Source of the DNA: Blastocatellia bacterium
GTDB taxonomy: Bacteria; Acidobacteriota; Blastocatellia; Pyrinomonadales; Pyrinomonadaceae
Assembly (NCBI GenBank): GCA_003168335.1
Contig: PMSM01000012.1
Location: forward strand, 62,001-126,000
DNA: 64,000 nucleotides
Reading direction: 5' to 3'
This document shows, one piece after another, positions 1-64,000 of the stretch. The stretch's first letter is position 1. Each line of letters starts with the position of its first letter. A model generated the notes under the pieces. That model ran no database searches and had not been told where the DNA came from. It saw only the letters and a list, made by a program, of their open reading frames with translations. The translations under genes and the position numbers were made by a program.

Positions 1-206
1 CCACGCACACGCATCCCAAGGTCTCCAAACAGAATCCGGCAGAGAGCGAACAGTCCGAGAGCCTGCCAGAAGGTAATTGGCCGCCATCCAAACAACGCCG
101 GCAGATTCCAGTTCCACAAATGCATCACCACTTCGCCACCAATGGTGATGAAAATCACCATCCCCAGAATCACCGCTGGCCCCATCCAAATCATTCTCTT
201 TCTCAT
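1..206 (-). CDS. Small membrane protein, 3' end outside window
   Basis: Reading leftward from the ATG at 204-206 gives an open frame of 68 codons that runs off the window with no stop. It begins MRKRMIWMGPAVILGMVIF, has a hydrophobic first segment, then a Trp/Pro-rich stretch (HLWNWNLPALFGWRP) and a second hydrophobic segment. An AGGAAA ribosome site lies just upstream. It starts 11 bases after the stop of the sigma factor gene at 218-799, so the two are probably cotranscribed. That position suggests a sigma-linked membrane partner or target, but this is inference. I do not recognise a named family. Confidence 0.7.
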   Translation of the reverse strand, partial: MRKRMIWMGPAVILGMVIFITIGGEVVMHLWNWNLPALFGWRPITFWQALGLFALCRILFGDLGMRVR

Positions 207-217
207 GTTGTGTTTCC

Positions 218-799
218 TCACTTGTTCGTAAACTCGTCGTAAATGCTCTGCAGGCGCTCGCGCAGATGAAGCACCGCGTAACGCTTGCGCGCGAGCAGTG
301 TGTTGATGTTGATACCCGAGACTTCCGACAACTCTTTGAAGCTGCGCCCTTCCAGTTCGTGAGCGACGAATACTTCACGCTGCTCATCGGGCAGCTCGCT
401 GAGCGCAAGCTCCAGTTCATCAAGAAGCACTCTGCGAACATAGAGCGCTTCCGGCCCGGCATCGGGCGATGGCAGAAGATCTTCCCACTGCGGCAGTTCG
501 TCGTCCTCGTCCGCAGCGGCGGTATCGCTGAAGCTCTCCGGCTTCTTCTTGCGGAAGAGATCGGTGATGCGATTGCGCGCCACGCGAAACAGCCATCCCG
601 TAACGTGGCCGATCGGCATCAGTAGGTTGTTCGCTTCCAACAGTTCGTAGAAGACCTCCTGCAGAATGTCCTCAGCGTCTCGCGGGTCGGCCACCCGCCG
701 GCGGATGAAATTTCGCAGCCGGGATCTTTCTTCCGCGACGATTTCGGAGATTTGACGGTCTTGCTCGTTCATCATGCGTGTGCTCGGCAACTCATCCAT
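218..799 (-). CDS. ECF-type RNA polymerase sigma factor (sigma-70 family)
   Basis: 193 residues, a normal length for an ECF sigma factor, which directs RNA polymerase to a small regulon. Region 2 lies near residues 25-90 (DAEDILQEVFYELLEA, then GWLFRVARNRITDLFRKKK, the -10 binding helices). Region 4 lies near 125-185 (LPDEQREVFVAHELEGRSF followed by a helix-turn-helix and an Arg/Lys-rich helix). There is no region 3, as expected. Met9 or Met10 are alternative starts that would drop an unremarkable leader. The small membrane protein downstream at 1-206 is likely in the same transcript. No obvious zinc-finger anti-sigma gene is visible in the part of the neighbourhood shown. Confidence 0.93.
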   Translation of the reverse strand: MDELPSTRMMNEQDRQISEIVAEERSRLRNFIRRRVADPRDAEDILQEVFYELLEANNLLMPIGHVTGWLFRVARNRITDLFRKKKPESFSDTAAADEDDELPQWEDLLPSPDAGPEALYVRRVLLDELELALSELPDEQREVFVAHELEGRSFKELSEVSGININTLLARKRYAVLHLRERLQSIYDEFTNK

Positions 800-867
800 C
801 CATTACTGTAGACGAACGGCAGCGACAAATATTGTAGAGATGTATTGTAAGGCGGATGCGCCGCAAC

Positions 868-899
868 GAGGTCAGTACCGGGAGCGGTAGCGACCGGGT
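868..899 (+). repeat. Dispersed GAGCGGTAGCGACC repeat, copy 1
   Basis: Sequence reads gaggtcagtaccgggagcgg and continues tagcgaccgggt. Near-identical copies lie at 2155-2186, 33745-33777 and 54761-54794; more diverged or reverse-oriented copies lie at 4966-4997, 33809-33841 and 54838-54870. All but the hairpin partners are in intergenic spacers. Confidence 0.8.
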
Positions 900-1122
900 G
901 AGTCCGCGGAGCGGGCTCAGATCAGGCGCGAAGCGCCGCGATGCAATAGCCCCGACCATCAGGTCGGGGTGACAATCGGCATCAACACCAACGAGGCCCG
1001 AAGAGCCGACACGTAATTCATGCCGGTCCTTCGGACCTCCTCAATCATTTCAAACACCGCAGCCACGACCTTACGGTCGTGGCTATTGAATGACGGCCCT
1101 TCGGCCCTCGTGAGTCTGCGAT

Positions 1123-1144
1123 GCAGAATCGCAGGCCTGACCCC
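1123..1144 (-). repeat. Solo end of the 160-bp GGGGTCAGGCCTGCGATT element
   Basis: Reads gcagaatcgcaggcctgacc followed by cc. This is the reverse complement of the terminal inverted repeat of the two complete elements at 2399-2558 and 13596-13755. The partner end expected about 140 bases upstream is not visible, so this is a solo or decayed copy. Confidence 0.7.
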
Positions 1145-1258
1145 GATTTCGCCGACAACCGACCCGTCGACGCGCTCGTTTCCCAGCGTTTATCTAACTG
1201 GTATACTCACGGGCACACCCCCTAACAATTAACTTGGCAAGACGAAAGGAATATCTAC

Positions 1259-2140
1259 GTGACACCATCGTACCAATCAACACAGGAGCCGCAATGCCAA
1301 GAGTCACTGTTCCAGCTCGAGCGCCGGATCATTCGCGGTTGCGTTGTGCTTTTGCTGGCTGCAATTGTGCTCGGCAGCGTCGGTTGCTCAAAACTGAAAA
1401 ATGAAAACAGCACTCCGGGTACTGGTGGAGGTGGCCACACAGGTACCTCCGCAGACAACTCAAACACTGGCCCGTCTTCGCCTCCTGTGCCGCCATCTTC
1501 AGCCGGCACGGGAACGCCAACGACCTGGGAAGCGAACGCCACGTCGCTAAACGGCCCAGATGGACAGACGTTCACGTTGGCGTGTTCGCCGGGAGGCACA
1601 GCGCATTCGGTTTGGGGTAGCGATATCTATACGGCTGATTCATCAATCTGCACGGCTGGCGTCCATAGCGGATTGATAACTTATCAGCAAGGCGGCGCCG
1701 TCACCATCGAATTGCGCCCAGGCAAGACTATCTATGGCTGCAGTGAAAGAAACGGCGTGACGACCGGCCCTTTCGGCTCATATCAGCACAGCTTCGTTTT
1801 CAAAACTCCAAACACCGACGCGGTCGTGCGAGCAGCCGAGGACCAAACACCTGTGCTGTGGAATACGACGGCTTCAATGGTCAGCTTCGAAACCGGCAAG
1901 ACCTACAAGTTCAAATGTCCCGCCAGTGGCAAAGAAAGCGCGGTGTGGGGCACCGACATTTACACGCTCGATTCGTCGATCTGTAATGCCGCGGTCCATG
2001 CCGGAAAGCTGACGCTGGAGAGCGGCGGTTCGGTAACGATTGAGCTACGGTCAGGCGAGTCTACCTACAAAGGCACAACACGAAACGGAATCAAGACCAA
2101 TGACTTCGGACAGTATGGTCAGAGTTTCGTGGTGAAGTGA
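1259..2140 (+). CDS. Lipoprotein with two LCCL domains
   Basis: 293 residues from a GTG start preceded by AAAGGA; the nearby ATG at 1294 is in another frame. A basic and hydrophobic leader ends in a lipobox (LGSVGC, Cys43), so the product should be lipid-anchored. A Ser/Thr/Gly/Pro-rich linker follows to about residue 85. Two tandem copies of an approximately 75-residue module come next, each with the LCCL signature: VWGSDIYTADSSICTAGVHS then GGAVTIELRPG in the first, VWGTDIYTLDSSICNAAVHA then GGSVTIELRSG in the second. LCCL domains are extracellular modules with conserved cysteines, thought to bind ligands; the role here is unknown. The gene is monocistronic and flanked by repeat-rich spacers. 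Confidence 0.88.
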   Translation: MTPSYQSTQEPQCQESLFQLERRIIRGCVVLLLAAIVLGSVGCSKLKNENSTPGTGGGGHTGTSADNSNTGPSSPPVPPSSAGTGTPTTWEANATSLNGPDGQTFTLACSPGGTAHSVWGSDIYTADSSICTAGVHSGLITYQQGGAVTIELRPGKTIYGCSERNGVTTGPFGSYQHSFVFKTPNTDAVVRAAEDQTPVLWNTTASMVSFETGKTYKFKCPASGKESAVWGTDIYTLDSSICNAAVHAGKLTLESGGSVTIELRSGESTYKGTTRNGIKTNDFGQYGQSFVVK

Positions 2141-2154
2141 GCCGTGTCCGAAAC

Positions 2155-2186
2155 GAGGTCAGTACCGGGAGCGATAGCGACCGGGT
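2155..2186 (+). repeat. Dispersed GAGCGGTAGCGACC repeat, copy 2
   Basis: Same 32-base unit as 868-899 with one visible base change (gcgatagcg for gcggtagcg). It begins 14 bases after the stop of the LCCL lipoprotein gene. Confidence 0.8.
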
Positions 2187-2398
2187 TAGTCCGCGGAGCG
2201 GACGTCAGCATACAGCCTGGGCTGTAAGCCCCAGGATCAAAGCCACCAATAACAATTGAGCCCGCGAGGCGGGCGATAGCGGTTGCGATTTGCGGCTGTC
2301 GCCTGCTCCGCGAGCCTTGAATATTTTCAACGACGGGTTCCTGGGGTTCCGCTTCGCCCCACCCCAGGCTTTATGCTGACCCCGCTTCGCGGGTTGAC

Positions 2399-2558
2399 GG
2401 GGTCAGGCCTGCGATTCTGCGATTTTCAACAATCCGGTGTTCCGAACTCCTCGGCATAACGTAATTGATCTTTGCGGTTGATGAATGCAAATGCTGGCCG
2501 AGGAAATCCAATCGCCGCTTAGCTTGAAGCAAGATCGCAGAATCGCAGGCCTGACGCC
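2399..2558. mobile_element. 160-bp palindrome-ended element (MITE- or REP-doublet-like), copy A
   Basis: Bounded by inverted ends of about 28 bases: 'ggggtcaggcctgcgattct...' at 2399-2426 and its reverse complement at 2531-2558, with about two mismatches. The total length, 160 bases, is identical to the copy at 13596-13755, but the inner sequences do not look alike by eye. The GGGGTCAGGCCTG end type resembles ends of REP-like elements moved by single-strand tyrosine (Y1/RAYT) transposases; no transposase is in the window. No coding content. Confidence 0.7.
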
Positions 2559-2632
2559 GGTTTCTAGATATCTTCATCAGCCATAGCAATGGAGACAAGC
2601 TGGTCGCAGAGGCCTTAATTGAGGGTCCATTC

Positions 2633-2657
2633 GTGAAAAATCGTGATCGTTTTTCAC
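2633..2657. terminator. Hairpin with A/T-tracted arms
   Basis: A perfect 8-bp inverted repeat, gtgaaaaa/tttttcac, with a 9-base loop. It lies 3' of the tRNA-Val gene beyond a stronger terminator, and could act as a weak terminator in either direction. Confidence 0.4.
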
Positions 2658-2688
2658 TTCAATGCGTGTGCGAAAGTGTGTGCAACGG

Positions 2689-2724
2689 AAAACGGGCGAC
2701 GCCAATAATTGCAGGGTCGCCCGT
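2689..2724 (-). terminator. Rho-independent terminator of tRNA-Val
   Basis: A 9-bp perfect GC-rich stem, acgggcgac (2692-2700) with gtcgcccgt (2716-2724), and a 15-base loop. On the minus strand the stem is followed by TTTT. It sits 17 bases beyond the encoded CCA end of the tRNA. Confidence 0.75.
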
Positions 2725-2740
2725 AACTTTTAGAAAATAT

Positions 2741-2815
<75 letters not shown>

Positions 2816-3335
2816 GGGAACCGTGTTATTAAGGACGTGGTGACAGAACCAAACCTCTTCGGCCAACTGACTGTGACGAACGTTGTCATCCTACTCGAAG
2901 AAGCCCACGTCGTTACACTATAGGGCAGATACGCCTTTCGATTCAATATGTGGTCTTTCGGTACTGGTTCAGTTTCAGTCCCACCAATGAAGATGACGCT
3001 GGGAGCGCGGACGTCCCGTCCGCACAGCGTGCGAAGCACGCTCCCTTTTTCGAGCTCCTTGCAGCAATAACTGTTCGCGCTCCGCGCTCAATGCGGACGA
3101 GACGTCCGCGCTCCCAGCAGAAGATCGACCTTTGGCTCAAACTGAACCACTACCCGGCTTCGGGATCGTTTCAATCGATTGCCAATTTCTGGTAACGTCC
3201 ATCAAAGGTCGCGTCGCGTTTGCGGAGCCCGACCTCAGTGCGGCTAAGTAACGAAGGCGACGCGCACATCAACTGGACCGCAGTCATCAACGGAAACGAG
3301 AAGAGCGCTGTCCTTGTGTCCTCTCAATGGCTATC
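2816..3335. other. Intergenic region with a 121-bp inverted-repeat element
   Basis: No gene recognised. The region upstream of tRNA-Val is expected to hold its promoter. The main structure is the inverted pair at 2998-3118. Short frames here (60-90 codons) are built largely from that repeat and lack ribosome sites. Confidence 0.6.
2998..3118. repeat. Inverted-repeat pair, GGGAGCGCGGACGTCC family
   Basis: The left arm at 2998-3024 (gctgggagcgcggacgtccc gtccgca) and the right arm at 3092-3118 are reverse complements at 26 of 27 positions and enclose 67 bases. A related 'aatgcggacatccttgtccg' hairpin occurs near 7732-7756. The arms are also internally palindromic (gcggacg/cgtccgc). Confidence 0.75.
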
Positions 3336-3369
3336 CGAAAAAGAAGAGCCCTCTCACGAGAGAGGGCTC
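3336..3369 (-). terminator. Rho-independent terminator of the 3438-3863 gene
   Basis: A 10-bp perfect stem gagccctctc (3346-3355) / gagagggctc (3360-3369) with a 4-base loop. On the minus strand it is followed by the T-rich run TTCTTTTTC. It lies about 70 bases downstream of the stop codon of the small secreted protein gene. Confidence 0.8.
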
Positions 3370-3437
3370 AATAGCGGAGCATCAGATTTCACTACGCCTG
3401 TGGCTGGCATCCGCAGGCCGTTTAACAACTAAAAGTC

Positions 3438-3863
3438 TTACTCTATGATCGCAGAGGTTTTGTCCTTCTCCTTATCATAGACTAGTGTCACTTTGTCGAT
3501 CTCAGTCAGCTTCAGGTTAAGCCATTCCACATTTCCGGAACCGTCCGCCCAGGACACCATGATATCCCATTTCTCGTGTTTCTCTTTGGGCTGAAACTGA
3601 ACGGGTAATGATTTTCCGTTGGGGAACCCTTTTCCTTTAAGGACGTCGTCTTCTTTGGCCCAATCACCGGTCCCACTAGCTCCAATGTAGAGCGCCTTGA
3701 TGTCATATCCGGTTTTGTTCACGATCGTGAAATCAAGTTCCGGATTTTGTGCTGGAGCTACAACGCGCGCTAAAGCGTTACCGCTCTTAGCGCTGTAACC
3801 CGAGACTCCCACCGAACCCAGACAAAACACGACCGCCGCGGCTAGTAGAAATATCTTTCGCAT
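3438..3863 (-). CDS. Small secreted protein of unknown function
   Basis: 141 residues with a clean start: AAGGAGA lies 8 bases before the ATG. An N-terminal signal peptide (KIFLLAAAVVFCLGSVGVSG) predicts export. The mature part has the pattern LDFTIVNKTGYDIKALYIG, then GDWAKEDDVL, then WDIMVSWADG and VEWLNLKLTEIDKVTLVYD. This matches a family of small secreted bacterial proteins of unknown role that databases often mislabel as argininosuccinate lyase; there is no lyase fold here. The gene stands alone and has its own terminator (3336-3369). Confidence 0.8.
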   Translation of the reverse strand: MRKIFLLAAAVVFCLGSVGVSGYSAKSGNALARVVAPAQNPELDFTIVNKTGYDIKALYIGASGTGDWAKEDDVLKGKGFPNGKSLPVQFQPKEKHEKWDIMVSWADGSGNVEWLNLKLTEIDKVTLVYDKEKDKTSAIIE

Positions 3864-4203
3864 TAGAAATCTCCTTTTTCAGAAACGATCAAGAGTCGAG
3901 CAACCGGGCTTTTCCGGCTGCGAAGCAAACGCGCAAAGGAATAAAGCCAACCCGCGTCCCCGCTCGATTACGTCGGCATATTATATGCTGGCCGCGGCCC
4001 GGTCAATCCTTCGGCGGATTAGGTCAAAAAAGAGGAGCGTGAGCGGTGAAAGCAGGAGGCAGAAAGCAGACGGCAGGAGGCCGCGCGAAAAGCAGTAGTG
4101 AGGGATGGGTGGCAGACGCTTCGAATTTCGGAATTGGAGAGCGAAGCGCGAGCAACGAAAGCCTTTCCGCCATGTGCTGCGGCGGAGCCGGTTTGAGACG
4201 CAA
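3864..4203. other. Spacer with purine-rich GCAG repeats
   Basis: No gene supported. Positions 4035-4083 hold 'gtgagcggtgaaagcaggag' and continue gcagaaagcagacggcagg. This is an approximate reverse complement of the pyrimidine-rich stretch at 6464-6540, so the 4.1-6.5 kb segment is flanked by inverted copies. A 'cctttccgccatgtgctgcgg' type palindrome near 4160 resembles the repeats at 32020 and 58150. Confidence 0.5.
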
Positions 4204-4899
4204 TCAAAACAGCCGTCCCGTGGTCATCTCCGGCTTCAGTTCTATCGGTTCAACCAACTGGGGTTCGTCAACCAAGGCGCTATTGACCTTTGTGCTTACG
4301 GGAAAGCTCTTCATCGCCGCGGCGGGATACGGTGCGAGCAGCGACTTCAACTCTCTCGGGTCGGCATCATCACGCAGCCATGCGTCGTAGGCGTCAGCGG
4401 TCAGGATTACCGGCATCCGATCATGAATCGTTGCCAGCAGTTCATTCGGAGTGGTGGTGATGATCGCGCAGGAGGTTATCGAAGCGTCACCGCTTTGCCA
4501 CTTGTCCCAGATACCGGCAAAGGCGAACGGGCTTTCATCCTTCATCTGAAAGAAAAAGGGCTGCTTCCATTTTCCGCTGCGCTTCCATTCGTAGAACCCA
4601 TCCGCCGGGATCAAGCACCTGCGTTTCAGAAACGATTCCGCAAAACTCGGCTTCCGCTCCAGAGTTTCCGCGCGCGCATTAATCAGGCCACCACCATCTG
4701 CATCAGCGTTTTTACTCCACGACGGCACCAGGCCCCATTTGAGCAGCGCCATCTCGCGCCCGTTCTTGCGCTCGAGTATTACCGGGACGTCCTGACTCGG
4801 AGCGATGTTGTATCGCGGCGTCAGCAGCGGGAGTTGTGACTCGGGCACCCCATACGGCTTTGCCTTACCACGCGATCGAAGTGTGTAGCGCCCGCACAT
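4204..4899 (-). CDS. yedK: SRAP-domain protein, abasic-site DNA-protein crosslink protease (YedK/HMCES)
   Basis: 231 residues beginning MCGRYTLRS, the hallmark of the SRAP family, which forms a stable covalent link between Cys2 and abasic sites in single-stranded DNA and so protects stalled forks. The other active-site residues are in place: Asn74 (LINARAET), Glu104 (GFYEW) and His159 (IHDRMP). RYNIAPSQDVPVI and LKWGLVPSW are typical family blocks. The initiator Met must be removed to expose Cys2, so the start is fixed by the motif. Monocistronic. YedK genes often sit near SOS or mobile regions; here it borders the accessory island. Confidence 0.96.
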   Translation of the reverse strand: MCGRYTLRSRGKAKPYGVPESQLPLLTPRYNIAPSQDVPVILERKNGREMALLKWGLVPSWSKNADADGGGLINARAETLERKPSFAESFLKRRCLIPADGFYEWKRSGKWKQPFFFQMKDESPFAFAGIWDKWQSGDASITSCAIITTTPNELLATIHDRMPVILTADAYDAWLRDDADPRELKSLLAPYPAAAMKSFPVSTKVNSALVDEPQLVEPIELKPEMTTGRLF

Positions 4900-4965
4900 T
4901 CAAGTGTGTTCTCTAGTCGAGAGTGCCATCCGCAAATCTAAACCTTGCCTCTATGGGGCACAAGG

Positions 4966-4997
4966 TTGTCAGTACCAACTGCGGTAGCGACTGGGTT
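4966..4997 (+). repeat. Dispersed GGTAGCGAC repeat, diverged copy
   Basis: Reads ttgtcagtaccaactgcggt then agcgactgggtt, a diverged copy of the unit at 868-899 (gtcagtacc...gcggtagcgac.gggt). It lies between the SRAP gene and the ORF6N remnant. Confidence 0.6.
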
Positions 4998-5111
4998 CGG
5001 TGCAAAACAAGCTGGCGCGGCCGAGCCGCATCGCTTGCAACTTTCATTACTTTCACGTTTCAAGCTTTCCATTTATTATTCGCCCTCCGACCAGGTGGGT
5101 GGAGGACTCTA

Positions 5112-5630
5112 GTGAAACATTCAAGTCTGATTCCTGTCGAAAGAATCGAAAAGGCAATTTACCTGATTCGTGGCGAGAAGGTGATGTTGGATCGCGACCT
5201 TGCCGCACTTTATGCCGTTGAGACGCGAGTCCTCAATCAGGCGGTCGGACGCAACCGCGAGCGGTTCCCACCCGACTTCATGTTTGAGCTGACCCGAGAA
5301 GAAATCACTGGGATATCACAATTTGTGACATCCTCGAATCTGAAATTCTCGAAACGCGTCTCCGTCTTTACCGAACAAGGCGTCGCGATGCTATCCAGCG
5401 TGTTGCGCAGCAAGCGCGCCATCTCAGTGAACATTGAAGTAATGCGCACATGAATTCGCCTGAGAGGAATGCTCGCGTCGAATGCCGGACTCTCGCGCCG
5501 ACTCGATAATTTGGAAAGTAAGTACGATCGGAAGTTCAAAGTTGTGTTCGACGCGATTCGACAACTGATGTCGCCGCCGCTCGCCGGTCGCAAGCAAATT
5601 GGCTTTCGCTCGCGGTCAGTGAAGAGGTAG
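5112..5630 (+). pseudogene. ORF6N-domain DNA-binding protein gene, interrupted by in-frame TGA
   Basis: From a GTG start with GGAGG at proper spacing, the frame encodes IPVERIEKAIYLIRGEKVML, then DLAALYAVETRVLNQAVGRN and RFPPDFMFELTREE, which is the ORF6N/KilA-N-like domain found in phage-derived regulators. It also contains VFTEQGVAMLSSVLRSKRA. The frame hits TGA at 5451-5453 right after VNIEVMRT. Beyond that stop the same frame continues as IRLRGMLASNAGLSRRLDNL to TAG at 5628-5630, exactly the C-terminal helix expected in the family. So this is one gene with a nonsense codon, not a frameshift. The truncated 113-residue product may still be made. Readthrough is possible but nothing supports it. 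The last 45 bases share sequence with the end of the gene at 6214-6441. Confidence 0.85.
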
Positions 5631-5688
5631 CGCCGCGTGGATGGAGCTTTCCCGAGGCGACAGGCTACAATGGTCGCGAGGTGAGACT

Positions 5689-5913
5689 ATGAAAATCAAC
5701 GAAGTTGTAGAAGTCGACCCTGATAAAATGAGTGGAGTGCCTTGCTTTACAGGTACCCGTGTGCCGATCAGCCATCTCTTTGAGTATCTCGAAAGTGGCG
5801 AAACGCTTGATGAGTTTTTGGATCAATTTCCCTCGGTCACGAGGGGGCAAGCTTTGGGAGCGCTTGAGCTGTCTAAGGAGTCGTTACTCGCTCATCATGA
5901 GATTGCTGCTTGA
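5689..5913 (+). CDS. DUF433-family antitoxin-like protein
   Basis: 74 residues from the ATG at 5689 (GAGGTGA ribosome site); the frame opens earlier but the leader is not family-like. VDPDKMSGVPCFTGTRVPIS followed by EYLESGETLDEFLDQFPSVT is the DUF433 winged-helix signature (GxPcfkGTRipv...). Such proteins bind DNA and usually pair with a PIN-like DUF5615 toxin. Here the next gene begins 17 bases before this one ends and encodes exactly that partner, so translational coupling and autoregulation are likely. Confidence 0.92.
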   Translation: MKINEVVEVDPDKMSGVPCFTGTRVPISHLFEYLESGETLDEFLDQFPSVTRGQALGALELSKESLLAHHEIAA

Positions 5914-6217
5914 TGAATGCCTGGCGCGAAACCTCAAGCGCGATCTGGTCGGGCACGAGGTGATGACAGTGGTCGAGGCCGGTTATGGCGGAATGAAAAA
6001 TGGCGCTCTCTTGCGCGCCGCCTCTGGGAACTTTGATGTGTTCATCACAGTCGATCGGAATTTACCGTTGCAGCAGAACGTTTGTTCGTTTCAACTCGGA
6101 ATAGTAATGCTCAAGGCTCGGGGCATCACATACGATGACGTGTCGCCTTTGGCGCCGAAAGTCCTTGAGACGTTGAAAACGATCCAGCCTGGCCAAGTGG
6201 TCGAAATCGTTTCATGA
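5897..6217 (+). CDS. DUF5615 PIN-like toxin candidate
   Basis: 106 residues from the ATG at 5897, overlapping the DUF433 gene by 17 bases. MRLLLDECLARNLKRDLVGH, then TVVEAGYGGMKNGALL, then FDVFITVDRNLPLQQN are the three acidic blocks of the DUF5615/Mut7-C PIN-like fold: Asp6/Glu7, the central Gly-rich segment with its usual acidic position, and the Asp of TVDRNL. These enzymes are predicted metal-dependent RNases. Together with 5689-5913 it forms a typical toxin-antitoxin-like pair. Activity is inferred from family and context. Confidence 0.9.
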   Translation: MRLLLDECLARNLKRDLVGHEVMTVVEAGYGGMKNGALLRAASGNFDVFITVDRNLPLQQNVCSFQLGIVMLKARGITYDDVSPLAPKVLETLKTIQPGQVVEIVS

Positions 6218-6441
6218 CGCCGATGTCAGACACCCAGGAATTCGCTCGTCAATTCAACGAAGAAGAAGCGATATGGCAGCGCTTCCAGGAGAAGTCTCGA
6301 ACGCGGCGGCTGCCCGGAAGCGATTCTCCACTGCCTGAGAGTGTCCTTGATCAAGTCGACTGGCTTGAGGCGGAACGTGAGATTCGGATCGCGCGTGCGG
6401 TCGCAAACAAATCGGCTTTCGCTCGGCCAGTGAAGAAGTAG
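6214..6441 (+). CDS. Small protein coupled to the DUF433/DUF5615 pair, unknown function
   Basis: 75 residues; its ATG overlaps the TGA of the toxin candidate (ATGA), so the three genes form one coupled unit. Met4 is an alternative start. The sequence is charged (EFARQFNEEEAIWQRFQEKS, then ESVLDQVDWLEAEREIRIAR) and probably helical. I do not recognise a family; it could be a third component of the toxin-antitoxin unit. The last 43 bases (6399-6441) match the last 45 bases of the ORF6N pseudogene at about 39 of 43 aligned positions plus a 2-base gap, and are read in a different frame there. Confidence 0.65.
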   Translation: MTPMSDTQEFARQFNEEEAIWQRFQEKSRTRRLPGSDSPLPESVLDQVDWLEAEREIRIARAVANKSAFARPVKK

Positions 6442-7081
6442 ATCCCTCGCCCGGACTCTCCGCCTTCTTCTTTCTGCCTACTGCCTTCTGCCCTTTGCTC
6501 TGGCTGCCCACCGCCCACTGCTCACTGCTCACCGCTCACCGGCCAGAGGCATCGTCGCTTTCGTTTGAGTGACGGCGGTTTAGATAATTCGAATCGAATC
6601 AATCTGGATCAGGATCACAGCAGTAATAGTCAAGACTGGTAGGATCGAGATTTGAATTGGCGTGGCGAAAATGAAGATCGATCTGGACCTTACTCAGACC
6701 CTCTTGATCCGAGTCCAACCTGGTTCGATCCTGATCTGTACCGGCCCTCTTCACGTTCAGATTAGTCCGATCTGAGTCCAGTCTGCCCTGATCCGAATAA
6801 AGCGGGGTCCGATCCAAACTCGGATCGGAAACGAAGCGACAAATGATCCGGGCAATCGGAATCTAACCCGGGGCGGTCTTAGTACCGATCAAGCCAATTC
6901 GAAGCTGGTTTGCGCCGGTTAGAGCAGTCCCAAGGTCGATAAATAGCTTCCTTTACTTGGTTTAGCGAAACTTCTTGCAAGCTTAGGTGGTTTGGTATTA
7001 TTCTCGGCCCGGTTTTTGGCGCCCAAACCAATCAACGCGGGTACTCACGCCCAAAGTACTCCCAACCGTAAGGAGACCCTC
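6442..7081. other. Intergenic region: pyrimidine repeats and a GATC-dense tract
   Basis: No gene supported. 6464-6540 is a pyrimidine-rich run of 'ctgcctactgccttctgcc' and 'cactgctcaccgctcacc' units. 6546-6567 (gaggcatcgtcgctttcgtt) nearly repeats 7992-8013. 6607-6890 holds 14 GATC sites. Just before the next gene, TTGCAA (6975-6980) and TATTAT (6996-7001) could be a weak promoter with a short 15-base spacer. Confidence 0.6.
6607..6890. repeat. GATC-dense degenerate repeat tract
   Basis: Fourteen GATC sites occur in 284 bases (first at 6607, last at 6887), against about one expected by chance. They sit in recurring words such as ctggatc, ttgatccgag, ctgatctg, tccgatctgagtcc and ctgatccg. Spacings vary (4 to 42 bases, with 21 or 22 recurring four times), so this is a degenerate repeat and not a simple tandem array. 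The minus-strand 72-codon frame here (RLDSDRTNL, TRLDSDQEGL) reflects the repeat and is not called as a gene. Confidence 0.7.
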
Positions 7082-7708
7082 ATGCCTAGAATCAAACTAA
7101 ATCTCAGTAGTCTGTCTATTCCCCAGAAGATCGCCAAGGCTCAACAAATAGTCGCGGCCCTAACCGGAAATGCGAGCTTTCCGACCCCTGCGCCGGCGCT
7201 CGCCATGATCACTACCGCAACAAACGATCTGAACACCGGGTACGCCGAAGCTCAAGCCGCGCGCCAAACGGCAAAGGAAAAAACCAGTGCGCAGAATCAG
7301 AAGGAGGACGCGCTCGATCAAGTGCTGACTCAACTCGCCGCCTACGTCGAAAGCATAGCCGGTAATAATGAACAGTTGATTCTTAGCGCGGGCATGGATA
7401 CGCGCGCGGCCGCAGTGGCTGCCACCGATCCTCCGGCGCAACCGCAGGCATTGACGCCCACAGCCGGCGATCATGATGGCCAAATCGATCTGAGTTGGGA
7501 TCCGGTGAGCGGAGCCAAGAGTTATGTGATTGATCAGAGCGGGGATCCCGTGACCGTGACGTCGTGGTCTCACGGCGGAGTAAGCACGAGATCCAATTTC
7601 ACCGTGAAAGGTTTGATCAGTGGCACTCGCTACTGGTTCCGCGTAGCAGGCGTAAACAACAACGGTCAGAGTGGCTGGAGCGATCCGGCGACGAAGATCG
7701 CGCCTTAG
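7082..7708 (+). CDS. Fibronectin type III domain protein
   Basis: 208 residues from the ATG at 7082, which has AAGGAGA 7 bases upstream; the longer open frame has no ribosome site. The N-terminal half (MPRIKLNLSSLSIPQKIAKA, then repeated Ala/Gln/Lys helices) looks like an antiparallel helical bundle that spaces a single C-terminal FN3 module at about residues 120-208: IDLSWDPVSGAKSYVID, then GLISGTRYWFRVAGVNNNGQ and SGWSDPATKIAP. No signal peptide is visible, so location is uncertain. Monocistronic. I know similar helical-plus-FN3 proteins only as uncharacterised. Confidence 0.85.
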   Translation: MPRIKLNLSSLSIPQKIAKAQQIVAALTGNASFPTPAPALAMITTATNDLNTGYAEAQAARQTAKEKTSAQNQKEDALDQVLTQLAAYVESIAGNNEQLILSAGMDTRAAAVAATDPPAQPQALTPTAGDHDGQIDLSWDPVSGAKSYVIDQSGDPVTVTSWSHGGVSTRSNFTVKGLISGTRYWFRVAGVNNNGQSGWSDPATKIAP

Positions 7709-8171
7709 GAGCGCACGCATCGCGCGTGCGGAATGCGGACATCCTTGTCCGCATTAACTCTCAAGATCATGAGCTGATGCTCATGAGAAGCAGGCGCGTT
7801 TCGTCACACCGGAGGCGGAAGCCGATCTGGGCGATCGGCCCCGCCTGTACGTGGCCACGCGGGACGCGCCTGTGATTTTGTCGGTACCCACCCACCCTGC
7901 TCTCGGCTCTTCCATTGGGAGAGGGACAGGGAGAGACTGAACGCTGCGCCGTGTGCCATTGAATGACTTGCGCAGAAAAGCGGCGATCGGTGAGGCATCG
8001 CCGCTTTCGTTCGCCTCAAACACCGCAAGCCCACCGATCACCCGTTCTCCGTTACGCTTCCCGTTGGCAAAATCCCATACATTGAGGCAATATAGGCCCA
8101 CCTCAGCACCGTCTCAGACTTACCCGAATTTTGATCAGTCAATAGCCGGTCTGAACGTAGTTCAGCGATGA
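7709..8171. other. Repeat-rich spacer before hsdR
   Basis: No gene supported. It contains tandem hairpins: cgcacgcatcgcgcgtgcg (from 7712), aatgcggacatccttgtccgcatt (near 7731), gatcatgagctgatgctcatga (near 7767), a GCAGGCGCG/CGCGCCTG long inverted pair (7790-7872) and a 10-bp stem aaagcggcga/tcgccgcttt (7977-8007). The last could terminate transcription. Confidence 0.55.
7977..8007. terminator. Strong hairpin, possible terminator
   Basis: A 10-bp perfect stem aaagcggcga (7977-7986) / tcgccgcttt (7998-8007) with an 11-base loop, downstream of the FN3 gene. The right arm and flank (gaggcatcgccgctttcgtt) recur at 6546-6566, so it may be a repeat element and not a dedicated terminator. Confidence 0.4.
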
Positions 8172-10889
8172 GTGGCAACAGAAGATATCAATCGCCCAAC
8201 TTACTTCGCGAGCTCTGAGCTCGACTCGTACGCGACGCAAAACATGCGTGAAACACCTGAGCAACAAGCCCGTCGAGAAATCGACCGCCAACTATTGGCT
8301 GCCGGATGGCTTGTTCAGGATCGCCGACGTCTTAACCTCCATGCTGGTCCCGGTGTCGCGCTCTGCGAAACGGACGTAGAAGGCGGTTTTGCCGATTACA
8401 TGCTCTTCGTGGACGCGAAAGCGCTGGGAGTGGTTGAGGCCAAGGCCGCAGGACTTTCGCTTGGCGGTGTTGCAGAGCAATCCGAGATTTACGCCCACGC
8501 GGCCCTTACTGACTTCCAGCGCTGGGCTGACCCTCTCCCATTTACTTACGAGTCCAACGGCGAAGAGTGCCGCTTTCGTGACATGCGCGATCCGAAGTCG
8601 CGTTCGCGCTTCATCTTCGCCGTCCATCGCCCAGAGACTCTCCGCTCATTGGTGGAGGACTCGACAACATTTCGTGAGCGTCTACAAGAGTTTCCGTCGC
8701 TTGAGACCGGCAATTTGCGCGAATGTCAGATCGATGCCGTTAAGGGCCTCGAAAAATCGTTCGGCCGGCAGCATCCACGCGCTCTCGTACAGATGGCTAC
8801 CGGCGCGGGTAAAACCTGGATGGCGGTCACAGAATGTTATCGGCTGATTAAGTTTGGCGGCGCGCGCCGGATCCTCTTCCTCGTGGACCGCGCGAATCTG
8901 GGCAAGCAAGCGAAAAACGAATTTGACCTTTGGCACAGCCCTTACACCCAACGTAGATTCACTGACGAGTACATTGTTCAGCGCCTCGACGGCATCTCAC
9001 TCGAACCACGGGCGAAGGTAGTCATCTCAACTATCCAGCGACTGTATTCTGCTCTAACAGGGAAACCGATCGAGGATTTGGACGACGAACGCTCGACCTA
9101 CGAAGCCACCGGTGATACCGATGAGCCTCGTCCAGTAGCTTACAATGTTGCGCTTCCGCCTGAGACGTTCGACGTGATTATCGTAGATGAATGCCATCGC
9201 TCTATCTACAATCACTGGAAAGGCGTGTTGGACTACTTTGACGCCTTTCACGTCGGCCTTACGGCTACGCCGTCGCCTTATACGCTCGGCTTTTTCAATC
9301 AAAACCTTGTGTCATCGTACACGCACGAACAAGCGGTACTTGATAAGGTGAACGTTGGTTATGATATCTACCGTATCCGTACCAAGCTTGGCGAAAAGGG
9401 TGCAACTGTGGAGCGCGGCAATCATCTCGAAAAGATCGAGCGCCGCACGCGCCGTAAACGCTGGGAAAAGCTCAAGGATGATTTTGTCTGGCAGAGTGCG
9501 CAGCTCGACCGCTCTGTCGTTTCCGATACTCAGATTCGTACCGTCATGACCCACTTCCGCGACGCGCTTTTTACGAAGATGTTTCCCCAGCGCGGTGGCG
9601 AGTGGGTTCCCAAGACTCTCATCTACGCGAAGGATGACGCTCACGCCGATCGGATCGTGGATGTTGTTCGAGATGTCTTTGCCGAGGGAAATGACTTCTG
9701 CAAGAAGATCACATACCGTTCTGGCGGCAAGAAGACCACTGATGATCTAATCGCGGAGTTCCGCACGTCGCCCGCACTGCGCGTTGCGGTGACAGTGGAC
9801 ATGATTGCCACGGGCACCGACATAAAGCCCCTCGAAATCGTGATGTTCCTGCGCGACGTCCGATCCGCCGTCTATTACGAGCAAATGAAAGGACGCGGCA
9901 CGCGAGTCATTGATCCCCACCAACTTCGCACTGTCACGCCCGACGCCAAAGCGAAGACACACTTCGTGCTTGTGGATGCTGTAGGTGTCACGCAGAGCAC
10001 CAAATCCGCTTCTCACCCACTCGAACGTACGCCGAATGTCTCGTTCGAGAAGCTTCTCGATAAGGTCGCTCGCGGCAACCGGACTGACGAGACTCTCTCG
10101 TCACTTGCGAGCCGGCTACTCAGGCTTGATGCTGCACTTGAGCCAGCTGATCGAGAAAGTGTCCGCGCCAAGTGCAGCAAAACAATCGTCAAACTCGCGC
10201 ACCCCCTTGGCGAGAGCGTTGACACTGATCTGCAAGTGGTCGAAGCCCGCCGTGTTCACGGACTCGCCGACGATGCCGAACCCACCAAAACCCAGACCGA
10301 CGCTGCCGCCGCTGCGCTCAAGGAAGTTGCTGTTAAGCCATTTCACGATCCTGACCTGCGCAAATTGCTTGTGGAGTTGCAGACGCGCGCGGAAATTACC
10401 GTAGACCACCTAAGTCCCGATACCATCATTGAGGGAACCGGTTATGACGAGGAAAAGGCTCGGGGCTACATTCAGAACTTCGAACGGTTCCTTGAAGAGA
10501 ACCGCGACCGTTTGCTGGCGCTGCAAATCCTCTACAATCGGCCGCACGCAAAGCGGCACTTGACCTATGATCTCATCCGCGAGCTTGCGCAATCGATGGA
10601 GCGAAGCGCCTACCACTTGGCGTCTGCTCTTCCTCAAGATGGCTTACGAGCGGGAAGTGTTGCGCTTGGAAACAGTCATTCCCAAGAGATTCAACTGGGC
10701 CGCACTCAAGAAGCAGTCCGGCGACGCTTTGGAACTGCAGTATTCAAAGACGCTGCGCGAACTGGGAAGACTGAAAGGTTTGCTCGGCATTATCTTCGCC
10801 AAGGCGCAGAACAAGATTACCGATCCCGCCAAATTGGAACGGCTCATCTCGATGATAGATTCCGAGAATTGGGCGGGGTTGGACGTTGA
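8172..10889 (+). pseudogene. hsdR: Type I restriction enzyme R subunit (HsdR), C-terminus replaced by out-of-frame hsdM sequence
   Basis: 905 codons from a GTG start. The N-terminal nuclease domain is visible near residues 55-100 (GGFADYMLFVDAKALGVVEA, a PD-(D/E)XK-type core). The translocase motor follows: Walker A MATGAGKTW near 210, VDECHRS near 340, and MIATGTDIKPLEIVMFLRDV then MKGRGTR near 540-580. The tail to about residue 815 (LLALQILYNRPHAKRHLTYD) is the start of the usual HsdR C-terminal domain. After MERSAYHLA (near base 10615) the frame stops resembling HsdR, because the DNA from about 10621 encodes HsdM in the +1 frame. About 90-100 C-terminal residues needed for complex assembly are therefore missing. 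Restriction activity is unlikely without them. Confidence 0.85.
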
Positions 10890-11970
10890 TGTTAAAGGCC
10901 ACATTTACGAGGGGCTGCTGGCACGCAACGCCGAGGACGTACGAGGCGGCGCGGGGCAATACTTCACACCTCGTCCGGTGATACGCGCCATCGTGAAAGT
11001 GATGCGGCCCGATCCGACGATGCACATTTCCGACCCGGCCTGTGGCACTGGCGGCTTTCTCCTCGCGGCTTACGACTATCTGGTGAAGTCGAATCCTGAT
11101 CTTGACCGCAGAGCCCAGCGGTTTATTAATGAGGAGGCGTTACACGGTATCGACATTGTTCCCAGCGTCACGCGTCTATGCGCAATGAATCTTTACTTGC
11201 ACGGCTTGGGTGGAATCGACAAGACGATTGTCGAGACCAAAGACAGTCTGGCGAAGCAACCAGCCGTCGCTGATATGGTGCTCACGAATCCGCCCTTCGG
11301 CAAGAAGAGCAGCATTACCGTCATTAATGATGAAGGGAAGCGTGAGACCGAGAAGATTTATTACGAGCGCCAGGAGTTCTGGGCAACGACAAGTAACAAG
11401 CAACTGAACTTCGTTCAGAATGTTTATTCCATGCTCAAGGAAACCGGAACCGCCGCCGTTGTTGTGCCTGACAACGTTCTGTTTGAGGCAGGAGCGGGCG
11501 AGAAGATCCGACGTAGATTGTTAATGAGTTGCGATGTTCACACGTTGCTGCGTCTACCCACTGGCATCTGGTATTCACCAGGCGTAAAGGCGAACGTGCT
11601 CTTTTTCGATAAGAAGCCCGCGTCCAAATCGCCGCAGACGAAGGAACTTTGGGTTTATGATCTGCGCACGAACCAGAACTTCACTCTGCGCCAGAACCCA
11701 ATCGCGGACGACGATCTGAAAGACTTCGTTCAGTGCTACCAAACTCTCAAACGCGCGAAGCGAAAAGAGTCTGAACGCTTCAAGCGTTTCACCTACGACG
11801 AACTAATGGCGCGCGACAAAGCGAACCTCGATATCTTCTGGCTCAAAGACGATTCGCTTGCGGACACCGACAACCTTCCAAAGCCCGCCATCCTCGCCGC
11901 TGAGATCATTGAGGACCTCGAAGCTGCTTTGGCAGAGTTCAGTGCGGTTGAAGAAGAGCTGAAGGCATAG
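10621..11970 (+). pseudogene. hsdM: Type I DNA methyltransferase subunit (HsdM), 5' end missing
   Basis: From about 10621 the frame encodes RLLFLKMAYE, which matches the (LTY)LLFLKM block normally about 40 residues into this HsdM subfamily. The N-terminal helices before it are absent. The rest is complete: GHIYEGLLARNAEDVRGGAG, then QYFTPRPVIRAIV, the AdoMet motif DPACGTGGF near 11030, catalytic LTNPPFG near 11280, and a natural end (EFSAVEEELKA). ATG 10639 could start a shortened protein. The junction with hsdR at about 10616-10621 indicates a deletion that took the hsdR 3' end and the hsdM 5' end. No hsdS is present, so target recognition is also lost. Confidence 0.87.
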
Positions 11971-12001
11971 ATCAAAGGGACTAAACCGATGAGGTAACGA
12001 C

Positions 12002-12937
12002 ATGAGCGATATCAAACTCTTCCGTCTCACGAGTAGCACGGCTACCGAAATGCAAGGGGTGGCCTCTGATTTGGAGAAGCCACTCCAAACACTGATTGAG
12101 AGCAACCTGCAAGAATTGCTTGGCGTTCGTTTTCTCAAATCCGAGTATTCCACTGGCAAGACCCATAAGGGGCGCATAGATACTCTTGGACTAGACGAAA
12201 ACAACAGCCCGGTAATCTTTGAGTACAAGCGTTCCTCAAGCGAAAGCGTTATCAATCAAGGTCTGTACTATCTGAACTGGCTTATGGATCACAAAGCCGA
12301 GTTTGAGCAAATTGTGAGTAAGACTCTGAATAGAGCCAGTGCCGAGGCGATCGATTGGTCGGCTCCCCGTGTGATATGTATTGCTTCTGATTTCAGCAAA
12401 TTTGACGAGCACGCAGTAGAAGAGATGGGTCGGAATATCGAACTGTTTCGCTATAAGAAATTCGGAAACGAGTTTCTGCTCTTAGAACTGGTTAACTCGG
12501 TAACCGGCAAGCCTAGCGTCAAATCAAAGCCGACCAGTTACGCAGACACAGCGAAGTCAACGACAAAGTCAGCGACGGTTTACGGCGCGGCTGCTCTGGC
12601 TCAGGCCAAAGCCGAAACTCGCGAGCTTTTTGCTTCCCTAGAAGGCTATATAATGTCTCTCGGAGATGATGTGCAGAGGAAGGACCTGAAACTCTACATC
12701 GCGTTCAAGCGAATCAGGAACTTCACCACGGTTGAAGTGTATAAGGACAAGCTTCTTCTGCACCTCCATCTGAACCCTGATAACGTGGACTTAGTTGAAG
12801 ACTTCACACGCGATGTCAGATCCATCGGGCACTGGGGAACGGGCGATTTAGAAGTTTGGGTCAGAAGCAATGTCGACCTTGAGCGAGTCAAGCCGCTAAT
12901 CAAACAAGCGCACCAGGGAGGTCTGAGTACTGGCTAA
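12002..12937 (+). CDS. Putative DUF91/PD-(D/E)XK-like nuclease with C-terminal DUF5655
   Basis: 311 residues, ATG preceded by GAGGTAAC. The N-terminal half has LEKPLQTLIESNLQELLGVR, then GRIDTLGLDENNSPVIFEYK, where the Asp and the E-x-K fit a restriction-like nuclease core (D...ExK), then INQGLYYLNWLMDHKAEFE. The C-terminal 110 residues (YIMSLGDDVQRKDLKLYIAF, then VWVRSNVDLERVKPLIKQA) are DUF5655. The gene follows the broken hsdM by 31 bases and is probably in the same transcription unit. It may be a stand-alone defence nuclease. Family match is by eye. Confidence 0.78.
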   Translation: MSDIKLFRLTSSTATEMQGVASDLEKPLQTLIESNLQELLGVRFLKSEYSTGKTHKGRIDTLGLDENNSPVIFEYKRSSSESVINQGLYYLNWLMDHKAEFEQIVSKTLNRASAEAIDWSAPRVICIASDFSKFDEHAVEEMGRNIELFRYKKFGNEFLLLELVNSVTGKPSVKSKPTSYADTAKSTTKSATVYGAAALAQAKAETRELFASLEGYIMSLGDDVQRKDLKLYIAFKRIRNFTTVEVYKDKLLLHLHLNPDNVDLVEDFTRDVRSIGHWGTGDLEVWVRSNVDLERVKPLIKQAHQGGLSTG

Positions 12938-12980
12938 GTCTGCGTGTTCGGACGGGCGGATTCCCGCTTGAAGGTATGCA

Positions 12981-13727
12981 ATGTCCGAAGGGAGTCGCGA
13001 ACAACAGGAGCTCATGAGACAGCAATTCTTCGGTGACTCGTACGACATCGTTAAGAAGTCACTCATTGCCTGGCTTTCGGATTTTGGGCAGTGGGTGACT
13101 CATCCGATGTTTACGGAAGCCGTCAAGCCGGGAGAGGCTGCCGCGTTCTTGCGGCTGGTCGGGACTCCGCTCTTAACTGAGCTGGTTCTTACGCCACAAA
13201 CTAATCGGAGGGAATACTTTTCATTGTGCCGGACGGCGGGAAACTTGTTTCTTGATCCTGATACAGGAGTTTGTCTTGAGCCGCGGAGGGACAAGAAGTC
13301 AATCAATTATGTTTTCGGACCAAAATTGGTGGACTGGTGCGGCCTCAGACCGCGCGCCCTGACCTTGATTTTCGATCAGAGTTATTCACGCGGCAGCAAA
13401 GACGGTATTCGGGAGAAACTCGCCTACTTTGCCGATAAGAAGGTGTATGGATTTGCTTACAACTCGCACGCGACGTTCTTATTGCTCGCCACGGATTCAG
13501 AGTTAGTTGAGCAAGCGCGTGAAAGACTGCTCGAACTCTCAGGCTTGCCGGCGTCGCGGCTGGTTAGTGTAGCTAAGCCGAAAAGCTGGAAGACTGGGGT
13601 CAGGCCTGCGATTTTTGCGATTCTGAATCGTCGATGTGATGCTGTCAGACTGAAGGTGCAGGAGAATGTAGGAACTCGTGATCTCGCAGCCGGCATCATC
13701 AAACAATACCGGAGCGGCAACGATTGA
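12981..13727 (+). CDS. Unknown protein whose C-terminus is encoded by a 160-bp repeat element
   Basis: 248 residues, ATG with GAAGG upstream, 43 bases after the DUF5655 gene. I do not recognise the family. The visible body (SYDIVKKSLIAWLSDFGQWV, then FLRLVGTPLLTELVLTP, then LVDWCGLRPRALTLIFDQSY, YFADKKVYGFAYNSHATFLL) is a plain cytosolic protein of about 205 residues. After SVAKPKSWKT the codons lie in the inverted-repeat element at 13596-13755, giving the tail GVRPAIFAILNRRCDAVRL and so on, with the stop TGA touching the right repeat end. The native C-terminus was probably replaced by the insertion. Confidence 0.7.
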   Translation: MSEGSREQQELMRQQFFGDSYDIVKKSLIAWLSDFGQWVTHPMFTEAVKPGEAAAFLRLVGTPLLTELVLTPQTNRREYFSLCRTAGNLFLDPDTGVCLEPRRDKKSINYVFGPKLVDWCGLRPRALTLIFDQSYSRGSKDGIREKLAYFADKKVYGFAYNSHATFLLLATDSELVEQARERLLELSGLPASRLVSVAKPKSWKTGVRPAIFAILNRRCDAVRLKVQENVGTRDLAAGIIKQYRSGND

Positions 13728-13755
13728 GAATCGCAAAAATCGCAGGCCTGACCCC
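13596..13755. mobile_element. 160-bp palindrome-ended element, copy B, inside the 3' end of a gene
   Basis: Perfect 29-base terminal inverted repeats: 13596-13624 (ggggtcaggcctgcgatttt tgcgattct) and 13727-13755. Total length is 160 bases, the same as copy A at 2399-2558, while the interior differs. It provides the last 44 codons and the stop of the gene at 12981-13727. Confidence 0.85.
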
Positions 13756-13850
13756 GATTTGTTATCGTCACAAAACCTCCGGGTTACCTAACAGGGCACA
13801 AGTAAAATATTTGTGGCCCTCGAGCCACTAGTTCTTCAAGAATTATACAA

Positions 13851-14171
13851 ATGAGATACGACGTTCACTTCTGCAGCATGCTCGCCATGATGAGTGTCGG
13901 AAAGACTCCGGGAGACGAGGTTGCGACACAGGCAGAATTTGATCGCTTCTATCGATACGTGGGAACTTTCGAAGCGGCTGATTTGGACGAGCTCACCGGA
14001 AAGCTGCGGGGCGGCGGCGGTGGCTTGGGTGACAAGACAATGCAGCACTATGTAATCCGACTGGTCCAGCACACCAGTATGACTAATGGGGACATCGCGA
14101 TTGAGCGGGACACCGGCAGGGTATGGTTCCTGGATCTTTGGGGTTGGAAACAGATTCAATTGACTTCATAG
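13851..14171 (+). CDS. Small unknown protein upstream of FRG gene
   Basis: 106 residues: MRYDVHFCSMLAMMSVGKTP, then EFDRFYRYVGTFEAADLDEL, a Gly-rich turn (RGGGGGLGDKTMQ) and a C-terminal part ending RVWFLDLWGWKQIQLTS. The ribosome site is weak. It ends 9 bases before the FRG-domain gene, so the two are likely cotranscribed. No family recognised. Codon use and length fit a real small gene. Confidence 0.55.
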   Translation: MRYDVHFCSMLAMMSVGKTPGDEVATQAEFDRFYRYVGTFEAADLDELTGKLRGGGGGLGDKTMQHYVIRLVQHTSMTNGDIAIERDTGRVWFLDLWGWKQIQLTS

Positions 14172-14180
14172 AGCACCGAG

Positions 14181-15251
14181 ATGCAAATGCAGACCAGCGA
14201 CGTTGAATCCCCGATCGAGGCTGTCGGCACCATCGATGTCATGTTCAACCCCATGTCGCCCGTCACATGGGGCATAGTCCACTTCGACCTGAATGTTTCA
14301 GTGTACAAAAACGTCGTTGATGCTCTTATCGCATTAAAACGCTCGTTCCGCGACTCCCGGCGGGCCCAACCACATGAGGAGTCGGGCGGGTTTTCATCGC
14401 TATTTTTTCGGGGACAGCCCGACGTTTCGTTTCGCCTATTGCCAACACGACTTCGCGGTAACGGGCCTCGGGCCCTTCTCGGGCCGAAGTATGCACCGAG
14501 TATCGCTCCTGATACCCCGCCTGATGTGCGTGCCGAAATCAAGAGGATGCAGGGCACTTGGTCCCGGAAAGAGGAAGGCATGCGATCCATGGAGAATCTG
14601 GTTGAGTATCTTTCGGCCGAGGTCGTGGGCGAACGTGACAAGAAGGAGAAGGTGGCGATTGCGGCCGCAAAGGAGCGGTTTAAGGAGGTCGCCGATTGGG
14701 ACACCTTTCGACTTCAAGCTGCTGTGAGACATTACACCAGAGTTCCCAGCCCGCTGCTTGACGTCTCTGAGGACCCAGAGGTCGCAGCCTTCATGGCCAC
14801 GTTGGGCTACCAGGATGACGGCGAGGAGCGTTACGGAATGCTATGGGCAGTGGACATCGGGAGACTTAAAGGACTCTTCGCGCATGAAGTCGTGAAGGTC
14901 CCCGGCGGAGAGAAAATCATCCTGACGGATCAGCGTCAATTGTGGGGGGACAATCAGCGTTTCCTGGACGAACAGAATCTGCCGCCCGTAAGAATCGAAA
15001 TCGTCAACGTGGAACTCCCTCTTCCTCGTCCGACTGCACAAAAGGGGCGATTTCTGTCAATCCAAGGGGCGGCCGGGCAGCCTATACCGATGGAGGCTGA
15101 ACTCGTATGGTGGTCCATGATCGAACGCTGGTCCTACGGCGTTGCCTTTATCCAGACGGGGGTGGTCTACGAGAATCTCCAGACCGGCGTAACGAAGGCT
15201 CAGCTCCTGCCCGACAACGACCCTTATCTCGCCCTTGAGAGCTCGGCGTGA
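14181..15251 (+). CDS. FRG-domain protein
   Basis: 356 residues. The FRG signature is near residues 70-90 (SLFFRGQPDVSFRLLPTRLR); the later conserved block is AAVRHYTRVPSPLLDVSEDP and EVAAFMATLGYQDDG, which corresponds to the 'hyg.pTrlLDwt.sp..Alf' motif of the family. Met3 is an alternative start. The FRG domain is of unknown biochemical function; it occurs in phage-defence neighbourhoods and prophages. Its place behind a broken restriction locus, a nuclease candidate and two unknown genes supports a defence-island reading, though that remains inference. Confidence 0.87.
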   Translation: MQMQTSDVESPIEAVGTIDVMFNPMSPVTWGIVHFDLNVSVYKNVVDALIALKRSFRDSRRAQPHEESGGFSSLFFRGQPDVSFRLLPTRLRGNGPRALLGPKYAPSIAPDTPPDVRAEIKRMQGTWSRKEEGMRSMENLVEYLSAEVVGERDKKEKVAIAAAKERFKEVADWDTFRLQAAVRHYTRVPSPLLDVSEDPEVAAFMATLGYQDDGEERYGMLWAVDIGRLKGLFAHEVVKVPGGEKIILTDQRQLWGDNQRFLDEQNLPPVRIEIVNVELPLPRPTAQKGRFLSIQGAAGQPIPMEAELVWWSMIERWSYGVAFIQTGVVYENLQTGVTKAQLLPDNDPYLALESSA

Positions 15252-15354
15252 TAGTCATCGAAGGGATCGCTTTAGGAATTCTCTAGGCGAAGAGCGGAGA
15301 GCTGACAGCAATGAAGAATCCTGCCTACATCTAAAGGGCCATCCAGTCGCGAGG

Positions 15355-15522
15355 ATGATAAAAATGAAGAATCGGGAAGGTCTTCGCGGGCTTTCAGAAG
15401 TATCTTTATCAGAAGGCGGCGTGATCCGTTCGGTAGATCCTTGCAAAAAGTATTACTGGACTGTGGTGATAGCATTCCCTAAGCCCGATGAAACTCCCAA
15501 ATTCACACTTGGCGATCGTTGA
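15355..15522 (+). CDS. Possible 55-residue protein upstream of DUF6883 gene
   Basis: A short frame from ATG 15355 (AGGA just upstream): MIKMKNREGLRGLSEVSLSE, then YYWTVVIAFPKPDETPKFTL. It overlaps the DUF6883 gene start at 15488 by 35 bases. It could be a fragment of a larger decayed gene such as the C-terminus of a toxin, or a real small gene. No family recognised. Confidence 0.35.
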   Translation: MIKMKNREGLRGLSEVSLSEGGVIRSVDPCKKYYWTVVIAFPKPDETPKFTLGDR

Positions 15523-15820
15523 CATCACAAAGCTGCGAGACTATTCGCTGAACCCTGAGCACGAGTCCGGCGGGCACAAGGCGAGAGTATTCCGGGCGGC
15601 TTTAGAATTGACGTTGGATAACGCGGAATGGCTACGCACTCAAGTACTCAGGCTCGCGCGCGAAGGCGACGCGGCGGTTGGTGAGCCTTCACCCTTCGGC
15701 CAAAAGTATCTGATTGACGCCGCGCTTACTGTTAACGAACGGGTCGCTATTGTGCGAACGGCCTGGATCATCGAAAATGGCACTGACTTCCCGCGGTTGG
15801 TAAGCTGCTACGTGAAGTGA
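15488..15820 (+). CDS. DUF6883-domain protein
   Basis: 110 residues: MKLPNSHLAIVDITKLRDYS, then NPEHESGGHKARVFRAALEL, then EPSPFGQKYLIDAAL and AIVRTAWIIENGTDFPRLVS. This is the typical DUF6883 pattern (xxPna..aivd..KLrdYlLn..Hp.G..KA..F), a small domain related to polymorphic-toxin nuclease-like folds and seen both fused to toxins and alone. It overlaps or abuts a DUF4926 gene downstream, a recurrent pairing. Confidence 0.82.
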   Translation: MKLPNSHLAIVDITKLRDYSLNPEHESGGHKARVFRAALELTLDNAEWLRTQVLRLAREGDAAVGEPSPFGQKYLIDAALTVNERVAIVRTAWIIENGTDFPRLVSCYVK

Positions 15821-15831
15821 GGACTAGTAAG

Positions 15832-16062
15832 ATGGACAGCATCAAATATCTTGGAGTTGTTGCGCTATTAGCCGACAAACCGCAAGCCGGGCTCAAGCGC
15901 GGCGATGTGGGCACCGTTGTGGAGGTGTTTGAAAGCAATGAGCATCATTCCGGCGGGTGCATCGTTGAGTTTGTGAACGAGAAGGGCGAGGTTCTCGCTT
16001 TGCTTGATGTGACGAACCTCTCAGAGATTGTGCCACTCAACTTGAAACTACGCGCCGCCTAA
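15832..16062 (+). CDS. DUF4926-domain protein
   Basis: 76 residues from ATG 15832, which has GAGGA 8 bases upstream; the frame is also open from a GTG at 15817 that overlaps the previous stop. IKYLGVVALLADKPQAGLKR followed by GDVGTVVEVFESN and VEFVNEKGEVLALLDVT is the DUF4926 SH3-like beta barrel. These small proteins commonly follow DUF6883 genes and may be its partner or immunity protein. Function is unproven. Confidence 0.85.
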   Translation: MDSIKYLGVVALLADKPQAGLKRGDVGTVVEVFESNEHHSGGCIVEFVNEKGEVLALLDVTNLSEIVPLNLKLRAA

Positions 16063-16082
16063 CCAACTCAGCCGATAGTTCA

Positions 16083-16172
16083 ATGATAAAGGAACATGAG
16101 AGAGTCGTCTTGAGATCGCCTGTTCCCATCCAACTGCCGCCCGAAGTCGCCGCGGAACAATCGCGCACGTAA
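16083..16172 (+). pseudogene. Possible remnant of a second DUF4926 gene
   Basis: A 29-codon frame MIKEHERVVLRSPVPIQLPP ends at TAA 16172. The first 14 residues resemble the usual DUF4926 start (MIkEhdrVVLt.dvP), after which similarity is lost. It lies 20 bases beyond the intact DUF4926 gene and may be a decayed duplicate. Weak evidence. Confidence 0.3.
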
Positions 16173-16696
16173 CCTCTACTGATTCCGACCAGGCAAACAA
16201 AGCGCGGCCGTAGCTGAAAAATGGCGGACAGGTGGGTTCCTCATTTTTGAAACTCGAAGCCTGAAAGCCAGCGCTCACAACAGCAAAATCGACTCACTTG
16301 ACACTCGGAAAACCCCTTGACCATGAGCGCGCTTCAGCGTGCCTTGAATTAAGAGCTTTAGCATCTCGGCTAAAGCCACCACCGTAGATCACCTCGTTGG
16401 TGTTGTTATTGGGTCGAGCAAAATCCTTATCACATACCTGCCAACGCTCAGGTGGAGCCTAATTCAACGATTGAGTCTCGCGCGCTCCGTGGTGCTACCC
16501 TAATTTCAGTTTTCTCTGCGGCCCTCTGCGCCAACCTCTGGGCTCTCTGCAGTTAATGTCTTTGGCTTGGGCAATTAACCGCAGAGAAGAATCAGAGGTC
16601 TTCGCAGAGGACGCAGAGAACGACTTGAATTAGGGCACTACCCTCTCCGCGGCGCATTACCTATAAATGAGGAAACTGTATTAAGATAGGCGGCAC
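16173..16696. other. Intergenic region with palindromes and a CGCAGAG inverted repeat
   Basis: No gene supported. It contains a gctttagcatctcggctaaagc hairpin near 16353 and an imperfect long inverted repeat at about 16513-16620 built from 'ctctgcgccaacctctgggc' and 'ttcgcagaggacgcagagaa'. A promoter for the metal-efflux operon should lie near its right end but I cannot identify it with confidence. Confidence 0.5.
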
Positions 16697-17080
16697 GTGA
16701 CTGCCAGGACGAGATTACCAGTGAGCTTTCGACGCGCGAACTGTCGCCGCGCGTTAGGCTACTTGCTGCTTCTCCTGATCGCCTATGGTTCGACGGTCGC
16801 GGCTGCGCACAGTCACGGCCCCGTTGCGCCGGATCGTCCCGGCGTAACCGCCGTAACCGACGCCGGCGGATCACAGTCTTCAGACAAGGGCCATTCTCAA
16901 CACAGAGAATGCTCGATGTGTCAGTTCCAGCAGGAACTTTTCAATGGCCTTGTCCATGCGCCGCTGTTCGCGCTCACGCCTTCGACGCAGATTGCGTTTG
17001 TTTCCACCCTGACAGTTTTTCATCCCTCAACTTCAACCAAGCCGCGATCGGGTCGCGCGCCGCCTCTCGCCTTAGCCTAA
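16697..17080 (+). CDS. Small secreted His/Cys-rich protein heading the metal-efflux operon
   Basis: 127 residues from GTG 16697; GTG 16721 is an alternative start. A hydrophobic segment at about 19-36 (ALGYLLLLLIAYGSTVAAA) looks like a signal peptide. It is followed by HSHG (38-41), a His-containing stretch (DKGHSQHRE) and a CSMCQF motif (Cys72, Cys75). Such features suggest a periplasmic metal-binding protein of the DUF2946-like kind that often precedes copper or heavy-metal RND operons. The tolC-like gene follows after 164 bases. Metal binding is inferred. Confidence 0.65.
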   Translation: MTARTRLPVSFRRANCRRALGYLLLLLIAYGSTVAAAHSHGPVAPDRPGVTAVTDAGGSQSSDKGHSQHRECSMCQFQQELFNGLVHAPLFALTPSTQIAFVSTLTVFHPSTSTKPRSGRAPPLALA

Positions 17081-17244
17081 CTCGGTGGCGGGCCCATCTG
17101 ATGCCCGCTCCAAATACCGTCGAAGCCAAATGGTCAGCATGCGCAGGCCTTTGCCTGCCAATTGCTTGGCCTACTAAAGAGGGCGAGGTCTCGCACCGCG
17201 CAACTAACCACAATCGAACAACTCGATGAACGAGAGGTAACGGA

Positions 17245-18702
17245 ATGTATCAGCGCGCTAACAACTATCTCGGCAATTATTTGCGCCGCTTCGGTGAGCA
17301 GCGTGATGCGGTGGTTTGCCAGGGCCGATGGGGCCAGGGCAGATCGACCCGATGCTGCCGTCGGCAAAAGAGTAGTCGCGCGAGTTGCCTGGTGAGCCTG
17401 CTCTTGCTCACCCTCACCGCGCATCCGGTACTGGCGCAAGAAAAGTCGCCCGCACCCTTGAAGGGAATCGATGCCGACGTCGCCAGGATGCTCTCCCAGC
17501 CGCAACCGCCGGCGCCTCCGGCGAAACGTGCTATTACGATTTCGGACGCCGTGTCGATTTTCTTGCAGCAGAATTTTCAGTTGGTCGCAGCCCGCTACGA
17601 CATCGATACGGCCGACGCGGAAAAACTGACTGCGCGGCTCCGTCCGAACCCTCAGCTCAGCGTTGGTTCCGCGGGCCTCCCACTCAATTTCAGTGGAAAT
17701 CTTGTCAACCAGCAGACGTTCACCTACGGCATCTCCCAGACCGTCGAGTTGGGCGGGAAGCGACGCAAGCGAATCGATGCCGCCGACGCAAATTCCGATG
17801 TGGCCCGGGCACAGTTTCAAATGGTCCTGTGGCAACTGACCAACGATCTGAAGAAGAAGTTCTACGCCGTGCTGCTGGCCGACTCGCTGCTCAAGCTGGC
17901 AAAAGAAAACCAGCAGACATTTGAGGAAACGATCAAGCATACGAGCGAGCTTTACCAGCTTGGCGAGATTTCCGGGCTGGACCTCAAGCGGCTCGAAGTT
18001 GAAAAATTCAAGTTCGATACGGACGTAGCCAATTCGGAAAGGGATTACGAACTCGCCGTGCGGGACTTGCGAGTCACGCTGGGTGGAGATTATCGGGCTA
18101 TGGATATCGAGGTGGTCGGGACTACGGACTATCAGCCTTACCAGTTCTCGTTTGCCGAACTGCGCGACAAAGCGCTGGCTGCTCGGCCTGATTTGAAGGC
18201 CGCGCAACTCAGTGAGCGCGCCGCCACCTCGTCGATTCGGTTGCAAGACGCTCAGCGCATCCCTGATGTCACGTTAGGAGCGGGCGTCAACCAGGTTCCG
18301 CAAGGCACCAGCAACTACAACTTTGGCGTCGGTATTACGCTACCGGTGTCCGATCGCAATCAGGGCGAGCGAGCCAAGGCCCTCATCGAAAGACAGAAGG
18401 CGCAAAACCAACAGCAACTTATTACCAACCTGGTGCTAAGCGATGTGGACAAGGCGCTGGTGGCGTTCGAAATTCAGAAGCGGCGAGTTGAGCTTTACCG
18501 CACCGGCGTGCTGGCAAAGGTCAATGACATTCAGAACCTGACGGAGTTTTCTTTGAAGGCCGGTGAAAGCTCGACGCTTGACTTGCTGGATGCGATCCGC
18601 ACGCGGCGCGAAACGCTGGCGAGTTTTTACCAGACGCTTTTTGATTATCAGGCGTCGCTGCTTGACCTTGAACTGGCGACCGCAACGCCTCTGCAAAAGT
18701 AA
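17245..18702 (+). CDS. czcC: Outer-membrane efflux protein, TolC/CzcC family
   Basis: 485 residues from ATG 17245 with GAGAGG upstream. A long Arg-rich leader is followed by a signal segment (CLVSLLLLTLTAHPVLAQE). The mature part has two OEP repeats: AITISDAVSIFLQQNFQLVA with ARYDIDTADAEKLTARLRPN, and the second starting near FAELRDKALAARPDLKAAQL. These build the trimeric outer-membrane channel of a tripartite RND pump. The adaptor gene follows within 26 bases and the pump gene after that, giving the CzcC-B-A order. The symbol is by family; the exported metal is not known. Confidence 0.92.
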   Translation: MYQRANNYLGNYLRRFGEQRDAVVCQGRWGQGRSTRCCRRQKSSRASCLVSLLLLTLTAHPVLAQEKSPAPLKGIDADVARMLSQPQPPAPPAKRAITISDAVSIFLQQNFQLVAARYDIDTADAEKLTARLRPNPQLSVGSAGLPLNFSGNLVNQQTFTYGISQTVELGGKRRKRIDAADANSDVARAQFQMVLWQLTNDLKKKFYAVLLADSLLKLAKENQQTFEETIKHTSELYQLGEISGLDLKRLEVEKFKFDTDVANSERDYELAVRDLRVTLGGDYRAMDIEVVGTTDYQPYQFSFAELRDKALAARPDLKAAQLSERAATSSIRLQDAQRIPDVTLGAGVNQVPQGTSNYNFGVGITLPVSDRNQGERAKALIERQKAQNQQQLITNLVLSDVDKALVAFEIQKRRVELYRTGVLAKVNDIQNLTEFSLKAGESSTLDLLDAIRTRRETLASFYQTLFDYQASLLDLELATATPLQK

Positions 18703-18727
18703 GAGTGTGAGCGAAAGGATGCCCGCT

Positions 18728-19936
18728 ATGCTTAACCGAAGACCAATTCAGGCCCTCTTGATTCCGCCACTTCTCATGATGGTTTTGTGTGCAGGCTGCA
18801 AGAGGGCTGCTGCTCCCTCGAATCCTTCGAGTCCACAAGCCACCACGGCGACATCGGAGGCGGCGAGTCATGCAATCGAGACCGAAACAGTCGCACTGCA
18901 GACCATCGCCGGGGTTATACCCGCCACGGGAAAGGTCCTCGTCACGGAGGACCGCGTCGCAATCATCGGGCCCGTTCATGGAGGGAGGCTCGTGCGTCTT
19001 TATGCAGGTCAGGGCAGCAAGGTGACGAAAGGGCAGAGGCTGGCCGATCTTGAATCGGCAGACATCGATCAGGCTGAGGCCGATTATCTCAAGGCGCTCT
19101 CGGATTATGAGAATGCTCGGCGCACGTCGGCGGCTGAGGTCAAGTTCGCCCAGGCTACTTACGACCGCACCAAAGTGCTCTATGAGAAGACCATCACCGC
19201 GGGAAAAAATCTCCAGGCGGCCGAGCATGACCTGGAGGTGGCTAAGGCTACGGCAGAAAGCTCTGTTGCGGGGACGAGATCGGCGCTCACGGCCGCGCGC
19301 CGCCATTTGCTCATCCTCGGTCTGAAACAGTCTGATATTGATGCGTTGAAAAACAAGCCGGATTCGCCGGTGCTCTTTTCTCTTACTTCGCCCATTACCG
19401 GCATAGTGGTCGAACGCAACGCCACCATAGGCGCAACCGTTGGGTCGGACGCCAACGTTTTCAAGATAATCGATCTCTCGCGCGTCTGGATCGACGCGAA
19501 CGTATTTGAAAAAGACCTCGAGCGGGTGAGGCGCGGCCAGGAGGTCAAGGTTTTAGTCACGGCATTTCCTGAATCGACTTTCTCAGGCAGGGTCATTCTG
19601 ATTAACAGCGTGGTGGACCCTGAGACCCGAAGTGTCAAGGTCCGGACAGAGGTTCCCAACCCGGACGGCAGGCTCAAACCGGATATGTTTGCCAATGTGT
19701 CGATAATCACCGACCTGCATCGCACCGCCATTTCGATCCCGCAATCGGCTGTGCTCAACGACGGCGGGAAAACGGTTGTCTTCGTAGCGGAAGGCAGCGG
19801 CTACAAGAAGCGCCAGGTAACCGCGGGGATCCAAAGCAACGATCGGGTTGAAATTATCGACGGGCTAAATGCAGGCGATAAGGTGGTCGTGAAGGGAAAC
19901 TACCTGTTACTTCAACAAAGCAAGCCCGAGAAATAG
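18728..19936 (+). CDS. czcB: RND efflux periplasmic adaptor, CzcB family (lipoprotein)
   Basis: 402 residues from ATG 18728, chosen because AAAGGA is correctly spaced; ATG 18719 is too close. A lipobox LCAGC (Cys24) anchors the protein in the inner membrane. VIPATGKVLVTEDRVAIIGP is the first barrel and lipoyl strand. A coiled-coil hairpin spans about residues 105-190 (DQAEADYLKALSDYENARRT onward). SLTSPITGIVVERNATIG is the lipoyl return, and DLSRVWIDANVFEKDLERVR with KPDMFANVSI forms the beta barrel and membrane-proximal domain. It links the CzcA pump with the CzcC channel. Confidence 0.92.
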   Translation: MLNRRPIQALLIPPLLMMVLCAGCKRAAAPSNPSSPQATTATSEAASHAIETETVALQTIAGVIPATGKVLVTEDRVAIIGPVHGGRLVRLYAGQGSKVTKGQRLADLESADIDQAEADYLKALSDYENARRTSAAEVKFAQATYDRTKVLYEKTITAGKNLQAAEHDLEVAKATAESSVAGTRSALTAARRHLLILGLKQSDIDALKNKPDSPVLFSLTSPITGIVVERNATIGATVGSDANVFKIIDLSRVWIDANVFEKDLERVRRGQEVKVLVTAFPESTFSGRVILINSVVDPETRSVKVRTEVPNPDGRLKPDMFANVSIITDLHRTAISIPQSAVLNDGGKTVVFVAEGSGYKKRQVTAGIQSNDRVEIIDGLNAGDKVVVKGNYLLLQQSKPEK

Positions 19937-20173
19937 AGGGTAGTGGGGGTGTGTTACTTCATCGTCGTTGGTTCGGGAGGAGTTAACGGGTTTCAGCCCG
20001 TGAGGGGTGACATGTTTATAGATCAGAGGAGCAAGAACCTTCCGGCTCCGTTCGGAGGAGCGGAATTCAAGTAGAGCTTACCTCCTAACGGAGTGAAAAC
20101 CGCAGTCGAACAATGAACCTTTAGCTTCCTGTCATTTAAGTTCAGTTAGCTTGAAAGTTTTTTGGTTGCAACT

Positions 20174-23100
20174 ATGACCGACAATTTCATTGCCTTCTTT
20201 TATCGCGAGCGTCTGCTGGTGGCGGTCGTTTCGATGCTCATCGTGGCCGGCGGAATTCTGGCGCTGCGCCGGTTGAACGTCGACGCCTTCCCGGACGTCA
20301 CCCCGGTGCAGGTTGAAATCGACACTGACTCACAAGGACTGGCGCCACAGGAAGTCGAGCAACTGATAACCTTCCCGATCGAAAATGACATGAACGGGAT
20401 TTCGGGAGTGACGCGGGTAGAATCGATCTCCAAGTTCGGCTTGTCGGTAGTTACGGTCTATTTTAGCGACGACACCGACATCTACTTCGCCCGCCAGCAG
20501 GTCTTCGAGCGCCTCTCGGACGCAAAGGGTCACATCCCGGCAGGGTTCGAACCTCAGATGGGACCCATCACCACGGGGACCGGCCAGATTTATCTTTACC
20601 AAATTGTCGGGCGCGGAAAGAGCAACCAGGAGTTGCGGACACTTCAGGACTGGGTGGTCAAACTGCAACTGCGCACAGTGCCTGGTGTCGCCGACGTGCT
20701 TGACTTTGGCGGGGACGTCAAGCAGTACCACGTCATTGTCGATCAGCAGGCATTGGTAAATTACAACATCCCGCTCAAATCTCTCTTCGAAGCCATCCAG
20801 AACAATAATCAAAACACCGGCGCGAACTTCATCGAACATGGCGACGAGCAGTATGTCGTTCGTGGCATTGGATTGGTCAAGGATATCGAAGACATCCAGA
20901 ACATTGTCCTCGATTCGCGCGGCGGCACGCCGATTCGCGTCAGCGACGTTGCCAAAGTTGAGATCGGCAGCGAGCTACGGCAGGGCGCGGTGACCAAAGA
21001 CGGTCAGGGCGAAGTCGTGACCGGAATCGTCCTGAAGCGAATCAACGAAAACACCAAACAGGTGATCGAGCGCATCAAGGAAAAAGTAGTCGAGATCAAT
21101 AAAGCCTTGCCGGAAGGTGTCGAAATCGTCGACTTCTATGATCAAGCAGAGCTGGTCGATAACAGCATCCACACGGTGGTCGAATCACTGATCGAAGGCG
21201 AGGCGCTGGTGCTGGTGATTCTGGTGTTGCTGCTCGGTGACTTCCGCAGCTCGGTTATCACCGCTGCCGCGATACCATTTTGCATGCTGGTCGCATTCAT
21301 CCTGATGTGGTACTCGGGGCTCTCGGCAAACCTCATGTCGCTGGGCGGCCTGGCAATCAGTATCGGCATGATGGTTGATGCGACCGTGGTGATGGTCGAA
21401 AACATTTATCGCCATCTTGAAGAACACCGCGAACATTCCACCCGCGCCGCTATCCTGGTTGCCGCTCAGGAAATCGGGCGACCCATGTTCTTCGCCATCC
21501 TCATAATCATCGCCGTCTTCCTGCCCGTCTTCACTCTGCAGGGCATCGAAGGCAAGTTGTTCAAGCCGCTCGCTTACGCGGTCACCTTCTCGATGATTGG
21601 CTCCATGCTAATGGCGCTGTGCATCGCCCCAATGCTGTGTGCCTTGTGGCTGCGTCTCAAGCGAGGCGAGGTCCGACAAAATCGGATCATTGGATTTTTC
21701 AAAGGGATTTATGTGCCGGTCCTCAAGTGGGCCATCCGTCACCGCTATATAGCGCTGACGATTGCCGTGGCGTTGTTGGTGTGGACTGCGGCCGACTTCT
21801 ATATCCTGGGCAGCGAGTTCTTGCCGACGATCGATGAGGGCAACATGCTGGTGCGGGCCACGATGCCTGCCAGCATTTCGCTGACGCGGGCGATGGATGT
21901 CTCGTCCCAGATCGAAAAGAAACTGCTTGAGTTTCCCGAAGTCGACACTGTCGTTGCCAAGATCGGGCGCGCAGATTTAGGCGGGGATCCCGAGAGCGTG
22001 AGCAACGACGAGCTATACGTGCGTCTGAAACCGAAAGCTCAATGGAAAACTGCGAAGACCAAAGACGAGTTGGTTGATGCTATGCGCCGTCGAGTGGAAG
22101 GCTTTCCCGGAGTTGAGTTCAACTTTTCGCAGGTCATCCAAACCCGCAATGACGAACTTATATCGGGCATCAACGCGCAGATTGCCGTCAAGATCTTTGG
22201 CGAAGACCAGGAGACCTTGCACCAGGTGGGCGAACAGATTCGCGACGCCATGTCTCACACTCGCGGGGTCGAGGACCTGGCGGTTGAGCAGGTCGCCGGC
22301 GAGGAACACCTGGAGATCGAACTGGACCGCGATAAGATTGCGCGTTACGGGCTGAACATTGCCGACGTGCTCGAAGTCACCAAGATTGCCATCGGTGGCG
22401 ACGAGGCCACCGACGTGCTCGAAGGCCAGCGCCGCTTTGCGATCTTTGTGCGTCTGAAAGAGGACTATCGCAATCAGGTTGAAAAGCTCAACGACATTCT
22501 GATCGCCGCGCCGGTCGGCGGACGGATACCCCTCGGACAGTTGGCGACGTTCAAATTATCGAGTGGCGATTCGGTGATCGACCGGGAGAACTCTCTGCGC
22601 CGGGTCGTGGTGAAGTGCAACGTAAAAGGGCGCGACATCGGCGGCTTCGTTCATGACGCGCAAGCACTGGTTGCCGCGCAGGTAAAGCTGCCGCCGGGAT
22701 ACTTCATCACCTGGGGCGGGCAATTCGAAAACGCACAGCAGGCTGTGCGCAGGTTACTGATCGCCATCCCGATCGCGCTGCTGCTGGTCTTCGTGCTGAT
22801 CTATGCCTGCTTCGGTTCGCTGCGCAACACGCTGACGATCATTTTCAACATCCCCATCGCGATGGTGGGCAGCACGGCGTTCCTGTTGATCTCCGGGTTC
22901 CCGCTGAGCGTTCCGGCGATAGTTGGATTCATTGCGGTCTTTGGAATCGCGGTGCAAAACGGAATGGTGATGGTGTCTTACATCAACAAGCTTCGCAACG
23001 GGGGCATGGAACTGCACGAAGCCGTGATTACCGGCGCCAGCGTGCGCCTGCGGGCTGAATTATTGAGCGCGTTGATCGGCAGCATCAGCCTTATTCCATT

Positions 23101-23284
23101 CATCATTTCTTCGGGTACTGGAGCTGAGATTGAAAAGCCGCTGGCGATCGTGGTGGTCGGGGGACTGGTGACGCGGCCGATCAAGATCGTGATTCTGCCA
23201 ATGGTATACGAGTGGGTAGAGCGCGGCGCCGCCCGTAGAGCGGCCCGCCGGGATGCCCGAGGCGCCGAGGCCGCCCTCGAGTAG
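20174..23284 (+). CDS. czcA: Heavy-metal RND efflux pump, CzcA/CusA family
   Basis: About 1037 residues from ATG 20174; the frame also opens at a TTG 12 bases earlier. It is the proton-driven inner-membrane pump of the tripartite system. NVDAFPDVTPVQVEIDTDSQ and LAPQEVEQLITFPIENDMNG are HME-RND hallmarks; twelve membrane helices are arranged as 1+5+1+5 with two large periplasmic loops. In TM4 the motif is AISIGMMVDATVVMVENIYR: the second Asp and the Glu are present, but the first Asp of the CzcA DFG motif is replaced, as in CusA-like pumps. The substrate is therefore open. The C-terminal tail (ARRAARRDARGAEAALE) is unusually Arg/Ala-rich. A 237-base spacer containing a palindrome separates it from czcB. 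Confidence 0.94.
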   Translation: MTDNFIAFFYRERLLVAVVSMLIVAGGILALRRLNVDAFPDVTPVQVEIDTDSQGLAPQEVEQLITFPIENDMNGISGVTRVESISKFGLSVVTVYFSDDTDIYFARQQVFERLSDAKGHIPAGFEPQMGPITTGTGQIYLYQIVGRGKSNQELRTLQDWVVKLQLRTVPGVADVLDFGGDVKQYHVIVDQQALVNYNIPLKSLFEAIQNNNQNTGANFIEHGDEQYVVRGIGLVKDIEDIQNIVLDSRGGTPIRVSDVAKVEIGSELRQGAVTKDGQGEVVTGIVLKRINENTKQVIERIKEKVVEINKALPEGVEIVDFYDQAELVDNSIHTVVESLIEGEALVLVILVLLLGDFRSSVITAAAIPFCMLVAFILMWYSGLSANLMSLGGLAISIGMMVDATVVMVENIYRHLEEHREHSTRAAILVAAQEIGRPMFFAILIIIAVFLPVFTLQGIEGKLFKPLAYAVTFSMIGSMLMALCIAPMLCALWLRLKRGEVRQNRIIGFFKGIYVPVLKWAIRHRYIALTIAVALLVWTAADFYILGSEFLPTIDEGNMLVRATMPASISLTRAMDVSSQIEKKLLEFPEVDTVVAKIGRADLGGDPESVSNDELYVRLKPKAQWKTAKTKDELVDAMRRRVEGFPGVEFNFSQVIQTRNDELISGINAQIAVKIFGEDQETLHQVGEQIRDAMSHTRGVEDLAVEQVAGEEHLEIELDRDKIARYGLNIADVLEVTKIAIGGDEATDVLEGQRRFAIFVRLKEDYRNQVEKLNDILIAAPVGGRIPLGQLATFKLSSGDSVIDRENSLRRVVVKCNVKGRDIGGFVHDAQALVAAQVKLPPGYFITWGGQFENAQQAVRRLLIAIPIALLLVFVLIYACFGSLRNTLTIIFNIPIAMVGSTAFLLISGFPLSVPAIVGFIAVFGIAVQNGMVMVSYINKLRNGGMELHEAVITGASVRLRAELLSALIGSISLIPFIISSGTGAEIEKPLAIVVVGGLVTRPIKIVILPMVYEWVERGAARRAARRDARGAEAALE

Positions 23285-23287
23285 CTC

Positions 23288-23504
23288 GTGCACTCCGATC
23301 CAGCGCTTTGCGATTCCGAGGCGGAGGTCACATCCGCCGAAGCGGTAGCCACTCCTGCCGAGGCGGATGCCACTCCCGCCGAAGCGGAGGCCACATCCGC
23401 CAGGGAGGCTGTCACCACCGCCAAGGAGGCCGCCGCTACCGCCAGGGAGGGAGCCAGTTTTTCCCTGGAGGGCTTCGTAGATTCCCTGGAGAAAATCATC
23501 GATT
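23288..23504 (+). repeat. Nine 21-bp tandem units after czcA, open reading frame through them
   Basis: Nine consecutive 21-base units run from 23316 to 23504, with consensus near ccgaggcggaggccacatcc plus g. Early units are closely alike and later ones drift (ccagggaggctgtcaccacc, ccctggagggcttcgtagat). Since 21 is a multiple of three the array stays open and from a GTG at 23288 would encode a 72-residue Ala/Glu/Thr heptad peptide (EAVATPAEADATPAEAEAT). There is no ribosome site, so I call it a repeat. Each unit carries a short CGGAGG/CATCCG palindrome. Confidence 0.8.
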
Positions 23505-23506
23505 AG

Positions 23507-24218
23507 TCGGAGGGAATGATTCCCTCCAACTATCCCCTCAAAAACCGCCCAAAAACGGCAATTCCAGCCAGAGACCGAAATAGCCCGACCATTAGGGAGG
23601 GCTCAGCAGGATCGGGGCAGAGACCCCTCAGTCGGGGCAGTAGCCCGACCAGCGCCAAAGGCGCGTAATGCAAAAGCCTGGGGCATCGCCCCAGGTAACC
23701 AGCACCCAAATAATTCTTGAAGCGCTGAAAGCGCGAAATAAGAGAACCTGGGGCCACTGCCCACGATTGCTGTCGTCATCTCGGCACTTTAGTAAGGTAA
23801 CCGTCGCATTCCGCGCTTTCAGCGCTCGCCCTTCTTAATCACTGCTTACCTGGGCCGTTGGCCCAGGGCGGGGTCCCCAGCCGAGCAGCTCGGCTGGGGT
23901 GCTAGACTTTTACATTTCGCGCCGTTGGCGCTTCGATCCACACCGAGGCAGTAGCCCGACCGTCAGGGAGGGCTCACTAAGATCGGGGCAGCGACCCTCA
24001 GTCGGGGCATTAGCCCAACGCAGAGGAAGAACCCGCGCAGCGGGTTGGATATCAGTTGCTACTGCATGAAAACCTAACGCTGTAGCGAACGTTGTTTGGG
24101 CGGTTTGCCGTTCTTATTGACGTGGTCGAACAAATCGTTGGACGCGGGCGGAATCAGCCCGCCTCTGATCGACAACTTGTCGGTAACGCAGTTGTCTCCC
24201 GCCGCGTCAACTCAATCG
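23507..24218. repeat. Field of mixed short palindromes
   Basis: No gene. At least ten different small hairpins follow each other: tcggagggaatgattccctcc, tagcccgaccattagggagg (23581), cggggcagtagcccgacc, gcgccaaaggcgc, cctggggcatcgccccagg (near 23679), agcgctgaaagcgc, cgcgctttcagcgc, acctgggccgttggcccagg, ccagccgagcagctcggctgg, gcgccgttggcgc, tagcccgaccgtcagggagg (23952) and acccgcgcagcgggtt. They belong to several families, mixed as a mosaic, with the two tagcccgacc units near its ends. Confidence 0.75.
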
Positions 24219-24683
24219 TTATTGAACGGGATCGCTGGCGCTGGCCGGCTGAGTCTGGTTGAGGTGGATGCTGCTGTCGCTTGAATCAAGGTAAAAGTGG
24301 TTCGTGCCAGAGCCGTCGGTTTGCGGATCGGCATTCAAAGTATAGGACGTCGGTGCGCCGGCCGTCTTTGGCGTTACTTTCAAAGTGTAAACATAGCCAT
24401 CGGGGCTCGGGGGATTGCCGGCAAACTTCGACGTCAGCATTTGTTCCTTGATCAGCTGATCAAATGTGCCGAACGTGCGACTGTGGGTGTTGTAGTATTG
24501 GATTTGGACCGCGGCAATCGTCTTTAGAGCCTGCAAAGTTGCCGCTTCATTACCGGCCTTCTGTGCGGCTTTCCAACCATACACGGCGGCGCCTATCAGG
24601 ATGCCAATAATTGCGATTACGATCATTAACTCGATGAGCGTGAATCCGTGCTGGTTGCGGCGGCTGCGGTGAGTTTGTTTCAT
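24219..24683 (-). CDS. Type IV pilin-like protein (PilA/pseudopilin)
   Basis: 154 residues. The class III leader ends in QHG and is followed by FTLIELMIVIAIIGILIGAA: prepilin peptidase should cut after Gly13, leaving Phe as the first mature residue and the conserved Glu at mature position 5. The C-terminal domain (TLQALKTIAAVQIQYYNTHS, then PDGYVYTLKVTPKT) resembles short pilin or pseudopilin heads with a Gly/Thr-rich tail. No disulfide pair is present. It stands alone with no other pilus assembly genes nearby, as is common for major or minor pilins in soil bacteria. Confidence 0.9.
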   Translation of the reverse strand: MKQTHRSRRNQHGFTLIELMIVIAIIGILIGAAVYGWKAAQKAGNEAATLQALKTIAAVQIQYYNTHSRTFGTFDQLIKEQMLTSKFAGNPPSPDGYVYTLKVTPKTAGAPTSYTLNADPQTDGSGTNHFYLDSSDSSIHLNQTQPASASDPVQ

Positions 24684-24946
24684 AAGTATTTCCTCAGCTT
24701 GCTAAACGACGCGGCCCAATTTCAGTTCCAAAAAGCATGGCCGGCGCCGCTGACTTGATGGCGGAATCTTACTACAGTGCCGCCACCCGCGCCATCCGGC
24801 CCAAGGCCAAGCCGATCTCAATTTGCCGGGTAGATTGCCTTCGTGAGACGCCGGTCTGCTCTCCACGACTATCCCGCCGGTAATCTTTTGACGTGGCGAC
24901 CCTGGCCCGGTACATGTAGAATGAGGCCCGGAATCAAGGCGCACCC

Positions 24947-25933
24947 ATGAGAAACTTGCGGACAGCCGGCACTCGTTCAGATTCGGTCGCGGACACCTCG
25001 GCGCAAAAAGTCGAGCTGCTGCAAAGCACTATCGAACGCGTCATCCGCGGCAAGCCCGAGGTCGTGCGGCTGGCGCTCGTAACCCTGCTGGCCGGCGGCC
25101 ATCTTTTGATCGAGGACGTGCCCGGCGTGGGCAAGACCACCCTGGCGCAGGCGCTGGCGCGCTCGCTTGATTGCACGTTCCAGCGAATTCAGTTCACTTC
25201 AGATCTGCTGCCGTCGGATGTAATCGGGCTGTCGATTTACAATCAACATGATTCGCTTTTCGAGTGGAAGCCGGGTCCGATATTCGCGAACGTCGTGCTG
25301 GCCGACGAGATCAATCGCACCACTCCCAAGACCCAGTCGGCGCTGCTTGAGGCCATGGCCGAAAGGCACGTGACGGTGGAAGGTGTCACGCACGCGTTGC
25401 CACTGCCGTTCATGGTTCTCGCTACGCAAAACCCGATCGAACATCACGGCACATATCCTTTGCCTGAATCGCAACTCGATCGCTTCATGCTGCGTTTACG
25501 GATGGGTTATCCCGGCGTTACCGACGAGAAACTCATTCTCCGCGATCGCGAGCACGCCGAACCGCTCGACGACATGCAAGCGGTGATGAGCGCCCAGGAC
25601 ATCCTTGAGCTGCAGGGTGCGGTCAGCGACGTCTCAGTTGACGACGCGATTGTTGATTACCTGATGCGCATTGTCGCCGCTACCCGTTCTTCTGAGATGT
25701 TGGATCTGGGCGTCAGCCCGCGCGGCACGCTCTCGCTCTTTCGCGCGGCTCAGGCGCTGGCGCTCACTGAAGAGCGAAGTTACTGCCTGCCCGACGATAT
25801 CAAGAGACTTGTGGTTCCTGTCTTTGCGCACCGGCTCACGGTCAGCTCGCGTTATTCCTCTGCGATGCGACGTAGTGAAGAAGCCGAGGCGGTGCTCGTC
25901 GAGATCATGAAAACAATCAGCGTCCCGCTCTAG
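24947..25933 (+). CDS. MoxR-family AAA+ ATPase
   Basis: 328 residues. Walker A is VPGVGKTT (58-65), Walker B is VLADEINR (117-124), and RTTPKTQSALLEAMAERHVT with VLATQNPIEHHGTYPLPESQ are MoxR family blocks including the sensor region. MoxR ATPases act as chaperones that mature metal- or cofactor-dependent complexes, usually with a VWA or DUF58 partner. A DUF58 gene follows after 45 bases, fitting that pairing. Start chosen at the ATG at 24947. Confidence 0.94.
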   Translation: MRNLRTAGTRSDSVADTSAQKVELLQSTIERVIRGKPEVVRLALVTLLAGGHLLIEDVPGVGKTTLAQALARSLDCTFQRIQFTSDLLPSDVIGLSIYNQHDSLFEWKPGPIFANVVLADEINRTTPKTQSALLEAMAERHVTVEGVTHALPLPFMVLATQNPIEHHGTYPLPESQLDRFMLRLRMGYPGVTDEKLILRDREHAEPLDDMQAVMSAQDILELQGAVSDVSVDDAIVDYLMRIVAATRSSEMLDLGVSPRGTLSLFRAAQALALTEERSYCLPDDIKRLVVPVFAHRLTVSSRYSSAMRRSEEAEAVLVEIMKTISVPL

Positions 25934-26035
25934 CGAATTGGGAATTTCGAACTTCGAATTGCGAAATGAAGGAAGCAAGTGGATAACGCCCACCAATCAG
26001 AAATTCGCAATCCGAAATCCGAAATCCGAAATCCT
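25928..26035. repeat. Inverted repeat of GAATTGCGAAATTC type at the DUF58 start
   Basis: The left part (about 25933-25966, gaattgggaatttcgaactt then cgaattgcgaaatg) and the right part (about 26000-26033, aattcgcaatccgaaatccg repeated aaatccg) are imperfect reverse complements. The right part is read as codons 7-18 of the DUF58 gene. The same family splits nuoA from nuoB at 54105-54197. Confidence 0.7.
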
Positions 26036-27358
26036 TTCTCTTCCTGGTGGCGAGCGATTCTGGGTACGCTGCTGGTGCTGGCTGGGCTGGCCACGGCGAT
26101 CGCAACCCTGATGGCCCGGCGTCTCGGCGCTCCAGAGTTGGCCAGCGCCGGGGCGATTGCTTCGCTGGTTTTCGTCCTGCTGATAATGGTCCTGGTGGTT
26201 CCGCCCCTGGCGCGCTCGGCGTTTGCCGAGATTTCCGGTCGCGGTCTGCCCATCGAAGTAACCACCGGCGGCGTCATTTTCGTGGTCATCCTGGTCATCG
26301 TGGCGTTTGCGGCCTGGAACACCGGAAACAATCTTCACTTCATGGTCTTCTCGATCATGCTCTCAACGATATTTGTTTCCTGGGCAGCGGCGCGGGCGAC
26401 TCTGCGCGACCTGATCGTCTCAGCGCGATTCCCGGATCATATTTTTGCTGGTGAGCCCGCGGAGGTGATCGTCACGGTGCGCAACGCGAAACGTCTGTTG
26501 CCATCGTTCTCGATCCTGGTGGAAATGAGAGGCTCGTTCGATCGTCTCAGGGCCCCCGGGAAGAAAAGACGCACTCGTTCGAGGAAGATCGTTCTGGGGT
26601 ACTTCATGTATGTGCCGCACCGGGCCGCTGCCGAACAAAGCATCGAGCAAGTATTTTCCAGGCGGGGCCACGTGCTGGTGAACGGGTTCGAACTTTCGAC
26701 GCGGTTTCCGTTCGGTTTCTTTCGTCATCGCCGGCGCCTGGGCGCGCGCGACGTTGACATCGTGGTTTATCCAAAGCTGGAGCCGGTCGCGGATGATCTG
26801 AACCTGTTGCCGTTGCATACCGGACAAACTCCCTCGTTCCGTCGAGGCGCCGGCCAGGATTTGCTTTTGCTGCGCGACTATCAGCCGCGCGACGATCTGC
26901 GGCACATCGATTGGAAAGCGACCGCGCGGTCGCGCCATCTGACGGTGCGCGAATTCGCCGCCGAAGACGAGCGCCGGATTACCATTGTGCTGGACTCGCG
27001 TCTGACCGACGACATCGATGAGGAGAATTTCCGGATTCGCTTTGAAAGTGGAGTGACGCAGACGGCTTCGCTGGTCAGACACTTCATCGATGAGCAAGCA
27101 GAAGTGTGCTTAGTGCTGGGAATGGAGCGGGGACGTTTCGGTGCTGGCCTGGAGCACATGTATGCATCCTTGCGGCGTTTGGCGCTGGTGCAACCAACTC
27201 GAGCGTTAGGTATTACTTCCCATTTGCAGGAGATGCTCGACAACGCTACGCGTTCAGAGCATCGAGTCGATGCAAACTATCTGGTAGTGCTGACCACGGC
27301 CGAGCGCGGATCGATTCCACCTAATATTTGGCGGCGGGCCTTCGTGATATTCCTGTGA
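25979..27358 (+). CDS. DUF58-domain membrane protein (MoxR partner)
   Basis: 459 residues from a GTG at 25979. Residues about 7-18 (SEIRNPKSEIRNP) come from an inserted repeat, so the native start may be elsewhere or lost. Two hydrophobic hairpins occupy about 22-60 and 85-130. The DUF58 core is LLLRDYQPRDDLRHIDWKAT followed by SRHLTVREFAAEDERRITIV, then a VWA-like stretch beginning LDSRLTDD. DUF58 proteins work with MoxR ATPases in assembly of envelope or cofactor complexes. The stop overlaps the start of the next gene (GTGA), so translation is coupled. Confidence 0.9.
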   Translation: MDNAHQSEIRNPKSEIRNPFSSWWRAILGTLLVLAGLATAIATLMARRLGAPELASAGAIASLVFVLLIMVLVVPPLARSAFAEISGRGLPIEVTTGGVIFVVILVIVAFAAWNTGNNLHFMVFSIMLSTIFVSWAAARATLRDLIVSARFPDHIFAGEPAEVIVTVRNAKRLLPSFSILVEMRGSFDRLRAPGKKRRTRSRKIVLGYFMYVPHRAAAEQSIEQVFSRRGHVLVNGFELSTRFPFGFFRHRRRLGARDVDIVVYPKLEPVADDLNLLPLHTGQTPSFRRGAGQDLLLLRDYQPRDDLRHIDWKATARSRHLTVREFAAEDERRITIVLDSRLTDDIDEENFRIRFESGVTQTASLVRHFIDEQAEVCLVLGMERGRFGAGLEHMYASLRRLALVQPTRALGITSHLQEMLDNATRSEHRVDANYLVVLTTAERGSIPPNIWRRAFVIFL

Positions 27359-29835
27359 CCGCCACTTGTACACTCGCTTTGACTAAAACTTATTCACGCC
27401 GAACTCTCAAAATAATTGCGATCTGCTTTGTCCTTTCCGGCGCTACGGGTTTGAGTTATGAAGTGCTGTGGGCGCGCATGCTGGGGCTTGTGTTTGGCGC
27501 GACCACGCTCGGGATTAGTGCCGTCCTGGCCGCGTTCATGGGCGGATTGGCATTGGGTAGCGCGCTCGCGGCGAGGTATGCGGCGAGGATCGCGAGGCCC
27601 GTGCGCGCGTACGCGCTGATCGAGATCGCGATTGGGCTATACGCCTTGGCGGTGCCGCTACTATTCCGCGGGATTGATCGAGTCTATGCCGAAGCAGCCC
27701 AGCATTTTCACCCTGGCTTTTATGGCGCCGCGTTTTCGCGATTTGCGTTGGCCACCGCAGTCCTCGTCGTACCAACGGCGTTGATGGGCGCCACTCTTCC
27801 AGTACTGGTGGCCGCTCTCCAGCGATCCCGCGGACATAATGCGAGCGCGCTTGCGAGGCTTTACATGTGGAACCTCGCCGGCGCGATCACGGGAGTAATT
27901 GCCGCGGGCTTTTGCCTGTTGCCGCACTACGGTGTGCGCGCGACGATCTGGATTGGCGCGTTGACGAACCTGGCGATCGGATTGGCGGCATTGCTGCTTG
28001 ATTCGAAGTCTGCCGACTCTGGCAACGATATAGCTAGTCAAGTCCCGCACGGTGGAAGTGAAGAGATCAACCGCCCGCTACCGCAGGCGGTTCTGACAGT
28101 GAGGTTCTGGCTTTTCTGCGCTTTCATTTCAGGGTTCGTGACCATCAGCATGCAAGTCGTCTGGGTCCGCATGCTGGCTATGATCATCGGATCGAGCACC
28201 TATGCGTTCAGCATCGTCCTGGCGCTATTTCTGTCTGGTCTGGCACTGGGAGCTTACCTGGTCAGCACCAAAAAGAATTCGGACGGGCTTCGTCGGGCGG
28301 TGCTGGTGATCGAGATTCTGACTGCGTTCACTTTGTTCCTGAGCCTGCGCATAACCAGCGCCACTCCCAATCTTCTAATCTCGACCGGCCTTAGGCTCGG
28401 AATTAATTCATGGAGTGGATTGCTGGCTTTGCAAATCGCGGCCGCGGCACTTTTGATTCTGTTGCCGGCGATCTTGATGGGCATGGTCATGCCACTGGTG
28501 CTGATGTGGGCCGGAAGTACGCGGCAGCAGCAACCTGATGAACTCGCATCCGCCCCGGCACCGTCCAGTGTTAGTCTCGTCGGACGAAGTTACGCGCTGA
28601 ATACCGTCGGCGCTATTGCCGGCTCAGTCATCACAGCTTTTCTGCTGATTCCCGGCACTAGCACCAGGTTCACAATTTTCTGTGCCGCCGCTCTGTGCCT
28701 GATCACCGCCGGAATCGCCTACGAGCCGCGACGCGCGACATCCGATCGCGCACTGGCGCGGAGTCTGGCAATCGGCGCCACCGTGGTTTTGGTTGTGGCG
28801 ATCTTTGTGGCCTGGCCGCGCCTGAACCTAAATGCGCTTTCGACCGGGGCCTACGACAGTTATGTGCGCGTGCTGGCCAAGTCGCGCGGCGGTGGCCCGG
28901 AAGATGGGCGGAGCGATCAGCCATCCGATCATCAGCTCTTGATGTATGAAGAGGGCCGCACCGCGACGGTTTCAGTGCGGCGTGATTGGGGCATCACCTC
29001 GGTCGCAATCAATGGCCGCACCAACGCTTCTGATGCCGACGACATGCCGACGCAAGTGATGTTGGGCCAGTTGGGCGTGCTAAACGCTCCTCGTGCTGGC
29101 AGGGCGCTCATCGTGGGATTTGCCACTGGCGTTACTGCCGGATCAGTTTTACAGTCGCCGATCGAATCACTTGATTGCGTAGAGATTGAGCCGGCGGCGG
29201 TGGCTTCGTCGCATTTCTTCGAGCACGTCAACAACCGTCCCCTGGATGATCCGCGTCTGCACTTGATCATTGACGATGCGCGCACCTACTTGCGTGTCAA
29301 TCCCGGAACTTACGACCTCATCATCAGCGAGCCGAGCCATCCATGGGTGCCCGGAGTGGCAAATCTTTTCACGCGCGAATTCTTTGCCCTCGGTCGCGAG
29401 CGATTGGGAGACGACGGAGTCTTCGTGCAATGGCTGCAGACTTACCAACTCTCAACCGAGAGTTTGAGGTCAGTGCTGGCGACCTTCCACGAAACCTTTC
29501 CCCATGTGGCAGTGTTTCGCGTGCAGGGTGCGGCGAAAGGAAAGGACCTGATTTTGGTTGGCAGCCGTCAGGCGCTCAGTCTGGATCGCATCGACGAACG
29601 CATGCGTGATCCGCGGACCAAAGCCGATCTGGCCCGCGTGGGAATTAAGACCGCTGACGATGTACGAGCGTGGTTTGTGTGCGATGAAAACCAGCTTGGG
29701 CCAGCCGTGGCGGGCGCCGTCATTAACACCGACGACAACATGCACGTCGAGACAGTAGCGCCGCGCGAAGCGTTTCGACCGACGATGGAAGAAAATGGCG
29801 CTTGGATTGAGAGTCTAAGAAGAACCGATCGCTAA
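27355..29835 (+). CDS. Membrane protein with MFS-like helices and C-terminal spermidine synthase-like domain
   Basis: 826 residues from GTG 27355, which overlaps the DUF58 stop by 4 bases; the frame also opens at TTG 27328. The first two thirds hold many helices, starting AICFVLSGATGLSYEVLWAR, the typical opening of fused MFS/spermidine synthase proteins, with a second set from FWLFCAFISGFVTISMQVVW. The C-terminal Rossmann domain has ALIVGFATGVTAGSVLQSPI, then LDCVEIEPAAV, LHLIIDDARTYLR and YDLIISEPSHPWVPG, matching the aminopropyltransferase fold. The substrate is unknown; in bacteria this fusion is widespread and uncharacterised. Confidence 0.88.
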   Translation: MTATCTLALTKTYSRRTLKIIAICFVLSGATGLSYEVLWARMLGLVFGATTLGISAVLAAFMGGLALGSALAARYAARIARPVRAYALIEIAIGLYALAVPLLFRGIDRVYAEAAQHFHPGFYGAAFSRFALATAVLVVPTALMGATLPVLVAALQRSRGHNASALARLYMWNLAGAITGVIAAGFCLLPHYGVRATIWIGALTNLAIGLAALLLDSKSADSGNDIASQVPHGGSEEINRPLPQAVLTVRFWLFCAFISGFVTISMQVVWVRMLAMIIGSSTYAFSIVLALFLSGLALGAYLVSTKKNSDGLRRAVLVIEILTAFTLFLSLRITSATPNLLISTGLRLGINSWSGLLALQIAAAALLILLPAILMGMVMPLVLMWAGSTRQQQPDELASAPAPSSVSLVGRSYALNTVGAIAGSVITAFLLIPGTSTRFTIFCAAALCLITAGIAYEPRRATSDRALARSLAIGATVVLVVAIFVAWPRLNLNALSTGAYDSYVRVLAKSRGGGPEDGRSDQPSDHQLLMYEEGRTATVSVRRDWGITSVAINGRTNASDADDMPTQVMLGQLGVLNAPRAGRALIVGFATGVTAGSVLQSPIESLDCVEIEPAAVASSHFFEHVNNRPLDDPRLHLIIDDARTYLRVNPGTYDLIISEPSHPWVPGVANLFTREFFALGRERLGDDGVFVQWLQTYQLSTESLRSVLATFHETFPHVAVFRVQGAAKGKDLILVGSRQALSLDRIDERMRDPRTKADLARVGIKTADDVRAWFVCDENQLGPAVAGAVINTDDNMHVETVAPREAFRPTMEENGAWIESLRRTDR

Positions 29836-29957
29836 CGAAACATTACGACCGAGAGTCCAGGTGGTTCGGGAACTGACGTCACGAGCCGGCGAGAACCTTC
29901 GCGATTAGCCTTCCGTGTTTGAACGTATCACTCATCGCGAGAACCGTGTGAATTGAT

Positions 29958-30740
29958 TCAACCCGTTGAGGATTGCTTTTCTTTCAATAAGTCCTTAGTG
30001 AGGATTAACATCAAGCCGAATAATTGAAAAGCGATGGCCGCATAGCTGGCATAGCTCGCGTTTCTCGTTAGAGACGAGCGTTGGCGTTGCAGCTCGTGCA
30101 TCCGGCTTTCCTTCTTATCAATGCTTGCGACTATTTGTTCCCGCAACGATTTCATTACCGGCATCAGTGCCGACATGAGCAACACATCATTGTCTGCGAA
30201 TTCGGCTTGCGAATACTTTCCAATGTCCCGCAGCTTCTTGCCCAACTCGGATTTCGGCTCCGGCACTTCCTGGTTGAGCTTTTCCAGCTCAGCAGCCAGC
30301 CGAGCGCGCTCAGCCTGATCGGAAGTAGTTTGCAGCGCCCTCGTTAACTCCAATCCCTTTTCGAGCAGCGGAATGATTTGGCCAGCCTCTTCGACTTCGA
30401 CCCTGGTAAGTTCTGTCTGCGGTATATCATTCGCCGCCGCGTAATATTTAGTCAGAAACCGCTTCAGCAAAGACTCTGCATCCTGACGCGCATCTTTTGC
30501 CTTGGCTGTGGGTACAGCGAACGCCAGGTTGTGCATGATCCGGTACTGGTCGAACTGGGAATCGCCTTCGTTCAATCCAGCAGCCTGCTTGCTGAGCGAA
30601 TCAACCAGGTCGTAGTACTCATCGTCTACTTCCTTGAGGCGCTTGTTAACGTAGGAAAGCACGACCGAGTTGAAGGCCACGGAGATCAGGGAGATCAAAA
30701 AACCGGCAAGAACCAGGTTCTTACTCTTGGTGATGTTCAA
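29958..30740 (-). CDS. Membrane protein with terminal helices and coiled coil, unknown
   Basis: 260 residues. A first membrane helix (NLVLAGFLISLISVAFNSVV) and a second near the C-terminus (YAAIAFQLFGLMLILTKDLL) enclose a long charged helical region (KRLKEVDDEYYDLVDSLSKQ; ELTRALQTTSDQAERARLAA; IVASIDKKESRMHELQRQRS), probably a coiled coil facing one compartment. No family recognised. It lies downstream of fmt on the same strand with a 196-base gap. Confidence 0.75.
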   Translation of the reverse strand: MNITKSKNLVLAGFLISLISVAFNSVVLSYVNKRLKEVDDEYYDLVDSLSKQAAGLNEGDSQFDQYRIMHNLAFAVPTAKAKDARQDAESLLKRFLTKYYAAANDIPQTELTRVEVEEAGQIIPLLEKGLELTRALQTTSDQAERARLAAELEKLNQEVPEPKSELGKKLRDIGKYSQAEFADNDVLLMSALMPVMKSLREQIVASIDKKESRMHELQRQRSSLTRNASYASYAAIAFQLFGLMLILTKDLLKEKQSSTG

Positions 30741-30936
30741 ACGACCTTCCTTCCTGGATCAGGATTGAAAAAGACTCCCGCCCTCATCGTTGCGCCTGGA
30801 TTAACGGTCGCCGATAAGAACAGTCTATAGCCGCGCAAGAATATGTCGGCAAAACTCCAATCGTCAATGGTTCCGGCGGGACTTGTTAACGTGATAGTGC
30901 CTGTGGACACAAATTGAGGAAACACTTCGAATTGCG

Positions 30937-31884
30937 TTAGGCGTGGCTCAGGTCTTGACCGAGCACGTCGCCAACCTTGAGATGCGCGCCGTTGAGAAAA
31001 TCGCGAGCACTCATGCGGCGCGAGTCCTCGGACTGTAGTTCCAGCACACGCAAAGCCGTTCCGCTGCCGCAACAAATTATTAGGTTGTCGCCATGAGCTT
31101 CTATGACGAAGCCCGCGCTGGAAGTCGTTTGCTCAAGCGTCTCGGGCGTGGCCCGCCGAATGATCAAGCGACGTGACTTGAGAGTTGTGTGAGCGCTGGG
31201 CCAGGGCTGAAAGCCGCGCACGCGACGCTCAATAGCGGCCGCATCCATCGCCCAATCAATCCGGCCGTCTTCGCGCTTCAGGATCGGAGCGAACGTGGCG
31301 TCTTCGATCCGCTGGGGCTTCAATTCGATGTTCGCAATGCCTTTGAGAGTCTCGCTAAGAAGTTCAGCGCCAATTTCGGCCAGGCGCTTCATCAGCTCCG
31401 GTGCGGTTTCGCTTTCTCCAATCTCCGTTGCGCGTTGCAGAAGCACTGGACCGGCGTCAAGTTCTTCGACAATTCGCATGGTGCTGACGCCCGTTTCCTT
31501 TTCGCCGGCGACGATGGCCCAGTTCACCGGCGCCGCCCCGCGATACTTTGGCAGCAGAGAGAAGTGGACGTTGATGCAACCCTGACGCGGCGCGCTCAAA
31601 AAGTCCGGCGGCAAAATCCTTCCATAAGCGACCACGATTGCCGCGTCGGCCTGATGAGATTCGAATAGCTCTTTCGCGGCCGGGGTCTTGATTTTCAAAG
31701 GTTGGTGAACAGTGAGGTTGTGAGAGACAGCAAACTCTTTAACCGGCGATTGGTGCAATTTGTTTCCGCGTCCCGCGGGCCTGTCAGGTTGAGTCCAAAC
31801 GGCGACCACCTCGTGGCCATCACTGAGCAGGCAGCCCAGAGACGGTACGGCGGATTCAGGTGTGCCCATGAAAACAAGTCGCAT
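30937..31884 (-). CDS. fmt: Methionyl-tRNA formyltransferase
   Basis: 315 residues, the normal length. It formylates initiator Met-tRNA using 10-formyl-THF. Catalytic features are visible: GCINVHFSLLPKYRGAAPVN holds the Asn, His and SLLPxYRG loop, and the conserved Asp is in IVEELDAGPVLLQ. It starts MRLVFMGTPESAVPSL. The C-terminal tRNA-binding OB-like domain begins near IDWAMDAAAIERRVRGFQPW. In many genomes fmt sits next to def; here P5C dehydrogenase separates the two, all on the minus strand. Confidence 0.97.
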   Translation of the reverse strand: MRLVFMGTPESAVPSLGCLLSDGHEVVAVWTQPDRPAGRGNKLHQSPVKEFAVSHNLTVHQPLKIKTPAAKELFESHQADAAIVVAYGRILPPDFLSAPRQGCINVHFSLLPKYRGAAPVNWAIVAGEKETGVSTMRIVEELDAGPVLLQRATEIGESETAPELMKRLAEIGAELLSETLKGIANIELKPQRIEDATFAPILKREDGRIDWAMDAAAIERRVRGFQPWPSAHTTLKSRRLIIRRATPETLEQTTSSAGFVIEAHGDNLIICCGSGTALRVLELQSEDSRRMSARDFLNGAHLKVGDVLGQDLSHA

Positions 31885-31896
31885 AGATTCTCGCGG

Positions 31897-32055
31897 CTTT
31901 GCCGCAGCCCAGTGCGGTAAGGCTCGGCCTTACCGTGGCAGTCAAATAAAAAGAGAGGCTGCGCCTCCAGACCCGAGGCGGAGCCTCTATCAATATCTTA
32001 CGATCGCCGGAAAGGCAAAGCCTTTCCGCAGTGTGCGGCGGCCGAGCCGCAAAAG
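31897..32055. repeat. Palindromes of the GGAAAGGC/GCCTTTCC type between fmt and pruA
   Basis: Contains gtgcggtaaggctcggccttaccg (hairpin near 31914), gaggctgcgcctcc with gaggcggagcctc, and ccggaaaggcaaagcctttccg (near 32010), then gcggcggccgagccgc. Very similar units occur between 58130 and 58290 and a single one near 4150. Confidence 0.7.
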
Positions 32056-32069
32056 CCGATCAGGAAAAG

Positions 32070-33662
32070 TTAGGTCGCCGAACCCGCTTCAGCTTTCTTA
32101 CTTGTGGTCGCGCCGATCTTTGCCGATGAAAGTTTGGCCTGCATGAACAGCAGCAGATAGTCGCGGCCGCCGGCCTTGGAATCCGTGCCCGACATATTAA
32201 AACCGCCGAACGGGTGCACGCCGACGAAGGCGCCGGTGCATTTGCGATTCAGGTAAAGATTGCCGACATGAAATTCGCGGCGCGCGCGTTCGAGCTTGGC
32301 CTCGTCAGTCGAGTAAACCGCGCCCGTCAAACCGAACTGAGTATCATTGGCTATCCGCAGCGCATCGTCATAGTCGTTGGCCTTGATCACGGCGAGTACG
32401 GGTCCAAAGATTTCCTCCTGCTCGATCGTCCCGCCGGCTTTCACATCAGCGATGACAGTCGGCTCGATAAAGAATCCCTGTTCGCCATCCGAGCCGCCGC
32501 CCGCGACGACGCGCCCGCCCTCAGCTTTGCCTTTGTCGACATAGCCATTGATCGACTTGAAAGCCTTTTCGTTGATAACGGCGCTCATCGTGGTTGCAGT
32601 GTCGGTCGGATCGCCGACTTTGATCTTCGCGGTCAGGGCGGCGATCTTTTCGATCATCGGATCATAAATCCGGGCATCGATGATCGCGCGCGAGCAGGCC
32701 GAGCACTTCTGCCCCTGAAATCCAAACGCGGATTGCACGACACCGATGGCGGCTTCGTCGAGATTTGCATCGTCAGCCACGATGATCGCGTCCTTGCCGC
32801 CCATCTCGGCCACGACCCGTTTGATCCAGAGCTGGCCGGGCGGAGTTTTTGCGGCTCGTTCATTGATGCGCAGGCCAATTTCTTTCGAGCCGGTGAAAGC
32901 GATAAAACGCGTTTTGGGATGATCGACGACTACGTCGCCGACCTCTGCGCCCGAGCCTGTCATAAAGTTGACCACGCCCGCCGGCATCCCGGCTTCTTCG
33001 AGCAACTCAAAAAATTTGTAAGCGATCGCCGGCGCATCCGACGAGGGCTTGAGCACGACAGTATTTCCGGTGACAATCGCCGCCGCGGTCATGCCCGCCA
33101 TGATTGCCAAAGGAAAATTCCACGGCGGTATCACCGCGCCGACGCCGAGCGGGATGTAATCGAGGTTGTTGTCTTCACCCGCGAGCTTCGTCAGTGGTTG
33201 CGGGCTGGCGTACCGCAGCATCTCGCGGCCATAGAACTCGAGAAAGTCGATCGCCTCGGCGGTGTCGCCGTCGGCTTCGGGCCAGGACTTCGCCACTTCG
33301 TGGATCATCCAGGCGGACATTTCATGCTTACGCGAGCGGATCAGCTCGGCGACCCGAAACAACAATTGCGCGCGCTCTTCCGGCGGAGCGTTCCGCCATG
33401 TTTGAAAGGTATCGTAAGCAGTCTCGACCGCGCGGTTGGCGAGTTCTGTGGTCGCCTTCTGAAACTTTCCCACAACCTGCGTGCGATTCGCCGGATTGAT
33501 GCTTTCCAGTTTGGCTTCGGTCTTGATGCGTTCACCGCCGATGACCAGCGGGTATTCCCGGCCAAGTTGTGATCTTACTTTTTCAATAGCGGCGCGCATC
33601 GCCTGCGCGTTTTCTTCTTTGCTGAAATCGGTTAATGGTTCGTTGCGAAATTCTGTTGGCAC
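32070..33662 (-). CDS. pruA: L-glutamate gamma-semialdehyde (1-pyrroline-5-carboxylate) dehydrogenase
   Basis: 530 residues from a GTG start with AAGGGA upstream. It oxidises P5C/glutamate semialdehyde to glutamate with NAD in proline breakdown. The aldehyde dehydrogenase fold is clear: [20 protein letters not shown] and [13 protein letters not shown] (NAD site), [11 protein letters not shown], catalytic Glu in [13 protein letters not shown], catalytic Cys in [12 protein letters not shown] (near residue 320) and [11 protein letters not shown]. Long N-terminal part ([20 protein letters not shown]) is typical of the mono-functional RocA/PruA group. No proline dehydrogenase gene is in the window. 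Confidence 0.94.
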
Positions 33663-33744
33663 TAGCGTCCCTTTCTGTGTCTGTCGTTGGTTTGATAGCG
33701 ACCTTAAAGGATTAATTCAATGAGCCTGCGCAGCAGGCGGTAGA

Positions 33745-33841
33745 GGTTACAGAACCGGGAGCGGTAGCGACCGGGTTCATGCCAAATGAAGAAAGCTCTC
33801 GCTCAATCTAACCCGCTTACTACCGCAAGCGGTTCTGTACC
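33745..33841. repeat. Facing pair of GAGCGGTAGCGACC repeats
   Basis: A forward copy at 33745-33777 (acagaaccgggagcggtagc then gaccgggtt) is followed by a reverse partner at 33809-33841 (aacccgcttactaccgcaag then cggttctgtacc). Together they can fold into one long hairpin. The same facing arrangement occurs at 54761-54870. It lies between pruA and def. Confidence 0.8.
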
Positions 33842-33861
33842 TTGCCCGTTACCCGGCCGCG

Positions 33862-34380
33862 TTATGAAGGCCACTCGCCGGCCTTCTGCAACTTCTTGAT
33901 CCTGCGTTTGACGATTTCGCGCTTGAGCGGTGTCATCTTGTCGAGAAAGACGATGCCGTCGCAGTGGTCCGTTTCATGCAGCATGCAACGGGCGGTTAGC
34001 TCAGTGCCGTCCAGTTCAAATTCCTTGCCGTTGATGTCGTGAGCGCGGACAATCGCGCGCAGATTGCGCTCAACGTTGAAGTAGATCCCGGGAAAAGACA
34101 GGCAGCCTTCGTCGCCGTCCTGTTTGCCTTCGATGCCGACAACTTCCGGGTTAATCATGACCACGCGCTGAGCAGGATCCTTCCCGCCCGAGCAATCCAT
34201 CACGAACAAGCGCTTCAGCACGCCAACCTGAACCGCGGCCAGTCCGACACCGGGAGCGGAGTACATCGTCTCGAACATATTATTGACGAGCTTCTTTAGA
34301 TCGTCGTCAAATTTGGTGACCGGATCCGCTGGTATGTCGAGGATCGGATTCGGCCAGGTAACGATTTTTAGTAAAGACAT
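33862..34380 (-). CDS. def: Peptide deformylase
   Basis: 172 residues. It removes the formyl group from new proteins and thus completes the cycle started by Fmt. All three family motifs are intact: GVGLAAVQ (44-51), EGCLS with metal ligand Cys93, and HETDH with ligands His135 and His139 and catalytic Glu136. Starts MSLLKIVTWPNPIL. Minus strand, downstream of aroC across a 230-base repeat-bearing spacer. Confidence 0.97.
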   Translation of the reverse strand: MSLLKIVTWPNPILDIPADPVTKFDDDLKKLVNNMFETMYSAPGVGLAAVQVGVLKRLFVMDCSGGKDPAQRVVMINPEVVGIEGKQDGDEGCLSFPGIYFNVERNLRAIVRAHDINGKEFELDGTELTARCMLHETDHCDGIVFLDKMTPLKREIVKRRIKKLQKAGEWPS

Positions 34381-34610
34381 TCTTAAATCTCAAAGTGCAA
34401 ATTACGTTTTTACGACTATGATTTTACGATCAACATCGGGCTTTCGCCAGCAGCTATCATTTCCGACAGTTAGGAGTCCTCCCTGTCTTTGCGTCTTCCG
34501 GCTTCCTTCGCGCCTTTGCGTGAAATGTATTTTGCGCGGGCTCATAGTTCAGGCAAAGGCGCAAAGAATACATAAGGCGCAAAGTAAGATGGACGTAGAC
34601 TCTGTCGCAA
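34381..34610. repeat. Spacer with GCGCAAAG inverted repeat
   Basis: Holds tttgcgtcttccggcttcct and cgcctttgcgtgaaatg on one side and caaaggcgcaaagaatacat with aaggcgcaaag on the other, an imperfect long inverted repeat at about 34490-34585. No gene. Confidence 0.6.
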
Positions 34611-35780
34611 TCAATATCCCCGCAACTGTTCGCGATAGCCTCCGAAGTTGCGCTTCATCTCGCCCAGGCTGTCGCCGCCGAACTTGTCTCGCAGCGCGGA
34701 CGTAATCACCAGCGCGACCATCGCTTCGCCAATTACTCCGCCGGCCGGAACGACCGTGATGTCTGAGCGTTCGAAGGCAGCGCGCTCTTCCTGTTTCGTG
34801 TCGATGTCTACCGAGCGGAGCGGTCGCCGCAAAGTCGAAATCGGTTTCAGATGCCCGCGTACTCTCAGCTCTTCGCCGTTAGTGACGCCGCCTTCCAAGC
34901 CACCGGCGCGATTGGTGGCGCGAATGAATTCCTTCGTCTCTTCGTTGTAGCCGATTTCGTCGTGGACTTCGGAGCCGGGAAGGGAACTGGCGGCGGTGCC
35001 GGCGCCAATGGCCACGGCTTTCACCGCGGGAATCGACATCACGGCCTGCGCCAAACGACCGTCCAGTTTTAAGTCCCAGGCGGTGTGCGACCCCAGACCA
35101 GGGACGACGCCGCGCGCTACGACTTCGAAAATCCCACCGAGCGTGTCGCCTTCGCTCTTCTTTTGATCGATCAACTCGATCATGCACTGCTGAGCTTCCG
35201 CATCACCGCAACGCAACGGCGCGTCGTCTGCAATGGCGGCGATTTGATCGAAGGTAAGCTCCAAAGGCTGTTCAGGAATTCCGCCGAGCTGAATCACATG
35301 ACTGCGAATCTCAATCCCAAAGTTTGCGAGCAGTTGCTTCGCCACCGCGCCACAGGCCACCCGCGCCGCCGTCTCGCGGGCGGAAGCACGTTCCAGCACA
35401 TTACGCAGATCGCGCGTATCGTATTTCAATCCGCCGGCCAGATCGGCGTGGCCGGGACGCGGACGTTTGACGCGTCTGGATTTCTCGGACGCAATTTCCT
35501 GTGGCTCAACGGACATCACTTCAGTCCAGTTGGCCCAATCTTTGTTTTCAATCATCACTGCCAGCGGCGAGCCCAAAGTTAGCCCATGGCGGACCCCGCT
35601 GAGGATCTCGACTCGGTCAGACTCGATCTTCATGCGCGCGCCTCGGCCATAACCCTGCTGCCGGCGATGCAACTCGTGATTGATCTGTTCGACGTCGACC
35701 GGCATGCCGGCGGGCAGACCTTCGACTATCGCGACCAGTGCGCGACCGTGTGATTCGCCGGCGGTAGTGAAGCGGAACAT
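34611..35780 (-). CDS. aroC: Chorismate synthase
   Basis: 389 residues, normal for the bacterial enzyme that makes chorismate from EPSP using reduced FMN, the last shikimate step. Signatures: [20 protein letters not shown] at the N-terminus, [60 protein letters not shown], and near the end [20 protein letters not shown] with [18 protein letters not shown]. The gene below it on the same strand (def) is separated by repeats; the BamE-like gene upstream ends 4 bases before it starts, so these two are coupled. Confidence 0.97.
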
Positions 35781-35784
35781 AAGT

Positions 35785-36117
35785 TTAGGGCGAGACGTTG
35801 TAAAACGAGTCGATCACCTTGCCGTTTGCATCAAAATCGATGCCCCATTGCTCGATGAAGCCATAATACCAGAACCTCTCGGCGCAACCTGAGCCACAGC
35901 GCTCCCAAGTGTTAGCCTCGTCGGGCGAGCCCAGAACCTTGAGCACCTCTTGTTTGGTTTGTCCTTTATGTATTTGTTCGAAGTCATTTTCGATTTGCCG
36001 AACGCGATAGATCCTGGCAGAAGCGTAGCTGACGATGGTGAGGGCAACGAGGACGACGAGAATGCCGACACTCACGATTACTCTTTTCCAGGAAAATAAG
36101 GGTCTGCGAAATTGCAT
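35785..36117 (-). CDS. SmpA/OmlA (BamE)-like small membrane-anchored protein
   Basis: 110 residues from ATG 36117, preceded by GAGG; a longer frame runs into the FAD oxidase gene and has no support. One N-terminal membrane helix ([20 protein letters not shown]) is followed by [20 protein letters not shown] and [12 protein letters not shown], the SmpA/OmlA pattern (ghTxeeVlallGsPd), then [20 protein letters not shown]. Cys68/Cys72-type cysteines ([10 protein letters not shown]) may form a disulfide. It has no lipobox, so it is BamE-like in fold only. Located between the oxidase stop (8 bases away) and aroC. Confidence 0.75.
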
Positions 36118-36124
36118 AGCATCC

Positions 36125-37651
36125 TCAGAGATAATCTTCCGAAAACATATTTCCTCTACCAAGAATCCCGGCCGGATCGAACGCGCGTTTCATCGCAGCC
36201 ATCTCGCGCAAGTGATCTTCGCCGTAAAGCTCGAGCAAATACTCGCGTTTAAGTTTACCGATCCCGTGTTCGGCGGAAATTGTGCCGCCGACATCAACTG
36301 CGCGACGAATGAATGTTCGGTAAATCTCCCACGCCTTCGCCGCTTCCTCGTCGTTGCGCGGCAGAATGTTAACGTGCACGTGATTGTCGCCGATGTGGCC
36401 GAAGATTGTGTAGCGAAGATTACCGCCGCGCAGACTATCCTGGTAAAAGCGCAGCATTCCGACAAATGCTTCATCGGGCACGGCCATGTCGGTCGAGACT
36501 TTGCGTTGATTGTGATGCGCGAACCATTCATTCATCAGCACCGGCAACGCATGACGAAACTCGCGCAGCTTCGCCTGGTCGGCTTCATTGGTCGCGAACC
36601 ATGAGCTTTCGACCATAGCCTGATTCCGCTCCAGCAGTGCCAACCACTCGGTCATCAGAGAATCTTCGGTTGACGATGTCGTCTCCTGCTCGAAAAAAAT
36701 CGCGCCGATGGCTGCGAGCGGAACCGTCTCGTATTTCTGGCGCAGAAAGTTGAGCGATTCGACGTCAAAGTATTCCAGCGCCCGCGCCTCGACTTTCCCG
36801 GTTGAATCTCTTGAGCCCTCCCTGATGGTCGGGCTAATGCCGCGATTTGCCAGTGATCGTTCTCGCGCCTCTCTCACAAACGCGAGCAGCTCTGCTTCTG
36901 ACTTGAAAAAGACCACCCCACTCAGCAGCCCCTCGGGTTTCGGCAGGAGCTTCACTTCAATTTCCACAATCACGCCGAGCGTTCCCTCACTGCCAATGAA
37001 GAGGTCGATCGCGTCCATTCCCGGAGCGACGTAATAGCCGGAAGCGTGTTTGCGAACCTGAGGCATGCGATACGTTGGCAGTCGAGCTTCGATCAAGTGG
37101 CCGGAAGGAAGGGGAATAGCGATCGTGTTATTAGTGTCTGCCGTTATCTCACCGCGCCGAAGATCGATCACGTGGCCTGTCGCCAGAGCAATCTTCAAAC
37201 GCTCGACATAGTTTCGGGTCGGGCCATACTTGAACGTGCGTGCGCCCGAAGCGTTGGTGGCCACGGTGCCGCCAAGAAAACAACTTCGTTCGGTTGGATC
37301 GGGCGGATACAGCAGACCTTCTGATTCAACAGCTCGTTGAAAGTCGGCGAGGATTACGCCGGCTTCAGCAATCGCGCGGCCACCGCCATGGTCATCGTGG
37401 ACAATGCGACTTATGCGATTCAGCTTGTCGGTTGCCAGCACGATGCCGCCAAAAGGAACGCGACCGGCGACGGTGCCGGTGCCCGCGCCGGAGACGGTCA
37501 CCGGAATTTGATCTCTCACTGCCTGGGCCAGGACGTCGGCGACTTCCTCGGCGCTTTCCGGGAAGGCGACACGCTCAGCGAAACCCCCACTCACATGTGA
37601 GGAGTCCCCAAGGAACGATTGGATTTCGTCTGAGTGTGACTTGGTTAACAT
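36125..37651 (-). CDS. FAD-linked oxidase, GlcD/D-lactate dehydrogenase type
   Basis: 508 residues. The FAD-binding PCMH domain covers about 20-215: PVTVSGAGTGTVAGRVPFGG, LYPPDPTERSCFLGGTVATN, ASGARTFKYGPTRNYVERLK and IGSEGTLGVIVEIEVKLLPK. The C-terminal oxidase domain ends in the signature HIGDNHVHVNILPRN and GGTISAEHGIGKLKREYL, with the metal and flavin-facing His residues. Glycolate, D-lactate or another 2-hydroxy acid are possible substrates. A 25-base palindromic repeat is inserted in frame near residues 270-280 (read ISPTIREGS), in a variable linker, so the enzyme may still work. Confidence 0.9.
   Translation of the reverse strand: MLTKSHSDEIQSFLGDSSHVSGGFAERVAFPESAEEVADVLAQAVRDQIPVTVSGAGTGTVAGRVPFGGIVLATDKLNRISRIVHDDHGGGRAIAEAGVILADFQRAVESEGLLYPPDPTERSCFLGGTVATNASGARTFKYGPTRNYVERLKIALATGHVIDLRRGEITADTNNTIAIPLPSGHLIEARLPTYRMPQVRKHASGYYVAPGMDAIDLFIGSEGTLGVIVEIEVKLLPKPEGLLSGVVFFKSEAELLAFVREARERSLANRGISPTIREGSRDSTGKVEARALEYFDVESLNFLRQKYETVPLAAIGAIFFEQETTSSTEDSLMTEWLALLERNQAMVESSWFATNEADQAKLREFRHALPVLMNEWFAHHNQRKVSTDMAVPDEAFVGMLRFYQDSLRGGNLRYTIFGHIGDNHVHVNILPRNDEEAAKAWEIYRTFIRRAVDVGGTISAEHGIGKLKREYLLELYGEDHLREMAAMKRAFDPAGILGRGNMFSEDYL
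36812..36836 (-). repeat. TAGCCCGACC palindromic repeat inside the FAD oxidase gene
   Basis: On the minus strand it reads tagcccgaccatcagggagg then gctca. It matches the intergenic copies at 23581-23604 and 23952-23976 with about one mismatch each. Read in frame as I-S-P-T-I-R-E-G-S. Confidence 0.85.
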
Positions 37652-37658
37652 CAGTTTG

Positions 37659-37760
37659 AACCACAGAGGACACAGAGGAAAAAGACAAAGAACGGGTCAG
37701 AGTGTCTTTCAGCTTCGACTATCCAGACCCAATTTGTTCCTCTCTGTGTCCTCTGTGGTT
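37659..37760. repeat. ACCACAGAGGACACAGAG inverted repeat
   Basis: Left arm aaccacagaggacacagagg (from 37659) and right arm ending ctgtgtcctctgtggtt (to 37760) are reverse complements except for a 2-base insertion. They lie between uvrB and the FAD oxidase gene and could form a long hairpin. Confidence 0.8.
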
Positions 37761-37770
37761 TGTTATGGTC

Positions 37771-39759
<1,989 letters not shown>

Positions 39760-39879
39760 AACCGAGAATAGTAAGGGGTAAGGGGTGATTGGAACAAATT
39801 CGGCGAGAGAGGCGCCGGCTAGTTTTGATAAAGATCGTTACATTTACGCCAAGGCCCAACCTGAACTAAACTGGCTTAG

Positions 39880-40074
39880 ATGAGCATTCAGGAACTAATA
39901 GAAAAAGAGGTCGCCAGTTTGCCCGAGAATCTTCAACGCGAGGTTTACACCTTCGCGCGGTTTCTCCGCGAGCAGTCCCGGGATAACTCATTCAACGGCC
40001 TTCTGCTCAGCGAGTCTGTGCTGAGCAAAGAGTGGAATACCCCTGAGGAAGATGCTGCATGGGCAAATCTATAG
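39880..40074 (+). CDS. DUF2281-type small protein, antitoxin-like
   Basis: 64 residues: MSIQELIEKEVASLPENLQR, then EVYTFARFLREQSR, then LLLSESVLSKEWNTPEEDAA. The first helix pair is the DUF2281 pattern (lP..lq.EvldFieFL), and the LSESVLxxxWxxPEEDxAW tail is common in antitoxins paired with PIN or ParE toxins. No toxin follows; a HicBA pair begins 65 bases later instead. So it is either an orphan antitoxin or has a regulatory role. Confidence 0.75.
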   Translation: MSIQELIEKEVASLPENLQREVYTFARFLREQSRDNSFNGLLLSESVLSKEWNTPEEDAAWANL

Positions 40075-40139
40075 TCGGGAAGCCGATTTGCAAGAACAAA
40101 CCAGTACTATGGTGGTAGTATTTGGGTCAAGGAGTGACC

Positions 40140-40364
40140 ATGGAATCGCAAAAGATAATTATTGAAAAACATACCGATGGTTATGTTGCTTATCCTCTCG
40201 GCCTCAAAGGCGTAGTTGTCGGTCAGGGCGATACCTACGACGATGCACTCGCTGATGTTGAGTCCGCGATTCGCTTTCACATCGAAGCGTTTGGGAACGA
40301 GGTTTTCGAGAGCGACTCTCCTGTGCTGGAAGTGTTTGTTGCTGAGACCAAAGTGGCAGCCTAG
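40140..40364 (+). CDS. hicB: HicB-family antitoxin
   Basis: 74 residues from ATG 40140 with AAGGAG upstream. IIIEKHTDGYVAYPLGLKGV followed by VVGQGDTYDDALADVESAIR and FHIEAFG is the HicB partial RNase-H-like fold (.y.a.cp.lpgv...GdT.eEAl.ni.eAi..). No C-terminal ribbon-helix-helix is present, so DNA binding may rely on another factor. The stop TAG shares one base with the GTG of hicA, giving tight coupling in antitoxin-first order. Confidence 0.9.
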   Translation: MESQKIIIEKHTDGYVAYPLGLKGVVVGQGDTYDDALADVESAIRFHIEAFGNEVFESDSPVLEVFVAETKVAA

Positions 40365-40603
40365 TGGTCAAATTCCCAGTAGACGCGCCCAAAAACAAAG
40401 TGGTTAAGGCGCTCGCCCTGCTCGGGTTCAGAGTTGTGCGCGAGCGCGAACACATTGCGATGGTGCGCTACAATTCCGACGGAACACGGACTCCTCTGAC
40501 GATTCCTAATCACACGCGAATCAAGGGCTCTACTTTGCGCATCATCTGTACACAATCGGGAATCTCGCGGGCCGAGTTTTTGAAGGCTTACGAGCAGAGC
40601 TAA
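40364..40603 (+). CDS. hicA: HicA-family mRNA interferase toxin
   Basis: 79 residues from a GTG start overlapping the hicB stop. KVVKALALLGFRVVREREHI followed by AMVRYNSDGTRTPLTIPNHT and LRIICTQSGISRAEFLKAY is the HicA double-stranded-RNA-binding-like fold. The catalytic His is His30 (EREH), and NHTRIKGSTLR is the usual second block. It should cleave mRNA unless held by HicB. The terminator-like hairpin at 40691-40722 closes the unit. Confidence 0.9.
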   Translation: MVKFPVDAPKNKVVKALALLGFRVVREREHIAMVRYNSDGTRTPLTIPNHTRIKGSTLRIICTQSGISRAEFLKAYEQS

Positions 40604-40690
40604 TTCGTGAAGATCGGCCCCACGCGGATTTTGACTGCTAAGCGCAACAAGTGACTTGACTCCCGCCGCGGTCACCCAATCTACAAACAC

Positions 40691-40722
40691 AAAGGGCGCA
40701 GAGCCATCAACCCTGCGCCCTT
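40691..40722. terminator. Bidirectional terminator between hicA and the HEAT gene set
   Basis: A 10-bp perfect stem aagggcgcag (40692-40701) / ctgcgccctt (40713-40722) with an 11-base loop. On the minus strand it is followed by TTTGTGTTTG, and on the plus strand by CAGGTTTTGG, so it can serve both converging units. Confidence 0.75.
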
Positions 40723-40743
40723 CAGGTTTTGGTTGTCGCTCGC

Positions 40744-43053
40744 CTACAGCATTGACGGAGCTTCAGCCGGTGTCTGGCTGGTGATTTGATAGATTGCTTC
40801 CATCACTGCCGAGCGCACTTCCGGCGGCAGCGATCCGCGCACGGCCATCCGGCGAAACGCGGGCAGAATATCCGGCTGACCGCTCAGCGCTACCAGCTTG
40901 ACCACCGCGAGTCGCACTTCGAGATTCGCGTGTTCTTCGATGGCCCGCATCAACGGCTGGGTTTCGCCGGCCTTCGACATCAGAAACAGCAGCGAGAAGG
41001 CATCGTAAGTTTTATCACGACTTTCGCCGGTAAGATTCCTGATCGCTTCGTTGGCCAATCCCGAGGAAGCTATGGCTGACCCGATTTTGCGACGTCGTTC
41101 CGGAGTTGCTTCGCGCAACGCCCGGGTGAAAGCGGCCGCGCGATCCTCCTGGAGGTCAAACATTGCGCGAGCGGCGGCGCCGCGGACTTCAACCGACTGA
41201 TCGTCAAAGGCAGCACTGATACGGCGAAAAGCGTCCTCACCACCAAAGCGTGGCAGGCCACTGACCGCGGCGGCGCGCTCGGTTGGTTTCTCACTGGCGA
41301 GCTGGCGCAATATGCCCGATGAAAGACCGGCCGCTTCAGGCACGAAATTACTTTCCGGCACGCTGACCGGTGCAAACTCTCCGGCTGCATCATCCTGCAT
41401 CGTTCCGAATTGATCGTCGGGCAAAGTCAGCGGCGCCGCGGTTTCAACCGCCTGTCCCTGGTCGCGATTTTCGCCGCCTACGTCGAACCACTCGGCGATC
41501 TCGGTGACATTTGAACTTTCGGTGTGGAATGACGGCGGCTCATCAGCCTCCGCACGCTCAATCTCGAAAATGAATTCGGGTGGAGCCTGGGCCTTCGCGG
41601 CTTCTTCGGCCACAACGCGCTCGTGTTCAGCATGATGACGCGCGGCTTCCGCCTCCTGGCGCTCGGCTTCTTCCGCCCGGATCTTGGTTTCGATTTCGGC
41701 CCGTATGCGAGCCTCAAGTTCGGTGCGCTGGCGAATTTCTGCTGCGGCCCTCAACCGGCTCTCTTCTTCTGTCTGTAGTCGGGCCTGCACTTCTGCCTGA
41801 CGGCGTGCTTCCTCTGCTGCTTTCAGGCGAGCTGCTTCCTCAGCCTGACGGCGGGCTGCCTGATCAGCACGACGCTGCGCTTCTTCTTCCGCCTGACGGC
41901 GAGCATGCTCAGCCGCTAGTCTCTGGGCTTCCTCTTCTGCCCGGCGTCGAGCCTCTTCCTCGGCCTGTCGACGCGTTTCCTCCTCAGCCTTGCGTCGCTC
42001 CGCAGCTTCCGCGCGCATCTGCGCTTCGATCTCGGCGCGCAAGCGCGCTTCTTCTTCCGCCCGGCTCAGGGCCTCGGCTTCAGCCTTGCGGCGCGCGTCC
42101 TCTTCAGCGCGACGACGAGCGGCGTCTTCCGCCAATCGTTGCGATTCTGCAGCGGCCTTGCCGCGCGCGTCCTCGCGAGCTTGCACGCGTTCGATCTCTT
42201 CTGCTACCGCCCGGAATCTCATCTCTGCCCGGCGACGCAACTCATCTTCCTGAGATTTCTTCCGCGCTTCTGTTTCCAGATAGTGCCGCTCTTGTTCGGC
42301 GCGGCGGTGGGCATGTCCTGCCTCTGCCTGGCGCAGAGTTTCCAACTCGGCTTCGTGCGCTTTCTGTGCCGCCATCATCTGCGCGTCCATTTCAGTGCGG
42401 CGAGCTTCCTCCATTGCGCGCATACGTTTCACTTCCTCTTCCGCGCGCGTCAATTCGTGTTCGCCGATCTGGCGGCGATGTTCTTCCTCGGCGCGTTCAC
42501 GAGCTTCGACTTCGATTCGCTGCTTTTCCTGCTCAGCGCGATGACGGGCGGTTGACTCTTCCATCTGGCGCCAGCGTTCCTGTTCGGTCCGCAAAGTGTT
42601 TTCCGCCGCGAGGCGCGCTGCCTCTACCTCGGCCCGGCGACCTTCTTCGTCCGTGCGCAGGCTCATCAGCTCGGTTTCCAACTGGGTGATCTCTTCGGCG
42701 GTGCTGGCCGCGACGGTCGCATCTTCAACCTGGGTTGCAGATGTCATTGCCGGCGCTTCGAAAGCGGCTTCGGCAAACTCGGGCGCGGGTGACGTAACCT
42801 TAGGCGCAGTAGGCGCGAGCTTAGCGGAGGGCGACACGGGTTCAGGAGCTTCGCTCACCGCAGCACTTGGTCCGGCTCCGGTTTGTTCAGCCTTCAGAAT
42901 CTGGAGAAGTTCGGCCTTGTGCGCCGACAGCGCACTGCGCAGATCTTGAGTGATGGTGCCCTTCGGCGCATCGATGACCAGGCGATCGTCGCCGGAGGTT
43001 TTCACCTCGACGCCCTTTTCGCGGAGTTGGGAAAGCAAATCATGGGCTGTCAT
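40744..43053 (-). CDS. TubC-type docking domain + long charged coiled coil + HEAT repeats
   Basis: 769 residues, three parts. (1) Residues 1-55, TAHDLLSQLREKGVEVKTSG then VIDAPKGTITQDLRSALSAH KAELL, match the TubC N-terminal docking domain, normally a protein-protein connector of NRPS/PKS lines. (2) About 120-490 is an almost pure Arg/Ala/Glu coiled coil (RRQAEEEARRRAEEEAQRLA). (3) About 590-765 are HEAT repeats (FRRISAAFDDQSVEVRGAAA; TYDAFSLLFLMSKAGETQPL). No signal or membrane helix, so cytosolic. Its ATG overlaps the stop of the previous gene by 4 bases. A scaffold role is inferred; no NRPS genes are near. Confidence 0.85.
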   Translation of the reverse strand: MTAHDLLSQLREKGVEVKTSGDDRLVIDAPKGTITQDLRSALSAHKAELLQILKAEQTGAGPSAAVSEAPEPVSPSAKLAPTAPKVTSPAPEFAEAAFEAPAMTSATQVEDATVAASTAEEITQLETELMSLRTDEEGRRAEVEAARLAAENTLRTEQERWRQMEESTARHRAEQEKQRIEVEARERAEEEHRRQIGEHELTRAEEEVKRMRAMEEARRTEMDAQMMAAQKAHEAELETLRQAEAGHAHRRAEQERHYLETEARKKSQEDELRRRAEMRFRAVAEEIERVQAREDARGKAAAESQRLAEDAARRRAEEDARRKAEAEALSRAEEEARLRAEIEAQMRAEAAERRKAEEETRRQAEEEARRRAEEEAQRLAAEHARRQAEEEAQRRADQAARRQAEEAARLKAAEEARRQAEVQARLQTEEESRLRAAAEIRQRTELEARIRAEIETKIRAEEAERQEAEAARHHAEHERVVAEEAAKAQAPPEFIFEIERAEADEPPSFHTESSNVTEIAEWFDVGGENRDQGQAVETAAPLTLPDDQFGTMQDDAAGEFAPVSVPESNFVPEAAGLSSGILRQLASEKPTERAAAVSGLPRFGGEDAFRRISAAFDDQSVEVRGAAARAMFDLQEDRAAAFTRALREATPERRRKIGSAIASSGLANEAIRNLTGESRDKTYDAFSLLFLMSKAGETQPLMRAIEEHANLEVRLAVVKLVALSGQPDILPAFRRMAVRGSLPPEVRSAVMEAIYQITSQTPAEAPSML

Positions 43054-44840
43054 AGTTCGATCACCTCGCGTTCAGTTTCTATGGGATGTGAAGAAGGTAC
43101 AGGAGTGGTCTCGGCAGGATTACTCGGAGCTGCGACTGATGGGACTCTTTCAGGGCCAGCGGTGGCGCAGGCTTCGATAGCGTTTTTAATCAAGGTGCGC
43201 GGCACCTTTCGATCGTTTTCGGTTTGCATCAACGAATTCAACGCACCGATAGCGGCCGGGTCTCGCAAATCCATCAGTGCCTCAACCGCGGTGCGCCGCA
43301 CATCGGGAGATGGATCGTCAAGCGCTCCGATCAAATGCGGCGTCGCTTCGCGATCATGAACAAAGCTGAGCCGGCGCGCTGCGGCGGCGCGTTCATTTTC
43401 CGAGTCGGCGATCCGCAGGTCGCGCGTAGCGTCGTCAAAGTAGCCATGCTTCATGAAAGCAGCCCGGGCGTTTTCGCGACGCGCTACATTTCTACCGACG
43501 ATCCCCGAAAGCAATTCGGCGCCGACTAACTGCCGAGTTTCGCGATCAGCCGATCCGATTACGCCTTCGTCATAGTCTGCGCCGTTCATCAAGTTCCTGG
43601 CTGCTTCCGTGGCTCGTGCGATTCGCTCGCGGCGTGGATCTTGATTGGGCGAGGGCGAAGCGGCGGCGTCCGCCAAGGGTGTCGCGGCCTCAACCGCTTC
43701 TTTGGGCTTAGCGGCTACGGCCATCACTCCGGCGACAGCGGCTGCTTGGGCCACAGTTGGAGTAATCACCGACGCGGGTCCTGATTCCGATGCGGGCTGA
43801 ACACCGGGTGCGGCATCAGTCTTAGTCCTGGTTGATTTGATAAGGCCGGATCGCGCGGGCGCAGACGCCTTAACGCGCCGCCGTTGAAACAGAAACAGTG
43901 CGATTAGCAGCAAGAGCACAACGATGCCAATGGCGACCGGGACGGGATTGAGCTGAGCCAACAGAATCCAATAGTTAATGCGCTCTTTCATCCGGCCCCA
44001 CCAATCTTGCCGCGATTGATTCGTCGCCGGCACCGGAGTTGACTGAGTTGTAGGCGACGCTACGGCTGTAGATAAAGATTTCTGTGCCGGTGTGGGCGCC
44101 GGGATCTTTGCTGTCGGCGAGGGCAGGGGTGACGGGAGGGGCGTCGCGACTGCTCTTGATCCGGAATTCGAAGCCAAAGTTGTGGCCGGGGCGGTTTTGC
44201 CGGTTGAGTTGGAATTGCCGCCGTTGCGCGCACTTGACGAATTGGATCGATCGGCAGAATTTTTATTGGCTGACGATGAAGGGAGCGTTGAAGCATTGCG
44301 CTTATTGGCATTCGCATTTCGGTTCGAATCAGGACCTTTTACCGAGCGCGGAAGGTCTCGGCCCGCGCTCGATGCATTTGAAGAGCTGCCACCCGCGACG
44401 GTGAACACAACATCGAGCCGGTTTGAACGCTGCTCGACGCGCGCGGTTGCGCCCGGCTGGAGTCGAAAAGAAACGACAGTGCTATCGCCGCTGCGCTGCG
44501 CTTTTACATCGGCAAAACCGCGGCCTCGAATTGCGTCGGTGCGTGGTACCTCGGCGGCCGGAATCTTGACATAGAAACGATCGCCGCGACGATACGCCTC
44601 ATAGTCGTTCAAAGACTGATCTGAATTGAGCGCAACGCGTGATCCCTCGGGCGAATCGCTGGAACGTAGAGTGGCGACATGTTGCCGTTTTCCCGGGCCG
44701 CTGGAATTCGTTGGCGCAGGCGGTTTGGTGATCCGGCCTTGCGCGGCCACCAGGGCAGCGCCAAGCAGGAAAACTATGCTGTATCTCAAAACCGAGGACG
44801 AGGCTCTGGCACAGCGGGGCGATTGGTTCATCGTCTTCAT
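43050..44840 (-). CDS. AMIN-like domain + membrane helix + HEAT repeats
   Basis: About 596 residues from ATG 44840 (a TTG 12 bases earlier is also open). A leader segment (VLRYSIVFLLGAALVAAQG) precedes an AMIN-like beta domain at about 55-150 (GSRVALNSDQSLNDYEAYRR; FYVKIPAAEV; VVSFRLQPGATARVEQRSNR). A Ser/Asn/Pro-rich linker follows, then a membrane helix (VPVAIGIVVLLLLIALFLFQ) and, on the other side, HEAT repeats (HLIGALDDPSPDVRRTAVEA; ALMDLRDPAAIGALNSLM). The layout suggests an outside sensing or peptidoglycan-binding part and an inside HEAT scaffold. It overlaps the downstream gene by 4 bases. Confidence 0.83.
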   Translation of the reverse strand: MKTMNQSPRCARASSSVLRYSIVFLLGAALVAAQGRITKPPAPTNSSGPGKRQHVATLRSSDSPEGSRVALNSDQSLNDYEAYRRGDRFYVKIPAAEVPRTDAIRGRGFADVKAQRSGDSTVVSFRLQPGATARVEQRSNRLDVVFTVAGGSSSNASSAGRDLPRSVKGPDSNRNANANKRNASTLPSSSANKNSADRSNSSSARNGGNSNSTGKTAPATTLASNSGSRAVATPLPSPLPSPTAKIPAPTPAQKSLSTAVASPTTQSTPVPATNQSRQDWWGRMKERINYWILLAQLNPVPVAIGIVVLLLLIALFLFQRRRVKASAPARSGLIKSTRTKTDAAPGVQPASESGPASVITPTVAQAAAVAGVMAVAAKPKEAVEAATPLADAAASPSPNQDPRRERIARATEAARNLMNGADYDEGVIGSADRETRQLVGAELLSGIVGRNVARRENARAAFMKHGYFDDATRDLRIADSENERAAAARRLSFVHDREATPHLIGALDDPSPDVRRTAVEALMDLRDPAAIGALNSLMQTENDRKVPRTLIKNAIEACATAGPERVPSVAAPSNPAETTPVPSSHPIETEREVIEL

Positions 44841-44876
44841 CAATTGGGGCAACCCTAACGAAAAACCTTCAGAACA

Positions 44877-46637
44877 TCAGAGGGAATTATGCAACGACAT
44901 TGCGCCGTTGTCACTTGGGGTTAAATCAAAAACCGACTGCTCTTGATCCAATTTGTACATAACTTCGAGCATCGCGGTGCGGACATTCTCGGGCAGGTCC
45001 TGGCCGCTGACCATCTCGCGCAGCTTTGGCGCCAAGTCCGGCTGCGCGGCTACGTTCAAGACGCGAATTGCGCACAGCCGCACCTCGTCATCTTTGTGGT
45101 TTTGGATTGCGTCCAGAATCGGTTGCGTTTCATTCGCTTTGGCCAGCAACGAGAAGAGCGAGAAGGCTTCATACGCCTGGTGTCGATCCTCGCTGGCGAG
45201 GCGATCTACTGCCTGAGCGACGATTCCGGTTTTGACGCACGCCTGAGCTACTTCGCGCATAGTATCGGCATCGGCAGTTTCCATTACGCGCACGTAGGCG
45301 TCCGCGCGATCGAAGTGAAAACTGGTCAAAGTGCGCGCGGCGGCTGCGCGAACTTCGCGAGAGTCGTCGGCGAGCGCGATGAGCACGGTGGCGAATACCG
45401 ATTCGTGATCTATTGACCCGAGTCCGGTGACCGCCGCTGAGCGGATGCCCGAATCCGGATCGTTGAGGGCCATCGACGAAAGCGCCGCGACCGAACGCTG
45501 CACTGGATGCGCCGCGAGTTCATGGATAACCTCCGCGCGCACGTGTTCATCAGCACTTGTAAGCCTGGTCAACGTCTCTGTTAACGTGGCGTCGTCATTT
45601 CCTGCCGGCAGATCTTCAAAAGCCGGGAAAGCTCCCAGTTCGGGAAGACTTGAGCTGGAGCTGCCAGCGGCCAGCAACCCTGGGTCAGAAGACGGCGCAT
45701 CGAGATAACCGAGACTTTCCACCGAACACGCACTCAAGGTTTCACTCAAGAGCGACGCGGGGATATCCGGATGCCGTCGCGCGATATCGAGTAAGGCGCC
45801 GATCGCGGCCGGCATTTTGAGTTCGCCCAGGCTGGATATGGCCTGGTTGCGTACGACTGAATCCTGGTCATGCAATGCTTCGATGAGGAACGTAAGCGAG
45901 CTTTGCGATCCGATTTGGCCAATGGTTCGCGCTGCCGAAGAACGTTCCCAGGCGTCGCGACCCATTAACATCATCGCGCTCTGGCGAGCGACAAACCCGT
46001 ATTCTTCGAGGGCCTGACGTGCTCGTCGTCGGCCGTCTTCGCCGGTGTCGGAAGAATCCAGGGCTTTGACTAATGAGGCTTCGATGGCCCGACGGTCGTC
46101 GCCGGCACGCGAGGCCATCACGTCCATCCGGTGCGCCTTGCCCACGACCAGCTTTCCAACTTCCTGATCGATCCGATACGCGCCATAGACGGACGGCTCG
46201 ACCTCGACAAGATGTGGCTTCTCCCACTGTTGATTTCCTTCAATAGCAGGGGCGCGGTGTTCGACGAAGGCTGCAGCCTCGGCCGACCCGCGAACGGACG
46301 TCGGAAGAGTACTCTCCGGACGAACTGTTCGGCCCGTGGCCTTCACTGGCTCGGCAACATCGATCCACTCTTTGGAGGGGCGGGTCTTTTTGTAGATGAT
46401 CAGACCGATCAGCATCAACACCATGATAGGTGTGATTACATAGGGCGAGAAGAACGACCAATCGTCTGATGTCGCCGCCTGGATGGCCGCATGGGCAGTG
46501 CCCGACGCACCCAGAAGTAGAAACGCAGTGGCCAGCAAAGCGAATATCGCTCGTGGCGTCTGGCGTAGGGTTGGGGTTGGGGTTGGATTCTGATTTGGCA
46601 TGACTTTCACCATTCTGCTTCGAAGCTTTTCGGTCAT
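44877..46637 (-). CDS. Membrane-anchored HEAT-repeat protein
   Basis: 586 residues; Met13 (MPNQNPTPTPTLRQ) is a plausible alternative start that gives a cleaner signal segment (AIFALLATAFLLLGASGTAH). A second helix (YVITPIMVLMLIGLIIYKKT) anchors a large cytosolic part. HEAT repeats fill about 220-310 (TIGQIGSQSSLTFLIEALHD; QDSVVRNQAISSLGELKMPA) and about 360-570 (HPVQRSVAALSSMALNDPDS; QAYEAFSLFSLLAKANETQP). The last block aligns by eye with the C-terminus of the 40744-43053 protein, so the two share ancestry. It starts 94 bases after the response regulator ends. Confidence 0.85.
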   Translation of the reverse strand: MTEKLRSRMVKVMPNQNPTPTPTLRQTPRAIFALLATAFLLLGASGTAHAAIQAATSDDWSFFSPYVITPIMVLMLIGLIIYKKTRPSKEWIDVAEPVKATGRTVRPESTLPTSVRGSAEAAAFVEHRAPAIEGNQQWEKPHLVEVEPSVYGAYRIDQEVGKLVVGKAHRMDVMASRAGDDRRAIEASLVKALDSSDTGEDGRRRARQALEEYGFVARQSAMMLMGRDAWERSSAARTIGQIGSQSSLTFLIEALHDQDSVVRNQAISSLGELKMPAAIGALLDIARRHPDIPASLLSETLSACSVESLGYLDAPSSDPGLLAAGSSSSSLPELGAFPAFEDLPAGNDDATLTETLTRLTSADEHVRAEVIHELAAHPVQRSVAALSSMALNDPDSGIRSAAVTGLGSIDHESVFATVLIALADDSREVRAAAARTLTSFHFDRADAYVRVMETADADTMREVAQACVKTGIVAQAVDRLASEDRHQAYEAFSLFSLLAKANETQPILDAIQNHKDDEVRLCAIRVLNVAAQPDLAPKLREMVSGQDLPENVRTAMLEVMYKLDQEQSVFDLTPSDNGAMSLHNSL

Positions 46638-46731
46638 ACGTGGCGTGATTGCCTGAGAAGTTGTCCGGGAGCTAAATACGGAATTAGACTTTTCGGTTGA
46701 TTATGCCCGGTGAGAAGGCGAGGGCTGCTTT

Positions 46732-47511
46732 CTATTCTGCGTCGGTGAATTTATATCCGATGCCCCAGACGGTGAGCACCAACTGGGGGTTATCAGGATT
46801 CTCTTCGATCTTTGCTCGCAGGCGATTGATGTGGGAATCAATCGTCCGGTCGTATCCTTCGTAGGAGTAATCCCAGATCTTCTCGAGCAGGTACTTGCGC
46901 GGGAAAACGCGTCCGGGATTTCCAGCAAACAGACGCAATAGATCAAATTCCTTGGGCGTCAGTTCTACCTGTCGTTCTGCGATCGTCACTTCACGTCTGA
47001 CAGGGTCGACGCGCAGGTTGCCGCGGACGATCGGTGTTTCGTCTTTGCCGTCACCGCTCACCACGGCTGCGCGGGCCCGTCGCAGCACAGACTTGATGCG
47101 TGCTTCGACCTCGCGCAAGCTGAACGGCTTGGTGATGTAATCGTCGGCGCCCATTTCCAGGCCCAGAACTTTGTCGACTACATCATCCTTGGCAGTGAGC
47201 ATGAGAATTGGCATTTGAGGGTTCTTCTGTCGTAACTCCTTACATACTGCCAGACCGTCCATCTTTGGCAGCATCAGATCCAGGACGACCACATCCGGAC
47301 GGCCTTTTTCTGCAGCCTCGATCCCAGCGATTCCGTCGGGTGCGGAACTTACTGCATAGCCCGCTCTCGAGAAATACTCCTCGATAGCAGTCGAGATATT
47401 GTCATCGTCTTCAATGATCAGGAGCGAGGTTTTTGGTGCGGGCGCGGCAGCGACTCCTGCGGCGTCCAATGAGTGAGAGTTGTCCTTCTCCCCATTCGTT
47501 CTATTCAACAT
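46732..47511 (-). CDS. OmpR/PhoB-family response regulator, no kinase nearby
   Basis: 259 residues. A 28-residue leader precedes the receiver domain: acidic pair in LLIIEDDDN (from 30), phosphoacceptor Asp78 in VVVLDLMLPKMDG, Thr106 in LMLTAKDD and Lys128 in YITKPFS. The C-terminal winged helix is typical OmpR: VELTPKEFDLLRLFAGNPGR, VFPRKYLLEKIWDYSYEGYD and RTIDSHINRLRAKIEENPDN. No histidine kinase is within the window on either side. It is the first gene of the minus-strand run with three HEAT proteins, so it may control them or receive input from them. Confidence 0.95.
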   Translation of the reverse strand: MLNRTNGEKDNSHSLDAAGVAAAPAPKTSLLIIEDDDNISTAIEEYFSRAGYAVSSAPDGIAGIEAAEKGRPDVVVLDLMLPKMDGLAVCKELRQKNPQMPILMLTAKDDVVDKVLGLEMGADDYITKPFSLREVEARIKSVLRRARAAVVSGDGKDETPIVRGNLRVDPVRREVTIAERQVELTPKEFDLLRLFAGNPGRVFPRKYLLEKIWDYSYEGYDRTIDSHINRLRAKIEENPDNPQLVLTVWGIGYKFTDAE

Positions 47512-47742
47512 TGACTGTTTCCCTCGAGGCGAGAAGGCATTTCAGGGGTTGTGCGCACCGCGCTGGCAGGTGCACTTTCATGTAGGACTATAACAGGACA
47601 ACGCATTTTAACTCAAGCCTAAATTTTTTCGAGTGACGTAAATTGGCAGTCTTGGCGAAGCAGGTGGCCGGTCGAGGCTTCAAGGGCTCATCATGCTGGG
47701 CGCACTGGCCCAGTTGCCCGGGCCAGTTGAGCGACAATCAAC

Positions 47743-50349
47743 TCAAGAAGCCGGTTTCGCAGGAGCCAGCTTCGCGCGCAGACGAGTTTCGAATCCCGAA
47801 ATGGCCCCGACTATCTGTGGTGAAGTGCCGGCCTTCTTGCTTAACTCCTGGAATAATGCCAGACCCCGTTCGTCACCCAGGGAGACGAGGGCTTCGGCGG
47901 CGCCAAAGAGCAATCCAAAATTACGTTTTTCCAAACCCTCAGTCGCCGCGGCACTGAGAAGCGGAAATACGCGTGGATCATCTTTGCCCGCGGTTCCAAG
48001 CAGCGTGAGTGCAGCCCCACGCACTCCCACGCGATTACCAACCGCGTAATACTTAAGAGCCAGATCCAGAGCGCGCTTGTCGCCCAGCGCCGCCAATCCG
48101 CTCAGCGCCGAAGCCCTGATCGTGTCACGCCACGAAGGCGCGTCGATCAGCTTGATCAGAGAATCGTAAGCGCCGGGGCTCTTGGTTTGACCTAAAGCGA
48201 CTGCCGCCGCTCGGATGACGGCATAACTCTGATCATTTAGTAACTGCTGGTAGGTGTCGGCAAGTCCGGCATCTTTCGTGGCTGCGAGCGCGTTAACCGC
48301 CCTGGCGCGCACCCGCGCGTCTGCATCTTTGGTCGCGGCCAGCAAAGCATCCTTTGCCTCTTTGAGACCAGTGAGCGAGGCGGCTGCCTCCAGCCGCGTT
48401 CCCCAGAACTGATCCTTCGTCAGCGTGTCGCTGATCGACTTGATTATCACCAGCCGGTCGGCGCCGGTAGTCTTGCCATCGCTCATCCGCAGCGCCAGCT
48501 GTTGCAGGGCCCAGACGCGGCCCAGCACATCCTGATCGTGGGCCAGTTGATACTGCAACTGCCCTGTCGTCTTGACGAACACCAGCTCTTTGATCAGGGT
48601 GCCGCCGTAATCGAAGCCCACCAACAATGGCTCGGAATCGACGGCGAACTTGAACGTCTGTTCTTCCTTCGGCGCGATACTCACACGGTCGACGCGAGTG
48701 CTCGACGCCGTCCCGATTTCGATGTCCACGGGAGTTTGAAACAAAGCGACCTGCGGATATTGCGAGTCCGGATCGGGCCGCTGCTCTTGCCTGACGTTCA
48801 AGGTTAGTTCTTTCTTCGCGGCGTCATAGTCCTGGGTAACCCGAAAGACTGGATGGCCCATTTTGTAGAGCCATTCGTCAAAGAACCAATCCATCGGCTG
48901 TCCGGTAGTCTCCTCGATGGCGATACGAAACTGCGCGGTTTCAACCGGCTGATGCGCGTACTTCGTCAGGTAATGATTGATCGAGCGCCACCAGTTGTCC
49001 TCGCCCAGGTACGTACGCAGCATGTGCAACACGGCGCCGCCGCGCGGATAGGCGTAGGTATCAAAGACTGCATCGGGGTTCGCGTAGTTTTTGGTCACGA
49101 TAGGCCGGCGCTGTCCGCGGCTCCACGCCTGGTAGTACTGGTCCTGATTCGATTTCACATCGCTATATAAGAAATCGTCGTGGCTCAGACTATGCTCGTC
49201 CCACATCGCCTGGAAGTAGGTGGCGAAACTTTCATTGAGCCAGATGTCCGACCAGTTGCGGCAAGTCAGGAAATCACCGAACCATTGGTGCGCGAGTTCG
49301 TGAGATTGCAGACCGTCGCTCGTGGCATCCAGCTCGGTGCGCTTATCGTGAATCATGTTGTCGGTTTGCGTGGTCGCGCTGATGTTCTCCATGCCGCCAC
49401 CAAAGTCGCGCACCGTCGTCTGGGCATACTTGGCGTAGGGATATTTCACGCCGGTCTTTTCAGAGAAGAACTTGACCATCTCGGGCAAGCGCGCGGCCGT
49501 GACTTTTCCTTCTTCAATTTCGTTCTTGTAAACGTTAGTGATGACCGGAATGCCCGCATACTCACCAGTGACGGGCGCAAACTCGCCCACGATGATCGAG
49601 GTGAGATAAGTCGCGTGCGGGTCGTCAATCTTCCAGTCATACGTGCGCGTGCCGTCTGAATTCTCTTTTACTGAGATCAGTTTGCCGTTGGAAACCACGC
49701 TGAGAGGCTTCTCAACCGTCGCGATTATTTCTGACGACGCAAAATCGTTTGGATGATCGAAGGAAGGGAACCACTGGTGGTTTGTCTCAGCCTCGCCCTG
49801 CGACCAAATCTGGCGCGGGCGGGTTGGATCGTCTGGTCGGGGCTTAATAAAATTCAGTCCGCCACCGCCGATCAAAGATGCCCGATCGGGGGGCGGCCGG
49901 TTCGTGTGGTAAGAGATGACCACAGTGAGTTCCTCGGCCGGCTGGTAGGCGCGGTCAAGCAGAACCGAAAGTTTTTCCTTGGTGGCGTCGTATTCGAATT
50001 TAAGCGGCGTCCCCGATTTCAGCGCAGCTCCGGACACAGTCATGAAGGCGGCGTCGAAATCTACCCGGCGCAAGTCCTTGACGACGGGAGCCAGCGTGAT
50101 CGCCGCCGTCCCAATTGCCTGCTCCTGATCCCAGTCAAAGCGGAGATCAAGCTTGATGTTTCGTTGATCGTAATCGTGCGGCGGTATGTACTGCGGCGGT
50201 GGCAGCGGGTGGCTGGCGCGCCGCGCCGGCGATTGCGGTGTCGGCGTGGGCGTAGGTTGGGCGAAGCCGGCGGGTGCGACAACACACAAGAAGGCTAAGG
50301 CCAGGAACAACTTCGTCGCTGCTCTTCCAAATTGGTCACGTGGTTGCAT
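47743..50349 (-). CDS. M1-family zinc aminopeptidase with C-terminal HEAT repeats
   Basis: 868 residues. A signal peptide (LFLALAFLCVVAPAGFAQ) predicts export. The N-terminal beta domain starts at about 50. GGMEN (318-322) is the exopeptidase motif, HELAH (350-354) with Glu373 in NESFA forms the zinc site, and a proton-donor Tyr region follows (ANPDAVFDTYAYPRGGAVLH). After about 620 the chain turns into HEAT repeats (DALLAATKDADARVRARAVN; YQQLLNDQSYAVIRAAAVAL), replacing the usual ERAP1-like C-terminal domain. It trims N-terminal residues from peptides outside the cytoplasm. Single gene. Confidence 0.94.
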   Translation of the reverse strand: MQPRDQFGRAATKLFLALAFLCVVAPAGFAQPTPTPTPQSPARRASHPLPPPQYIPPHDYDQRNIKLDLRFDWDQEQAIGTAAITLAPVVKDLRRVDFDAAFMTVSGAALKSGTPLKFEYDATKEKLSVLLDRAYQPAEELTVVISYHTNRPPPDRASLIGGGGLNFIKPRPDDPTRPRQIWSQGEAETNHQWFPSFDHPNDFASSEIIATVEKPLSVVSNGKLISVKENSDGTRTYDWKIDDPHATYLTSIIVGEFAPVTGEYAGIPVITNVYKNEIEEGKVTAARLPEMVKFFSEKTGVKYPYAKYAQTTVRDFGGGMENISATTQTDNMIHDKRTELDATSDGLQSHELAHQWFGDFLTCRNWSDIWLNESFATYFQAMWDEHSLSHDDFLYSDVKSNQDQYYQAWSRGQRRPIVTKNYANPDAVFDTYAYPRGGAVLHMLRTYLGEDNWWRSINHYLTKYAHQPVETAQFRIAIEETTGQPMDWFFDEWLYKMGHPVFRVTQDYDAAKKELTLNVRQEQRPDPDSQYPQVALFQTPVDIEIGTASSTRVDRVSIAPKEEQTFKFAVDSEPLLVGFDYGGTLIKELVFVKTTGQLQYQLAHDQDVLGRVWALQQLALRMSDGKTTGADRLVIIKSISDTLTKDQFWGTRLEAAASLTGLKEAKDALLAATKDADARVRARAVNALAATKDAGLADTYQQLLNDQSYAVIRAAAVALGQTKSPGAYDSLIKLIDAPSWRDTIRASALSGLAALGDKRALDLALKYYAVGNRVGVRGAALTLLGTAGKDDPRVFPLLSAAATEGLEKRNFGLLFGAAEALVSLGDERGLALFQELSKKAGTSPQIVGAISGFETRLRAKLAPAKPAS

Positions 50350-50627
50350 TGCGATCTCCAGTACGATTTATGTTTTGAACTTGACTCAGTCTTCGCTGAT
50401 GCGAACGCCGAACTTTGAAGCTCCGACAGACGATTGGACGACGGGGAGCGACGATTCTGGCACTCTGTTATAGGAAAAGACAAGCAGAGCCAATTGAGTT
50501 CCATAGATAAAAGGAGGGGGAGTCCGATCGGGTGCCGACGGGATCTAGCGGATTAATAAGATGAATTCGCCGAGAAGCCAGACCGGCGTGGCTTTGTCAT
50601 CCTTTTCATCCCGTCTTGAATTCGGAA
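50350..50627. other. Spacer without recognised features
   Basis: 278 bases between the aminopeptidase and the haem-binding protein gene. I see no gene, tRNA or strong hairpin. The promoter of the aminopeptidase should be near 50360-50420. Confidence 0.4.
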
Positions 50628-51107
50628 TTACTTCGCCGTGCCCGACAAACGCGCCCGTTCCGCGGCGGTCCAATCACAGAGCGTCTTCACCTCGGCTGGT
50701 GAGAGCTTAGAGCCCGGATGAAGTGGCGTGTATGTACTCAGAGGCATGGCGCCGTCCGTAACCTCATCGCAAATCTGTCGCAGCTTTCGATCCTGCCGGC
50801 CGCTATCGAGCTTGCCCCATTCTGACAGATTCATATTCTTGCGACCCGTGTTGACGTGATCGACGATGAACCAGGAGATCGGCTCGACATTCGTGTACCA
50901 GGGCCACACGGTCTTGTTTGAATGACAATCGACGCACGAGCGATTGAAGATCGCGGCGACCTGCGGCGTCATCTGGGTGCGCGCAAAGATTGTCTGCGAT
51001 TCGTCAACGGCCGGATTCGTTCGCGCGGGCCTTTTGACCTGTATGAGGATGAAAAGGCAGACGATCACGATCAGTATCCACTTGATTACCTTGCGAAGGG
51101 TCTTCAT
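50628..51107 (-). CDS. Haem-binding (Haem_bd) c-type protein
   Basis: 159 residues from the ATG at 51107; a start 15 codons earlier is open but does not fit the family. A membrane anchor (VIKWILIVIVCLFILIQVKR) is followed by the Haem_bd domain: VAAIFNRSCVDCHSNKTVWP, with CVDCH as the haem c attachment motif, then WYTNVEPISWFIVDHVNTGR, MNLSEWGKLD and MPLSTYTPLHPGSKLSPAEV. The haem faces the periplasm. Exact role is unknown; such proteins occur beside respiratory or oxidative-stress genes. Confidence 0.9.
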   Translation of the reverse strand: MKTLRKVIKWILIVIVCLFILIQVKRPARTNPAVDESQTIFARTQMTPQVAAIFNRSCVDCHSNKTVWPWYTNVEPISWFIVDHVNTGRKNMNLSEWGKLDSGRQDRKLRQICDEVTDGAMPLSTYTPLHPGSKLSPAEVKTLCDWTAAERARLSGTAK

Positions 51108-51325
51108 GTTTGTCTTTGGCGCCTCCTGCGAGTTCTCCAGATCCACATGCACTTCCGATTACAGCTAAGCCTGGCACAATAATGCCGTAAGTCTTCGGTG
51201 CCGCGCTAGCCGGAAATGCCGGGGCGCTCTCCGCGGAATCCGTCACGCGTCGTCTCAGACGTCATTTCGGGTAAACCCACCCGTAGTCGGACTGTTAACG
51301 AGACCAGGGCAGAGATTCGCTGGCT

Positions 51326-52540
51326 CTATGGTTGGGTTGCGGTCGATTCGATCAATTCTCTAATGCGCCCGCGGACTAGTTCATTTCCCTCGCTTTCCAG
51401 GATGCGTTTGAGGATTGGTTCGGAAAAACGTCCATACTTCCGAATGTTCATCATTGCTGTTCTGCGCACTTCCGGCGAAGGATCACTGAGCATACTTACC
51501 TGTCTGCGCACGGATTTCTCCATCTGTGGAGTGATGACTTCCGCACGGCCAACCAGCACGCGGACAAGTTCCGCCGGTGTGGGGTCAATCGTGATCGGGA
51601 GAACCGCATCCGTCGCTTGACGGGGCAGGACGTAGAAGACCCGCATGCCTTCCTCAAACCAACTGTCGCGCCAGGTCTTGATCATTGCCGCGGCTTCTTT
51701 TTCATAAAGACCCGAAGCGACCAGCATTACTTTCAAGTCGTAGAGTAATGACTCTATGTTCTTATCAAGCGGTGGCCGTTCGATGGTCGTCTCGCCCGTG
51801 AAGCCATCAATCACCCGGTAGCCAATCTTACCGCCACGATTCTCGAAGAGGATCAGATGGGCGATCTCGTCCTTACCCAGTTTCTTCAAGACCACCTTGT
51901 CAGCTTCGAGCTTGACCGACACCGGCAGATCAAAGGTCCCTACGCCGCGATAGAAGAGAAATTTTTCCTGTTGTGGCAGCTTGCCTTCGGTAGCGCAGAC
52001 TTGAACTGGTGCTGAGTCAGTCTCGCGCGCCGGATAGTAATGACTTTCCTTGTATTCGACCGGAAGATTGACGGCCGCGCCGGGCATCACTTTCAGACGT
52101 CCCCAATCGATACCTGTGCCGACGTCGCGCGCCTGCGGGTACCATTCAGTAATCTTGCCCTTCGGAAAATCGACTTTGACGGAGACGTCCATTTCGTTGT
52201 CCGAGTAAAAATAGAGCACCGGGGTCTCCATCCGCACCGTTGCTGCCAGGTCGGCCTTGAGCGAAGGATGGCGCAGACCTTTGTCTCCCTCCTGGATGGT
52301 GTGGACAAAACCTGGCAGGTCGGTTGAGCCGTTGAGCGGTCGCCATTCGAGGGCCACGCCGTCCTTGCCCGCTATCGAAGTAAACGTGCCCCATTCATGA
52401 ACGACCAAATGGTTATCTTTCGGCAGGACCTTCTGAGCGGCTTGGCCGAGACGTCCTGAAAGTTTGAAGCCGATGACGATGGTCAGGGCGACGGCGATAA
52501 GGCAGCTTCCGATGATTCTTGATCTGATGCGCCTCTTCAT
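51326..52540 (-). CDS. Secreted or membrane-anchored protein of unknown function
   Basis: 404 residues. An N-terminal hydrophobic helix (IIGSCLIAVALTIVIGFKLS) is followed by VVHEWGTFTSIAGKDGVALE, a motif recurrent in uncharacterised proteins of acidobacteria and planctomycetes. Beta-rich middle (METPVLYFYSDNEMDVSVKV). The last 60 residues look like two HEAT-type helices (QVSMLSDPSPEVRRTAMMNI). No catalytic motif seen. Monocistronic, own spacer on both sides. Confidence 0.75.
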   Translation of the reverse strand: MKRRIRSRIIGSCLIAVALTIVIGFKLSGRLGQAAQKVLPKDNHLVVHEWGTFTSIAGKDGVALEWRPLNGSTDLPGFVHTIQEGDKGLRHPSLKADLAATVRMETPVLYFYSDNEMDVSVKVDFPKGKITEWYPQARDVGTGIDWGRLKVMPGAAVNLPVEYKESHYYPARETDSAPVQVCATEGKLPQQEKFLFYRGVGTFDLPVSVKLEADKVVLKKLGKDEIAHLILFENRGGKIGYRVIDGFTGETTIERPPLDKNIESLLYDLKVMLVASGLYEKEAAAMIKTWRDSWFEEGMRVFYVLPRQATDAVLPITIDPTPAELVRVLVGRAEVITPQMEKSVRRQVSMLSDPSPEVRRTAMMNIRKYGRFSEPILKRILESEGNELVRGRIRELIESTATQP

Positions 52541-52786
52541 ATCAGTTGGTCCAAAGTGATATCCAACAACCTTCAGGTTGTGATAATCGATCGTTTAGCG
52601 TCGGGCTAATGCCCGACCAGGCAGGCGGTAGCCGCTGCTAAACGCATGCGCACGCGGCAATGACAAACTATGAACGCTGGATGCTGTCATTTCTTGCTTC
52701 AAGTTCTTGAAGTTCCCCAGGGCCGCCCAAATGTGCACGCCGCCTATCACATTGATGGGGTTTGCTGAATCGCTTTATCGAAAGAA
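52541..52786. other. Spacer with a GTCGGGCTAATGCCCGAC hairpin
   Basis: Contains gtcgggctaatgcccgac near 52600 and aggcaggcggtagccgctgc next to it, both resembling the palindromes at 23.6-24.0 kb and 33.7 kb. No gene. Confidence 0.5.
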
Positions 52787-53422
52787 TTACCGCGTGACGT
52801 GCACCAGCATCTCAGTGCCCGATTCCAGCCTCAGCTCTTTGTGGCCGTTGATCGCCAGCGAGCCTGCGCCGCCCGCGCCGCCAAGAATCAAACCGATCGC
52901 CGCGCCCTTGCCCCCACCGGCGATACCGCCGATGATTGCGCCCGCGGTCGCCCCGATGCCGCTCCGCTTGAGCGTCTGTGTGCCGCGTCCTTCCGATTGC
53001 ACGCCGCCTTCATTGTCTGCGCTGTTTTTGGAACCATAAACCTTGGTGACGTAGCCATGCAGAATTCCGTGCTTACCGTCAGGTAATTCTATCGAGTCGA
53101 AGGCCAGGTGCATCGTCGTCCGGCCCGTGACCTTGCCCGATTTGACGATCGAGCGGATGTGTCCGCGCACTGTGGCCTCGTTGAAGCGAACCGGATCGAT
53201 TGCCGTGGCGGTAAACTTATCACCGGCCCGCGATTCCTTGCTCGACAGCGTATCGTTCAAGCGCACTTTCAGATTCGTGCCGACCGGAACTAGTATCGGC
53301 GTAGTAACGCGCGGCGCGGGACGCCGCAAACGCGGCTTTGTCGTTTGCGCGCTGGCGATCAACGGCAGCGCGAGCAGAATGAGAAAACTGACCAAAAGGC
53401 TTTTCGTGTAATTGAATCTCAT
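52787..53422 (-). CDS. Secreted glycine-zipper protein of unknown function
   Basis: 211 residues from ATG 53422, which has AGGAGGAG correctly placed; the longer frame overlaps nuoB and is not supported. Signal peptide LLVSFLILLALPLIASAQ. The middle is beta-rich (VPVGTNLKVRLNDTLSSKES; VRGHIRSIVKSGKVTGRTTM). A glycine-zipper segment (GIGATAGAIIGGIAGGGKGA; AIGLILGGAGGAGSLA) could insert in a membrane. Similar proteins in acidobacteria are annotated only as hypothetical. It lies 49 bases after nuoB. Confidence 0.78.
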   Translation of the reverse strand: MRFNYTKSLLVSFLILLALPLIASAQTTKPRLRRPAPRVTTPILVPVGTNLKVRLNDTLSSKESRAGDKFTATAIDPVRFNEATVRGHIRSIVKSGKVTGRTTMHLAFDSIELPDGKHGILHGYVTKVYGSKNSADNEGGVQSEGRGTQTLKRSGIGATAGAIIGGIAGGGKGAAIGLILGGAGGAGSLAINGHKELRLESGTEMLVHVTR

Positions 53423-53471
53423 CAGACTCCTCCTGAGGCTTATGGCTGGATTGCAATTGGCGAGGGGGATC

Positions 53472-54104
53472 TTACTTGGTGACCAGTGCAGCACGGGCCA
53501 CTTCATTCGCCGCTACGAGCTGCGGCTGATCTTCACCATCAAATGAGCGCTGCCGGTGCACTGTGCCGTCTGAATCGAAGATGTAAGACGATGGCGCTTC
53601 GCGCATGATGATGTCCTGTAAGCGCATTAGTCCGTAAAGCAAAGCTTCGGGTCGCGGCGGACAACCGGGAATGTAAACGTCGACAGGGATCGTGCGATCC
53701 ACGCCCTGCATCGTCGAATAGGAATCGAAAGGCCCGCCGGTCGAGGCGCACGCGCCCATTGAAATGACCCACTTTGGCTCGGGCATTTGATCGTAAACGC
53801 GACGCACGACCGGGCCCATCTTCAAAGTGACCGTGCCCGCAATGATGATCAGATCGCTTTGACGCGGGCTGGGGCGAAACACTCCGGCGCCAAAACGATC
53901 AATGTCGAAACGTCCCGCACCGGTCGCCATCATCTCAATGGCGCAGCAGGCCAACCCAAAGGTCATGGGCCAGATCGCGGACTTGCGGGCCCAATTAACC
54001 ACCGGCGCCGCCAGATCGATTGCCTTCGCGGCCACCGAGCGACGCACATAATTCGTGATCGCATCGACTGTGGTTAAGACAAAGCCTTCGTTGTGTTCAG
54101 CCAT
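53472..54104 (-). CDS. nuoB: NADH-quinone oxidoreductase subunit B
   Basis: 210 residues. It carries cluster N2, the last iron-sulphur centre before quinone in complex I. The four ligands are present: Cys53-Cys54 ([10 protein letters not shown]), Cys119 (MGACASTGG) and Cys148 ([11 protein letters not shown]). An N-terminal extension ([20 protein letters not shown]) precedes the core. It follows nuoA after 93 bases of palindromic repeat. nuoC and the rest of the operon do not follow; a glycine-zipper gene does instead. Confidence 0.97.
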
Positions 54105-54197
54105 ATAAGAATTGCGAAATTCGGATTTCGGATTGCGAATTGAAAACCGGCCTGTTTTTGAAAATTCGCAATCCGCAATTCAAAATTCGAAATTCGT
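54105..54197. repeat. GAATTGCGAAATTC palindromic repeat between nuoA and nuoB
   Basis: Left arm agaattgcgaaattcggatt then tcggattgcgaattg and right arm aattcgcaatccgcaattca then aaattcgaaattcg fold back on one another. It fills the whole nuoA-nuoB spacer. The same family is at 25928-26035. Confidence 0.8.
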
Positions 54198-54611
54198 TCA
54201 GGCCCATTCCAGTGCGCCTTTGCGCCAGGCGTAGTAATAACCGACGACCAGAATTCCGATGAAGATAAGCATTTCGATCAGGGCAAACAGAGTAAATGAA
54301 AAATCCTTGCCCATAAAAATGATCGCCCACGGCAATAGAAAGATCGTCTCGACATCGAAGATCAGAAACAGCATCGCGACGATGTAATATCGGACCGTGA
54401 AGCGATCGTGCGCGCCGGTCTCGGGGTCGATGCCGCACTCGTACGGGCGCATCTTGTCTTTCCCGTATTTCCACGGCCGCAGGAAGCGACCCAGGATCAG
54501 CGGCATCACCGGAAAGGCAACTGCAAAAACAAAAAAGACCATCACCGGCAAATATGCCGTGCCCGGTCCCCCGATGTTGTGCGCAGTTGTGGTTGTTGCT
54601 TGAAGCAGCAT
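54198..54611 (-). CDS. nuoA: NADH-quinone oxidoreductase subunit A
   Basis: 137 residues with three membrane helices: YLPVMVFFVFAVAFPVMPLI, YIVAMLFLIFDVETIFLLPW and LFALIEMLIFIGILVVGYYY. The conserved loop KMRPYECGIDPETGAHDRF holds the family YECG motif, and FDVE carries the acidic pair of TM2. It is part of the membrane arm at the quinone end of complex I. First gene of a two-gene nuoA-nuoB unit. Confidence 0.97.
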   Translation of the reverse strand: MLLQATTTTAHNIGGPGTAYLPVMVFFVFAVAFPVMPLILGRFLRPWKYGKDKMRPYECGIDPETGAHDRFTVRYYIVAMLFLIFDVETIFLLPWAIIFMGKDFSFTLFALIEMLIFIGILVVGYYYAWRKGALEWA

Positions 54612-54956
54612 CGCTCTCCGAAAGATTACTTGCTCCGCGAAAGAAATTACTTGTTAAGGCCTTACCGCGAAAATATTAAGTGCCACGCGAGATCAATGTC
54701 AATGAAAGAGTTGCGTTTATGGAGTGCGCCGACCTGTCGGCGCTTTGGAATCCGGCGACTACGTTACAGAACCGGGAGCGGTAGCGACCGGGTTGCGCCG
54801 CGACACAGAACTGGGCGAAGTCTTCTGAGCGACTACATAACCCGCTCGCTACCGCGAGCGGTTCCGTACCGAAAGCGGTGAGAGGTCACCGCACTCCAAA
54901 TCTACCAACTGGTAGCGCTTTCAATCTGGTAAGCTAACCTCGTCGCTAATCAAGCT
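54612..54956. other. Repeat-filled spacer upstream of nuoA
   Basis: Contains tggagtgcgccgacctgtcg/gcggtgagaggtcaccgcac flanking arms and, inside them, the facing pair of GAGCGGTAGCGACC repeats (54761-54794 and 54838-54870). The promoter for nuoA should lie near 54620-54680, where the sequence is A/T-rich. No gene. Confidence 0.65.
54761..54870. repeat. Facing pair of GAGCGGTAGCGACC repeats
   Basis: Forward copy 54761-54794 (acagaaccgggagcggtagc then gaccgggtt) and reverse partner 54838-54870 (aacccgctcgctaccgcgag then cggttccgtacc). Same arrangement and almost the same spacing as 33745-33841. Confidence 0.8.
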
Positions 54957-55709
54957 TTATTTAAAGATCGAAAACCCTGCAAAGATCATCTGCACGTCCA
55001 CGCCCGGATTGAACGTTGCCCGGTAGCCGTTCGAAATGTGTTGGTATTTGTAGCCGATCGTAAATGCTCGGCGGTTGCTGTTGACGATTTGGACGCCGCC
55101 GCTGAAATCAAAAGTGAAGTTGAAGCGCGCGGCGCCGGCAAGGGGCACCTGTTCGTTAAAGTAGAGGAAGCCCCCCGTGGCTTGACCGAATGGTTGCACG
55201 CGCCGGTTGCGACGGAAGTTGAACTTCAAACCGATCGGCGCCAGGCCCCAGCCGTACACACTCTTGCGAGTTTGCGTGACTGTGAAGCCGCCCGTGCCAT
55301 TCGGCACGAACGTGGATCGGTTGTTCGAAAGAATTGAGAGCGGGATAGCGTCGATGGTCCATTCAAACGCGACGGTCTTGCTGGTCTTAAGCACGCGCCC
55401 GTAGCGCAAGCCAATGTTGCCGAATTTCGCATCCGGCGTCTTGCCGATCAAGGTGGTCGCGTCGAACGAGATGCCGCCCCAAACCCCGAACTCGTTCCAA
55501 CGTTTCTGAATTCCTTCGGTTGATGCTGGGTTTGATGATTGAGCAGCGCTGTTCGCCGCTGATGAGGAAGCCGTGTCGTTAGCTTGCGCCGATACAACTA
55601 CAGTCGAAACGAGCATCAGCAAGCAAGCGCATGTAGCACGTTGAATGACTCTGTTTGAAAACAAACTCGAGCAGTGAGATCGCCGGGAGTGGTGAGGACT
55701 ATTACGCAC
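54957..55709 (-). CDS. PagL-like lipid A deacylase (acyloxyacyl hydrolase family)
   Basis: 250 residues from a GTG with GGAAGG upstream. Signal peptide ATCACLLMLVSTVVVSAQ. An eight-stranded outer-membrane barrel is suggested by alternating strands (YGWGLAPIGLKFNFRRNRRV; QPFGQATGGFLYFN). The C-terminal signature YKYQHISNGYRATFNPGVDV holds the His-x-Ser pair of PagL active sites, and the chain ends in GFSIFK, typical for this family. It would trim a fatty acid from lipid A. Monocistronic. Confidence 0.8.
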   Translation of the reverse strand: MRNSPHHSRRSHCSSLFSNRVIQRATCACLLMLVSTVVVSAQANDTASSSAANSAAQSSNPASTEGIQKRWNEFGVWGGISFDATTLIGKTPDAKFGNIGLRYGRVLKTSKTVAFEWTIDAIPLSILSNNRSTFVPNGTGGFTVTQTRKSVYGWGLAPIGLKFNFRRNRRVQPFGQATGGFLYFNEQVPLAGAARFNFTFDFSGGVQIVNSNRRAFTIGYKYQHISNGYRATFNPGVDVQMIFAGFSIFK

Positions 55710-55791
55710 AATCTATCCTTCCATAATCTAAGGCGTCCGGCCTGCCGGATCCACCGAGGTCGACTGCCGGACTCTTTGACCACGAAAAAGG

Positions 55792-57030
55792 CTACGGGTT
55801 GGCCTGGGGTCGTTTAATAACTTCTGGGTTCCTTAACGGTCCCGGATCAATCAGTCTCAATCGTGGTATCAGCTCATAGTAGCGCGGCGGCAAGCGGTAC
55901 GCGTTGTTGCGCGCTTCTTCCCACATTGTCCCAGCGCCGATTTGATTCGACCCATAGTCGATCCACATATAGCCTCGCTCGGTTCCCGTTCCGCAGGCGT
56001 TGCCCCAGTTCGTGCCCCACGAATTCTTGATGAGCCATGCGTGCTTGGGATCGCTCCACCCGATAATCGTTACGAAGTGGCCACACACGGCGCCATTGAT
56101 CGGTCCGCTCGCAGGACACGGCTTCATCGCTTCGGTGGCATAATCGTCGTCCTTGTACACCGACGGCCCTGTATAAGCGACAAAGCTATCGGTCACTCCA
56201 ATCCATGAGACCACGGGCCCGTGCTCGCACATCGCGGCTTTGATTTCTGAAATGCTCGGTATCTGTTCCGTGTCACTCACGAAACCGGCGACCAGGGCTT
56301 GATACGGTTTGGTAAAGTCATTGACGTCCGCAGTACCGTTCGTACCTGAGTCAGGCAGGTTTGCTTCGGTTGTGGTGCCGGTGGAAACCAGAAAGTCTAT
56401 CGCCCCCTTCGTGCCGCCGCCCTTGCAAGTGCCGGCGCCGCTATTGGAAACAATGAACTGCTCAGAGCCGTCAACCGTCAAATTGTTCCGAATCAAATAG
56501 CTTGATTCCAAGGGAGCCATAGCGCCGTACGCCCAACAGTTGCCGCAACCCTGGGACTTCACGGGTGTAACCTTGCCCGACCAACGCCAATCAAAGGTCT
56601 TCGATCCCGCGTTGCAACTGACGGTCAGTTCCGGCAGTCTCGTCCTAATATTCGGGTCTAACTTGATGGCCGCATCGCGCGCCTGACGATCGATCGTTAT
56701 GATCTCTCGGGCGATGACGTTCTGCTTCCTGGCAATCTCCAGAAGGTTCGCCGGCAGGATCCCACCAGTCATACTTTGAGCGCTGCGTTCCATCGCCGAC
56801 GTGTAACCGACCTCAAATCCCAGATTGTGTTCTTTGATCCGCTGGCGTATTTCGGCGAGTTTCTGGCGAACCGCCGGTGGCGCCGTTTGCTCGCGCCTGG
56901 CATAGTCCTGCGTCGCGTTCGTCTGCACGGTCGTTTGCCTTGTGTTCTGGGTCGAAGCCGGCGCCGCGAGCACGATAGCCAGCCCGACGAACACCAGAGC
57001 GACAATCAATTTATGAGTTGTGCGGTTCAT
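55792..57030 (-). CDS. Secreted papain-like (C1) cysteine protease
   Basis: 412 residues from ATG 57030 with AGGAG upstream; a longer frame has no support. Signal peptide LIVALVFVGLAIVLAAPAST. A propeptide-like helical region (AVRQKLAEIRQRIKEHNLGF) precedes the mature domain. VTPVKSQGCGNCWAYGAMAP holds the oxyanion Gln and catalytic Cys165; the catalytic His is in CGHFVTIIGWSD and the Asn in AWLIKNSWGTNWG, so the triad is complete. The propeptide F-G-x-N-x-x-D-like segment NLGFEVGYTSAM suggests zymogen control. Bacterial C1A enzymes of this type are uncommon; function is unknown. Confidence 0.93.
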   Translation of the reverse strand: MNRTTHKLIVALVFVGLAIVLAAPASTQNTRQTTVQTNATQDYARREQTAPPAVRQKLAEIRQRIKEHNLGFEVGYTSAMERSAQSMTGGILPANLLEIARKQNVIAREIITIDRQARDAAIKLDPNIRTRLPELTVSCNAGSKTFDWRWSGKVTPVKSQGCGNCWAYGAMAPLESSYLIRNNLTVDGSEQFIVSNSGAGTCKGGGTKGAIDFLVSTGTTTEANLPDSGTNGTADVNDFTKPYQALVAGFVSDTEQIPSISEIKAAMCEHGPVVSWIGVTDSFVAYTGPSVYKDDDYATEAMKPCPASGPINGAVCGHFVTIIGWSDPKHAWLIKNSWGTNWGNACGTGTERGYMWIDYGSNQIGAGTMWEEARNNAYRLPPRYYELIPRLRLIDPGPLRNPEVIKRPQANP

Positions 57031-57199
57031 GTTTTCTCCTCTTGCTTTGTCAAAGCCGAAGCGAGTGCGCAACGGGCTTGGCGATCGCAGCGATTGTTGG
57101 GTGGAAAATTTTATCTAGCCGATGCCGCAACGATCAATGACTTGTGACTCGTATTCTTGCCCTTTCCCTCGTTTTTCTCAAGGAGTTTGCCAAAAAGAC

Positions 57200-57694
57200 C
57201 TACGCGTCGTGCTGCGTACGCCCCGCAAGCAAAGCTACGGAATGGCTAAGAACGGGTTTGATTACCGCAAAGCTTTCGCGTACCGCTTTCGGCGAGCCGG
57301 GAAGATTGACGATCAGCGTGCCCGATCGAATCCCGCAGACACCGCGCGAGATCATGGCCATCGGGGTGTGCTTCAGGGTCTCCATTCGCATCGCTTCCGC
57401 CAGACCGGGAGCTTCGCGTTCGATCACGCGCAGAGTCGCTTCCGGCGTGTTGTCGCGCGGCCCGAAGCCGGTGCCGCCAGTTGTCATGATCAGGTTGACA
57501 CCCGGGCGACCCGCGTACGAGCGCAGTCTATCCGCCAACGGCTCGAGATCGTCATTGACGATTTCCTTCGCGACGATCTCCGCGCCGAGTTCGGTTAGTA
57601 GTTGGACCAGCGTGGCGCCGGATTCATCTTCACGCTCGCCCACGGAGCAGGCGTCGCTGGAGGTGATCACCACGGCGTGTATCTGAATCGACAT
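57200..57694 (-). CDS. moaB: Molybdenum cofactor protein, MoaB/Mog family
   Basis: 164 residues from ATG 57694; upstream in-frame ATGs overlap the CoA-binding gene. SIQIHAVVITSSDACSVGER is the N-terminal strand; VNLIMTTGGTGFGPRDNTPE with ATLRVIEREAPGLAEAMR is the molybdopterin-binding signature, and VCGIRSGTLIVNLPGSPKAV closes the fold. It adenylylates molybdopterin or an equivalent step of Moco assembly. It starts 8 bases after the stop of the CoA-binding gene, so the two are cotranscribed. Confidence 0.93.
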   Translation of the reverse strand: MSIQIHAVVITSSDACSVGEREDESGATLVQLLTELGAEIVAKEIVNDDLEPLADRLRSYAGRPGVNLIMTTGGTGFGPRDNTPEATLRVIEREAPGLAEAMRMETLKHTPMAMISRGVCGIRSGTLIVNLPGSPKAVRESFAVIKPVLSHSVALLAGRTQHDA

Positions 57695-57702
57695 AAGAAT
57701 TT

Positions 57703-58113
57703 CTAAACACGTCGTCGTGCGTGTTCTTTCAGCCAACAACGATCCATGACGACCATCAATCCGGCATCCAACGCGCGTTGCGCGGCTTCGTCATCGATCA
57801 CGCCTTCCTGCAACCACACCGCTTTGGCGCCGACGGCGATTGCTTCATCAACGACTGCGCCGGCTTCTTCGGATCGGCGGAAGACGTCAACCAGATCGAT
57901 CTTTTCTGGTACATCGGCGAGTGAGCGGTAAGCCTTTTCACCAAGCACTTCGATCTCGTTGGGATTAACTGGAATGATTCGATAGCCTGCGCGCTGCATG
58001 TAACCCGCCACACCGTAGGAAGGTCGCGTGGGCTTGGAAGATAAGCCGACGATCGCGATCGTGCGGCACTCTTTGAGGATTCGTTCGATCGTTTCCGGAC
58101 TGTTGATTTCCAA
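57703..58113 (-). CDS. CoA-binding-domain protein
   Basis: 136 residues from a TTG start. CRTIAIVGLSSKPTRPSYGV, then AGYRIIPVNPNEIEVLGEKA, DLVDVFRRSEEAGAVVDEAI and AVWLQEGVIDDEAAQRALDA are the Rossmann-like CoA_binding_2 blocks. These stand-alone proteins bind CoA or nucleotides and are widespread; the biological role is open. Followed by moaB on the same transcript. Confidence 0.9.
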   Translation of the reverse strand: MEINSPETIERILKECRTIAIVGLSSKPTRPSYGVAGYMQRAGYRIIPVNPNEIEVLGEKAYRSLADVPEKIDLVDVFRRSEEAGAVVDEAIAVGAKAVWLQEGVIDDEAAQRALDAGLMVVMDRCWLKEHARRRV

Positions 58114-58131
58114 AGTGAATGCTCGTTTGCG

Positions 58132-58290
58132 GCTTGGCCGCCTGATGTGCGGAAAGGCTTCGCCTTTCCGGCCCGAGGCTTATTGATTCTAGAGGCTATG
58201 CCTCCTGGTTCGAGAGCCGGAGGCGCAGCCTCCTCAATCTCAAAGATGAGTTAACGGAAAGGCAGCGCCTTTCCGCACATCAGGGGGCAA
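58132..58290. repeat. Palindromes of the GGAAAGGC/GCCTTTCC type
   Basis: Units gtgcggaaaggcttcgcctttccg (near 58148), gaggctatgcctcc, ggaggcgcagcctcc and cggaaaggcagcgcctttccgc (near 58256) lie in the spacer between the CoA-binding gene and the SdpI gene. The gtttgcggcttggccgcctgatg/catcaggg ends form an outer pair. Same family as 31897-32055. Confidence 0.75.
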
Positions 58291-58306
58291 AGCCCTTTTC
58301 ATGGCA

Positions 58307-58639
58307 TTACATTCTGCGCAAAGCCATGAGGGAATGTATGACCGCGCCGGTAAGAGAGGCCAGCGACACAACCAACAAAGTCAGCGCCGCGGTCTTTGGG
58401 TGGATGCTCTTCTGCATTGCGAACACCACCAACGCCGTTATGATTACTATCAATCCCGCCAACACCATGTTGCGACCGGCGACCCGGTTCGCCGGATACC
58501 ACAAGTTCGGATTAGACATAGTGCGCGGCGTGCGAAAGCCATAAAATCCGTTCGGCGGCACCTTGTCATAAATCATTGGCAAAGAGATCGCGATCAGAAA
58601 CACTCCACCTATTCCATACAGCAAGAAAACTGATCCCAT
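58307..58639 (-). CDS. SdpI-family membrane protein
   Basis: 110 residues, three membrane helices. YDKVPPNGFYGFRTPRTMSN followed by NLWYPANRVAGRNMVLAGL is the SdpI signature (vppN..yGiRtp.t..n...W...n). In Bacillus the family gives immunity against the SdpC toxin; in other phyla its function is undefined. It starts 3 bases after the carB stop, so it is cotranscribed with carB. Confidence 0.92.
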   Translation of the reverse strand: MGSVFLLYGIGGVFLIAISLPMIYDKVPPNGFYGFRTPRTMSNPNLWYPANRVAGRNMVLAGLIVIITALVVFAMQKSIHPKTAALTLLVVSLASLTGAVIHSLMALRRM

Positions 58640-58642
58640 GTT

Positions 58643-61600
58643 TTAAGCTCCTATCGCAGCTTTGTTATGCAGGTCCTGCAAAGCATACACCGCGAACTCT
58701 TTTTGCGTCGTCCGTGAACTGAGCGCTTCAACCAGAGCCTGGGCGCCGGTCATTGTCGTCACACACGGAACGTTGTATTGCAAAGCTGCGCGACGGATCG
58801 CCTGCTCATCGTAATGCGAAGCCCGGCCCAGCGGAGTGTTAATTACCAGAGCCACCTCGCCCTGCTTGATGTGATCGGCAACGTTGGGACGTCCTTCGTT
58901 AACTTTGAAGACGGTGGCGACGTCCAAACCGACTTCACGCAGGCGCGCCGCGGTCCCGATAGTCGCCATCAAGTCAAAACCAAGACGCTTCAGACGCCGC
59001 GCGATCAAAGCAGCCTGACCTTTGTCCGCTTCATTCACACTAATGAACGCCGTGCCGCTTCCCGGCAGATTAATACCTGCCCCAGTCATCGCCTTTGCAT
59101 ACGCTTCGCCAAAAGTCTCACCGATACCCATAACCTCTCCGGTCGAGTGCATTTCCGGACTGAGAACGGGATCGACGCCGGGGAACTTTCGGAACGGAAA
59201 GACAGGCGACTTGATATAGAAACGATCCACGGTTAGCTCGTCCGGCAGACCAAATTCTTTCAGCTTTCGTCCGGCCATGACCAGCGCGGCAATGCGAGCG
59301 ATCGGGACGCCGGTGGCCTTGGAAACAAAGGGCACGGTTCGGGATGCTCGTGGATTAACTTCGAGCACGTAAACGCGATCGTCTTTGATGGCGAACTGAA
59401 TGTTCATCAGCCCGTTCACGGTCAAAGCGGTCGCGAGCCTGCGCGTGTAATGCCGCATCGTGTCGAGGTGCTCTGCGGCGATGCGCACCGGAGGCAGCAC
59501 GCATGATGAATCGCCTGAGTGAATCCCGGCTTCTTCGATGTGCTCCTGGATTCCGGCAATCACGCACGCGGTGCCATCGGCCAGGGCATCAACGTCAAAT
59601 TCTGCCGCCTGCTCGAGAAACTTATCGATCAAGACGGGCCGATCGTGCGAGAAATCCACGGCGGCGCGCATGTAGTCGTCGAGAGTTTCTTCGTCATAGA
59701 CGATCGCCATTGCCCGACCGCCCAGGACATAACTCGGACGCACGAGTACCGGATAACCGATGCGCACGGCAATCTCTCTCGCTTCTTCAATCGAGATAGC
59801 TGTGCCGTTCTCAGGTTGCGGAATTCCCAGTTCGCTCAACAGCGAGCCAAAGCGCCTTCGATCTTCAGCCAGGTCGATCGAGTCCGGTGACGTGCCGATG
59901 ATTGGGACGCCGGCTTCGTGCAGGCGCATGGCCAGATTCAAAGGTGTCTGGCCGCCGAACTGGACGATGACACCCGTGGGCTTCTCAACGTCGACGATGT
60001 TCATCACGTCTTCAAAAGTGAGCGGCTCGAAGTACAAACGATCGGACGTGTCATAGTCGGTCGAGACGGTTTCCGGATTGCAGTTGACCATGATCGTTTC
60101 CCAGCCGGCTTCGTGCAGCGCGAATGACGCATGGCAACAGCAGTAATCGAACTCGATCCCCTGGCCGATCCGGTTCGGGCCTGAACCGAGAATCATGATC
60201 TTCTGCCGATCGGTGGGCTGCGCTTCGTCTTCTTCTTCGTAAGTCGAGTAGAGGTATGGCGTGTAGGATTCGAATTCAGCGCCGCAAGTGTCTACGCGTT
60301 TGTAGACCGGAATCAGGCCGAGAGTCTTACGATGTGCGCGGACTTCGTCTTCGGTGCGATTGGTCAAGTAAGCGAGCCGGCGATCTGAGAGCGCGGCTTC
60401 TTTGAAAGCGCGCAAAAGATCAAGCGGAATTTCTTCCAGGGACTTGCCCTCAATCTGCTCCTGAATCTCCATCACCTGCTTGAGCTGATCCAGGAACCAT
60501 CGATCGATGCGCGACAGCCGATAGATTTCATCGATCGACCATCCGTGTTCCAGCGCATAGGTGATGTACGAGAACCTCTGCGAGTTTGGCCGCGCCAGTT
60601 TTCTTTGCAGCTCGTCGTCGGATACGTCTTCCAGGCGCAGGGGCTTGACTGCTTCCAGCGAACGCAGGCCTTTGAAGAGTGATTCCTTGAACGTGCGGCC
60701 GATGGCCATCACTTCGCCGACGGATTTCATCTGCGTGCCGAGCACGTCTTCGGCGTCGCGAAACTTTTCAAAATTCCATTTCGGAATCTTGGTGACCACA
60801 TAGTCGATAGTCGGCTCGAAAGAAGCCGGGGTCTTTTTCGTGATGTCGTTGGGAATTTCGTCGAGCGTGTAGCCGACAGCGAGCTTGGCGGCAATCTTGG
60901 CGATCGGAAATCCCGTGGCTTTTGATGCCAATGCGGACGACCGGGAAACGCGTGGGTTCATCTCAATGATGCGGATTTCGCCATCGTCGGGATTTACCGC
61001 AAACTGAATATTCGAGCCGCCGGTCTCAACACCGACTTTGCGAATAATGGTAATCGCCATGTCGCGCATCTGCTGGTATTCACGATCGGTGAGGGTCTGG
61101 GCCGGAGCAACGGTGATCGAGTCGCCAGTGTGCACGCCCATTGGATCAAAGTTCTCAATCGAGCAGATGATCACGACGTTGTCGGCGAGGTCACGCATTA
61201 CCTCCAGCTCGAACTCTTTCCAGCCCAGGATCGATTCTTCGATCAGCACTTCATGGATCGGCGATGCAGCCAGGCCGTTGCGCACGATCTCTTCGAACTC
61301 TTCCGGATTAAACGCGGTGCCGGCTCCCGTGCCGCCCAGAGTGAACGACGGGCGAATGATCGCGGGATAGCCCGTCTCTTCCACGATCACTTCAGCGTCC
61401 GCCCATGACTTCGCGAAACCGCCGCGGGGCATCGGCAACCCAACTTCATCCATTGCCTTTTTGAACAGCAGGCGATCTTCAGCAATCTTGATCGCTTCGC
61501 GCTTGGCGCCGATCATCTCGACGCCGCATTCTTCCAGTATTCCTGAATCCGCCAGGTCGATGGCGAGATTGAGCGCCGTCTGTCCGCCCACCGTTGGCAG

Positions 61601-61858
61601 CAGCGCGTCAGGCCGCTCGCGTCTGATGATGGCTGAGACTGATTCAACGGTGAGCGGTTCGATGTAAGTCCGATCGGCCATTTCCGGATCGGTCATGATG
61701 GTCGCCGGATTCGAATTGACCAGGACGACTTCGTAACCTTCCTGCCGCAGCGCTTTGCACGCCTGCGTGCCTGAGTAGTCAAACTCGCAGGCCTGTCCGA
61801 TCACGATGGGACCGGAACCGATGATTAGAATCTTGTGAATGTCCGTGCGCTTGGGCAT
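58643..61858 (-). CDS. carB: Carbamoyl phosphate synthase large subunit
   Basis: 1071 residues, full length. Two ATP-grasp halves are visible: the first starts [20 protein letters not shown] with [17 protein letters not shown], the second starts [20 protein letters not shown] with [20 protein letters not shown]. The C-terminal MGS-like regulatory domain follows ([37 protein letters not shown]). It makes carbamoyl phosphate for arginine and pyrimidines from ammonia supplied by CarA; carA is not in the window. It lies head-to-head with the TPR gene across 89 bases. Confidence 0.98.
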
Positions 61859-61947
61859 CTGATAACCAACATCATTCTGATTGGACTTGCATAAAGTCGA
61901 GACATTTTACATAACTATCAGGTTTAGACGAATTGAGCCGCAGACCC

Positions 61948-62898
61948 ATGTCAAAAATCAAGGCCGCCTATCTTATAGTCTTTCTTCTTGGCCTCAGCTT
62001 CCAAGCTGCGCTCGCGCAAAGTCCTGCCACGGCAGAAGACTACAACAATCGGGGTCTTGAACGGCAAAACAAGGGCGATATTGACGGCGCGATTGAAGAT
62101 TACACCAAAGCAGTCGGGCTCAAAGCAAAGCCGGGTACGATTGCGACCGCCTATAACAACCGCGCCAATGCCCGAATGAGTAAGAATGATTTCGAAGGCG
62201 CGATTGCCGATTACACAAAAGCCATTCAAGTCCAGCCTAACGATTTCGAGAACTACTACAATCGGGGTGTTGCCCGGTCGGCAAAGGGCGACAATGACGG
62301 CGCGATTGAAGATTTTTCGCGCGCGATAGTAATGTCGCCGCAGTTTCCGCTTGCTTACAACAATCGCGGCAATGCCCGCAAGGCAAAGGGCGATGCCGAT
62401 GGCGCCATCGCGGACTATAGCAAAGCGCTGGAGCAGCAGCCGCGTTACGCGGAAGCCTATTACAATCGCGGGGTGGCGTTTCAGAGCAAAGCAGATTTCG
62501 ACGGCGCCATTAGAGATTACTCGGCGGCTCTGGTACTGGCGCCACGCTTTACAGACGCATACGTCAACCGGGGCCAGGCAAAACAGAGCAAGCACGATCT
62601 CGACGGAGCCATCGCGGATTACAACGCCGCGCTGGAACTCAAGACCGACGAAGCCGGGATCTACTTTGCGCGCGCTACGGCCCGGCACGAAAAAAGAGAT
62701 TTGAATGGCGCTCTGAGAGATTATTCAAAAACAATTGAACTCGATCCTGCCGCTGCAGAGGCCTACGCCAACCGCGCAGTGATCGAGAGCTTGCAGGGAA
62801 AGAGATCTCTGGCCGATCAGGACTTTGAAAAGGCGTTTAAGTTGGCTCCGAGTCTGAAGGCGCGGTTCAAGGAGTTCATTGAAGGACGAAGGCCGTGA
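61948..62898 (+). CDS. Secreted TPR-repeat protein
   Basis: 316 residues from ATG 61948; a TTG five codons earlier is also open. Signal peptide AAYLIVFLLGLSFQAALAQ. About eight TPR units of 34 residues follow, recognisable as AYNNRANARMSKNDFEGAIA, YYNRGVARSAKGDNDGAIED and so on, with consensus xYxNRGxAxxxKGDxDGAIxDY. These fold into a protein-binding superhelix, probably in the periplasm. The even unit spacing points to recent internal duplication. Thioredoxin-like gene follows after 55 bases, maybe in one unit. Confidence 0.93.
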   Translation: MSKIKAAYLIVFLLGLSFQAALAQSPATAEDYNNRGLERQNKGDIDGAIEDYTKAVGLKAKPGTIATAYNNRANARMSKNDFEGAIADYTKAIQVQPNDFENYYNRGVARSAKGDNDGAIEDFSRAIVMSPQFPLAYNNRGNARKAKGDADGAIADYSKALEQQPRYAEAYYNRGVAFQSKADFDGAIRDYSAALVLAPRFTDAYVNRGQAKQSKHDLDGAIADYNAALELKTDEAGIYFARATARHEKRDLNGALRDYSKTIELDPAAAEAYANRAVIESLQGKRSLADQDFEKAFKLAPSLKARFKEFIEGRRP

Positions 62899-62953
62899 GT
62901 TCTGACGACCCGAAGGCGGAGTATATAATGCCGATCGGCTTGCAAGAATCGAG

Positions 62954-63484
62954 ATGAAACCCAACACCCGACGAACATCGCTCTCAGTCACATTCCTCGC
63001 TGCTCTCTTGTTGACTTCCTCGTCATTCAGCCAAAAGCCTTCCGCGCGAAATGACAATGAAGTGCTTGAACCTGTTTCGGTCAAGAAGGACCTGTACCCC
63101 GCCGATGTCGACGCGAAAAGAGAGATCGACGAAGCGTTAAAGACGGCGGCTCTTGAAGCGAAACGAGTTCTACTCGTCTTCGGAGCGAACTGGTGTTATG
63201 ACTGCCACGTGCTCGATCGCGCATTGCACGAAGGATCAGCGGGGCATGTCATGAAGGAAAGCTTTCTGCTCGTGCACGTCGATATCGGCGAAGGGGATCA
63301 GAACCTCGATCTGTTAAGGAAGTACAAAGTCCCTCTGGAAAAGGGCGTGCCCGCGGTAGCCATCCTCGGCAGTGATGGGAGGCTGCTCTACAGCAGCGGT
63401 GACGGCGAGTTCGAAGCCGCGCGGAAGATGCTGAAGAAGGATCTGGCGGCGTTCCTCTTGCGCTGGAAAAAGCCGGGGCGGTAG
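62954..63484 (+). CDS. Secreted thioredoxin-like protein
   Basis: 176 residues. Signal peptide LSVTFLAALLLTSSSFSQ. The thioredoxin core is RVLLVFGANWCYDCHVLDRA, with a CYDC active site instead of CGPC, then FLLVHVDIGEGDQNLDLLRK and the cis-Pro loop KGVPAVAILGSDGRLLYSS. The Cys-Tyr-Asp-Cys motif is found in thiol oxidoreductases of the DsbD-gamma/thioredoxin_7 kind. Redox role in the periplasm is inferred. Its stop codon TAG lies inside a palindromic repeat (63481-63549) that follows without a gap. Confidence 0.9.
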   Translation: MKPNTRRTSLSVTFLAALLLTSSSFSQKPSARNDNEVLEPVSVKKDLYPADVDAKREIDEALKTAALEAKRVLLVFGANWCYDCHVLDRALHEGSAGHVMKESFLLVHVDIGEGDQNLDLLRKYKVPLEKGVPAVAILGSDGRLLYSSGDGEFEAARKMLKKDLAAFLLRWKKPGR

Positions 63485-63549
63485 CCCGACCGTAAGGGAG
63501 GACGTTGTCTGTATTCTTATTGGAGCGCCCTCCCTTACAGTCTGGCTAC
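63481..63549. repeat. TAGCCCGACC palindromic repeat pair at gene end
   Basis: Left arm 63481-63501 (gtagcccgaccgtaagggag then g) and right arm 63529-63549 are reverse complements with 2 mismatches in 21, around a 27-base loop. The first bases overlap the end of the thioredoxin-like gene. It may also terminate transcription. Confidence 0.85.
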
Positions 63550-63654
63550 TGGCCCATTTGGTTCACGGGCAACTGCTCTCTTGAGTAACCCCGCGCTTTT
63601 TGATAGCTTGCTCGGCGTTCCCCAGGTGTCTCTCAAAACAAGCAAGGGAGTCGA

Positions 63655-64000
63655 ATGATGAAGAGCAGATTACTTTTATTCATGGCTATTATTATTGGCG
63701 TCCTGGCGGTCACGGCCATCTCGTTTGCCCAACGTACCCGCGACACTGCTGACCAACCAATCAAAGGTGACTTCAAAATCACCATCAGAAATACGATGGC
63801 CGGGCAGTCCAGTCAGAGCACGACCATGATCAGAGGCCTGCGTGAGCGCGCTGAGACCAACATGGCCATGGGCGGAATGAACATGGGCAGCGTGAACATC
63901 ACTCAGTGCGACTTGCGACGAACGATCCAGGTCAACGACCGCTCGAGAAAGTACCTGATTACGCCGATGGACTCTGATTCAGGCGAGACGGATAGCAGTG
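63655..64000 (+). CDS. Secreted protein, 3' end outside window
   Basis: From ATG 63655 (AAGGGAG upstream) 115 codons are open to the window edge. Signal peptide MMKSRLLLFMAIIIGVLAVT AISFAQ. The mature start (DQPIKGDFKITIRNTMAGQS) and the Met/Gly-rich NMAMGGMNMGSVNI stretch give no known family. The sequence is beta-like and could be the first part of a larger periplasmic protein. Confidence 0.75.
   Translation, partial: MMKSRLLLFMAIIIGVLAVTAISFAQRTRDTADQPIKGDFKITIRNTMAGQSSQSTTMIRGLRERAETNMAMGGMNMGSVNITQCDLRRTIQVNDRSRKYLITPMDSDSGETDSS

Follow-up and report, generated by a model that had tools for sequence, protein, structure and literature searches.

In the 64,000-nucleotide stretch of Blastocatellia bacterium DNA analysed here (the window), a bHD/SLiM docking pair, consisting of a beta-hairpin docking domain (bHD, TubC_N) and a C-terminal docking peptide, very probably re-joins the two halves of a split periplasm-to-cytosol scaffold protein, outside any megasynthase. 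bHD-type docking domains are usually taken as marks of natural-product assembly lines; such a pair, of a kind so far described for antibiotic-making enzymes, would then be a more general way of dividing a protein and holding it together. The features were as follows.

47743..50349, minus strand: neighbouring M1 aminopeptidase with HEAT repeats (Pfam)
46732..47511, minus strand: OmpR-type response regulator (receiver and winged helix), 259 aa (Pfam Response_reg and Trans_reg_C)
44877..46637, minus strand: HEAT1, membrane HEAT protein, 586 aa (Pfam HEAT_2, hydropathy, homologues)
43050..44852, minus strand: upstream half of the split chain (AMIN-like, TM, HEATa, SLiM tail), 600 aa (Pfam, hydropathy, model)
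44394..44687, minus strand: AMIN-like domain, about residues 56-153 (AF2 model and fold search)
43887..43943, minus strand: transmembrane (TM) segment, residues 304-322 (hydropathy)
43158..43610, minus strand: HEATa block, about residues 415-565 (Pfam HEAT_2 at 483-550; conserved block)
43053..43073, minus strand: putative C-terminal docking peptide (SLiM) EREVIEL (tail comparison, motif scan)
43050..43053, minus strand: ATGA, stop/start codon overlap of the split-chain genes (ORF coordinates)
40744..43053, minus strand: downstream half of the split chain (TubC_N, charged stretch, HEATb), 769 aa (Pfam)
42892..43041, minus strand: TubC_N docking domain, residues 5-54, with R24 and D28 on beta2 (Pfam, model, fold search, PDB profile)
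41569..42696, minus strand: E/A/R-rich charged stretch, helix-like by composition (sequence; TolA matches below cut-off)
40759..41325, minus strand: HEATb block, residues 577-765 (Pfam, alignment)
37771..39759, minus strand: neighbouring gene, uvrB (sequence)

Domain composition of the locus

The earlier note had described four minus-strand genes in a row, an orphan OmpR-type regulator followed by three HEAT proteins, with no biosynthetic genes near. All four ORFs were present, and positions 43050-43053 were common to the last two, as claimed. Response_reg and Trans_reg_C were found in the regulator by Pfam, and no NCBIfam model was above cut-off for it among the 25 of 105 listed. HEAT_2 exceeded the Pfam cut-off in all three HEAT proteins, and the C-terminal blocks of the first and third, previously aligned by eye, shared 37% identity over 177 residues (E 2.2e-30). 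Ten further ORFs, seven on one flank and three on the opposite one, contained no histidine kinase and no megasynthase gene. No carrier, condensation or other biosynthetic domain was found in these ORFs or in the window pair. The proposed membrane, membrane and cytosolic placing agreed with hydropathy, by which HEAT1 had two hydrophobic stretches, the 600-aa protein one strong TM segment and the TubC_N protein none.

The 600-aa protein is listed with a TTG start, and its true start is unsure. A signal-like N-terminal stretch was seen in its homologues and was below threshold in the window protein. Within 15 residues of the TM segment, five K/R followed it versus two before it, so the C-terminus is probably cytosolic. 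The AMIN-like front end claimed for this protein was borne out by fold and not by a Pfam family match: no AMIN (PF11741) match reached the gathering score in the whole protein, a weak match was found in 3/24 homologous domains (best E 0.022), and a PDB search with a sequence profile of the domain yielded no informative match. Modelled with AF2 (pLDDT 77), the domain matched PilQ and AmiC entries, which carry AMIN domains, at Z 11.3-13.5, including 3jc8 (Z 13.5; chain Qa is PilQ), 4bin AmiC (Z 13.0, rmsd 1.9 over 96) and 5h3k (Z 12.7); the best unrelated fold scored 8.5. The fold model settled the assignment of residues 56-153 to a predicted AMIN fold.

The TubC-type docking domain of the downstream protein was recognised by Pfam (TubC_N PF18563, 48 bits against a cut-off of 26, E=1.3e-12). 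Its model, of moderate confidence (pLDDT 73.6), had the order H3-12, E16-20, E24-28, H36-44 and H46-59, and the first ten PDB matches of the fold search were all bHD entries (E 0.003-0.09). By definition a bHD stands at the N-terminus of the downstream subunit, and the SLiM, shorter than 15 residues, closes the C-terminus of the upstream one (PMC9113145, in the part available). TubC_N is placed in this way, N-terminal on the downstream protein, with the putative SLiM at the C-terminus of the upstream one. The pair would join AMIN-like, TM and HEAT domains only, which sets it outside NRPS/PKS docking pairs.

Split and fused chains in relatives

Relatives were located by using the HEATb alignment as query, which gave 29 loci in genome contigs; HEAT1 as query gave none in the first contig scan. 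The 29 named relatives were MAGs, in which one would expect some broken genes. In 31 mapped genomes, the order of response regulator, HEAT1, AMIN-like/TM/HEATa and HEATb was kept and co-oriented as far as the genes were present. The regulator preceded HEAT1 in 28/28 mapped genomes where both were found; the M1 aminopeptidase with HEAT repeats lay upstream in 15/31 and uvrB downstream in 20/31. The earlier note had named a non-conserved order or a failed TubC_N match as grounds against its reading; since the core order is conserved and TubC_N is genuine, neither was found. Its membrane-to-cytosol HEAT scaffold with a TubC-type domain held up by domains, hydropathy and neighbours, scaffold function being predicted.

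The chain AMIN-TM-HEATa-linker-HEATb was a single ORF lacking TubC_N in 11 genomes (G020, G015, G025, G080, G079, G023, G012, G008, G138, G139 and G078). In 10 genomes, among them that of the window, it was cut in two and TubC_N lay at the break. The cut lay after HEATa (site B) in seven of these and before HEATa (site A) in three, and the two genes overlapped by ATGA in all 10. The fused relatives serve as built-in controls: whole chains lack the docking pair and cut chains have it. Three candidates for a split without TubC_N were rejected and left out of the fused count. G007 and G123 are probably fused genes with a shifted frame, because the coding sequence can be followed in a second frame, across the linker or from within HEATa; G140 has stop codons inside its match. 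Several other genera have a HEAT1 with an AMIN-like N-terminus (in G020 by eye), and HEAT1 is shorter in the window. The HEAT domains of the three proteins stand. In place of the three different front ends proposed earlier, the sequences favour two related chains: HEAT1, and AMIN-TM-HEATa-linker-HEATb, the second being split in the window's genus.

The SLiM-stop/ATGA-bHD unit may be a portable gene-splitting cassette, put repeatedly and at different points into the linker of a structural protein, with the same connector serving primase-helicase-type proteins and assembly lines being one case of a general plug-and-socket; we hold the chances of this to be even. A different history, which leaves the docking itself untouched, is somewhat unlikely: the chain would have been split once in an ancestor, already with the docking pair, then re-fused several times, and the pair would have shifted once across HEATa. 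The TubC_N domains of the own genus and G011 resemble each other (54-63 bits), and the three site-A domains do so more strongly (73-80 bits), as a single split would have it. Against it, fused genes (G020, G008, G137) surround G011 in trees, a single site-B clade was rejected (p=0.04 for the gene, 2.6e-6 for the concatenation), and a clade of sites A and B was rejected at p=0.003 when G123 was omitted; the value of 2e-76 reflects G123 among the site-A rows and is not to be used. Moreover, own-genus domains scored 56-64 bits with a DUF3631-linked TubC_N (L154), in 3/6 rows more than with G011. By the same simple score ranking, an NRPS-side domain (L123) reached 49-57 bits with the own genus. 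The TubC_N tree, with only four split rows, resolved almost nothing (1/23 branches starred).

The C-terminal tail and its partner

The upstream protein ended in [DE]REV[IF]E[LI]-COOH in 10/10 split genomes. Among 602 closed ORFs in the fetched loci, taken with a greedy ORF picker and including doubtful frames, 12 ended in RE..E[LI]: the 10 split-chain proteins and two NRPS proteins, both directly upstream of a TubC_N. In 30 ATGA/GTGA/TTGA overlaps from the same picker, the motif occurred in 12/14 with TubC_N downstream versus 0/16 others (p=1e-6), and in 5/7 versus 0/16 when lineages were collapsed (p=6e-4); the other 2/14 TubC_N pairs of the family had other tails. The back-translated pattern MGNGARGTNWTYGARHTNTGA occurred at 12 places in 119 family genomes, 10 of them at split loci, and the reversed control at one. 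Mean pairwise identity in the six own-genus genomes was 79% for HEATa, 21% for the linker and 88% for the last seven residues. The tail is likely the kind of C-terminal peptide bound by bHD domains and the partner of TubC_N.

The conserved tail could instead be a translation signal only, with peptide conservation a by-product of coupling: REV would be encoded by a Shine-Dalgarno-like GAGGT, and ATGA forces the final A. GAG-GT (E at -4, V at -3, counted from the last residue as 0) was indeed invariant in 10/10 loci, about 10 nt before the downstream ATG; being a possible Shine-Dalgarno site, it may account for part of the conservation at the RNA level. As a full explanation this is very improbable. 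The motif was absent from the 16 other overlaps in the same loci, some with doubtful ORFs. Outside GAGGT, the tails retained R at -5, I/F at -2, E at -1 and L/I at 0 despite synonymous changes; the varying codons were R (CGC/CGT/CGG), V (all four), I/F, E (GAA/GAG) and L/I.

The charge of the tail also co-varied with the docking domain. In pairs from the phylum, an acidic residue 28 went with R/K at -5 in 12/15 versus 2/18 otherwise (p=9e-5, kinship of the pairs not modelled), and in 7/10 versus 2/18 when the HEAT pairs were omitted (p=0.003). Here residue 28 is the residue before A-P. The test took 38/59 loci, or 33 with the own genus collapsed; the other 21 lacked a partner overlapping by 4 nt or a readable residue before A-P. 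Two mis-anchored rows were kept, L088 (true residue D as well) and L128 (wrongly "acid, no R"), as were L116, L122 and L138, probably with a wrong upstream frame.

That TubC_N serves another partner, by self-association of the charged-stretch protein or with an NRPS elsewhere, its place at the cut being incidental, is very improbable: the TubC NDD has been reported to be dimeric (PMC6195595, in the part available), and condensation domains elsewhere in 9/10 split genomes (one in the window's own) mean that other partners could be met, but each of the 10 split genomes has one TubC_N, always at the cut, the search of G005 gave no condensation domain, and the matched tail is on the neighbouring upstream protein.

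In the preferred reading, in which the pair re-joins the split chain, genes 43050-44852 and 40744-43053 would encode the two halves of one scaffold: a periplasmic AMIN-like domain, the TM segment, cytosolic HEATa, the long charged stretch and HEATb. Translation of the halves is probably coupled via the ATGA overlap. EREVIEL would add as an extra strand to the TubC_N beta-hairpin and so tether the cytosolic half to the membrane half. By analogy, the halves would bind as published for NRPS docking pairs, and the joined protein would work like the fused one. We infer an envelope-linked scaffold made together with, and perhaps under, the response regulator.

Comparison with known docking systems

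If binding is confirmed, the locus would give a natural precedent for protein splitting with docking tags, new tag pairs, a testable charge code between residue 28 and the tail, and a warning against calling every TubC_N an NRPS. The AMIN-like domain shares its fold with the AMIN-domain proteins PilQ and AmiC; unlike these, the window protein has no secretin or amidase family and no AMIN sequence match by Pfam. In the published bHD complex, beta2 spans 24-28, R24 contacts E at -1, E28 contacts R at -3 and the last residue is buried (PMC6195595, available part). The window TubC_N likewise has a strand at 24-28 with R24 and D28, while its tail has R at -5, unlike Kj12B with R at -3. For Kj12 an affinity of 8 uM is given in the same paper, and the window pair would be expected to bind in the micromolar range.

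A review mentions more than 1400 docking pairs, and in the part of it available only biosynthetic domains are named beside them (PMC9113145). No description of a bHD/SLiM pair outside biosynthesis was found in the accessible portions of the open-licence literature. By sequence, similar bHD/SLiM-type pairs link primase-helicase-type proteins to small downstream proteins. Kegler and Bode (2020) cut NRPS into two cooperating chains with imported docking elements and stop/start codons, and proposed translational coupling for the artificially split enzyme (PMC7496407, available part). One of their two pairs, txlAB, is of the bHD/SLiM type (PMC6195595, PMC9113145, as far as available). The window chain is likewise in two halves with docking elements between domains; its split is natural and in a non-biosynthetic protein, whereas theirs was engineered. 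The known bHD/SLiM pairs belong to NRPS and PKS-NRPS lines (TubC, EpoB, Kj12ABC, Bamb_5915/5917, AerJ). Unlike these, the window pair would connect a membrane protein (AMIN-like/TM/HEAT) with a charged-stretch/HEAT protein. Biosynthetic domains such as carrier, condensation or cyclisation domains are absent from it, and the fused homologues of the chain are without the pair.

Gene set and its conservation in relatives

ORF calling on the window gave the four minus-strand genes, their order and the ATGA overlap as an earlier note on this DNA had described them. The genome containing the window is 5.16 Mb. The features located by coordinates were as follows.

40744-43053, minus strand: protein with TubC_N, a charged stretch (41569-42696) and the HEATb block
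43050-44852, minus strand: protein with an AMIN-like domain, a transmembrane (TM) helix and the HEATa block
47743-50349: M1 aminopeptidase, with HEAT repeats at its C-terminus
40122-40603, plus strand: two small ORFs between uvrB and the TubC_N gene, resembling by eye a HicB-HicA toxin-antitoxin pair
39880-40074: 64-aa ORF preceding the putative HicB-HicA pair

Pfam bore out the regulator, with the usual pair of receiver and DNA-binding domains, the HEAT repeats in the other three proteins and the proposed TubC_N domain (48 bits; cut-off 26). The AMIN-like domain was not matched by sequence (Pfam, profile searches) and was recovered by fold. Its eight-stranded model (pLDDT 77) matched the PilQ structures 3jc8, 4aqz and 4av2 (Z 13.5, 11.4 and 11.3), AmiC 4bin (Z 13.0, rmsd 1.9 over 96 residues) and the Synechocystis protein 5h3k (Z 12.7). 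The next matches after the AMIN entries were small heat-shock proteins (Z 8.5).

HEAT blocks are usually protein-binding surfaces. In the proposed scaffold, a periplasmic AMIN-like domain would be connected by one TM helix to cytosolic HEATa, and the docking pair would join the HEATa part to the long charged stretch and HEATb. An envelope-sensing role through the AMIN-like domain, suggested by family knowledge alone, is possible but rather doubtful.

The AMIN/HEATa protein was matched at E 1e-8 in 33 of 119 family genomes, and the system is not family-wide. The relatives that have names are MAGs under the labels Acidobacteria, Acidobacteriota, Pyrinomonadaceae or Blastocatellia. The gene order, expected to be kept in relatives, held in all 31 genomes mapped, which were picked because they carry parts of the system: the domains found were co-oriented as M1, regulator, HEAT1, AMIN, HEATa, HEATb and uvrB, as far as present. 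The regulator preceded HEAT1 in 28/28 mapped genomes with both; it may control these genes or take a signal from the scaffold. M1 was found upstream of the locus in 15 and uvrB in 20 of the 31; some misses were contig ends, and others were absences from the stretch taken (for example, M1 in genomes G014 and G020; uvrB in G023). G027 and G136 had a short AMIN-HEATb protein without HEAT1. HEAT1 was about 800-900 aa long in most other genera. Since it carries its own AMIN-like N-terminus in several of them (G020 by eye), HEAT1 and the AMIN-TM-HEATa-HEATb chain look like paralogues.

In some genomes of genus g9 (loci L104, L106 and L107), regulator and uvrB were separated by other genes and a short HEATb protein; in L106 the other genes encoded one TPR protein, one DUF4388 protein and one protein of 526 aa that had no Pfam match. 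A 1427-aa ORF (L052:13749-18032) separated the split HEAT genes from uvrB in G034. A paralogue of 1254 aa (G000:C13:372117-372662; L057:8109-11873) contained a HEATa-like fragment (by eye), a charged stretch and HEATb, without an AMIN match, TM or TubC_N and in a different neighbourhood. Its relatives were present in five further genomes of the genus (L058-L062).

Split and fused forms of the chain

The AMIN-like domain, HEATa, linker and HEATb formed a single ORF of 937-1392 aa in 11 genomes. The TubC_N search found none at this locus in these 11; G025 and G080 have one elsewhere. AMIN and HEATa shared one ORF in G137, G017 and G030, whose contigs end before HEATb. The chain was cut after HEATa (site B) in G011 and in six of the seven own-genus genomes, the contig of the seventh (G001) stopping inside HEAT1. 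It was cut between TM and HEATa (site A) in G014, G128 and G034. At every cut, in 10 split genomes, the downstream protein began with TubC_N. It occurred in 14 of the 119 family genomes, 10 of them at the HEAT cut; the other four had it at NRPS loci (G025, G133) or primase/helicase-type loci (G121, DUF3631/Toprim; G080, AAA_25).

The E/R/A-rich charged stretch had about 370 residues in the window and about 900 in G014 (L045:6938-11470). Judged by its composition, it may form one long helix and not a coiled coil. Several fused relatives (L048, L050, L053, L054, L056) had, by eye, an A/P/E-rich linker in its place.

A tree was built from six concatenated parts with 37 rows. In it, fused genes flanked the split ones on either side, G011 being placed among fused G020, G008 and G137, with support below 95 on some of those branches. 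A single clade of site-B genes gave p=0.04 with the gene itself and p=2.6e-6 with the concatenation; a single clade of sites A and B gave p=0.003. By TubC_N similarity, the three site-A domains grouped tightly, and the own-genus domains were about equally near the G011 domain and a DUF3631-linked domain. The independent split lineages are few (two to four), and the genomes are draft MAGs. About three separate insertions are moderately favoured; the alternative is a single ancestral split followed by re-fusions and a relocation past HEATa. Under either history, the side of HEATa on which the chain is cut differs between genomes.

The C-terminal tail of the upstream half

The upstream halves ended in [DE]REV[IF]E[LI] in all 10 split loci, for both cut sites alike. 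In the three site-A genomes, the upstream half ended 83-101 residues beyond the TM helix. In the own genus (six genomes), mean identity was 79% for HEATa, 21% for the linker (30-43 residues including the tail) and 88% for the last seven residues. Searched for in all 119 whole genomes, the back-translated motif with TGA occurred at 12 places. Ten were the split loci; the others, in G111 and at a second site in G004, did not end in ATGA. A reversed control pattern gave one place. Among the 602 closed ORFs of the loci fetched up to that point, 12 ended in RE..E[LI], 10 from split loci and two encoding NRPS proteins (L077, L110), each directly upstream of TubC_N. Across 30 four-base overlaps, the motif was present in 12/14 with TubC_N downstream versus 0/16 without.

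RNA-level constraint on the tail is likely but partial. The REV codons are CGN GAG GTN, and GAGGT, about 10 bases before the downstream ATG, may be a ribosome-binding site. GAG GT was unchanged in 10/10 split loci. Codon use in the tail varied, with all four codons for V, three for R, two for E(-1) and CTA, TTA or ATA for the last residue. The R of the motif and its last three positions lie outside GAGGT.

Putative partners of TubC_N and comparison with solved docking pairs

TubC_N was found in 33 of 396 sampled genomes of the phylum, at 47 places, four below cut-off. Besides NRPS/PKS, the upstream partners in fetched pairs were, by Pfam, primase-helicase-type proteins, presumably of plasmid or phage replication.

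Table. Pfam families of primase-helicase-type upstream partners
DUF3631: L108, L125, L127, L135, L136, L154
DUF3987: L124
DUF927 (just above cut-off): L119, L150
AAA_25: L089, L131

No Pfam family was found for the upstream ORFs of L132 and L130 (the scan left out L128 and L133). Near copies of the HEAT tail included GDREVFEL (L125), NEREVFEI (L154), PREVIEL (L150) and PKREIFKL (L124). The docking pair thus seems to have another use outside biosynthesis at the primase-helicase-type loci. At all 11 tabulated loci, the ORF was followed, after a 4-nt overlap, by a protein of about 100-206 aa starting with TubC_N; several of the upstream tails had the docking motif or a W-G-E-V/I end.

An NRPS is unlikely to be the main partner of the HEAT-locus TubC_N: condensation domains occurred elsewhere in 9/10 split genomes (one in the window's own genome, on another contig), but none was found in genome G005, where the docking pair is still present.

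The TubC_N model had helix 3-12, strands 16-20 and 24-28, and helices 36-44 and 46-59. Its first ten Foldseek matches comprised EpoB, AerJ, Kj12A/B/C, 6CGO (Bamb_5915), TubC and the Kj12C-Kj12B complex. The E-values, 0.003-0.09, were modest, as is to be expected for so small a domain. According to the published account of the complex (PMC6195595), the last five tail residues, Leu-Arg-Gly-Glu-Ile, pair with beta2, with salt bridges R24-E(-1) and E28-R(-3) and the last residue (position 0) buried. R24, L25 and D28 (numbered as in the window's protein) were present in all eight aligned split-locus TubC_N domains. The HEAT tail resembles the published one in its E at -1 and its L/I at position 0. 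It carries R at -5 instead of -3, so the register or the partner of D28 may differ.

Charges were compared in 33 pairs, with the own genus counted once and relatedness otherwise not modelled. R/K stood at -5 in 12/15 pairs with an acidic residue 28 (the residue before A-P) versus 2/18 others, and D/E at -3 in 10/13 pairs with a basic residue 28 versus 6/20 others (p=0.013). With the HEAT pairs left out, the p values were 0.003 and 0.067, respectively. Such charge co-variation would be expected if the residues were in physical contact, and it fits the charge reversal already published.
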